Shown: positions 1 through 40,898 of the stretch, piece by piece | Numbering within the stretch: the first letter of the stretch is position 1 | Layout of the letters: each line of letters opens with the position of its first letter | Origin: Zoogloea sp. | GTDB lineage: Bacteria > Pseudomonadota > Gammaproteobacteria > Burkholderiales > Rhodocyclaceae | DNA length: 40,898 nucleotides | Assembly: GCF_030157465.1 (NCBI RefSeq) | Contig: NZ_JAOAUU010000121.1 | Coordinates: 1 to 40,898 of the forward strand | Reading direction: 5' to 3' | Notes under the pieces: generated by a model | Told to the model about the DNA's origin: nothing | Seen by the model: the letters and a program-made list of their open reading frames with translations, nothing else | Database searches by the model: none | Program-made: the position numbers and the translations under genes

Positions 1-102
1 CGCATGTCTGAGCCCGCAGGGCGAGTTTGCGAAGACCCCGCACGGCATCGCCGGAGGGAGGGAACCCCCGAAGGGGGCGCGGCAGCGGGGTACGTTTTCT
101 TG

Positions 103-134
103 CCTTCTTCTTTGTCGTACAACAAAGAAGAAGG
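103..134. repeat. Long perfect hairpin in intergenic repeat
   Basis: Arms CCTTCTTCTTTGT (103-115) and ACAAAGAAGAAGG (122-134) are perfect complements around a 6-nt loop. A second GC-rich motif, CGCCCGCCGGGGCGA, follows at once. The combination of an A/T-rich perfect hairpin followed by a CGCCCGCCGGGGCG motif resembles intergenic repeats common in beta- and gammaproteobacterial genomes. That resemblance comes from general knowledge; copy number in this genome cannot be seen here. The rest of 1-337 shows no credible gene. Confidence 0.6.
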
Positions 135-307
135 TCGCCCGCCGGGGCGAGACCCGGCCGATGTAAGGTCATACACCGGAAAGCCGTCCAGTAAAGGCTC
201 AACCCAGGAAGGTCTCAGGTTCGCGCCAGCAGGCCTGACCTTTCGCGGGGAAAACGCTTTCCACACTTAACGCGAACATAGCTTTTTCTGGCGGTGCGTT
301 GCGCCTT

Positions 308-330
308 TGTGGGAGCGACTTCAGTCGCCC
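308..330. repeat. REP-like palindrome, copy 1
   Basis: TGTGGGAGCGACTTCAGTCG plus CCC folds into a GCGAC/GTCGC stem (315-319 and 324-328) with a TTCA loop. It lies just beyond the 3' end of the spermidine-synthase-like gene. A related palindrome occurs at 23121-23147 between trpD and trpC, so this is a dispersed family. The pattern resembles REP elements spread by RAYT transposases. Confidence 0.55.
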
Positions 331-337
331 TTGCCGC

Positions 338-1276
338 TCACAGATAGCGCAGCCGCCGGCTGCGCTCCAGGCGCTGCACGTATTTCGGATAGTCCAGCCC
401 GGTGCGGGTGCGCAGGGCCTTGGCGGTGTTGCCGATCTCGCGCCAGCGGGGGTTGAAGGACGGGTTCCTGAAGGCCAGCACGATATCGTTGCCGTCGGAC
501 AGCATGATGCTGAGCACCCGGTCGTCGAACACTTCCGAGATCATCGCCAGGTGTTCGGTGCGATCGTCCTTTTCGCCGGCCAGGTTGGCGACCATGACGC
601 CGCGGCCCGCCAGGGCGTCGTACACGCTCTGGTAAAAGGCGGTCGAACTCACCGAGCCCGACAGGCCGTGGCGGTCGAAGGCGTCCATCATGATCACATC
701 GGGCTTCTCGTCCCATTCGCCGCTCTTGATCACCCAGTCGGCGCCATCGCCCTCGATCACGCTGAAGCGGGCGTCATCCCGCGGCACTTCGAATTCGTCG
801 CGAAAGGCGATCACGCGGGGGTCGATCTCCACCACCGTGATGCGCGCCGAGCCCACGTGGCGATAGCAGAACTTGGCCAGCGACCCGCCGCCGAGGCCCA
901 GCATCAGGATGTGCTGCGGGCGTTGCAAAAAGAGCTGGAAGCTCATCATCGCCTGGGTGTAGTCCAGCTCCAGCGCGAAGGGATCCTTGAGGCTCATGGT
1001 GCTCTGGATCAGCGACAGCGAGAAATGCAGCGTGCGCGTCGTGCCGTCGTCGATGACAAAGGGCTTGTCGTAGGCGCCCGACAGCACCTGGCGCAGCACC
1101 CACTGGGTGTCGCAATCCTCCGGCTCGAGGAGGCGGATGGTGTCGGTTTCGGTAAAGAAGGGGCTCGGCAGAACGAGGATGGAGGGGACTTCGGATCGGG
1201 ACACGGGAATCGGTAGGCAGACGACAGGCCTCCATTGTACGGCGAGGCCGGGCAGGCTCCGCACCCGGCAGGCCAT
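338..1276 (-). CDS. Spermidine synthase-like methyltransferase-fold protein
   Basis: The protein has the Rossmann fold of polyamine synthases and SAM-dependent methyltransferases. A glycine-rich loop reads [13 protein letters not shown], the acidic strand-2 end reads [14 protein letters not shown], then come IEGDGADWV and a catalytic-region motif [12 protein letters not shown]. Spermidine synthase transfers an aminopropyl group from decarboxylated SAM to putrescine, but many SpeE-like proteins in betaproteobacteria stand alone without speD and their substrate is unknown. No speD is visible here, so only the fold is assigned. The start is uncertain: the frame is open to 1291, an ATG lies at 1276 and a GTG at 1204, none with a good ribosome site, and the conserved part begins only near codon 35. 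The gene is divergent from the chemoreceptor at 1431. Confidence 0.75.
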
Positions 1277-1299
1277 GCAGGTTGCCGGCACCTGCCGGC

Positions 1300-1326
1300 T
1301 AAAGTTTCCGTGGCACCTGCCGTTTC
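1300..1326 (+). promoter_or_regulatory. Sigma-28 (FliA) promoter
   Basis: TAAAGTTT at 1300-1307, an 11-nt spacer, and GCCGTTTC at 1319-1326. The enterobacterial FliA consensus is TAAAGTTT-N11-GCCGATAA, so the upstream half is identical, the spacing is exact and GCCG is kept. It lies about 105 nt before the chemoreceptor start, as expected for a flagellar class III promoter. Confidence 0.8.
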
Positions 1327-1430
1327 TGCTCGCACATCACACCCTGCCGCAGCCCACCTCTAACCCGCCTCAACCGAAACTGCCTGGTGAGCGGGTTGAA
1401 ACCGCAAGAAGTCACTTTCAGGAAACGACC

Positions 1431-3041
1431 ATGACAATCTCCCAACGCCTGATGCTCCTCGTCGGGGCTGCCATCACAAGCCTGCTGGCACTCACCGGCA
1501 TCAATTACCAGCAGATGAACCGGGTTTACGATGCCACCAACTTCGCAAACATCAATGTCGTGCCAAGCATCGAGCTCCTCAACACGGTCGCCATAGAGTT
1601 TGGTCGGGCACGGGTCAGCGTACACCGGCACGTCCTTTCCACCGATCCGGCGGAAAAGGCCGATGCCGAAAAAGCGCTCGCGCAATCCCGGGTCATCATG
1701 AACAAGGCCTTCAAGGATTACGAAGAGTTCATCTCGGACCAGGAAGACAAGCGCCTGCTCGAGACCGAGATCAATTATCTGACCGACTACAAAAAATCGG
1801 TCGACAGCCTGCTTGAGCAGTCACGCGCCAACCGCACCGACGAGACGCGCACAGCCCTTACGCAACTTGGGCCACTTGCGGCAGGTTTTGTGGACCAGCT
1901 GAACGCGCACATGTCCTACAACAAGACCATGGGCAAAAAATCGGCCGACGAAGGCGTCTTGGCCAAGGGCCGTGCAACCTCGATCGCTCTTGCCGTACTC
2001 GGCATCGGCAGCGCTGTCATCGCCGTGCTGAGCTTCGCCATCATTCGCGGCATCACCTCGCGTATCGCCGAGGCCAATGCGGTGGCCACCCGCATCGCCT
2101 CCGGCGACCTGAGCCGGAACGCAGGCCAAAGCGCCAGTCACGACGAAATCGGCCAACTGCTCGGCTCCCTCGAAGCAATGCGGGCCGACCTTGCCAGCAC
2201 CATCAGCGGCATCATCGCCAGCTCCGACAGCGTTGCCTACTCGGCCTCCCAGCTCTCCAGCACCGCCCAGCAGGTTTCGGTGAGCACCGCACAGCAATCC
2301 AGTTCAACCGCCTCTGCCGCCGCTGCTGTAGAGGAGTTGACGGTGAGCATCGACCACGTCGGCTCCAGCGCCGAGGACGCCAGCCACCGGGCCATCGAGG
2401 CCGGCCAACAGGCCATTGTCAGCGGCAAGGGCGTCGAGGCCGCCACCGACAAGATCGGCAAGGTGGCCGAGCAGGTCGAGAACACCGCCGGCCAGATCCA
2501 GACTCTCTCCGAGCAGGTCCAGCAGATCGACAAGATCACCGTGGTGATCCGCGAAGTGGCCGACCAGACCAACCTGCTGGCCCTCAACGCCGCCATCGAG
2601 GCAGCCCGCGCCGGCGAGCAGGGCCGCGGCTTCGCGGTGGTGGCCGACGAAGTGCGCAAGCTGGCCGAACGCACTACCAGCTCGGTGCGCGAGATCAGCA
2701 ACGTCATCAACGTGATCCAGCAGGGCGCGGCCGGCGCCGTGACGAGCATGCAGTCCAGCCGCAACCTGGTGAGCGAAGTGGTTGAGGCGGCGAGCAAGGC
2801 CAGCGATTCGATGGGCGACATCCGCCACTCGGCCGGCACCGTGCAGGGCGCCATCGAGAGCATCAGCGACGCGCTCAGGGAGCAGCGCGGCGCCTCCACC
2901 GAACTGGCCCGCAACGTCGAGGCGATTGCCCAGATGTCGGAAGAAAACTCCGCCGCCGTCAGCTCGGTGGCCGACACCGCGCACCGCCTGGTGAGCGTAT
3001 CCGACGAGCTCAAGGCCAGCGTTTCGCGCTTCCGCGTGTAA
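1431..3041 (+). CDS. Transmembrane methyl-accepting chemotaxis protein
   Basis: A 536-residue chemoreceptor of standard topology: transmembrane helix 1 near residues 8-27, a periplasmic domain of about 160 residues that looks all-helical (four-helix-bundle type), helix 2 near 185-207, a HAMP domain to about 260, then the cytoplasmic signalling hairpin. The hairpin tip, which contacts CheA and CheW, is the canonical [20 protein letters not shown] segment. No CheR-binding NWETF-type tail is present; the protein ends SRFRV. The reading frame is open far upstream, but ATG 1431 is chosen because it follows AGGAAACGACC, starts a membrane helix and fits the sigma-28 promoter at 1300. The ligand cannot be told from sequence. 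Confidence 0.93.
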
Positions 3042-3050
3042 TCGCGAAGC

Positions 3051-3081
3051 GCAGGGTGCGGGGGCTGCGCCCGCGCCCTGC
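3051..3081 (+). terminator. Strong GC hairpin after chemoreceptor gene
   Basis: Arms GCAGGGTGCGGG (3051-3062) and CCCGCGCCCTGC (3070-3081) pair over 12 bp with one G-U pair and a 7-nt loop. It starts 9 nt after the stop codon. No T-run follows, so it may act as a 3' stabiliser or an imperfect terminator. Confidence 0.5.
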
Positions 3082-3185
3082 GACACTATGACGCACCGTT
3101 TTGGTGCAAAACATTGCCTCACGTCATACCCGCGGCGATTCCCGTGTTTTAAGGTGCGCGCTCTTGCAAAACCGAGAGCACCACC

Positions 3186-5180
3186 ATGAATCGCCCTACC
3201 CCGCTGCGCTACGCCCTGCTGCCCCTCGCCATCGCCTGCGCCTTTCCGGCCGCCGCCGAAGGCAGCACCACCCTGGGTCAGGTCGTTGTGACCGCCCCGG
3301 CCATGGAAGCCCCGCTCACCGTCACCACCGACCCGCGCGCGCCGCGCCAGCCGGTGCCCGCCCACGACGGCGCCGACTACCTGAAGAACATCACCGGTTT
3401 TTCGGTGATCAGGAAGGGCGGCACCGACGGCGATCCGGTGTTCCGCGGCATGGCCGCCTCGCGCCTGGGCATCCTGCTCGACGGCGAGATGATCCTCGGC
3501 GGCTGCGGCATGCGCATGGACCCGCCCACCGCCTACGTCTTCCCCGAAGCCTTCGACCGGATCACGGTGCTGAAGGGCCCGCAGACCGTCAAGTACGGCC
3601 CCGGCAACAGCGCCGGCGTGGTGCTCTTCGAGCGCGCACCCAAGGTGCGCACCGGCTTCTCGAGCTACCTGGACGCCAGCGCGCTCGTCGGCAACTTCGG
3701 CCGCAACGACCAGGTGCTGGAAGCCGGCGTCGGCAACGAGAAGTACTACGCCGAGATCACCGGCACCCACGCCCACGCCCAGGACTACCGCGACGGCTCG
3801 GGCCGCAAGGTGCACTCGGCCTACGACCGCTGGAGCACCAGCGGCGCCATCGGCCTGACCCCCGACAAGGACACCCGCCTCGAGCTCACGTTTGCCAAGA
3901 GCGACGGCCAGGCCGCCTACGCCGACCGCACGATGGACGGCGTCAAGTTCGACCGGAGCAACGTGGGCCTCAAGTTCGAGAAATCCCGCATCAGCCCGCT
4001 CATCGCCAAGCTGGAAGCGCAGGTCTACTACAACTACGTGGACCACGTGATGGACAACTACAGCCTGCGCCCTCAGCCGCCCACGAAGATGGTCAACAAC
4101 CCCGACCGCGAGACCCGTGGCGGCCGCGTCGCCGCCACGCTCGATCTTTCGCCGCGCACCCGCCTCGAAACCGGCGTCGACTTCCAGACCAACGAACACA
4201 CCCTGCGCAGCGCCAGCGGTGCCGCGGTCGCCAGCTATGACAGCAAGGCCCGGACGGCCGACATGCGCTTCTTCACCTGGGGCGTGTTCGGCGAGCTCAG
4301 CCACGAACTCGACGCCGCCAACCGCCTGATCGGCGGCCTGCGGGTCGACTTCACCAAGGCCCAGGACCAGCGCAGCGGCCGCACAACGTCTGGCGTCACC
4401 GACAACGACACCCTGAAGGCCGGCTTCCTGCGCTGGGAGAACGCCTTCGCGCCCACCACCACGCTCTACGCCGGCCTCGGCCACACCGAGCGCGCGCCCG
4501 ATTACTGGGAGCGCGCCAAGTCGCCGGACACCTCAAGCCCGCTGGGCAGCACCTTCCTCATCAAACCCGAGAAGACCACCCAGCTCGACGCCGGGACGAT
4601 CTACGCCGCCGGCCCGGTGCGCGCCTCGGCCTCGCTGTTCTACGCCAAACACAAGGATTTCATCCAGATCCACCAGCTCACCGCGACCACCGCCGAAGCC
4701 CTCAACGTCGACGCCACCACCTACGGCGCCGAAGCCGACCTGAGCTACGCCCTGGGCCGCTTCTGGAAGACCTACGGCACCCTGGCCTGGACCCACGGCG
4801 AGAACGACAGCACCAACAAACCGCTGTCGCAGATCGCCCCGCTGGAGGGCCGCCTCGGCGCCGGCTACGACGACAAGGTGTGGAGCGCCGGTGCCCTGCT
4901 GCGCCTCGTCCAGGGCCAGAAGCGCTTCGACAAGAACTACGGCAACATCGTCGGGCAGGATATCGGCGCATCCAGCGGCTTCGGCATCGTGTCGCTCAAC
5001 GCCGCCTACAAGCCCGGCAAAGGCAGCCTGATCAGCGTCGGCGTGGATAACCTCTTCGACAAGACCTACGCCGAATTCATCAGCCGCGGCGGCGCCACCA
5101 TCGGCGGCTTCACGCAAACCACCCGCGTGAACGAGCCGGGCCGCACCGTGTGGCTCAAGGCGAACATCGCGTTCAAGTAA
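3186..5180 (+). CDS. TonB-dependent copper receptor (OprC/NosA type)
   Basis: A 664-residue outer-membrane receptor. It opens with a signal peptide cleaved near AAA-E (residue 24), then a TonB-box-like LGQVVVTA (30-37), the plug domain (about 55-150, with ITVLKGPQTVKYGPGNSAG) and a 22-strand-type barrel ending in a penultimate phenylalanine (NIAFK). The plug segment GGCGMRMDPPTAYVFPEAFD is typical of the copper receptor family. It holds a CxxxM pair, C107 and M111, matching the Cys/Met pair of the copper site known in Pseudomonas OprC. The family imports copper, and NosA relatives supply copper for nitrous oxide reductase. A GAGAG ribosome site precedes ATG 3186. No nos genes or copper chaperone are adjacent. 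Confidence 0.9.
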   Translation: MNRPTPLRYALLPLAIACAFPAAAEGSTTLGQVVVTAPAMEAPLTVTTDPRAPRQPVPAHDGADYLKNITGFSVIRKGGTDGDPVFRGMAASRLGILLDGEMILGGCGMRMDPPTAYVFPEAFDRITVLKGPQTVKYGPGNSAGVVLFERAPKVRTGFSSYLDASALVGNFGRNDQVLEAGVGNEKYYAEITGTHAHAQDYRDGSGRKVHSAYDRWSTSGAIGLTPDKDTRLELTFAKSDGQAAYADRTMDGVKFDRSNVGLKFEKSRISPLIAKLEAQVYYNYVDHVMDNYSLRPQPPTKMVNNPDRETRGGRVAATLDLSPRTRLETGVDFQTNEHTLRSASGAAVASYDSKARTADMRFFTWGVFGELSHELDAANRLIGGLRVDFTKAQDQRSGRTTSGVTDNDTLKAGFLRWENAFAPTTTLYAGLGHTERAPDYWERAKSPDTSSPLGSTFLIKPEKTTQLDAGTIYAAGPVRASASLFYAKHKDFIQIHQLTATTAEALNVDATTYGAEADLSYALGRFWKTYGTLAWTHGENDSTNKPLSQIAPLEGRLGAGYDDKVWSAGALLRLVQGQKRFDKNYGNIVGQDIGASSGFGIVSLNAAYKPGKGSLISVGVDNLFDKTYAEFISRGGATIGGFTQTTRVNEPGRTVWLKANIAFK

Positions 5181-5194
5181 ACGTAACAGACCGC

Positions 5195-5216
5195 CCCGGG
5201 TGCGCAAGCGCCCGGG
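5195..5216. terminator. Bidirectional hairpin between convergent genes
   Basis: CCCGGGTGC-GCAA-GCGCCCGGG is a 9-bp stem with one G-U pair and a stable GCAA tetraloop. It lies between the stops of the copper receptor (5180) and the convergent sensor kinase (5228). There is no long T-run. Confidence 0.55.
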
Positions 5217-5227
5217 CAGCGTGCGGA

Positions 5228-6802
<1,575 letters not shown>

Positions 6803-6918
6803 GTCAGGCAAACGGGACGAACGGGGCAAACAAAACGTACCGGCGACACCGTGCCGCCCTGGCTGCGGTTAACGGCGTCGCCCGCCGCATCCTGAACGCC
6901 GGATGATGGAGCCCGTGC

Positions 6919-8511
6919 TCAGGCCACGCCGGGCGCCGACATGGCGGCCCGCAGGGCGCTGCGCCGCACATCGCGGAGATAGCCCGTGCTGCCCTCGGCC
7001 GGGTTGCGGACCAGCCGGGCCAGGCATTTCAGGTCGAGCACGCTCAGCATGCGCTCGGTCGGGCCCGAGCCGACCAGCGCCGGAGTCCAGTTGCTGGCTG
7101 CGCTGCCCGGCCCGCTGGCCTGCTCGTCGAGGGCCTTGAGCCGGTCGGTCGGCGCATCGTCGATGGCACGCAGACCCTGCACCGTGAAGCCCACATGGCT
7201 GTCGTCCGCAAGCTCGATAACGAGAATGCAGGCGGTTGGCGAACGCGGCCCTTCCGGCACGCCGATGAGCGCGGCGAGGCTGAATGTCGGGATGGCCCGC
7301 CCGCGGCTCATCACCAGCCCGGTGGCCCGCGCTTCGGTGGCAAAAATGGCCGTCTCGGGCACCCACGGCAGAATTTCGGCAATCTGCCCGATCGGCGTGG
7401 CCACCTCGAAACCCACGTCATAGGTGAGCACCCGGCAGCGCTCGGCATGGGCCGTTTCGATGCCGGGCAGGAGCGACGACGTGCTGAACGCATCACCGTC
7501 CACCGGGGTGTTCATCCGCGCCAGCCCTTCCAGCGCAGAAGCTCCCAGCAAGGCCTGCGGGTCGAGGACGAGGTAATAGCCGATGCCGCCCCGGCCAGAC
7601 TGCTGCACCTCGCGCGGCATGGCATCGAGGGCCAGCACGCCGGCAAAAAACTCTTCGCGGGGTAGCGTATTGGCAGGGATGGGCACCGCCGCGCGGCTGT
7701 CGGCGCGCACCACGTCGATGATCTCCTCGACGATGAAGGCCACCAGCCCGCGGGCGTAGCGCACCAGGAAAGCCTGGGTCGCCCCTTCGTCGGGCAGGCT
7801 GCCCAGCCCGCACAGCGCGAGCAGATCCACCGCCGGCACCTTGGCGCCGGCAAATTCGATAACGCCGAGGCAATAGGCCGAGGTGAGCGGCGAGGCCAGG
7901 ATTTCGGGATGCAAAACTGTGGTGTGCACCGCATCGGACGCCAGGGCCAGGGGCACCGGGCCGCTGCGCACGAGCATCAGGCAGGAGTCGGCTGCCACCG
8001 CGGCATTCCCGCCGTTGGCCTCGTGGGCGGCCAACACGCTCCGGCGGGCCGGCTCGGGGTCGGCCACCGTTGGCACGTCGGGCAGGCTGACCAGGCCGTC
8101 GGGAGACAGCACGCTGACCAGCGTGGCGTCGTCATTGCGTCTGAAGCTGGCGCCCAGCACCGGGGCTTCGGCATTGCGCGCGCCAATCTCGTTCCAGGCT
8201 CCGGGCGGACAGGCCAGAACACCGACCACCCCGCTGGCCAAAAGGCCCAGCAGGCGACCTTCATGGACCATGATGACGACGCTGCGGGGCACCTCCCCCG
8301 CGATCTCCAGCCCGAGGGCGCGGCGCAGATCCAGCACCGGCACCAACACCCCGCGCAGGTCGATGCCGCCGATCACGCTTGGCGCCGCGCAGGGCAGCGC
8401 GACCAGGCCTGTGCAGGGCAGCACCTCGCGCAGCGCATCCAGCGGCAGCGCCAGTTGCATGGAAGCCAGAAAGAAAACGCCGCACAGGTGCGGCTCGCCG
8501 GCCGTGCTCAT
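6919..8511 (-). CDS. Protein with three tandem CheW domains
   Basis: A 530-residue soluble protein that I read as three diverged CheW-like domains, near 8-145, 175-325 and 355-502. Domain 1 has the CheW core pattern: LPLDALREVLP, then VIGGIDLRGVLVPVLDLRRALG and RLLGLLASGVVGV. Domain 2 has a parallel CLGVIEFAGAKVPAVDLLALCG and LVAFIVEEIIDVV. Domain 3 is weaker, with ATPIGQIAEILPW, GLVMSRGRAIPTFSLAALIG and VGFTVQGLRAID. CheW couples chemoreceptors to CheA; ordinary CheW has one domain of about 150 residues. Its start codon overlaps the stop of the receptor gene by one base (TGATG), so translation is probably coupled and the pair likely forms a receptor plus dedicated scaffold. No cheA lies nearby. 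Confidence 0.82.
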   Translation of the reverse strand: MSTAGEPHLCGVFFLASMQLALPLDALREVLPCTGLVALPCAAPSVIGGIDLRGVLVPVLDLRRALGLEIAGEVPRSVVIMVHEGRLLGLLASGVVGVLACPPGAWNEIGARNAEAPVLGASFRRNDDATLVSVLSPDGLVSLPDVPTVADPEPARRSVLAAHEANGGNAAVAADSCLMLVRSGPVPLALASDAVHTTVLHPEILASPLTSAYCLGVIEFAGAKVPAVDLLALCGLGSLPDEGATQAFLVRYARGLVAFIVEEIIDVVRADSRAAVPIPANTLPREEFFAGVLALDAMPREVQQSGRGGIGYYLVLDPQALLGASALEGLARMNTPVDGDAFSTSSLLPGIETAHAERCRVLTYDVGFEVATPIGQIAEILPWVPETAIFATEARATGLVMSRGRAIPTFSLAALIGVPEGPRSPTACILVIELADDSHVGFTVQGLRAIDDAPTDRLKALDEQASGPGSAASNWTPALVGSGPTERMLSVLDLKCLARLVRNPAEGSTGYLRDVRRSALRAAMSAPGVA

Positions 8512-9890
8512 CAGCGGCTCACGGTGCGCGCGAGTTCTTCGATCAGGTCGGAAACCTGGGCCGCCATGTCGCGCTGGGCCTCGGCCGCCGCGGCAATTTC
8601 GGCGGCGCTGCCGACGGTGCTCTCGACGCTGGACATGATGCCCTCGAAACTGCCCGCGGCCGACTTGCTCACTTCGGCCCCCTGGCGCACGTGCAGCGCC
8701 GATTCGTCGATGAGCTTGCCGATCTCCTGGGCCGCGGCCGAACTGCGCTCGGCGAGCTTGCGCACCTCGGCCGCCACCACCGAAAACCCCACCCCCTGCT
8801 GACCGGCCCGTGCCGCCTCGATGGCCGCGTTGAAGGCCAGCAGGTTGGTCTGGCTGGCGATCTCGCCGATCACCCGGACGATCTCAGAAACCCGCGTCGA
8901 ACTCTCCTCGATGCGGTCGATGGCGGCGATGGATTTTTGCACCGCCTCGTGCCCCGTGTGGGCCGCCCGCGACGATTCATGGGCCATCTGGGAGGCCAGC
9001 CCCGAGTTGTCGGCAATCGCCTTGATGCTCGCCATCAGGCTGCGCACCCGCTCCGTCATCTCCACCGTCTTGGCGGAAATGCGCTTTTCGAGCATGACTT
9101 CCTTGGTCACGTCGTAGGCATACTTGACCACCTTGGCGACCTTGCCGTTGAGGTCGAAGATCGGGTTGTAGCTGGCCTGGATCCACACGTCGCGGTTGAA
9201 TTTGCCGACCCGGTGAAAGCGCCCGCTGATGAATTCCCCTTCGCCCAGGCGCAACCAGAAATCCTGGTATTCGGGGCTCTGGGTGTAATCGGCCGAACAG
9301 AAGATGCTGTGATGCTCGCCCTGAACCTCCCGCAGCGTGTAGCCCATCGCCACCAGAAAATTGCGATTGGCACTGAGCACCTTGCCGTCCAGGTCGAACT
9401 CGATCACCGCCTGCCCGCGATCCATCGCGGCCACCTTGGCTTCGAACTCGGCGTTCTGCAGCCTGGCCGCCGTCACATCGGAGGCAAACTTGACGATGGC
9501 CGCAGGCTTGCCGTCAGCGTCGAGGATCGGGTTGTAGCTGGCATGAATCCACACCTCGCGCCCATCCTTGCCGACACGTTTGAATTCGCCCGTATTGAAT
9601 TCGCCGCGGGTCAGGCGTTCCCAGAACAACTGGTATTCGGTGGAACCGGCATGGGCCGGCTCAACGAACATCCGGTGATGCTGCCCCTTGATTTCCTCCA
9701 GCCGGTAACCCATCAGGGCCAGAAAATTGGGGTTCGCGGCGACCACCCGCCCGGTAAGGTCGAACTCGACGATGGCCTGGCTGCGACTGATCGCCGCCAC
9801 GTAGCCCGCCAGCTCATGGTCTTTGACCTCAAAGGGCAAATCCCCGACGCCCAGCGCCCCACCCACCGCGGGTATCCCGTTACCGCCCAT
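8511..9890 (-). CDS. BdlA-like soluble chemoreceptor, two PAS domains
   Basis: A 459-residue cytoplasmic receptor with two tandem PAS domains (about 30-145 and 152-268) and a methyl-accepting signalling domain (about 280-459). The PAS domains are close duplicates: HHRMF and HHSIF, then [20 protein letters not shown] and [20 protein letters not shown]. The tip is [20 protein letters not shown]. There is no membrane helix and no HAMP. The architecture is that of P. aeruginosa BdlA, which promotes biofilm dispersal, and of Aer-like energy sensors; PAS domains there bind haem or flavin, but the cofactor here is unknown. A good ribosome site, GGGGAG, lies 6-7 nt before ATG 9890. It is first in the operon with the triple-CheW gene. 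Confidence 0.9.
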
Positions 9891-10164
9891 GATTCACTCC
9901 CCTGACTGTTCGTAAAGACTGCAATAAAAGGCACGTGCTGCGGCCCCAGGGAAGTAACGGCCCGGAAGGGTGTTCTCTTGAATGCCGTCACTCAGTGGCC
10001 GGACACCCGGAACAAGACCCGGCAAAAATAGAAAACAACTATTAACTAAAGAACATCAATCAACTGGAAGGATAAAGGCCTGTCGTCGATACTCCTTTCA
10101 ACGGGCGCCTTTCACTCAAGCGAGGTCGCCGCGGGAGCCCGCCCCACGCAACAGGAGAAACATC

Positions 10165-10593
10165 ATGCACGCCCACACCGGCCACGACGCCACCGCCCGC
10201 AGCCTGGCCGCCCCGGCACCCGGCCTGCTGGCCAGCGCCGGGCGCCACGGTTTGTTCCTGCTCGGCGGCCTCGCCTTTGCAACCGGCGCGGTGGGGCTGA
10301 TCGTGCCGGTGTTGCCCACCACGGTTTTCTGGATCATTGCCGCGTGGGCCTGGAGCAAGAGTTGCCCGCGCCTTCAGCAGCGCCTCTACGCGCTGCCCGG
10401 CGCCGGGCCCCACGTGCGCGCCTGGATGGAAGCCGGCACGATCAGCCGGCGCGGCAAGCACTTCGCCCTTGGCGGGCTGTGCGTGGGGCTCGCCGGCTGC
10501 GTCGCCCTCCTCCACGCCTCGCCGCTCATCCTCGCGCTGGCCGGCCTGCCGCAGGTAGCGGCCGGCCTGTACATCGCCAGCCGGCCGGAATAG
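10165..10593 (+). CDS. DUF454 (YbaN-like) inner-membrane protein
   Basis: A 142-residue membrane protein with hydrophobic segments near 30-60 and 100-135. The conserved core VPVLPTTVFWIIAAWAWSKS, then CPRLQQRLYALPGAGPHVRAW and GTISRRGKH, is the DUF454/YbaN signature. The function of the family is unknown. The frame is open to 9982, but ATG 10165 follows CAGGAGAAACATC, a good ribosome site, and starts at the conserved length. The 274-bp stretch before it (9891-10164) contains an A/T-rich patch around 10025-10075 that could hold its promoter; I saw no strong consensus. Confidence 0.85.
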   Translation: MHAHTGHDATARSLAAPAPGLLASAGRHGLFLLGGLAFATGAVGLIVPVLPTTVFWIIAAWAWSKSCPRLQQRLYALPGAGPHVRAWMEAGTISRRGKHFALGGLCVGLAGCVALLHASPLILALAGLPQVAAGLYIASRPE

Positions 10594-10620
10594 CCCGCTG
10601 AATTCCCGCGGATCTCCCGC

Positions 10621-11568
10621 CTATTTGCCGCGGGCGTCCAGCCACACGTCCAGGCCCTGGGCGTTGAGTTCCACATCCAGCGCCAGCAGCGCGCGCCATT
10701 CGGTTTCGGGCAGCGTCCAGCCCTGGCGCTGCGCTTCCTCGCCCACCAGCGCCCACACGTCGCGCTCGATCAGCGCCGTGCGCACATCGCCCGCCGCGGC
10801 ATGGCGTTCGGCAATGGCCACGTGGGCGTCGATGAGGCGGTGCAGATCGGCGGCCAGACGCGGCACATCGGTCACCTGGGCGTAGTGCGTGAGATACATG
10901 GCCGCCGGCTGTTCGGCTTCCATGCGGGCGATGGACGCGTGCATCGCATCGGGCTCGAACTGCACCGGCGTGGTGGTCGGGAAAATGCTCGGCCGGCCAT
11001 CCACGTCGAGCTGACGGTAGGACAGGCCAAAGGTGTCGCCGGTAAAGAAGCTGCGGCTGACGGTGTCGAAATAACAGACGTGATGACGGGCATGGCCCGG
11101 CGTGTCGAAAACACGGATCACCCGCCCTGCCAGCGACAGCTCAAGCCCTTCGGTGGCCTCGATCACGCGATCCGCCGGCACCGGGATCAGTTCGCCGTAA
11201 AGCGCCTTGGCCCGCTCCGGGCCATACACGGCCGACACGCCGGCAAACAGCTTGGACGGCTCGACCATGTGGCGGGCGCCGCGGGGATGCACCACCAGCT
11301 TCGCATTCGGAAAAGCCTGCATGAAGGCCCCGGCCCCGCCCGCGTGATCCAGGTGAATGTGGGTCAGCAGCACGTAATCCACCGCCTCGGGCGCCAGCCC
11401 GGTTTCCTTCAAGGCCTGCTCCACGTGGTGCAGCGCCGCGTTGTTGCCGGTATCCACCAGCGCCGCCCGGCCGCCGTGTTCGATCAGGTGGATCGCCGCC
11501 ACACCCGGCCCCGTGTAAGCCGAATCAACGGCATAAATTCCGTGCCCGAAAGCCCTCACCCCCTGCAT
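10621..11568 (-). CDS. Metallo-beta-lactamase-fold hydrolase
   Basis: About 315 residues with the metallo-beta-lactamase fold. The metal-binding motif is complete: THIHLDHAGG gives H70, H72, D74 and H75, followed by DTPGHARHHVCYFD and FTGDTFGLSY as the later ligands, and a C-terminal YLTHYAQV. This arrangement is common in glyoxalase II-like thiolesterases and uncharacterised hydrolases; the substrate is not evident. Three in-frame ATGs are close together. ATG 11568 is preferred because AAGGGG lies six bases before it; 11574, 11592 and 11604 are alternatives. The gene is convergent with the DUF454 gene (27 bp apart) and divergent from the small gene at 11718. Confidence 0.85.
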   Translation of the reverse strand: MQGVRAFGHGIYAVDSAYTGPGVAAIHLIEHGGRAALVDTGNNAALHHVEQALKETGLAPEAVDYVLLTHIHLDHAGGAGAFMQAFPNAKLVVHPRGARHMVEPSKLFAGVSAVYGPERAKALYGELIPVPADRVIEATEGLELSLAGRVIRVFDTPGHARHHVCYFDTVSRSFFTGDTFGLSYRQLDVDGRPSIFPTTTPVQFEPDAMHASIARMEAEQPAAMYLTHYAQVTDVPRLAADLHRLIDAHVAIAERHAAAGDVRTALIERDVWALVGEEAQRQGWTLPETEWRALLALDVELNAQGLDVWLDARGK

Positions 11569-11640
11569 CGCCATCCCCTTGAAAAAAAGCATGATTCTAT
11601 CCACTCGCAGCCCCCGGAAGGCGGTTGCGAAAAATCAATA

Positions 11641-11653
11641 TTGCGCTGCGCAA
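11641..11653. promoter_or_regulatory. Perfect palindrome TTGCGCTGCGCAA
   Basis: A 13-bp perfect inverted repeat (6-1-6) in the divergent region between the hydrolase gene and the small gene at 11718. Position and symmetry suggest an operator; no matching regulator is known. Confidence 0.35.
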
Positions 11654-11717
11654 AAAAGCGCCTAATGTCAAGACAAAGACACATCACAACAACGACACAA
11701 CAAAAGGAGGAAACATC

Positions 11718-11996
11718 ATGCTGACGATACAAGACTGCATCGAACTGTCCGAGCTGAACGAAGACGAAATCCTCGCCATTGCCGAACACGAGCACATCCC
11801 TGAAATGGCTGCGGTCGAGATGGGCAATTATCTGTGCCACACCCCGAGCGGCGAAAAACGCATCCGCAAGATGATCATCGAAGATATCCAGCACGCCCGC
11901 GAACGCGGTGACACCCCGCATGCGGCCATGCTCAAGACCATCCTCAAGCACTACATCGCCGAGCACCACCTGGCCACGCCCCACGGCAAGGCCTGA
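11718..11996 (+). CDS. Small conserved-type hypothetical protein
   Basis: A 92-residue soluble acidic protein, not assigned to a family. It begins MLTIQDCIELSELNEDEILA and is rich in glutamate, histidine and isoleucine with a helical pattern throughout. The start is firm: AAAGGAGG, a near-perfect ribosome site, sits 8 bases before ATG, and the codon use matches the neighbouring genes, so this is a real and probably well-translated gene. A strong terminator follows at 12018-12053, so it is likely monocistronic. The stretch HAAMLKTILKHYIAEHHL near the end could be an amphipathic helix. Confidence 0.8.
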   Translation: MLTIQDCIELSELNEDEILAIAEHEHIPEMAAVEMGNYLCHTPSGEKRIRKMIIEDIQHARERGDTPHAAMLKTILKHYIAEHHLATPHGKA

Positions 11997-12017
11997 ATAC
12001 AGCGCGGTCGCCAAGCG

Positions 12018-12053
12018 CAAAACGGGTTGGCATAATCGGCCAACCCGTTTTTC
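12018..12053 (+). terminator. Rho-independent terminator
   Basis: AAACGGGTTGGC, a 7-nt loop ATAATCG, then GCCAACCCGTTTTT: a perfect 12-bp stem ending in a T-run. It ends transcription of the small gene. The loop CATAAT could also serve as a -10 element for the next gene at 12066. Confidence 0.9.
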
Positions 12054-12065
12054 ATTGAGACCCTG

Positions 12066-13049
12066 ATGGCGATTCTCCGCTGCAACAAATGCTTCCATGT
12101 GGCCGAAGTGGCCGGCGAACTCGTCGGCAAGACCGTCGCCTGCCCCGCCTGCGGCACCGAGGTGCCCGCCTACGACACGGTTCTCTTCGTGAACAAGGTG
12201 CTTCAGCAATACTTCGCCCAGCGGGACGAACTCCAGCAGCTACGCGCCGCCCGGCCCGACGCCGCGGTAGCGCCGGCCCCCGCCGCGCCGCGCGCCGACA
12301 TCGACCTCCACAACACCGACCAGTTTGCCAGCGCCGCCCAGCACGCGGCCATCGCCGACTGGTTCCAGCGCCGCCAGATCCAGGTGCGCCCGCGGCCCGA
12401 CGCGGTGAACACCACCGGTTTCTTCGACGAGATCGCGGTGGAAATCGGCGACAACTACCCGCTCTTCGGTGAAGTGGTGGACAAGATCCGCTGGGGCCAG
12501 CAAAAAGACGTGCCCAACTTCAGCCTCAAGCTCGCCGACCGCAGCCAGAAAGACGGCCAGGCCATCAACGCCTTCTGCAAGCAGCTCTACGACCACACCT
12601 TCCTGGCCAAGTATTTCTACCAGAAGCAGGAAAAAATCGGCCGCGGCACCCTCCAGTCGGCACCGGCGATCCGCAGCTTCTTTGCCGGCGAATGGCTTGA
12701 ATGGTATGCCCTGATGAAGCTGCTCGGTCTCTTCCACGAAAAGGGCCGCGAGGTGTCGTGCACCCGCAGCCTGGAGGTGATATTTCCCAACGAAGACCTG
12801 CACGAACTCGACGTGTTCTTCCTCGTCGATGGCAGCACGCCGGTGTGTGTCGAATGCAAGACCGGCGAATTCCGCCCCGAGATCGACAAATACCTGCGCC
12901 TGAGAAAGCGCCTCGGCATCGACCGCAGCCAGTTCATCCTGTGCGCAAGCAACCTCACCGACGAACAGGCGGCCGGATTGTCGGGCATGTATGAGCTGAC
13001 TTTCGTCAGCCCGACCGGCCTCGCCCCCCATCTGGCCAAGCTGTTCTGA
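12066..13049 (+). CDS. Zinc-ribbon protein with Card1-like PD-(D/E)XK nuclease domain
   Basis: A 327-residue protein in three parts. Residues 1-35 are a zinc ribbon with CNKC (C6, C9) and CPAC (C26, C29). Residues 36-200 are a linker rich in alanine and proline followed by a helical region of unknown fold. Residues 203-300 look like a PD-(D/E)XK nuclease: FFAGEWLEWYALMKLL (E209/E212), then EDLHELDVFFLVDG (D249) and VCVECKTGEF (E263, K265). The order WLE, ELDV, ECKTG is that of the Card1/Can2 (DUF1887) endonuclease domain, but I see no CARF domain in front. It is followed after 34 bp by recQ, which suggests a role in DNA processing (inference). Catalytic residues appear complete. Confidence 0.75.
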   Translation: MAILRCNKCFHVAEVAGELVGKTVACPACGTEVPAYDTVLFVNKVLQQYFAQRDELQQLRAARPDAAVAPAPAAPRADIDLHNTDQFASAAQHAAIADWFQRRQIQVRPRPDAVNTTGFFDEIAVEIGDNYPLFGEVVDKIRWGQQKDVPNFSLKLADRSQKDGQAINAFCKQLYDHTFLAKYFYQKQEKIGRGTLQSAPAIRSFFAGEWLEWYALMKLLGLFHEKGREVSCTRSLEVIFPNEDLHELDVFFLVDGSTPVCVECKTGEFRPEIDKYLRLRKRLGIDRSQFILCASNLTDEQAAGLSGMYELTFVSPTGLAPHLAKLF

Positions 13050-13060
13050 CCGCAGGCTCC

Positions 13061-13081
13061 GGGCAGGGTAAAATCCTGCCC
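13061..13081 (+). promoter_or_regulatory. Hairpin and -10-like element abutting recQ start
   Basis: GGGCAGG-GTAAAAT-CCTGCCC is a perfect 7-bp stem with TAAAAT in the loop, ending 2 bases before ATG 13084. TAAAAT resembles a -10 element 9 bases from the start codon, which would give an almost leaderless transcript. A convincing -35 is not seen, and there is no Shine-Dalgarno sequence. Confidence 0.35.
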
Positions 13082-13083
13082 CT

Positions 13084-14901
<1,818 letters not shown>

Positions 14902-14968
14902 GGCTGCGGCCCGATCGCAAAGCGCGCCTCCCAGCCTGACTCACTGAACCACAACACCTATCCCACGC

Positions 14969-15889
14969 ATGTCAGATCGCAGACTCCAGGTATTCCACGC
15001 CGTTGCGAAGCACGGCTCATTCACGCGTGCGGCGGAACACCTTCACATGACCCAGCCCGCGGTCACGTTTCAGATCAAGCAGCTGGAAGATCACCTGAAC
15101 GTCCGCCTGCTCGATCGCGGCCACGGCAAGATCACCCTGACAAGCGCCGGCGAGCTGGTGCTGGCCTACGCCGAACAAATCCTCGACCTGTCGGACGAAC
15201 TGAACGCACGCGTGTCCGAACTGGCTGGCGAACTCGCCGGGCAACTCAATATCGGCTGTATCCCGACCATCGCAGGCTACTGGCTGCCGCCGATCCTGGA
15301 ACGCTTCAAGCGCCGCTACCCGCGCGTGCTGCCGCGGGTCGTCATGGGCAACTCCCGGATCATCGAAGAAGGCATCATCGCCAGGGAAGTGGACATCGGC
15401 TTTATCGAAGTCCCCACCGAACACCCCGGAATCGAACCCCGCATCGCCACGCAGGAAGAGCTGGTGGTGATCTGCAGCCCGAACCACCCTCTTGCCGGAC
15501 ACACCCGCCTGACCGCCCGGGAACTCGTCGACCACCCCTTCATCGATCGCGACCCCGGCAGCGGCATGCGCCAGGCCGCACGCGACTTCTTTGCCGCAGC
15601 GGGTATCGCCGAGAGCGAAATCAACCTGTGTGCGGAGCTTGGCAGCCTCACCGCGGTCAAGCAGTTCGTCGCCGCCGGCCTCGGCTTCGCGATCACCTCG
15701 AAGCGCGCGAGTCGCATCGACGTGCAGGAAGGACGAATGGCGGTCGTTCCGCTCGAACCACGCACCTTCACCACGCTCCAGATGATCCTGCCGCGGGACA
15801 AGTTCCGCTCCCGCCTGATCACGACCTTCGCCGACTTCGTGTGCGACGAGATCGCGCGCATCGCCAAGGAAGAGGAAGGCGTGAAGTAA
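14969..15889 (+). CDS. LysR-family transcriptional regulator
   Basis: A 306-residue LysR regulator. The winged helix-turn-helix is at 1-60 (RRLQVFHAVAKHGSFTRAAE, then LHMTQPAVTFQIKQLE) and a periplasmic-binding-protein-like effector domain spans about 88-300. The effector is unknown. LysR genes often control a divergent neighbour, but here recQ is upstream in the same direction, so the target may be elsewhere. There is no strong ribosome site before ATG 14969. The 67-bp gap to recQ shows no terminator, so co-transcription with recQ is possible. Confidence 0.92.
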   Translation: MSDRRLQVFHAVAKHGSFTRAAEHLHMTQPAVTFQIKQLEDHLNVRLLDRGHGKITLTSAGELVLAYAEQILDLSDELNARVSELAGELAGQLNIGCIPTIAGYWLPPILERFKRRYPRVLPRVVMGNSRIIEEGIIAREVDIGFIEVPTEHPGIEPRIATQEELVVICSPNHPLAGHTRLTARELVDHPFIDRDPGSGMRQAARDFFAAAGIAESEINLCAELGSLTAVKQFVAAGLGFAITSKRASRIDVQEGRMAVVPLEPRTFTTLQMILPRDKFRSRLITTFADFVCDEIARIAKEEEGVK

Positions 15890-15998
15890 AGCCATTGGCA
15901 TACGCCCGGAAGCGGAATTTCGGGCCCAGCAATTCACCTCACCATTCAAGCGGCTGATTTATAAATACATTTTTCAAATAGGTAAGCCTTTGTAAGAG

Positions 15999-16015
15999 TT
16001 GCTGCAATGCAGCAA
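15999..16015. promoter_or_regulatory. 17-bp perfect palindrome, operator candidate
   Basis: TTGCTGCAATGCAGCAA is a perfect 8-1-8 inverted repeat ending 6 bp before the -35 of the promoter at 16022. It resembles the TGC-rich sites reported for the betaproteobacterial polyhydroxybutyrate regulator PhaR/PhbF (resemblance from memory, one mismatch to TG-N-TGC-N3-GCAA). Confidence 0.5.
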
Positions 16016-16021
16016 AATGCA

Positions 16022-16049
16022 TTGACACCACCTCTGACGGCGTTAAGAT
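16022..16049 (+). promoter_or_regulatory. Sigma-70 promoter of small gene
   Basis: TTGACA (16022-16027), a 16-bp spacer and TAAGAT (16044-16049), in an A/T-richer region. It lies about 80 bp before the small gene at 16130. Confidence 0.65.
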
Positions 16050-16129
16050 GAACCTTATGCTGCAGCGCACAAGGCGGATTTTTCTTCTGCCAGTGCCCTG
16101 CGATTTGCAACCTATCGAGGAGAAACATC

Positions 16130-16414
16130 ATGGACGTCGTGAAATATCTGCGAGAGGTCGCCAGGAAATGCCACCTTTCAGACACCGCGGACGATGAACT
16201 CGCCCGCCTCCGCACCGAAAACGAATTTCTGCGCGCCACGCTCGACAGCGCCGACCAGGCCATGGCAGCAGCGCCCATCTGGCACACCCAGCACCGGGTG
16301 CTCAGCGAGATCCTGATTGGCGGGCGCAGGAAGCTCGCCGAACTCGACACGGCCCGCGCCGAGGCCGCTGCACCCCACGCCCAGCCGGCCGAGAAGGCCC
16401 TGAGCCGCCACTGA
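16130..16414 (+). CDS. Small hypothetical coiled-coil protein
   Basis: A 94-residue soluble protein of no recognised family. Residues 20-75 form a predicted helix with heptad-like leucines (DDELARLRTENEFLRATLDS) and the tail is rich in alanine. The start follows GAGGAGAAACATC, a strong ribosome site, and the gene has its own sigma-70 promoter, an upstream 17-bp palindrome and a strong terminator. It is therefore a monocistronic, probably regulated gene. If the palindrome is a PhaR-type site, a link to granule or carbon-storage metabolism would follow, but the protein does not look like a phasin. Confidence 0.75.
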   Translation: MDVVKYLREVARKCHLSDTADDELARLRTENEFLRATLDSADQAMAAAPIWHTQHRVLSEILIGGRRKLAELDTARAEAAAPHAQPAEKALSRH

Positions 16415-16453
16415 GCGGCCACCGAGCGCCGGGGCGTTTTCGACTCCCCAAAC

Positions 16454-16484
16454 AAAACGGGCGCCCCTTGGAGCGCCCGTTTTT
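16454..16484. terminator. Bidirectional rho-independent terminator
   Basis: AAAACGGGCGC, an 8-nt loop, then GCGCCCGTTTTT: an 11-bp perfect stem with A-run on one side and T-run on the other. It serves the small gene (+) and the convergent FKBP gene (-). Confidence 0.9.
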
Positions 16485-16506
16485 CATGCACAGCTGGTGC
16501 TGGAAA

Positions 16507-16851
16507 TCACTTCACCGCCAGCAGCTCCACTTCGAACACCAGCGTGGCGTTCGGGGGGATGACGCCGCCGGCGCCGCGGGCACCGTAGCCAAGGCTGGCG
16601 GGGATGGTCAGCTTGCGCTTGCCGCCCACCTTCATGCCCTGAACGCCTTCGTCCCAGCCGGCGATCACCTGGCGGGCGCCGAGGCCGAACACGAACGGAT
16701 CATTACGATCCTTGCTGGAATCGAACTTCTTGCCGTCGGTGAGCCAGCCGGTGTAATGCACCTGGACCTGCTGCCCGGCCGTCGCTTCGGCGCCGGTGCC
16801 AACTTCCAATTCTTCGATGACGAGGCCGCTCGCCGTGGTGGTTTGGGTCAT
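16507..16851 (-). CDS. FKBP-type peptidyl-prolyl isomerase
   Basis: A 114-residue single-domain FKBP with no signal peptide, so cytoplasmic. The core shows [54 protein letters not shown] and [16 protein letters not shown], covering the usual active-site aromatic and aspartate residues. It catalyses cis-trans isomerisation at proline bonds during folding. The length is normal for the small bacterial FkbP form. It lies 35 bp after the msrA stop on the same strand and may be co-transcribed with it; both deal with protein quality. Confidence 0.95.
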
Positions 16852-16886
16852 GGAATGCTCCTGATTAAAGACCGGCGGATTCTATT

Positions 16887-17435
16887 TCAATTCCCCTTCC
16901 GGCGCCCGGCGAAAGCACTCCGAAACTTGGCCACCTTGGGCCCGACGACCATCCGGCAGTAGGGCTGGGCGCCGTTTCGGGCGAAGTAGTTGGCGTGGTA
17001 GGCCTCGGCCGGCCAGAAGGTCGTGGCAGGCTCGACCTCGGTGACGATGGGCTCGTCGAAGGCGCCCTCGTTGGCCAGCGCGGTGATCTTCGCGCGGGCC
17101 GCGGTGTCCTGCTCCGGGGTGGTGGTGAAAATGGCCGAGCGGTACTGGGTACCTACGTCGTTGCCCTGGCGGTTGAGGGTGCAGGGGTCGTGGGTGGCGA
17201 AGAAGATCTCGAGCAGATCGTCAAAGCCCACCTGCACCGGGTCGAACTCGATGCGGACGGCCTCGGCGTGGCCGGTGTCGCCGTCGCAGATGCGCTCGTA
17301 GGTGGGCGCGTCCAGATGGCCGCCGATGTAGCCGGACTGCACCGCGCGCACGCCCTTCACCTCCAGAAAAACCGCCTCGGTGCACCAGAAGCAGCCGCCG
17401 GCAAAAATCGCGGTTTCGGTTTTTTGGTCTGTCAT
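16887..17435 (-). CDS. msrA: Peptide methionine sulfoxide reductase MsrA
   Basis: A 182-residue MsrA, which reduces methionine-S-sulfoxide in proteins. The catalytic motif AGGCFWCTEAVF gives C15 as nucleophile. The family landmarks GYIGGH, VRIEFDP, LLEIFFATHDP, QGNDVGTQYRS and FWPAEAYHANYF are present. Further cysteines (in RICDGD, DPCTL and YCRMV) could act in recycling. The frame is open to 17540, but ATG 17435 is chosen because the conserved protein starts there and AGAGAG precedes it. Its start codon overlaps none, but the stop of the DUF2189 gene lies at 17437, so the two are tightly packed. Confidence 0.96.
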   Translation of the reverse strand: MTDQKTETAIFAGGCFWCTEAVFLEVKGVRAVQSGYIGGHLDAPTYERICDGDTGHAEAVRIEFDPVQVGFDDLLEIFFATHDPCTLNRQGNDVGTQYRSAIFTTTPEQDTAARAKITALANEGAFDEPIVTEVEPATTFWPAEAYHANYFARNGAQPYCRMVVGPKVAKFRSAFAGRRKGN

Positions 17436-17436
17436 G

Positions 17437-18195
17437 TCATCTCTCTTGAGTCGGGGGGGTATCCGGCAGACCGCCTTGCGGCGGAAAGATTTCAAGATAA
17501 AGCAGATCACTGGCGAAGGCGAGACAGGGCAGCACGACAATCAGGAGCGGCGGAATGTGGATGGTGGCGATTACCGCCACCCCGAGCACCAGCGCCCAGG
17601 CCAGCATGGCCGCCGGATTGGTGAATACCGCCCGCACGCTGGCGGTGACCGCGCCCACCAGCAAGGCCCGGCGATCGAACAGCAGCGGCACCGCAAAGGC
17701 CGTGACGTTGAAGACGATGAAGGCCAGCACGGCGCCCATCACGCTGGTCCAGAGATGAAAACGCAGCACCTGGCCGATTTCGGGCGTGGTACCGCCGATC
17801 ATGAAACTGAACACCGTGGCCGCGTCGGTGAGCCAGATCAGAAAGAGCAGGCAGCACACCCCGGACAGCACCCACAGCCCCCGCGGTGCCTGCCCGAAGC
17901 CACGCAGCACATCCGTAAAACCCGGCTGACGCCCCGCAGCAAAGGCGCGCCGCAGCGCAAAAAAGCCCGCCAGCACCGCCGGCCCCACCAGCAGGAAGCC
18001 ACCGGCCAAAGGCAGCATCAGCGGCGCCAGACCAAAATGCAGCAGCAGGCCGAAGATCGCCACGCCGATGAGGGCAAACACCGCCGCAAAACCGGCCGCC
18101 GGCACAAGACAGCCACGAAAGGCGCGCCAGCCGCCCACTATCGCGGCAGGAACGGCGGCAAAAGGAATGCGGCGGGGATTGAGCATTTCGGCCAC
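17437..18195 (-). CDS. DUF2189-type integral membrane protein
   Basis: About 252 residues with six hydrophobic segments. The pattern PLMLPLAGGFLLVGPAVLAG, then FFALRRAFAAGRQPGFTDVL, fits the DUF2189 family of unknown function. The frame runs open far upstream, over tamB, as a shadow. GTG 18195 is proposed as start because GGAG lies 7 bases before it; ATG 18186 is the next choice, ATG 18252 and 18261 the outer alternatives. It lies 84 bp after the tamB stop and 2 bp before msrA starts, so tamB, this gene and msrA may share a transcript. Confidence 0.75.
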   Translation of the reverse strand: MAEMLNPRRIPFAAVPAAIVGGWRAFRGCLVPAAGFAAVFALIGVAIFGLLLHFGLAPLMLPLAGGFLLVGPAVLAGFFALRRAFAAGRQPGFTDVLRGFGQAPRGLWVLSGVCCLLFLIWLTDAATVFSFMIGGTTPEIGQVLRFHLWTSVMGAVLAFIVFNVTAFAVPLLFDRRALLVGAVTASVRAVFTNPAAMLAWALVLGVAVIATIHIPPLLIVVLPCLAFASDLLYLEIFPPQGGLPDTPPTQER

Positions 18196-18278
18196 GGCAG
18201 GACTCCGGATGAAGAGCCTTCCATATGGCGGATGACGCCGGGCGGCGTCCATGACCTGCATCAAGCCCGGCGCCGCAG

Positions 18279-21200
18279 CTATCTGAAAGACAACGAGAAC
18301 AGCATGTCCAGCGCGTTCTCGCTGCCGGCACGGCCGATCACGGCGATGCGGCGCGTGAGCTGGTAGGTGAGCTTCACGATGCTGGAGGTGCCGGCAATGC
18401 TCTGCTCGAAGGACAGCATGGCCCGCGACGAGAGGCGCTTGCCGATGGTGATGACCTGGCCCGGCACGCTGCCGCCGGTGCCCGCCGAGGCGCGGGAGGC
18501 CGTGCCGGTGACGCTGCCGGTGGCGACGCTGCTGGTTTGCACCCGGCTCCGGCTGTCGATGCCCGTTCCAAACGAAATCTCGTCGAAACCGAGCGCCTTG
18601 GCGAGGCTGGCCGACATGCCGCCACCACTGCCGCCGAGCAGGGCCTGGGCGGCGGGCAGCAGCAGCGCCATTTCGCCGCCGGAGCCCTGATCGGGCGGGC
18701 GCCCGAGCACGATCCAGCCGAGCTTTTCGGGGTCGGGCACGTTGGGTTCGGACACCAGCCGCACAACCGGCCGGCGCGCCGTGCCGCTGATGCCGACGCC
18801 CGCTTCCACCGACAGGCCCTTGCGCAGGGCGACCACGTTGAGGCCGGGATTGGCGAGCGGACCACTGAAGGTGACGATGCCGCGCTCGATGCTCAGCATC
18901 TGCCCGTAGCCCTCGAAAACCCCGCCCACGGTGGTGATGGTGCCGGTCGCCGCCAGCGGACGGCCGTCGCCGGAATTGAGGCGCAGGTTGCCGGCGAGCC
19001 GGGTGTCGAGGCCGAGGGCCTTGACGTAGAGCGCATCGCCAAGGCCGATGGCCAGATCGACCGACATCTTGAACGGGCTGGCCTGGGGCCTGCCTTTGCC
19101 GGCCGGATCGAGCACCACCACGTCGTCGCCCAGGCTGGGCGCCGGCGTGCGCGACAGCTCGACAAAACCGGCATCGGCAGCCAGGCGGCCCTTGAGGTGG
19201 GCGGAGTTCCAGCCGGTGATCACCTCGCCTTCGCCGCTCAGGACCAGCCATTGGTCCTCCCGCTGCAAAAGCGGCAGGCGCTCGGCGGTGAAGTCGAAGT
19301 GCCCTGCCCCGCTGGCCAGGTTCACTTCGCCCCGCGCCTTGAGGGTGCCCGGCGTGCGGGTGAGCCGGGCCATGTCGATGCGCCCTTCGTTGGGCCGCAC
19401 CCGGTTGGGCGAGACAAAGCTGAATTCTTCAAGATTCAGGCGATCGCGGTTGAAATCGGCCTGCAGGGTGCCGCCGGACAGGTGCAGGCCCTGGTCCGCC
19501 ATCACGAAGGAAAGTTGCTCGCCGCGGATTCGCCCGGCGGCTTCGGGCCGGGCCGGGGTGCCGGCCAGCGTGAATTCGCCCTTCAGGCTGCCGTCGGTCT
19601 TGAGGTTCTGGTCGGCCAGCGGGCCGGCCCAGGCGATGGACGGAATGTCGAGGCGCGCCGCGCCCAGCAGCGGCGCACCGGGCACCAGGCGCACGCTGCC
19701 GTCGGCGGCACGTTCGGCCAGCGCGGTGCCGGCGCCGGAGGCGCTGCCGAGCCGGCTGCCGTGGGCGCTGAAGCCGAAAGCCAGGCGGTTGGCGACGGCG
19801 TTGAGGGTGAGCTGCAAATCGTCGAGACCAAGCCGCACCGGCGAGTCGCCCTGCAGTTCGAGATCGCCTTTTTCGCGGTAGATGCGCACCAGGCCATTCA
19901 CCTGCTCGGCAATGTCCACGTCCCACTCGCCGCCGATCTGCAGGGAATCGCCGCGGGATTTGACCGCCCGGGTGGACGGATCGAGGATCACCCCGACCTG
20001 GACGCCGCCCATGCTGCCGCGGGCCACGAGATGACGCGCCTGCCAGCGGGTTTCGTCGAGGCGGTAACGCCCGCCGGAGCCCCCGCGCAGTTCGGCCGTG
20101 CCAAGACGCATCAGGTCGCGCGACAGCAGCAGCGGTGCCGGCGCAAGCAGCACCGCCGGGTAATCGCCGCGCACTTCGAGGCTGTCGAGCCGGCCTTCCC
20201 AGCGCGGGCCGTCGCCCAGCTGGCCGGTCAGGCTGAGCACGCCCGACTGGGCGCCTCGGCCAATCACTTCGAGCCGGGCGGTATTGGCGGCGCGGCTGCC
20301 ATCGAAGACGAAGCTGGCGCGGTGCACCAGCGCCTCCTTCTCGGCAATCCGGCCCAGTCCGGTAAGGCCCAGCGTGAGCGCGATGGCGCCGCTGCGCCCT
20401 TCGGCCAGGCGACCGCGGCCGTTGACGGTGTCGACGCGCAGGGCGCCAAAACCGAGTTTTTCGCCAAGCAGTTCAAACTCGCCGGCTGGGTGGTCGACAC
20501 TGCCGCGCAGCACGCCGTCGAGCTTGAGCCGCCCGCCCAGGCCGTGGCCCAGCGCAGCGAGGCTCGGGGCATCGAGGTGCACGGCCAGCGCATCGCCGGG
20601 CTTGCCGTAGCGCCCTTTGGCCGACAGGCGGTTGCCGGCAATCTCCAGCGCCAGATCGGCATGGGCGAGGCGCGAGCCGTCGAGGCTCAGCTCGCCCTTG
20701 CCGGCCAGCGGCTTGCCCTCGAAGGTGCTGGAGGCGAGTTCAAAATCGAGCTGGCCGGCCAGTTGCGGCAGGCGTTGGCCCTTCAGGCTGAAGCGGGTGT
20801 TGAGTTCGGCCGCCGGCGCGCTCGAAACGAAGGCGCGGGGATCGAAATTTTTCAGCTGGCCACGGGCTTCGAAAGCCCCCGGCCCGGCCAGCCGCAGGGT
20901 GCCGGCGGCGTCGAGCCGGGCGGCCCTGGCGCTGGCCACAAGCCGGTCGATGGTCACGAGGCCGGCGCGGTGACGGGCATCGACGCGCAGCGCGAGTTGC
21001 GGGTCGCGCAGATCGGCGCTCACGGTTTGCGAGTCGGCGTCGGCCCTGGCCTCGATGCTGCCGGCAATCCGCGTGGCCACGGCCCGCGTGTCGAGCCGGC
21101 GCGCATCGAGCCCGGTGATGCGCAGTTCGGCATCCACGGCACCGAAACCGTTTTTCTCGTCGCCCCTGGGCGCCTGCCAGCGGGCGGAACCCTCGCCGCG

Positions 21201-22316
21201 GCCCTTGCCGGGCAGGCGCAGGTCGAGCCCGGAAAACGCCAGCTCGCCACCGGCCCAGCGCACGCTGGCGGCCAGGGATTCGAGGGGCAGCGCGCCGCTG
21301 TCGTAGCTGCCGGGCTGGTGATTGACGATGCGCACCGGGCCGCTGACGATCCAGTCGGCGGCCGCGGGCTTGCCGGCACCGGGGGCCACGGAGGGTTCGA
21401 GCGTGGCGTCGATGTCGAGCGCGGCCCTCGGGGCGGCGGCGCTGAAGCGGCTCGGATCGAGGCCGACGAGCTTGAGCACGGCCGACTTCAGCGGCAGCGG
21501 CGCAAAGGGCGTTGCCACTATGGCGGCCGTGCCGTCCATCCCGGCGCCGCTCGCCGTGGCGTCGAGCGTGAGGTTTTCGAGGTCGCCGCTGGCGCTGGCC
21601 TGCACCGCCCACGCCTGGTCCGCCTGGCGGGTGGCGAGGCGGGCAGTGGCCTTGAGCGGAAAAGGCCGGCGCCCGTCGAGTTCGAGGTCGGCGCCAAGCT
21701 GGCCGAAGGGCGCGGTGAGGCTGAGGCCGGTGAGCCTGTGTTGACGGCCGTCCGAGGCCAGCGCACCGGCAAGGGCGGTGAATTCGAGATCGGGCGGCGC
21801 GGGCTGGCCGTCGACCAGTTTGCCGATCGACAAACGGTCGATCTGGAAGCGGCCGATGTGCAGCGCCCTGGGCGATTCGAGGCTGGCCGGAAGCGTCGCG
21901 GCCTCGTCACTGGGGCTGCTGGCGACCGAAACCTCGGCGGCCGACAGCGTGCTCATGTCGAGCCCGCCGCGCGCCAGCGCAGCCGGACGCCAGTCGATGA
22001 CGAGCTGGCGGACATCCACCTGCAGCGTGGGCGTGCGCACATGCAGCGCGCCCACCTTGAGCTGGCCGAACAGATAGCCCTCGGGCGCCTCGACGCTCAC
22101 CACGCCGCCGCTGAGCCGGGCCGCCAGGTCGACCACTGCCTGCAGGCCGGATTGCGTGCCGCCGAGCCAACCGGTCACCAGCACAACAACCAGCACCAGC
22201 CCGAGCGCCGCGGCCAGCAGCCCGCGCATGACGCGCGCCAGCCGGCCCTCGCGGCGGCGCGGAGCCGCTGCGGGAGCCTCGGGGCCCGGGTCGTGGGGTG
22301 CGGGCGCCTCGTTCAT
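18279..22316 (-). CDS. tamB: Translocation and assembly module protein TamB
   Basis: A 1345-residue AsmA-like protein. A cytoplasmic arginine-rich N-terminus leads into one membrane helix (about 29-50, GLLAAALGLVLVVVLVTGWL). A very long periplasmic region of repeated beta segments follows, and the TamB/DUF490 domain occupies about the last 350 residues, ending LDMLFSLSFR. TamB spans the periplasm with TamA and helps insert outer-membrane proteins and move phospholipids. The length is typical. No tamA is next to it: the gene upstream is trpC, whose stop codon is 3 bp before the tamB ATG. The preceding GCTAAGGG may give a weak ribosome site, so translational coupling to trpC is likely. Confidence 0.92.
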   Translation of the reverse strand: MNEAPAPHDPGPEAPAAAPRRREGRLARVMRGLLAAALGLVLVVVLVTGWLGGTQSGLQAVVDLAARLSGGVVSVEAPEGYLFGQLKVGALHVRTPTLQVDVRQLVIDWRPAALARGGLDMSTLSAAEVSVASSPSDEAATLPASLESPRALHIGRFQIDRLSIGKLVDGQPAPPDLEFTALAGALASDGRQHRLTGLSLTAPFGQLGADLELDGRRPFPLKATARLATRQADQAWAVQASASGDLENLTLDATASGAGMDGTAAIVATPFAPLPLKSAVLKLVGLDPSRFSAAAPRAALDIDATLEPSVAPGAGKPAAADWIVSGPVRIVNHQPGSYDSGALPLESLAASVRWAGGELAFSGLDLRLPGKGRGEGSARWQAPRGDEKNGFGAVDAELRITGLDARRLDTRAVATRIAGSIEARADADSQTVSADLRDPQLALRVDARHRAGLVTIDRLVASARAARLDAAGTLRLAGPGAFEARGQLKNFDPRAFVSSAPAAELNTRFSLKGQRLPQLAGQLDFELASSTFEGKPLAGKGELSLDGSRLAHADLALEIAGNRLSAKGRYGKPGDALAVHLDAPSLAALGHGLGGRLKLDGVLRGSVDHPAGEFELLGEKLGFGALRVDTVNGRGRLAEGRSGAIALTLGLTGLGRIAEKEALVHRASFVFDGSRAANTARLEVIGRGAQSGVLSLTGQLGDGPRWEGRLDSLEVRGDYPAVLLAPAPLLLSRDLMRLGTAELRGGSGGRYRLDETRWQARHLVARGSMGGVQVGVILDPSTRAVKSRGDSLQIGGEWDVDIAEQVNGLVRIYREKGDLELQGDSPVRLGLDDLQLTLNAVANRLAFGFSAHGSRLGSASGAGTALAERAADGSVRLVPGAPLLGAARLDIPSIAWAGPLADQNLKTDGSLKGEFTLAGTPARPEAAGRIRGEQLSFVMADQGLHLSGGTLQADFNRDRLNLEEFSFVSPNRVRPNEGRIDMARLTRTPGTLKARGEVNLASGAGHFDFTAERLPLLQREDQWLVLSGEGEVITGWNSAHLKGRLAADAGFVELSRTPAPSLGDDVVVLDPAGKGRPQASPFKMSVDLAIGLGDALYVKALGLDTRLAGNLRLNSGDGRPLAATGTITTVGGVFEGYGQMLSIERGIVTFSGPLANPGLNVVALRKGLSVEAGVGISGTARRPVVRLVSEPNVPDPEKLGWIVLGRPPDQGSGGEMALLLPAAQALLGGSGGGMSASLAKALGFDEISFGTGIDSRSRVQTSSVATGSVTGTASRASAGTGGSVPGQVITIGKRLSSRAMLSFEQSIAGTSSIVKLTYQLTRRIAVIGRAGSENALDMLFSLSFR

Positions 22317-22319
22317 CCC

Positions 22320-23108
22320 TTAGCCGAACAGGCTGGCCAGACCGGCACCGGGATCGTCGGCGCGCATGAAGGCTTCGCCAACGAGGAAGGCATTGACCTT
22401 GTTCTCGCGCATCACGGCCACGTCGCCGGGCGTGAGGATGCCCGATTCGGTTACCACGATGCGATCCGGCGGAATGCGCGGCAGCAGGTCGAGGGTATTT
22501 TGCAGACTGACTTCGAAGGTGCGCAGGTTGCGGTTGTTGATGCCGAGAAGCGGCGTGCGCAGCTGCAGCGCCAGATCAAGCTCGGCGCCGTCGTGCACTT
22601 CGACCAGCACGCCCAGGCCGAGGCTTTCGGCGATGCTTTCCATCTCCTGCATTTCGGCCAGGCTCAGGGCCGAGACAATCAGCAGGATCGCGTCGGCGCC
22701 CATCGCGCGGGCTTCGAACACCTGATAAGGATCGACCAGGAAATCCTTGCGCAGGGCCGGCAGGCTGCAGGCGGCGCGGGCGGCCTGGAGGTATTCCGGC
22801 GCGCCCTGGAAGAACTGCTTGTCGGTGAGCACCGACAGGCAGGCGGCGCCGGCCTTTTCGTAACTGGCGGCAATGTCGGCCGGACGGAAGTCGGCACGGA
22901 TCACGCCCTTCGAGGGGCTGGCCTTCTTGATCTCGGAAATCACCGCGGGCTGGCCGGCCGCAATTTTCGCGCGGATCGCGGCGACGAAACCTCGCGCCGG
23001 AGCTTCTGCCGCGGCGCGTTCGCGCACGGCGGAATCGGAAACCAGCGCACGGGCGGCGGCCACTTCCTCACGCTTCACGGCGAGGATTTTATTGAGGATG
23101 TCGGACAT
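22320..23108 (-). CDS. trpC: Indole-3-glycerol phosphate synthase
   Basis: A 262-residue (beta-alpha)8 barrel enzyme that closes the indole ring from CdRP in tryptophan synthesis. Signature segments are [18 protein letters not shown] (substrate-binding lysine), [40 protein letters not shown] and IVVTESGI. The frame opens 4 codons further (23120), but ATG 23108 starts the conserved MSDILNKIL and follows GAGAG. It is a monofunctional enzyme without a fused TrpF. It follows trpD after 45 bp that contain a REP-like hairpin. Confidence 0.97.
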
Positions 23109-23120
23109 GCGATCTCTCAT

Positions 23121-23147
23121 TTAGGGGCGACCGAAGTCGCCCTACAG
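23121..23147. repeat. REP-like palindrome, copy 2, in trpD-trpC gap
   Basis: TAGGGGCGAC-CGAA-GTCGCCCTA, with one bulged G. Its reverse complement reads TGTAGGGCGACTTCGGTCGC, close to the copy at 308-330. It sits inside the trp operon and may modulate trpC expression. Confidence 0.6.
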
Positions 23148-23153
23148 AAGGGG

Positions 23154-24185
23154 TCAGGCGAACTTTCTGGTGCAGGCGATGAAGGCTTCCATCTTGGCGC
23201 GCGCGGCGCCCGAAGCCAGCACTTCACGCGCCCTGGCGATGCCGGCGCCGATGGAATCGACCACGTTGGCGGTGTAGAGCGCCGTGCCGGCGTTGAGGGT
23301 GACGATCTCGCGGGGGGCACCCGGATGGTTGTCGAGCACGCCGAGCAGCACGCTCTTCGACTCTTCGGCATCGGCCACCTTGAGGTTGCGGCTGGACATC
23401 ATGGTCATGCCGAAATCCTCGGGGTGGATTTCATACTCGAGAATCTTGCCGTCCTTGAGTTCGCCGACCATCGTGGCGGCGCCCAGCGACACTTCGTCCA
23501 TGCTGTCGTGGCCGTACACCACCATCACGTGCTTGGCGCCGAGGCGCTCCATCACGCGCACGCAAATGCCCACGAGATCGGGGTGGAACACGCCGAGCAG
23601 GGTGTTGGGCGCGCCGGCCGGATTGGTGAGCGGGCCAAGGATGTTGAACAGCGTGCGCACGCCCATTTCGCGGCGCACCGGGGCCACGTTCTTCATGGCG
23701 CTGTGGTGGTTGGGCGCAAACATGAAACCGATGCCGGTTTCGGCGATGCACTCGGCCACCTGCTCCGGCTTGAGATTGAGATTGACGCCCAGCGCTTCGA
23801 GCACATCGGCGCTGCCCGACTTGCTGGAAACGCTGCGCCCGCCGTGCTTGGCCACGCGGGCGCCGGCCGCGGCGGCCACGAAGATCGTCGCGGTGGAAAT
23901 GTTGAAGGTGTGGGAGCCGTCGCCGCCGGTGCCGACCACATCGAGGAAGTGGTCGTTGGGCGGCGGCACCACCACCTTGGTGGACAGCTCGCGCATCACG
24001 GTGGCGGCGGCGGCGATCTCGCCGATGGTTTCCTTCTTGACGCGCAGGCCGGTGAGGATGGCGGCGGTCATCACCGGCGAGATGTCGCCGGCCATGATCT
24101 GGCGCATCAGCGAGAGCATTTCGTCGTAGAAGATCTCGCGGTGGTCAATGGTGCGCTGCAGGGCTTCCTGGGCAGTAAAGGTCAT
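23154..24185 (-). CDS. trpD: Anthranilate phosphoribosyltransferase
   Basis: A 343-residue enzyme joining anthranilate to PRPP in the second committed step to tryptophan. The PRPP-binding loop reads [37 protein letters not shown] and [18 protein letters not shown] form the anthranilate tunnel; [10 protein letters not shown] and the metal-binding DEVSLG follow. Length and motifs are complete. It begins 13 bp after the trpG stop, in a trpG-trpD-trpC unit. Confidence 0.97.
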
Positions 24186-24198
24186 GAGCGGGCTCCGG

Positions 24199-24774
24199 TC
24201 AGGCGTTCTTGGATTGTTCGAGGAAGTTGCGCAGCAGGTCGTGGCCGCGCTCGGTCAGGATGGATTCCGGATGAAACTGGACGCCTTCCACCGCGAGGGT
24301 CTTATGGCGCACGCCCATGATTTCGCCGTCATCGGTCCAGGCCGTCACTTCAAGACAGTCGGGCAGGCTTTCGCGCTCGATGGCCAGCGAGTGGTAGCGC
24401 GTGCAGGTGAGCGGGTTGGGCAGCCCCTTGAAGACCCCGCTGTCGAGGTGATGCACCGGCGACACCTTGCCGTGCATCAGCTTCTTGGCGTGCACGATCC
24501 TGCCGCCGAAGGCCGCGCCGATGCTCTGGTGGCCAAGGCACACGCCTAGCAGCGGAATCTTGCCGGCGAAGGCCTGGATGGCCGCCACCGAAATGCCGGC
24601 CTCGGCGGGTGAACACGGCCCCGGCGAAACGACGATCTGGTCGGGCTTGAGATTGGCGATCTGTTCGACGGTGATTTCGTCGTTGCGGAACACCTTCACT
24701 TCAGCGCCAAGCTCGCCAAAATACTGGACGAGGTTGTAAGTGAAGCTGTCGTAGTTGTCGATCATCAGCAGCAT
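24199..24774 (-). CDS. trpG: Anthranilate synthase component II (glutamine amidotransferase)
   Basis: A 191-residue class I glutamine amidotransferase that feeds ammonia to TrpE. The catalytic triad is visible: C79 in [12 protein letters not shown], and H168 and E170 in VQFHPES. The oxyanion region [11 protein letters not shown] is present. The frame is open to 24894, but ATG 24774 begins the conserved [14 protein letters not shown] and has AAGGA ahead of it. This protein may also serve as PabA, as in many betaproteobacteria (inference). Confidence 0.96.
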
Positions 24775-24846
24775 GGCTGGAAATCCTTTCCGGAAATGCG
24801 GCCGGCCTCGCGGGTCAGGCCCGGGGCGGCGGACGCAATTGCATAA

Positions 24847-24875
24847 TTTGTATTGAACTCGGCCGGGCGCCGCAA
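24847..24875 (-). promoter_or_regulatory. Candidate promoter for trpGDC
   Basis: On the minus strand TTGCGG and TACAAA are spaced by exactly 17 bp, about 75 bp before trpG. Since trpE is cut off by an opposing gene, trpG needs its own promoter. Confidence 0.4.
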
Positions 24876-24900
24876 GGCACGCAAAGGCCGGCAAAACTTT

Positions 24901-24914
24901 GTAACCATGGTTAC
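24901..24914. promoter_or_regulatory. Perfect palindrome GTAACCATGGTTAC
   Basis: A 14-bp perfect inverted repeat in the divergent region between trpG and the exported-protein gene, 26 bp upstream of the trpG -35 candidate. It is an operator candidate for either gene. It does not match the TrpR or TyrR consensus well. Confidence 0.4.
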
Positions 24915-24977
24915 CGACAGGCGGCCGCCGGCTGTGGAATCATTCGCCCGCTTTCCATATAACAACGAGGACACATC

Positions 24978-25532
24978 ATGAAAACCGCCCGCATCCTGCT
25001 TGCCGCCGCTGCCCTGACTGCCGCCGCCGCTCCGGCCCTGGCCGGCGACTGGAAATTTCTGCCCGTCACCGAAAAGGGCTACGCCCCGGCCTTCGTGGCC
25101 TCCGTTACCGGCGGCGTGATGGACCCACAACACGTCAAGAGCGGCGACGCCTGGGGCCTCGAACTGGCCATGAACTGCGGCCTTCTGCAGACGCCCACCG
25201 GCGTGATCCGCACCAAGCTGTCGGTCACCAAGTTCGACAAGGGCGGCCTTGACCTGACCACCGTCGAACTCAACCCCCGCTGGACCACGCCGATCGCCAA
25301 GGATCTGACCCTCGGCGTCGGCCCCGGCATCGGCTGGGTGAAGGCCGACGGCGGCAGCCGCAACGTGGACATGTTCGCCTGGCAGGTTGGCGCCGATCTC
25401 GACTACCGGATCGGCCAGCTCAACCTGGGCCTCGGCGCCCGCTGGCAGGACACGGTGAACAAGACCGTCGCCACCGGCCAGGCCGGTGCGGACAACTGGC
25501 TGGTCCAGGCCAAGGTCGGCGTCGCGTTTTAA
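24978..25532 (+). CDS. Exported protein, probable small outer-membrane beta-barrel
   Basis: A 184-residue protein with a clear signal peptide cleaved after ALA-G (about residue 22). The mature part alternates polar and hydrophobic residues in short strands (LTLGVGPGIGWVKA, QLNLGLGARWQDT) and ends WLVQAKVGVAF, with the terminal phenylalanine typical of outer-membrane barrels. With about 160 mature residues, an eight-strand barrel is plausible; the family is not recognised. ATG 24978 follows a GAGG ribosome site. It has its own terminator and points against the trp genes, so it is an insertion in the usual trpE-trpG order. Confidence 0.75.
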   Translation: MKTARILLAAAALTAAAAPALAGDWKFLPVTEKGYAPAFVASVTGGVMDPQHVKSGDAWGLELAMNCGLLQTPTGVIRTKLSVTKFDKGGLDLTTVELNPRWTTPIAKDLTLGVGPGIGWVKADGGSRNVDMFAWQVGADLDYRIGQLNLGLGARWQDTVNKTVATGQAGADNWLVQAKVGVAF

Positions 25533-25558
25533 CGCGCGCGCGTTCGGCAAGCCCGTGC

Positions 25559-25583
25559 AAGGCCGCCTCCGGGCGGCCTTTTT
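25559..25583 (+). terminator. Rho-independent terminator
   Basis: AAGGCCGCC-TCCG-GGCGGCCTTTTT, a perfect GC stem and a T-run, 27 bp after the exported-protein gene and just before the convergent trpE stop. It may also act on trpE transcripts. Confidence 0.85.
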
Positions 25584-25591
25584 CATGGCTG

Positions 25592-27064
25592 TCACAGCCG
25601 CGTGTCGAGTCCGGCTTCGGCGATCTCGGCGGCGCGCAGCATCGCGCGGGCCTTGCTCTGGGTTTCCTGCCATTCGGATTGCGGGTCGGAATCGGCAACG
25701 ATGCCGGCGCCGGCCTGGACGTGAATCTTGCCGTCCTTGACCACCGCGGTGCGGATCGCGATGGCGAGATCCATGTCGCCATGAAAGCCGATGTAGCCCA
25801 CCGAACCGGCATAGATGCCGCGCTTGGTGGGTTCGAGTTCGTCGATGATTTCCATCGCCCGCAGCTTGGGCGCGCCGGACACGGTGCCGGCCGGGAAGGT
25901 GGCGCGCAGCACGGCCAGCGCGTTGAGATCGTCCTTCAGCTTGCCTTCGACGTTGGAGACGATGTGCATCACGTGGGAATAGCGCTCGACGGTGAAGCGC
26001 TCGGTCACGCGCACGCTGCCGGTCTTGGCAACACGGCCGCAGTCGTTGCGGCCCAGATCAAGCAGCTGGGTGTGCTCGGCGCGCTCCTTTTCGTCGGCCA
26101 GCAGTTCCTGCTCCAGCGCGAGATCTTCTTCGTGGGTGGCGCCGCGCTTGCGGGTGCCGGCGATGGGCCGCACGGTCACGTCGCCGTCTTCGAGGCGAAC
26201 CAGGATTTCTGGCGAGGCGCCGACCACCTGGAACTCTTCGAAATTGAAATAAAACATGTACGGCGAGGGGTTCAGGCTGCGGATCGAGCGGTACAGCGCC
26301 AGCGGGCTGGCGCCGAAGGGCTTGCTCATGCGCTGGCTGAGCACCACCTGCATGATGTCGCCCTCGACGATGTAATCCTTGGCCTTTTGCACGGCGGCCT
26401 TGAAGGCTTCCTCGCCAAAGCTGGACACGGCCTCGGCGGGCGCGGCGCGCTGGTCGGCGGGCACCGGCACCGGCTCGCGCAGGCGGACGAGGAGTTCCTT
26501 GAGCCGCTTGACGGCGCGCTTGTAGGCGTTGGGGACTTCCGGCTCGGCATAGACGACCAGCGTGAGCTTGCCGGAGAGGTTGTCGACGATGGCGATTTCT
26601 TCGGACAGCAGCAGCAGGATGTCCGGCGTGCCGAGTTCGTCCGGCTTTTCGGTCTTGGCCAGGCGCGGCTCGATGTAGCGCACCGTGTCGTAGCCGAAGC
26701 AACCCACCAGGCCGCCGGCAAAGCGCGGCAGGTGGGCGCGCGGCGGCACCTTGATGCGGTCCATGAACTCGGCGACGTAGCTGAGCGGATCTCCGTAATC
26801 GCGACGTTCGACGAGGCGGTCGTTGGTCAGCAGCAACACCGAGCGGCCGCGCACCTCGATGCGCGTCGGGGCGGCCAGGCCGATGATCGAATAGCGCCCG
26901 AAACGCTCGCCGCCCTGCACGGATTCGAGCAGGTAGGTGTTGGGCACATTGGCCAGTTTCAGGTAAACAGAAAGAGGGGTGTCGAGATCCGCAAAGGTTT
27001 CGACGGTAACCGGAATGCGGTTATAGCCCTGGTCGGCCAGGGCGTTGAATTCGGCTTCTGTCAT
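25592..27064 (-). CDS. trpE: Anthranilate synthase component I
   Basis: A 490-residue chorismate-using enzyme making anthranilate with TrpG. The feedback site is visible in [16 protein letters not shown], whose LLES segment binds tryptophan. The catalytic domain carries [52 protein letters not shown] and [20 protein letters not shown]. Family members usually have DLGRND followed by valine or isoleucine; cysteine here is a mild oddity. ATG 27064 follows a GGAG-type site. The usual partner trpG is not directly downstream, being separated by the opposing gene at 24978. Confidence 0.97.
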
Positions 27065-27103
27065 GGAGACTCCGGAAGGACATGATGCTTTTTCGCGAGG
27101 GTA

Positions 27104-27122
27104 TCACGGGGCGGGCCCGTGA
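27104..27122. promoter_or_regulatory. Hairpin in trpE upstream region
   Basis: TCACGGG-GCGGG-CCCGTGA is a perfect 7-bp stem 40 bp before the trpE start. No tryptophan-rich leader peptide and no T-run accompany it, so classical attenuation is not supported. A GATACC -10-like sequence follows it on the minus strand. Confidence 0.3.
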
Positions 27123-27228
27123 CTGTTCGGGGCGGCTCAGGCGAGCAGCCATGACCGGCCGCCGCATCCGCCAGAGCGGGGGATACGAACGGCAGGGAAC
27201 TCCTCGAGGGCAATCATGTACTTGCGGG

Positions 27229-27942
27229 TCACGACGGGATGGATGTCCGGTATTGGCGCTGGATGTGCGGGAGCGCATCCAGGAGGCTGGATATTAGCCC
27301 GTCGCATTCGATGCTGTCCACCGCCACGCCTTCGCTGTAGCCGTAGGTGACGAGCAGCACCGGCATGCCGGCGGCGCGGGCGGCGTCGGCGTCGTTGGCC
27401 GAGTCGCCGATCATCAGCGCGTCCCCCGCATCCGCCCCCAGCAGGCGGCAGGCGTGGAGCAGCGGCGCCGGATGGGGCTTCTTTTCGGCCAGGGTGTCGC
27501 CGCTCACCGTCGCGCTGAAAAAGCCCGCGAGGCCCATGCGTTCGAGCAGCGGCCCGGTGAAGGCGGCCGGCTTGTTGGTCACGCAGGCCATCGGGATGCC
27601 CTGCTCGCGCAGCGCTTCCAGGGCCGGCAGCACGCCGTCGTAGATCAGCGTGGAGGCGCCGTTTACCTCGGCGTAATGGCGACGGAAGGCATCGACCGCG
27701 GCCTCCACCTCGGCCTCTCCCGCCGAGCCGCTCTCGACGAGGCAGCGCCGCACCAGGTTGAGCATGCCCTTGCCGACGAACGTACGGATCACGTCGATGG
27801 CGTGCGGCGGCCGGCCGAGTTCGACCATCATGCGGTGGCAGGCCTCGGAGAGATCGGGAATGGAATCGAGCAGGGTGCCGTCAAGATCGAACAGCACGGC
27901 GCGCACCGGCCGGATCGTTTTTGAATGGGCTTGCTGGACCAT
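27229..27942 (-). CDS. gph: Phosphoglycolate phosphatase
   Basis: A 237-residue HAD-family phosphatase. The nucleophile motif FDLDGTLLDS gives D19 and D21, the cap is helical, TNKP is motif II, and KKPHPAPLL and MIGDSANDADAARAAGM are motifs III and IV. It removes phosphate from 2-phosphoglycolate. In betaproteobacteria gph usually stands between rpe and trpE. That order is kept here toward trpE, with 164 bp between them, but rpe is about 2.3 kb away. There is no strong ribosome site before ATG 27942. Confidence 0.93.
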   Translation of the reverse strand: MVQQAHSKTIRPVRAVLFDLDGTLLDSIPDLSEACHRMMVELGRPPHAIDVIRTFVGKGMLNLVRRCLVESGSAGEAEVEAAVDAFRRHYAEVNGASTLIYDGVLPALEALREQGIPMACVTNKPAAFTGPLLERMGLAGFFSATVSGDTLAEKKPHPAPLLHACRLLGADAGDALMIGDSANDADAARAAGMPVLLVTYGYSEGVAVDSIECDGLISSLLDALPHIQRQYRTSIPS

Positions 27943-28000
27943 GACTTTCCTTCAGACTTGAGGCTTCGACACATCGGGGAGGCGTGGAGGATACGGGAGA

Positions 28001-29176
28001 TCAGGCGGCCGGCGCCAGCCCCGCCCGACGCCGCCACAGGGCGCGCAGCAGGCCGGCCATCAGCAGCGCCACCGGCACCACGACAAGCAGGTTGACCGTG
28101 GCCCAGCCGAGCCTGTCCACCAGAGGCCCGGCGCCCAGGGTCGCGAGGGTGACGGAGAGAAACACGATGCTGTCGTTGAAGGCCTGCACCGCGGGCTTCT
28201 CTTCGTCGCGGCAGGTTTGGGTGAGCAGCGTCGTGGCGCCCACGTAGAGAAAATTCCAGCCGACGCCCACCAGCACCAGCGCGCCGCTGAAATGGGCGAT
28301 CGCGTCGCCCGCCAGCGCAACACCGATGCCGGCCAGCACCAGCGCCCCGCCCAGCGACATCACCTGCAGCACCCCAAAACGGCCGATCAGTAGGCCGGTG
28401 ACGAAGGACGGCGCGAACATCGCCACGAGATGCCACTGGATGACCGTCACGGTGGAATCGAAATCGTGGCGGACGCACAGCATGGCCAGCGGTGTGGCGG
28501 TCATCAGCAGGCCCATGGCCGCGTAGCCCACCGCGGCACCGGCCACCGCCAGCCGGAAATCGCCCTGGCGCGCGATCTGGCCAAGGGGCCGCGGCGCCCG
28601 CCCCGCCTCCGGCCTGGGCGGCACGGGCAGGCGCAGGAACAGGCCCAGCCCGGCCGCCAGCAGCGCCACGCCGACCAGCACCGCGAAGCTGGCCAGAAAG
28701 GGCGTGCCGGCAAGCTCGCGGGTCGTGCGGACGATGAAGGGCCCGAGGAAGGCGGCCAGCACGCCGCCGGCGAGAGTCAGCGAAATCGCCTGGCTGCGCT
28801 GCTCCGCCGGCACCGCCTCGGCCGCGGCAAAACGGTAGAACTGGCTGACCGCGCCCAGCACCCCGACGCACAGGCCCGACAGCACGAACACCGCGAAGCT
28901 GCCACGCAGCAGCCCCGCCACCGCAAGCGCCAGCCCGGCCGCGCCGACCAGCGCAGCGCCGACGAACACCGGCCGCCGCCCCCGGCGGGCCATGAGCCGG
29001 GCCAGCGGATGGAGCGCCAGCATCGTCGCCAGATACTGGACGGCCAGCGGCAGCGTGGCCCAGCCGGGCGCGGCAAGCAGCCCGACGCTCACCAGCGCCG
29101 AGGCGGACAACATCAGGCTGACGACAGTCATCGCCAGCGCCTGGCTCAGTGCCAGCAGGACAACATTGCGGTTCAT
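28001..29176 (-). CDS. MFS transporter
   Basis: About 391 residues with twelve hydrophobic segments. Loop motifs such as MARRGRRPVFVGAALVG and FGVLQVMSLGG between helices 2-3 and 8-9 are typical of the major facilitator superfamily. It resembles drug or metabolite efflux carriers, but the substrate is unknown. The frame is open to 29203; ATG 29176 starts the first membrane helix (MNRNVVLLALSQALAMTVVS). It is divergent from the GlxA-type regulator at 29262, with 85 bp between, and that regulator probably controls it (inference). Together they are inserted between rpe and gph. Confidence 0.88.
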   Translation of the reverse strand: MNRNVVLLALSQALAMTVVSLMLSASALVSVGLLAAPGWATLPLAVQYLATMLALHPLARLMARRGRRPVFVGAALVGAAGLALAVAGLLRGSFAVFVLSGLCVGVLGAVSQFYRFAAAEAVPAEQRSQAISLTLAGGVLAAFLGPFIVRTTRELAGTPFLASFAVLVGVALLAAGLGLFLRLPVPPRPEAGRAPRPLGQIARQGDFRLAVAGAAVGYAAMGLLMTATPLAMLCVRHDFDSTVTVIQWHLVAMFAPSFVTGLLIGRFGVLQVMSLGGALVLAGIGVALAGDAIAHFSGALVLVGVGWNFLYVGATTLLTQTCRDEEKPAVQAFNDSIVFLSVTLATLGAGPLVDRLGWATVNLLVVVPVALLMAGLLRALWRRRAGLAPAA

Positions 29177-29196
29177 GGCTGCACGCCCGGAAAGTT

Positions 29197-29225
29197 TTGA
29201 CACGCTTATCGTCGCCCGCTACCGT
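29197..29225 (+). promoter_or_regulatory. Candidate promoter of GlxA-type regulator gene
   Basis: TTGACA (29197-29202), 17-bp spacer and TACCGT (29220-29225), 36 bp before ATG 29262. The -10 is weak. Confidence 0.4.
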
Positions 29226-29261
29226 CTTGGCGTAAATGACAGACAACCCACTTTTCATGCC

Positions 29262-30203
29262 ATGACACGACGGATCGTGCTTCTCGTCTATCCCGGCTTC
29301 CAGGTGCTCGACGCCGCCGGGCCGCTGGCCGCCTTCGAAGCCGCCAACGCCTTCGTGCCCAACGCCTACCTGCTGGAGCTGATCGCCCGGGACGGCGGCC
29401 TGGTTGCCAGTTCGGGCGGCACGCGCCTCGCCGCGACGGCCTTCAGCAACAGGGCCGGGGATGACACGCTGATCGTCACGGGCGGCGACGGCGTCTTCGC
29501 GGCCGCCGAATGCGCCACCACCGTCGGCTTCGTGAGCAACAGCGGCGCGGCGCTAAGGAGGATCGCCAGCGTCTGCTCGGGCGCCTACCTGCTGGCCACC
29601 GCGGGCCTGCTGCACGGCCGGCGCGCCACCACCCACTGGCGGCGCTCGCAGGATTTCGCACGCCGTTTTCCGGACGTGCAGGTGGACGCCGACCGGATTT
29701 TCACGCGGGATGGAAAGGTGTGGACCTCGGCCGGCATCAGCGCCGGCATCGACCTGGCGCTGGCCCTGATCGCCGACGATCTGGGCGAGACCGTGGCGCG
29801 GCAGGTCGCCCGCCAGCTGGTGGTGTATTACCGGCGCCCGGGCGGGCAGTCCCAGTTTTCAGAGATGGCCGAACTGCAGCCGGCCGGCGGGCGTTTTGCC
29901 GCGCTGCTCGACCACGTGCGCAGCCACCTGCGGGACAGGCTGGACGTGGATGAGCTGGCCGGGCTGGCGCGCATGAGCCCGCGCAATTTTTCGCGCTGCT
30001 TTGCCGCCGAAGTGGGCGTCACGCCGGCGCGGGCAGTGGAACGCCTGCGCGTGGAGGCGGCGCTCGCGGCGCTGGAAAGCGGCGCCCGCTCGGTTCAGGA
30101 GGCGGCCCGGGAGTTCGGCTTTGCCGACCCGGAACGCATGCGCCGGGCCTTCATGCGTACGCTCGGTGTGCCGCCTTCAAGCCGGCGCCGGGCGCCGGGC
30201 TGA
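29262..30203 (+). CDS. GlxA-type AraC regulator (DJ-1/PfpI domain)
   Basis: A 313-residue regulator. The first 180 residues are a DJ-1/PfpI amidotransferase-like fold (RIVLLVYPGFQVLDAAGPLA and a nucleophile-elbow-like SVCSGAYLLATAGLLHGR, followed by TTHW). The C-terminal 100 residues are an AraC double helix-turn-helix (LAGLARMSPRNFSRCFAAEV and FADPERMRRAFMRTLGVPP). This is the GlxA arrangement, seen in regulators of carnitine, arginine and other nitrogen compounds. The open frame extends upstream into the MFS gene; ATG 29262 begins the conserved domain. It probably regulates the divergent transporter. Confidence 0.92.
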   Translation: MTRRIVLLVYPGFQVLDAAGPLAAFEAANAFVPNAYLLELIARDGGLVASSGGTRLAATAFSNRAGDDTLIVTGGDGVFAAAECATTVGFVSNSGAALRRIASVCSGAYLLATAGLLHGRRATTHWRRSQDFARRFPDVQVDADRIFTRDGKVWTSAGISAGIDLALALIADDLGETVARQVARQLVVYYRRPGGQSQFSEMAELQPAGGRFAALLDHVRSHLRDRLDVDELAGLARMSPRNFSRCFAAEVGVTPARAVERLRVEAALAALESGARSVQEAAREFGFADPERMRRAFMRTLGVPPSSRRRAPG

Positions 30204-30210
30204 AACGCGC

Positions 30211-30903
30211 TCAGACACCGGCCAGCGCGCTGCGCAGGCTGGCCATCACGCTGTTGTAGCGCTGGGGGTCGGAATCCTTTCCGGCCCCGAACACGGCCGA
30301 ACCGGCCACGAAGGTGTCGGCCCCGGCGCGGGCAATCTCGGCGATGTTGTCCACCTTCACGCCGCCATCCACCTCCAGCAGGATCCGGCGCCCGGTCTTC
30401 TGTGCGTAGGCGTCGATCTTGGCGCGGGCCTCGCGCAGCTTGTCGAGGGTGCCCGGAATGAAGGACTGGCCGCCGTAGCCGGGGTTGACGCTCATCAGCA
30501 GCACCACGTCGAGCTTGTCCATCACGTGATCCATCCAGGTGAGGGGCGTGGCCGGGTTGAAGACCAGGCCGGCCTGGCAGCCGCTGTCGCGGATCAGGCC
30601 GAGGGTGCGATCGACGTGCTCGGAGCCTTCGGGGTGAAAGGTGATGATGTTGGCGCCGGCCTTGGCAAAGTCCGGCACGATGCGATCGACCGGCTTGACC
30701 ATCAGGTGCACGTCGATGGGCGCGGTGGTGCAGGGGCGGATCGCCTCGCAGACCAGCGGGCCGATGGTGAGGTTGGGCACGTAATGGTTGTCCATCACGT
30801 CAAAATGGATCCAGTCGGCGCCGGAGGCGATCACGTGGGCGACTTCCTCGCCAAGCTTCGCAAAATCGGCGGACAGCAGGCTGGGGGCGATGCGGTAGGT
30901 CAT
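30211..30903 (-). CDS. rpe: Ribulose-phosphate 3-epimerase
   Basis: A 230-residue TIM-barrel enzyme interconverting ribulose 5-phosphate and xylulose 5-phosphate. Motifs: [64 protein letters not shown] and [12 protein letters not shown], so the metal ligands and phosphate site are present. AGGA lies 8 bases before ATG. It is convergent with the regulator gene, 7 bp apart. Confidence 0.97.
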
Positions 30904-31053
30904 GGGGCAATCCTGGACAAAAGCCTGACGGAAAAACGCGGCAAGTCGGGCAGTCTACCCGCCCGAAACCGTCTTCGCCAACGCCGCGCAGCGGTTGCAG
31001 CGGGGCGGCGATTCCGCTTCAATAAGCGTCCCCAACCGAATCCGCCACAAAAA

Positions 31054-31440
31054 ATGACCACCCACCCCGAACGGGACAGCATCGAGATCAAGACGGCTTG
31101 CCGATTCATCCCCGAACAATCCGACGTGGAAGCCGAGCGCTATGTGTTCGCCTACCACATCACCATCCGCAACACCGGCCGCGTCAGCGCCCAGCTGATG
31201 AGCCGCCACTGGATCATCACCGACGCCGAGGGCGCCGTGCAGGAAGTGAAGGGCGCCGGCGTGGTGGGCCAGCAGCCGGTGCTGCAACCGGGCGAGCAGT
31301 TCGAATACACCAGCGGCTGCACCATCGCCAGCCCGGTGGGCACGATGAAGGGCAGCTACCAGATGGTGACCGAAGACGGCACCCACTTCGACGCGCCGAT
31401 TGCCGAATTCACGCTGGCCATGCCCCGCACGCTGCATTAA
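31054..31440 (+). CDS. apaG: Co2+/Mg2+ efflux-associated protein ApaG
   Basis: A 128-residue single-domain protein of the ApaG family, a fibronectin type III-like beta fold. Landmarks are YVFAYHITIRNTG, QLMSRHWIITDAEG, VVGQQPVLQPGEQFEYTSG and GTMKGSYQM. In enterobacteria it is linked to cobalt resistance and to ApaH, but its biochemical role is unsettled. The start at 31054 is set by MTTHPERDSIEI and normal family length; only an A-run precedes it, so the ribosome site is poor. It is divergent from rpe with 150 bp between, and its stop abuts the palindromic element. Confidence 0.95.
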   Translation: MTTHPERDSIEIKTACRFIPEQSDVEAERYVFAYHITIRNTGRVSAQLMSRHWIITDAEGAVQEVKGAGVVGQQPVLQPGEQFEYTSGCTIASPVGTMKGSYQMVTEDGTHFDAPIAEFTLAMPRTLH

Positions 31441-31599
31441 GAGCTTGTCCGTGAATAAGAGGCCGAGGCCTGGGAGGTGAATCGCCGCCAATGCTAGGCG
31501 CGCTTTTGCAGCTTGGGTGGTGCCCAAGCCAGAAAGCGCAACAACGCAGTGGCGGTGATTCGGCCCCGGGCCGACGCCGGCCTATTCACGGACATGCTC
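31441..31599. repeat. 159-bp imperfect palindromic element
   Basis: The ends are GAGCTTGTCCGTGAATA and TATTCACGGACATGCTC, inverted copies with one mismatch. The interior keeps pairing: GAATCGCCGCCAATGC against the complement GAATCACCGCCACTGC, GCGCTTTTGCAGCTTGGG against GCGCTTTCTGGCTTGGG, around a short central loop. It fills exactly the space between the apaG stop and the DUF2238 gene stop codon, overlapping the latter by a base. Such size and structure fit a REP-doublet or a miniature inverted-repeat element; no target duplication is apparent. It could act as a bidirectional terminator. Confidence 0.85.
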
Positions 31600-32240
31600 T
31601 AAAACGGCCGGCGCAGGCCGCCGCCGATGCGGGCCAGCTGCCGGTCGTGCCAGCGGCCCAGCGCCCACTGGGCACAAACCGCGCCGACGAGCGCCATCGC
31701 CATGTCGCTCTGGGTATCCCAGGGGTCGCCCTGAGTGCCGAGAAAAGCCTCGGCGCCCTGCCCCAGCGCCACCGCGGCGCCCCATTCAACAAGTTCATAA
31801 ACAGCCGAAATCGCCAGGCAGATGCAGCTGACGATGAACAACAGCCAGCCTCGCCCGCGCACCACCGCGCGGCGCAGCAGGATTTCCCGCGCCGCAAGGG
31901 CCGGCACAAAGCCCTGCATGAAGTGGCCGATCCGGTCGTAGGGGTTGCGCTCAAACCCCATGACATCCTGCAGCCAGAAGCCGAAAGGCACCCGCGCGTA
32001 GGTCCATGCCCCGCCCACGATCAGCACCAGCGCGTGCGCCGCAATGAGCACCTGCAGCAGCCTGGTCAGGGGAAACCGCCGGTGGCTGGCCACCAGCAGC
32101 GGGGCAAGGATGATCACCGGCGCCACTTCCATCCACCAGGTCGCCCGGTCGAAGGGCGCCACCCCGGAGGCCACCAGGGCCACGCCGACAAGGCCGAGAA
32201 GCAGCACGGGAAGCCGGTCGGCAAAATTTTGCATGGACAT
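31599..32240 (-). CDS. DUF2238 (YjdF-like) membrane protein
   Basis: A 213-residue protein with about six membrane segments. The conserved motif RNPYDRIGHFMQGFVPALAA, then ARE, ISAVYELVEWG and GTQGDPWDTQSDMAMALVG match the DUF2238/YjdF family, of unknown function. AGGG lies 7 bases before ATG 32240; a second ATG is two codons inside. The C-terminus, GGLRRPF, ends within one base of the palindromic element, so the element's insertion may have reset the stop codon. Confidence 0.88.
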   Translation of the reverse strand: MSMQNFADRLPVLLLGLVGVALVASGVAPFDRATWWMEVAPVIILAPLLVASHRRFPLTRLLQVLIAAHALVLIVGGAWTYARVPFGFWLQDVMGFERNPYDRIGHFMQGFVPALAAREILLRRAVVRGRGWLLFIVSCICLAISAVYELVEWGAAVALGQGAEAFLGTQGDPWDTQSDMAMALVGAVCAQWALGRWHDRQLARIGGGLRRPF

Positions 32241-32291
32241 CGAAAACCCTGAAAAAGAAACAGAAAGTCACATCGCCCCTGTGCGAAAGAC

Positions 32292-32318
32292 ACAAGTATC
32301 AAAGGCGAATGCCGTAAA
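32292..32318 (+). promoter_or_regulatory. Candidate sigma-28 promoter of CZB receptor gene
   Basis: ACAAGTAT, 11-nt spacer, GCCGTAAA. Five of eight and six of eight positions match the FliA consensus and spacing is exact. It lies 93 bp before ATG 32412, much like the distance at the first receptor. Confidence 0.5.
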
Positions 32319-32364
32319 CAGGTTGTAACAAGCCCCAGGTTGCCTGTCGACTCAGCCAGGCACG

Positions 32365-32373
32365 CCCCCCCCC
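32365..32373. repeat. Homopolymer C9 in leader
   Basis: Nine consecutive C, 38 bp before the CZB receptor start. Runs of this length can slip during replication. Paired with A9 at 32424-32432 inside the gene. Confidence 0.9.
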
Positions 32374-32411
32374 GGAGCACCAATCAGCCCCAGTCGAGAG
32401 CGAGCAAGCTT

Positions 32412-33545
32412 ATGTGGATCAACAAAAAAAAATTCGAGCAACTCGAAGCGGACCTCCATGCTGCCACCGAACGTGAAACCACGCTCCAGGCCGAAATCTC
32501 GGCGCTGCAGGCCGAAATCAGCATGCTGCACCAAGGCAATTTCGAGCGCCAACACCGCACCGAAAGAAATCTGGCCATCGTCGAGCGCATGAGCGCCTTT
32601 GGCGGATCCCTCACCAACGCCCAGGGCAGCCTGGCCGAAATGGCCGGCATCCTGCGCAACGAAAAGGACAAGGCCATCGAGGCCGCCCACGTGTCGCTGG
32701 CCAGTGGCCAGGCCACCACCGAGATCGCCGAAAACCTGCGCCGCCTCGCCACCGAATCCCAGGATTCGGCCCACGAGGTGGAAACCCTCGCCCAGCGGGC
32801 CGACGAGATCAGCGCCATCGTCAAGCTGATTCACGACGTGGCCGACCAGACCAACCTGCTGGCCCTCAACGCCGCCATCGAAGCCGCCCGTGCCGGCGAG
32901 GCCGGCCGCGGTTTTGCCGTGGTCGCCGACGAGGTGCGCAAGCTCGCCGAACGCACCTCCACCGCCACCCGCGACATCTCCACCCTGGTCACCCGCATCC
33001 GCGAAGATTCGACCCGCGCCCGCAACAGCATGGAAACCCTGGCCCACTCGGCCGGGCAGTTCAGCGACCGGGGGCAACTGGCCACCGAGGACATGAAGCG
33101 CCTGATGGACCTCTCCGGCAACATGGAAGGCGTCATCGCCGGCAGCGCCATGAAGAGCTTTGTCGAAGTGGCCAAGATCGACCATATCGTCTTCAAGTTC
33201 CGCATCTACCTGGCGCTGTTCGACCTCATCGACCTCAAGTCCGGCGACCTGGCCACCCACACCAGCTGCCGGCTCGGCAAGTGGTACTACGAGGGCGAAG
33301 GCCACGACTGTTTCAGCAAACTCTCCGGCTACCGGGAAATCGAACCACCCCACGTCGAAGTGCACAAAGCCGCGGCCCTGGCCCTCGATGCCTACGCCAA
33401 CGACGACACCAACGCCCTTCTCACCCATCTGGACAGCATGGAGCGCGCGTCGATGCGGGTGCTCGACAACCTCCAGAAGATGGGCGAAGCCGCCACCGCA
33501 GATCCTTCCATCCTGTGCCAGCCCGGCGAAGACCATCGCCACTGA
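32412..33545 (+). CDS. Soluble chemoreceptor with C-terminal CZB domain
   Basis: A 377-residue cytoplasmic receptor. It starts with a coiled coil (residues 6-40), has no membrane helix or HAMP, carries the signalling tip [20 protein letters not shown] (about 145-164), and ends in a CZB zinc-binding domain (250-355). The four CZB ligands are visible: H258 (KIDHIVFK), C286 (TSCRLGKWY), H314 and H318 (PPHVEVHK). CZB domains bind zinc very tightly and in known cases sense hypochlorite or zinc through the cysteine. ATG 32412 is the only start before the coil. Codons 5-7 are an A9 run (Lys-Lys-Lys). Confidence 0.92.
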
Positions 33546-33553
33546 CCGCCCTC

Positions 33554-33598
33554 CGTGGCGGCTCCGGGGCAGAAAACATCCCCCACGGAACCGCCACG
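33554..33598 (+). terminator. Long hairpin after CZB receptor gene
   Basis: Arms CGTGGCGGCTCCGGGG and the complement of CCCCCACGGAACCGCCACG pair over most of about 17 bp with an A-rich loop. There is no T-run, so it may be a weak terminator or a 3' stabiliser. Confidence 0.45.
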
Positions 33599-33680
33599 CA
33601 AGACCCCGGTGACAGGTCTCCGGCACGCGCGCCGGGCTCACCCTGACGCCGGGGCTGCAAGCTGAACACACAGCCACGCA

Positions 33681-33709
33681 TTGACGCCCCCGCCGGCGCC
33701 GCCCAGAAT
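33681..33709 (+). promoter_or_regulatory. Sigma-70 promoter abutting lysE-type start codon
   Basis: TTGACG (33681-33686), 17-bp spacer, CAGAAT (33704-33709). The ATG at 33718 lies 8 nt after the -10, so transcription would begin at or next to the start codon. Confidence 0.5.
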
Positions 33710-33717
33710 CGGGCGCC

Positions 33718-34344
33718 ATGCCCAGCCTCGACACCCTTCTCGCCTTTCTCGGCATTTCCGTCCTGATCACCCTCGCGCCCGGCCCCGACAACCTGATGGT
33801 GATCGGCCAGAGCCTCGCGCGCGGACGTCGCGCCGGGCTGGCCTTCGGCCTGGGCTGCGCCAGCGGCTGCCTCACCCACATCGCCTGGGCCACCCTCGGC
33901 ATTGCCGCGCTGGTGCGCGCCTCGCCCGGGCTCTTTTTCGCCTTCAAGCTGGCCGGCGCGGCCTGGCTGCTATGGCTCGGCATCCAGGCCCTGAGAGGCG
34001 GCGGCACGCTCACCCCGGCCGCCGGCACGCCGCCCCGGCCGTGGCCGCGCGACCTTGCCCGCGGCTTTGTCGCCAACGCGCTGAACCCCAAGGTCGGCCT
34101 GTTCTTTCTCGCCTTCCTGCCCCAGTTCACCGATCCGGCCCAGGGCAGCCTGACGCTGCAGATGCTCGTCCTCGGCCTGGTCTTCATTGCCCAGACGGTG
34201 GTGATCTTCAGCACCATGGCCTTCGCCGCCGGCAGCATCGGCCACCTGCTGGCCCGCAGCCCCCACCTTGGCCCCTGGCTGGACCGCCTGTGCGGCGTGC
34301 TGTTCATCGGGCTGGCCGCAAGGCTGGTGAGCGGTGAGACCTAA
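33718..34344 (+). CDS. LysE/RhtB-family amino acid exporter
   Basis: A 208-residue inner-membrane exporter with about six hydrophobic segments. The family start FLGISVLITLAPGPDNLMVI, then GRRAGLAFGLGCASG, KLAGAAWLLWLGIQAL and FVANALNPKVGLFFLAFLPQ are diagnostic. Such proteins export basic amino acids, homoserine, threonine or similar compounds; the substrate cannot be told. There is no Shine-Dalgarno sequence before ATG 33718, in keeping with a leaderless message from the promoter at 33681. Confidence 0.93.
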   Translation: MPSLDTLLAFLGISVLITLAPGPDNLMVIGQSLARGRRAGLAFGLGCASGCLTHIAWATLGIAALVRASPGLFFAFKLAGAAWLLWLGIQALRGGGTLTPAAGTPPRPWPRDLARGFVANALNPKVGLFFLAFLPQFTDPAQGSLTLQMLVLGLVFIAQTVVIFSTMAFAAGSIGHLLARSPHLGPWLDRLCGVLFIGLAARLVSGET

Positions 34345-34419
34345 GGGTCGAGGGCGCCCGCCCCCCACCCATCGCCGAACCTGAATCCCCCCTCCCCTCA
34401 CCCATACCCCTCATCGACC

Positions 34420-36234
34420 ATGCGACGCTCTCCCTCCGGCGCCCAGCCGCTTCCCGCCTCCGGCGAACGCCACGACTGGCAGACCATCAAGAAGCTGCTG
34501 CCCTACCTGTGGGCCTACAAGTGGCGCGTGCTGTTCGCCCTTGGCTGCCTGCTCTCGGCCAAGTTTGCCAACGTCGCCGTGCCGCTGGTCTTCAAGCAGG
34601 TGGTCGATGGCCTCGACATTTCCCGCGAGCAGGCCTTCATCGTGGTGCCCGCCGCGCTGCTGGTGGCCTACGGCGCGCTGCGTTTTTCCACCTCGCTGTT
34701 CACCGAACTGCGCGAGCTGATCTTTGCGCGGGTCACCCAGGAATCCGTGCGCGAGATTTCGCTCCAGGTATTCGGCCACCTGCACGCCCTGTCGCTGCGC
34801 TTTCACCTTGAACGCCAGACCGGCGGCCTCACCCGCGACATCGAACGCGGCACCCGCTCCATCGGTTCCCTGATCAGCTACACGCTGTATTCGATCCTGC
34901 CGACCTTCATCGAAATCGGCATGGTGCTCGGCATCCTGCTGGTGAAATACGAACCCAGCTTCGCGATCATCACCGTCGTCACGCTGAGCCTCTACATCAC
35001 CTTCACCTTCAAGGTCACCAACTGGCGCACCGCGCTGCGCCGCCAGGCCAACGAACTCGATTCCGCCGCCAACGCCCGCGCCATCGACAGCCTGATCAAC
35101 TTTGAAACGGTTAAATACTTCAACAACGAAGCCTTCGAGGCCCGCCGCTACGACACCGAGCTGGCCAAATGGACGGCCGCCCAGATCAAGAACCAGAAGT
35201 CGCTGTCGCTGCTCAACATCGGCCAGGCCGCCATCATCGCGGTGGGCGTCACCGCCATGATGTGGCGCGCCGCGCTGGGCGTGGCCAACGGCAGCATGAC
35301 CCTCGGCGATCTGGTGCTGGTCAATGCCTTCCTGATCCAGCTCTACATTCCGCTCAACTTCCTCGGCGTGCTGTACCGCGAAATCCGCCAGGCGCTCACC
35401 GACATCGAACGCATGTTCGGCCTGATGGCCACCCACCGCGAAGTGGCCGACGCACCCGGCGCCCGCGCGCTTGCCCGCGGCCCGGCCGACGTGCGTTTCG
35501 ATCACGTGGGCTTTGCCTACGAGCCGACCCGCAAAATCCTCCACGACGTGGACTTTGCGATTCCGGCCGGCAAGACCGTGGCCGTGGTCGGGCACTCCGG
35601 CTCCGGCAAATCCACGCTGGCCCGGCTGCTGTTCCGCTTCTACGACGTGCAAGGCGGCGCCGTGTGCATCAACGGCCAGGACATCCGCCAGCTCACCCAG
35701 GACAGCCTGCGCGCCGCCATCGGCATCGTTCCGCAGGACACCGTGCTCTTCAACGACACCCTGTTCTACAACATCCAGTACGGCCGCCCCGAAGCCAGCC
35801 GCGAAGAAGTCGAAGCCGCCGCCCGCGCCGCCCAGCTCGAAGACTTCGTCGCCCGCCTGCCCGAAGGCTGGCAGACCCGCGTCGGCGAGCGTGGCCTCAA
35901 GCTCTCCGGCGGCGAAAAGCAGCGCGTCGCCATCGCCCGCACCCTGCTCAAGAACCCCGACATCCTGATCTTCGACGAAGCCACCTCGGCCCTCGACTCC
36001 AAGACCGAAAAAGCCATCCAGGCCCAGCTCGACGCCGCCGCCCGCGGCCGCACCACCCTCGTCATCGCCCACCGGCTTTCAACCGTAATGAACGCCGACG
36101 AGATCATCGTGCTCGACCAGGGCCGCATCATCGAACGCGGCAGCCACGCCGAACTCCTCGCCCAGGGCACGGCCTACGCGCAAATGTGGAAACTCCAGCT
36201 CGAAGAGCGCGAAACCGAAGACGAGGCCGCGTGA
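34420..36234 (+). CDS. Atm1/HMT1-type ABC transporter, fused permease and ATPase
   Basis: A 604-residue half-transporter. The six-helix permease (about 35-330) contains LINFETVKYFNNEAFEARRY, the glutathione-site segment typical of Atm1/ABCB7 and bacterial NaAtm1. The ATPase (about 350-590) has Walker A GHSGSGKST (near 392), a Q-loop PQDTVLFNDT, the signature LSGGEKQR, Walker B ILIFDEATSALD and the switch histidine in VIAHRLSTV. Bacterial members export glutathione-metal adducts and confer heavy-metal tolerance. It would work as a homodimer. It stands alone on this strand, with no metal regulator beside it. Confidence 0.92.
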   Translation: MRRSPSGAQPLPASGERHDWQTIKKLLPYLWAYKWRVLFALGCLLSAKFANVAVPLVFKQVVDGLDISREQAFIVVPAALLVAYGALRFSTSLFTELRELIFARVTQESVREISLQVFGHLHALSLRFHLERQTGGLTRDIERGTRSIGSLISYTLYSILPTFIEIGMVLGILLVKYEPSFAIITVVTLSLYITFTFKVTNWRTALRRQANELDSAANARAIDSLINFETVKYFNNEAFEARRYDTELAKWTAAQIKNQKSLSLLNIGQAAIIAVGVTAMMWRAALGVANGSMTLGDLVLVNAFLIQLYIPLNFLGVLYREIRQALTDIERMFGLMATHREVADAPGARALARGPADVRFDHVGFAYEPTRKILHDVDFAIPAGKTVAVVGHSGSGKSTLARLLFRFYDVQGGAVCINGQDIRQLTQDSLRAAIGIVPQDTVLFNDTLFYNIQYGRPEASREEVEAAARAAQLEDFVARLPEGWQTRVGERGLKLSGGEKQRVAIARTLLKNPDILIFDEATSALDSKTEKAIQAQLDAAARGRTTLVIAHRLSTVMNADEIIVLDQGRIIERGSHAELLAQGTAYAQMWKLQLEERETEDEAA

Positions 36235-36250
36235 TATTGCAACGGGCATG

Positions 36251-36270
36251 GGGCTCATGCAGATGAGCCC
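36251..36270 (+). terminator. Hairpin after ABC transporter gene
   Basis: GGGCTCAT-GCAG-ATGAGCCC, a perfect 8-bp stem 16 bp after the stop. No T-run follows. Confidence 0.45.
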
Positions 36271-36358
36271 TGCCGCTAAGGGACTGCAGCCCACGACAAA
36301 AATGAACGCGACAAGACCTTGAACAGGCCATCAGCGGTCGTTAGATCCGTCAGAAATC

Positions 36359-36378
36359 TTTACGACATTTTTACGGCA
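36359..36378 (+). promoter_or_regulatory. Direct repeats, KdpE-like operator candidate
   Basis: TTTACGACA and TTTACGGCA begin 11 bp apart, one helical turn, the pattern bound by OmpR/PhoB-family dimers. A TATACC -10-like hexamer lies at 36404 and the kinase gene starts at 36452, so the regulator downstream may control its own operon. Confidence 0.5.
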
Positions 36379-36451
36379 CACCCACGAGAATCGACAGCGT
36401 TTTTATACCGGCGAGCATAGGCTGCAGCTATTCCGCCTCAAGAAACGCGAC

Positions 36452-37975
36452 ATGAAATCCACGGTCAGGAACAATCAGCCATCGGCCATCAAGTGTTTTG
36501 GTCTGACGGCCCTCGCTTGCATCGGCACCACGGTCGTCGCAACACCCTTGGCTGGACACCTCGACCTGGCAAACATCGTGATGCTTTTCCTGCTGACCGT
36601 TCTGGTCATTGCGGTCAAGCTTGGCAGGCGTGCTGCAGTGCTGGCCTCGATTCTGAGTGTGCTGCTGTTTGACGTTTTCTTTGTTGCACCGCGCTTCTCG
36701 CTGGCAGTCAGCAACATTCAGTACCTCGTGACCTTTGCCGTGATGCTGGTCACCGGCTTGACCACCGCGCACTTCACTTCAGCGCTCCGGCAAAAGGCGA
36801 AAGAAGCCGAGCAGCGTGAGCAGCGCACCGAGGGCTTGTACCAGTTGGCCCGCCAACTGGCGGGAACGCTGACGCAGAAACAGGTTGTCGAAATAACCGA
36901 AGCCTTCATCGGAGAACTGCTCGACGCCCAGTCCTGCATTCTTGTGCCGGATGAGACCCGACAAGTATTGCTGAGTGCCAGCGCCGCCAACTCGCTACCC
37001 ATTGAAAGCCACTTGGCGAAAGTTGCACTGGAGAGCGGACAACGGGTCCGCAGCGATGAAGTCGGCAGCATGGGCTATGCCCCGCTTTATCTGCCGCTCG
37101 GCGCCTCGATGCGCATTCGCGGGGTTTTGGCCGTGCGCTTTGCCGACAACCCCGAAGAGCCTTCACCCGAAACAACAGCACTGCTCGAAGCCGTGGCCTC
37201 GCTGGCGGGCGTTGCACTGGAGCGGCTGCATTACGTCGAGGTTGCCCAAGCCACCGAGGTCAAGATGCTGACCGAGCGCTTGCGCAGCTCCATCCTGTCG
37301 GCGCTGTCCCATGACTTGCGTACGCCACTGACGGCGATGGTCGGGCTGGCCGACTCGCTTTTCCTTATCAAGCCGCCCCTCGTTCCAACGGCTCTGGAAA
37401 CAGCGCAGGCCCTGCACGAACAGTCGGCACGGCTGGCGGGCATGGTCGGCAACCTTCTGGATATGGCCCGGCTCAATGCCGGCGAAGTGACGCTGCGCCG
37501 CGAGTGGCAGCCACTGGAAGAAGTGATTGGTGCGGGCATCAAGCTGCTCGGCAATGCCCTGGCTGAGCACCCGGTCAAAGTCGAATTGCCTGCCGATTTG
37601 CCGCTGCTGGAGTTTGACGCAGTGTTGGTCGAGCGCGTGCTTTGCAACCTGCTGGAGAACGCCGCCAAATATGCGCCAGCCCACACGCCGATTGAGCTGA
37701 CGGCCCGACGTGCCGGAAATATCGTCGAGGTCATGGTCAAGGATCGCGGCCCCGGATTCCCGGAGCATCGCCGTGACGAACTCTTCAATATGTTCGTCCG
37801 TGGCCAGACCGAATCGGGCAAACCGGGGGCCGGACTGGGGCTGGCCATCTGCAAGGCCATCGTGGAGGCCCATGGCGGCAGCATTCGTGCCGAGAACCGA
37901 CCCGAAGGCGGTGCCTGCGTCACTTTCACGCTTCCCGTCGGCAATCCGCCAATCGTCGAGGAGGAACCGGCATGA
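36452..37975 (+). CDS. Short KdpD-like sensor histidine kinase
   Basis: A 507-residue kinase corresponding to the C-terminal half of KdpD. Residues 15-110 are the four-helix DUF4118 membrane domain, 125-260 a GAF-like domain, 277-340 the HisKA domain with ILSALSHDLRTPLTAMVGLA (H287), and 385-495 the ATPase (NLLENAAKYAP, DRGPGFP, GAGLGLAICKAI). The roughly 370-residue KdpD sensor and USP domains found at the N-terminus of full KdpD are absent, and no frame upstream contains them. It overlaps the response regulator gene by ATGA. With kup downstream, a role in potassium sensing is likely, but a short KdpD could read a different signal. Confidence 0.88.
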   Translation: MKSTVRNNQPSAIKCFGLTALACIGTTVVATPLAGHLDLANIVMLFLLTVLVIAVKLGRRAAVLASILSVLLFDVFFVAPRFSLAVSNIQYLVTFAVMLVTGLTTAHFTSALRQKAKEAEQREQRTEGLYQLARQLAGTLTQKQVVEITEAFIGELLDAQSCILVPDETRQVLLSASAANSLPIESHLAKVALESGQRVRSDEVGSMGYAPLYLPLGASMRIRGVLAVRFADNPEEPSPETTALLEAVASLAGVALERLHYVEVAQATEVKMLTERLRSSILSALSHDLRTPLTAMVGLADSLFLIKPPLVPTALETAQALHEQSARLAGMVGNLLDMARLNAGEVTLRREWQPLEEVIGAGIKLLGNALAEHPVKVELPADLPLLEFDAVLVERVLCNLLENAAKYAPAHTPIELTARRAGNIVEVMVKDRGPGFPEHRRDELFNMFVRGQTESGKPGAGLGLAICKAIVEAHGGSIRAENRPEGGACVTFTLPVGNPPIVEEEPA

Positions 37976-38661
37976 CTACGCCCGCCAAAGTTCTGATCAT
38001 CGAGGATGAAAAGCAAATTCGACGTTTTGTCCGGGCCGCCCTGGAAGAGGACGGCTGCCAGATCGCCGAGGCGGAAACCATGGCACAAGGGCTGATCGAG
38101 GCGGGTTCGCGCAAACCGGATTTGCTGATCCTCGACCTCGGGCTGCCGGATGGAAACGGCATCGACCTGATCCGTGACCTGCGCGGCTGGTCAGATGTCC
38201 CGGTGCTCATCCTGTCTGCCCGCTCCCAGGAAAACGACAAGATCGATGCGCTGGACGCCGGCGCGGACGACTATCTGACCAAGCCATTCAGCGTCGGTGA
38301 ATTGCGGGCAAGGGTTCGTGCGCTCCTGCGGCGGCGCAGCCGCAGTGGCGAAACGGCTTCTCCCGTCATTGAATTCGGCACCACGGTCGTCGACCTGTCG
38401 CGCCGCATGGTGAGCCGTGCCGGCGAGCCGGTCCACCTCACGCCCATCGAATATCGCTTGCTGTCGTGCTTGCTGGCACAGCCCGGCAAGGTGCTCACAC
38501 AACGCAATCTGCTCCGGGAAATCTGGGGGCCGTCGTATATCGAGAGCAGCCATTACTTGCGGGTCTATGTCGGTCATTTGCGCCAGAAGCTCGAAGACGA
38601 CCCGACTCAACCCAAACACTTTCTGACAGAAACCGGCGTCGGCTATCGCTTTCAGCCGTAG
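37972..38661 (+). CDS. KdpE-like OmpR-family response regulator
   Basis: A 229-residue response regulator. The receiver has the acidic pair E11/D12, the phosphorylated D55 (LLILDLGLPDG), a switch serine in LSARS and K104 (YLTKPFSVGE). The winged-helix domain spans about 130-227 (HLTPIEYRLLSCLLAQPGKV and VYVGHLRQKLEDDP). The sequence is closest to KdpE. It starts in a 4-base ATGA overlap with the kinase gene and is followed after 9 bp by kup, so all three are likely one transcript. The direct repeats at 36359 may be its target. Confidence 0.93.
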   Translation: MTTPAKVLIIEDEKQIRRFVRAALEEDGCQIAEAETMAQGLIEAGSRKPDLLILDLGLPDGNGIDLIRDLRGWSDVPVLILSARSQENDKIDALDAGADDYLTKPFSVGELRARVRALLRRRSRSGETASPVIEFGTTVVDLSRRMVSRAGEPVHLTPIEYRLLSCLLAQPGKVLTQRNLLREIWGPSYIESSHYLRVYVGHLRQKLEDDPTQPKHFLTETGVGYRFQP

Positions 38662-38670
38662 AGAAAAATC

Positions 38671-40551
38671 ATGCAACAAGAACCCGACAAAAAGCGTCTC
38701 GCGACGCTGACCCTGGCCGCGCTCGGCATTGTCTATGGCGACATCGGAACCAGTCCGCTGTATTCCATCAAGGAGGTTTTTGGCGGAGCGCACCACCCCG
38801 TGCCGATCACCCCGGAAAACGTGCTGGGCATCCTGTCGCTCTTCTTCTGGTCGCTCATCATCGTGGTGACGCTGAAGTACGTTTCCTTCATCCTGCGTGC
38901 CGACAACAAGGGCGAAGGCGGCATCATCGCCCTGATGACCCTGGCCCTGCACAAGGGAACACCCGGCACCTGGCAGCAGAAGCTGCTGGTCACACTCGGT
39001 CTGTTCGGGGCCGCGCTCTTTTACGGCGACGGTGTCATCACCCCGGCGATTTCCGTCTTGTCAGCCGTCGAGGGACTGGAAATCATCACCCCGGCTTTCA
39101 AGCCTTACATCCTGCCGATCACACTGTTCGTGCTGGTCGTATTGTTCATGTTTCAGCGCCGCGGAACCGCCAGCGTCGGTGCGCTGTTCGGCCCGGTCAT
39201 GGTGGTGTGGTTCGCCGTTCTGGCCTTGCTCGGGGCACGTTCCATCATCGACAACCCCGACGTGCTGGCCGCGATCAATCCGCTGCATGCCTTTCAATTC
39301 CTCACCGGCAATTCGCTGCTCGGCTTCTTTGCCCTGGGGGCGGTGGTTCTGTGCATCACCGGCGCCGAAGCACTGTATGCCGACATGGGACATTTCGGCG
39401 CCAAGCCGATTCAATACGCCTGGCTGGGCTATGTCATGCCGGCCTTGCTGATCAACTATTTCGGGCAGGGTGCGCTGCTGCTGGCCAATCCGGGCGCGGT
39501 GGAAAACCCGTTCTAGCTGCTGGCGCCAGAATGGGCGCTGTACCCCCTGGTGATTCTGTCCACGCTCGCCACCATCATCGCCTCACAAGCCGTCATTTCC
39601 GGCGCCTTCTCCATCACTCAGCAGGCCATTCAGCTGGGCTACACGCCGCGACTGGAAATCGAGCACACCTCGGACAGGGAAATCGGTCAAATTTACCTGC
39701 CTGGCATCAATTGGCTGCTGCTGGTGGCAATCATTGCCCTGGTCATTGAATTCGGTTCATCGTCAAAGCTGGCAGCGGCCTACGGCATTGCGGTGACGGG
39801 CACGATGCTGATTACCAACTTTCTGGCAATTGCCGTGGCCATCCGCCTCTGGGACTGGAGCCCGGCGCGGGCGATTCTCGGTGCCCTGCCCTTCATCTGC
39901 ATCGACCTCGGCTTCTTCCTGGCGAACTCCGTGAAAATCCCGGATGGTGGCTGGTTTCCACTGGTATTCGGTCTGGCCATCTTCATTCTGCTGACGACCT
40001 GGAAGCGCGGACGTGAGCTTCTCGGAGAACGCCTGGCAACAGATGCAATGGAATTGAAGCCATTCATCGAGAACATTACCGAGAGCGGTGTCGAGCGGGT
40101 TTCGGGGACCGCGGTGTTTCTAACCCCGAATCTCAAATTAGTGCCTCATGCGATGCTGCACAGCCTCAAGCATTACAAGGCATTGCACGAACAGGTCATC
40201 GTCCTCAGCGTCGAAGTATTTGATGTGCCTTTTGTGCCTGATATTGACCGGGTCGAAGTACACCGTTTAAACGGGAACTTCAGTCAGGTCATCGTCCAAT
40301 ATGGCTTCAAGGATGAACCGGATATTCCGGCAGCGCTGGCACAGTGTGCAGAGGCCGGCCTGGACATTGACATGATGGACACCTCATTCTTCCTCGGCCG
40401 GGAAACATTGATACCGAAACTGGGCTCCGAGATGGCTTACTGGCGCGAGCTGCTTTTTGTGGTGATGTTCCGGAATGCAGGGAGCGCGACCGCGTTCTTC
40501 AAGATTCCATCCAACCGGGTCGTGGAGCTGGGTTCGCAGGTGGTGCTGTAG
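38671..40551 (+). pseudogene. kup: kup potassium transporter with in-frame amber stop
   Basis: A full-length 626-codon Kup/Trk-type K+ symporter frame broken by one TAG at 39514-39516 (codon 282). Before it stand [55 protein letters not shown] and [13 protein letters not shown]. After it, in the same frame, come LLAPEWALYPLVILSTLATI and IASQAVISGAFSITQQAIQL, and the soluble C-terminal domain. Other Kup proteins have NPFYLLAP here, so TAC or TAT became TAG. No other lesion is seen, so the loss is recent, a sequencing error, or read through. ATG 39550 gives a 333-residue second half, but it starts inside a membrane helix without a ribosome site. Without read-through the product would lack half of its helices. 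Confidence 0.9.
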
Positions 40552-40788
40552 CGGCGACGACGCACCCGCCACGCTGACGCCGGCCGTCTCTCGCCTCCCC
40601 AGGCAATCACACCCCGCAACAGACCCGTCTAAACCTTCGTCTAATATCCCGCTACAGCGTTTCCTTATAACTTTCGGCCATACGGTTTTGTCGATGAGCA
40701 TCGGCCCGCCGTGTGATCCGGGCGACACAGATCGCCCTGCCGAAAGGGGGCGGCAGGATTTCCGCATCCCGCCACAAAGGAGACATAA
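40552..40788 (+). promoter_or_regulatory. Leader region of monooxygenase genes
   Basis: A 237-bp non-coding stretch. It holds CGTCTAA twice, 12 bp apart (40626-40632 and 40638-40644), a TATAAC -10-like hexamer at 40666, and two perfect hairpins: GGGCGA/TCGCCC (40720-40725 and 40732-40737) and CCTGCCG/CGGCAGG (40736-40742 and 40751-40757). I did not find a sigma-54 -24/-12 pair. AAAGGAG precedes the next start. The promoter is not assigned. Confidence 0.4.
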
Positions 40789-40898
40789 ATGGCTGTACTC
40801 AATCGGATGGACTGGTACGACCTTGCCAGAACCACAAACTGGACGCCCGGGTATGTAACGGAAGACGAGCTGTTTCCACCCCCGCTCGCGGGCGCCTT
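40789..40898 (+). CDS. Toluene monooxygenase alpha subunit, 5' end only
   Basis: The first 36 codons, cut by the window edge. The peptide begins MAVLNRMDWYDLARTTNWTP and continues GYVTEDELFPPPLAGA. This matches the conserved N-terminus of the hydroxylase alpha subunit of four-component diiron toluene monooxygenases (TmoA, TbuA1, TouA), in which WYDLARTTNWTPxYVTEDELFP is nearly invariant. The full protein has about 500 residues and carries the diiron centre that hydroxylates toluene or related aromatics. A strong AAAGGAG site lies 7 bases before the ATG. Which of TmoA, TbuA1 or TouA it most resembles cannot be decided from 36 residues; the rest of the operon should follow to the right. Confidence 0.88.
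   Translation, partial: MAVLNRMDWYDLARTTNWTPGYVTEDELFPPPLAGA

Follow-up and report, generated by a model that had tools for sequence, protein, structure and literature searches.

The protein encoded at 12066-13049 in Zoogloea sp. carries a predicted PD-(D/E)XK nuclease core for which the case for a Card1/Can2 identity is strong, preceded by a predicted zinc ribbon and a long helix in place of a CARF domain. We lean towards the view that it is a stand-alone, metal-dependent nuclease of the Card1/Can2 superfamily that works without CARF and independently of cyclic nucleotides, most likely protecting its host against mobile elements. The source DNA is contig NZ_JAOAUU010000121.1 of assembly GCF_030157465.1 (contig C120 of genome G000 in our collection), and the window, meaning the whole stretch of 40,898 bases analysed, covers its positions 1-40,898. 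The coordinates of the reading frame and its length of 327 residues agree exactly with the initial annotation. The reading frame is more than a chance one, since homologues with 41-82% identity occur in three phyla, the median dN/dS is 0.20 (78 pairs among 13 same-genus copies), and C6, C9, C26, C29, E212, E247, D249, E263 and K265 are kept in 44 of 44 distinct full-length homologues, a set from which broken and partial copies had been excluded beforehand. The features discussed below are as follows.

11718..11996, + strand: small upstream protein of 92 residues, an independent family (missing together with the nuclease between the MBL gene and recQ in G010 and G011)
12066..13049, + strand: CARF-less Card1/Can2-type nuclease gene (ATG start, 327 residues)
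12066..12170, + strand: predicted N-terminal zinc ribbon, residues 1-35 (Cys6, Cys9, Cys26, Cys29; all four invariant, 44/44)
12177..12251, + strand: long helix, residues 38-62, coiled-coil-like by eye (AlphaFold2 model)
12252..12314, + strand: linker, residues 63-83 (pLDDT below 50 at 64-79; variable in the alignment)
12315..12662, + strand: helical middle domain with a two-strand hairpin, residues 84-199 (AlphaFold2 model, extent of the Foldseek alignment)
12663..13046, + strand: PD-(D/E)XK nuclease core, residues 200-327 (PADLOC, Foldseek, profile comparisons)
12699..12701, + strand: E212 of the WLEW motif (invariant, 44/44)
12804..12812, + strand: E247-L-D249, aligned with E276/D278 of SthCan2 (profile alignment to 7BDV; invariant, 44/44)
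12852..12860, + strand: E263-C-K265, aligned with the E-C-K of Can2-type proteins (profile comparisons; invariant, 44/44)
13084..14901, + strand: recQ, a chromosomal neighbour outside the proposed system (DEAD, Helicase_C, RecQ_Zn_bind, RQC, HRDC)

Domain layout and nuclease core

The initial annotation had recognized a Card1-type PD-(D/E)XK core from its WLE (210-212), ELDV (247-250) and ECKTG (263-267) motifs, all of which are present, and had proposed a comparison of the predicted fold with Card1. The AlphaFold2 model (mean pLDDT 87, pTM 0.71, from an alignment of 24 sequences) indeed contains a restriction-nuclease core of the Card1/Can2 type. In a Foldseek search of the PDB with the full-length model, ranks 1-18 are all VC1899, Cdn1, Can2 or Card1 chains (E 2.2e-9 to 3.4e-4), headed by VC1899 (PDB 1XMX) at 2.2e-9, and rank 19 is an actin-like protein (E 8.1e-4, TM-score 0.17). 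The TM-score of 0.54 to Cdn1, normalised on 327 residues, implies at least 177 aligned residues, which exceeds the 128 of the core; the alignment should therefore also take in some residues beyond it, most likely those of the middle domain.

The sequence comparisons point to the same family and corroborate the annotated core. PADLOC matches the protein to its CARF_PDDEXK model at 4.4e-12, and an hhalign comparison with eight Can2-type proteins reaches 96.9% for residues 199-327. A profile of the family finds Can2 (7.2e-6) and Card1 (1.3e-4) among the PDB sequences; it also matches two TRIM5 entries (5.7e-4 and 5.1e-3) at profile positions 21-113, which we take as probable coiled-coil matches. 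The same profile places E247/D249 on E276/D278 of SthCan2 (7BDV; chain numbers counted by hand), the Can2 residues being those named in the accessible text of PMC7969007. Residues of both the E/D-x-D and the E-x-K type are thus present, as E247/D249 and E263/K265. The Card1_endonuc model (PF09002) matches the window protein below threshold (15.9 bits against a curated cut-off of 26.4, E 0.0097). Among the orthologues of eight genomes searched, this cut-off is passed by those of G141 (30.8 bits), G467 (32.3), G458 (30.3) and G459 (28.4) and is not reached by that of G460 (24.4), while those of G059, G456 and G457 have no match.

At the N-terminus, Cys6, Cys9, Cys26 and Cys29 stand in a pattern consistent with the annotated zinc ribbon. 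Its Pfam match to Zn_ribbon_8 is sub-threshold (E 0.014), and profile matches to the RPA12 and RNA polymerase P ribbons are weak (E 0.03-0.24). The further proposal that a zinc ribbon and a helical domain replace CARF holds in so far as the ribbon and the long helix are seen in the model and CARF_Card1 (PF23400) has no match in the window protein at E up to 1, nor in the orthologue L049 at E up to 0.01. With the same library, CARF_Card1 is found in nine of ten Can2-type proteins used for the tree (E up to 0.01), five of the ten over the cut-off; the remaining one, L104, has a weak HFX_2341_N match alone.

The middle domain was also considered as a stand-alone fold probe. Folded alone it reached a pLDDT of 71 and gave no Foldseek match below 1e-3, and it was dropped for this use. 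By eye, the elements at 119-196 of the model resemble an additional motif, built from four helices and a pair of antiparallel strands, that Can2 and VC1899 carry according to the accessible part of PMC7969007.

Distribution and conservation of the family

The distribution of the gene is patchy, covering Pseudomonadota, Desulfobulbaceae and one cyanobacterium. It is matched in 19 of 60 relatives, namely 18 of 23 genomes of the same genus (the window's own counted) and G059. A scan of named genomes gave 28 loci. The hosts of the family known by name are Zoogloea and other Zoogloeaceae, Thauera, two Pseudomonas, Neisseria, Desulfobulbaceae and the cyanobacterium Nodosilinea. Eight genomes match in a sample of 398 Pseudomonadota, three at full length (the own genome, G059 and G141) and five partially. 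Among 83 Neisseriaceae genomes, 20 match (14 full-length, two split-frame, three N-terminal-only and one C-terminal-only copies) and 63 are without the gene, which indicates that it is dispensable.

In a tree of the nuclease domain, 18 chosen family members together with the CARF-less protein L114 stand apart from ten Can2-type proteins (100/99). Without L114, which sits on a long branch flagged by the program, the family is supported at 91/84. Within the family tree, the Pseudomonas copies fall with Thauera (100/100), nested in a clade of mostly Zoogloeaceae that is drawn open (81/99). The Nodosilinea copy is joined to L048 and L039, both from Desulfobulbaceae (100/97). These groupings imply horizontal transfer between classes and between phyla. 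Searches for relatives in 72,556 plasmid records (three queries), in 50,697 phage records (one query) and by three pattern-based scans of IMG/VR, which depend on exact short peptides, were negative.

The zinc-ribbon/coil module was examined as a widely reused sensor and rejected as such: it matched 13 of the 398 Pseudomonadota genomes, where the three strong matches are full-length family members and the ten weak ones cover the ribbon part. In Neisseriaceae, G540 and G544 contain a module-like reading frame without the nuclease core. Short reading frames at L091 4780-5217 (-) and L092 4946-5263 (-) have the same zinc ribbon and helix and no nuclease core; they are either remnants or a separate module.

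Genomic context and alternative explanations

Ten reading frames of the window were scanned with each library (Pfam and PADLOC); those with a Pfam match are ordinary chromosomal genes, for a TonB receptor, histidine kinases, CheW, TamB, TrpC, TrpD and TrpE, two of the ten are unmatched, and no defence island appears around the gene among them. The TamB, TrpC, TrpD and TrpE genes lie at 18279-27064.

The gene recQ starts at 13084 on the same strand, 34 bases past the nuclease stop codon, and adjoins the nuclease gene at every one of the 18 same-genus loci whose 3' flank can be read, L001-L018 (L011 shows just the first 52 residues of RecQ, and the nuclease copy in L018 is split). A further locus, L020, is cut by the contig end and was left out of this count. 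The named records L021-L030 and L040 all show recQ as well, and they largely repeat the same genomes. In contrast, no recQ lies in the fetched flanks, roughly 1.5 to 6 kb as far as contig ends permit, of 18 loci from other lineages (L019, L031-L039, L041-L048), two of which are Zoogloeaceae MAGs. Two same-genus genomes, G010 and G011, have recQ without the nuclease gene. There an MBL gene adjoins recQ, and G011 retains 14 bases that by eye resemble the end of the nuclease gene, so that gene loss is likely. With its RQC and HRDC domains, and present in 17 of the 18 relatives searched, the recQ product is presumably the housekeeping RecQ. PADLOC labels it DpdF at 5.7e-258; since its DpdF models match an RQC/HRDC RecQ so well, this label alone may mean an ordinary RecQ. 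The link to recQ is thus local and genus-specific, and the functional tie that the initial annotation had read into it lacks support. The 92-residue upstream protein was likewise discarded as a partner: its family, often with a second diverged copy, is found in 36 of 60 relatives against 19 of 60 for the nuclease, and tblastn over the collected loci matched same-genus loci only.

As annotated, no CRISPR locus is visible in the window, which has no direct repeats of at least 22 bases within 120 bases of each other. A strong Cas10 match (E below 1e-15) occurs in just seven of 37 carrier genomes searched, several of them incomplete assemblies, which argues for independence from CRISPR. By the family cut-off the count is 10 of 37, the extra three scoring 25.7-29.6 bits and two of these passing only jointly with neighbouring matches. 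Some Cas10 match at E up to 0.001 is present in 22 of 37; most of these are weak, and we take them as cyclase-like domains. Dependence on type III systems was therefore rejected as a general rule. The own genome is one of the seven, with type III CRISPR genes on contig C88. Some 5 kb from a Cas10 match, the same contig encodes a CARF-bearing Can2-type protein of 532 residues (L106 1495-3093, -), whose N-terminus holds a Cas_VVA1548 domain.

In other lineages most neighbours, read by eye, look housekeeping or unrecognised. A recurrent site in Neisseriaceae is the slot between two Mur ligase genes of the division cluster, where seven of 14 full-length copies are located, as are two split copies and one remnant. 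The genes of this cluster are presumably murE, murF, mraY and ftsI; in L042 the Mur ligase, transpeptidase and glycosyltransferase domains of the neighbours were confirmed. This slot is a variable cargo site. It also holds M23 peptidase lipoprotein, AbiD, and NYN/OST-HTH or PIN7 genes (L042 7055-8618, L089 3832-7639, L045 7096-8836); the AbiD gene of L042 (PADLOC 7.3e-60) has blast matches in L089 and L090. At L039 5742-7522 (Desulfobulbaceae), a pair of AAA_21/AbiLi-like and DUF4276/AbiLii-like genes lies directly downstream of the homologue, and the pair was not seen at the related site L048. A gene for a PLD-domain and HTH protein, weakly DrmC-like, lies directly downstream of a Neisseriaceae homologue (L084 4229-4918, -). 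Divergent to the homologue in L034 is a gene for a CHAT-domain protein (3158-4936, -), with a clustered relative in the same position in L033. AbiD, the AbiL-like pair and the PLD protein were seen near the gene at a few of some 17 sites inspected by eye, a raw count, and nine hand-picked neighbours were scanned with PADLOC. The survey of neighbours suggested in the initial annotation speaks against recQ and yields a few Abi neighbours, which support a defence role weakly.

The context bears on several other readings of the protein. The 34-bp spacing, the shared strand and the constant adjacency within the genus could suggest a repair nuclease that, as a partner of RecQ, processes the ends or structures it unwinds. 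However, recQ is missing from the other-lineage flanks, G010 and G011 keep it beside the MBL gene without the nuclease, and it is present in each of 13 genomes from other genera of the same family, none of which matches the nuclease gene. We rejected a RecQ partnership on these grounds and leave such a repair role a slight chance. The family shared with Can2, together with the Cas10 and the CARF-bearing Can2-type protein of the own genome, would fit an ancillary type III CRISPR nuclease answering in trans to a CARF partner. The scarcity of Cas10 among carriers, whether counted by strong matches or by the family cut-off with its three marginal additions, counts against this, and no cas genes were recognised by eye among the neighbours examined. 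The chance of such a role seems slighter still.

A housekeeping nuclease for RNA or DNA quality control, without an immune role, would agree with the purifying selection, the housekeeping neighbours and the cold-shock-domain (CSD) gene that directly follows the homologue in L087 and, judged by eye, also in L085, L086 and L088. We regard it as unlikely, given three full-length matches in 398 Pseudomonadota genomes (own genome included), the split and partial copies and the transfer across phyla. The several Neisseria copies between murE and murF, a region occupied by dca in pathogens and by a hypothetical gene in N. lactamica according to the accessible part of PMC1538595, may instead suggest a nuclease that, in the manner of restriction enzymes, attacks DNA entering by natural transformation or conjugation. 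No methylase partner was noticed among the neighbours examined, and many of the hosts are not known for natural competence; this reading strikes us as improbable. Finally, the protein could be a degenerate, weakly active relic, as VC1899 is considered to be. The accessible text of PMC7969007 describes for VC1899 a weak residual RNase activity that is not regulated by cA4. The invariance of the putative catalytic residues (44 of 44 homologues) and the median dN/dS of 0.20 make this relic reading hardly credible.

Proposed function and relation to known systems

We therefore return to a stand-alone nuclease that is independent of cyclic nucleotides. In this proposal the long helix would dimerise the protein in place of the CARF dimer, and the zinc ribbon may itself bind the trigger, either foreign nucleic acid or something made by a phage or plasmid, with no need for cyclic oligoadenylate. 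The two nuclease cores would thereby be positioned to nick or cut DNA and/or RNA through D249, E263 and K265 with a metal ion. The activity itself is extrapolated from Can2, for which the accessible text of PMC7969007 describes metal-dependent nicking or cutting; on the side of the Zoogloea protein stand the predicted fold and the conservation of the residues. The gene would act alone, as a chromosomal accessory that spreads horizontally, is sometimes lost and most likely protects against mobile elements.

A defence role, which the initial annotation had suggested, is plausible on indirect grounds: the patchy horizontal distribution, the decay in some genomes and the few Abi neighbours. The mostly housekeeping or unrecognised neighbours, the lack of a defence island in the window and the absence of relatives in the phage, plasmid and IMG/VR searches count against it, and the case for defence is thin in this respect. 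Tentatively, the protein may represent a branch of Card1/Can2 that does without CARF and forms an innate immune system from a single gene, with the zinc-ribbon/coiled-coil module as a direct sensor of invading nucleic acid or of a phage protein. The nuclease would then work without CRISPR, a cyclase or a second messenger.

If the stand-alone nuclease proposal is correct, a Card1/Can2 effector nuclease exists outside cyclic-oligoadenylate signalling, with another sensor at the position of CARF. This suggests that control by CARF is one option among several for these nucleases, and the protein would be a compact single-gene candidate for studying how they are switched on. The initial annotation knew of no described family with this layout, and a literature search agreed in finding no published description of a zinc ribbon joined to a CARF-less Card1-type nuclease; an earlier mention in the 2020 CARF classification paper is possible.

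Among the closest known systems are a PADLOC entry and the protein L114. PADLOC lists PD_DExK PDLC01131, described as "same family as the one fused to CARF", as a relative of the CARF-fused nuclease; its match to the present protein is weak (E 0.049), and its description names no zinc ribbon. L114 (185-1525, -, genome G302) is CARF-less by Pfam and has a middle domain and a Card1-type core, matching positions 132-304 of the family model (middle domain and core) at E of about 1e-25. Unlike the family, with which it groups on its long branch, it has no visible zinc ribbon.

The orphan CARF protein VC1899, the best structural match, retains the CARF fold, whereas the Zoogloea protein has none. 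With Can2, Card1 and Cdn1 (DUF1887; PF09002; PDB 7BDV, 6WXW and 9U49) it shares the C-terminal PD-(D/E)XK core, the G-x-W-L/F-E, E-L/I-D and E-C-K motifs and some alignable region outside the core. It differs from them in having a zinc ribbon and a long helix instead of CARF; its family also has a NED-x-x-ELD stretch and, in contrast to these effectors, resides mostly in genomes without a strong Cas10 match.
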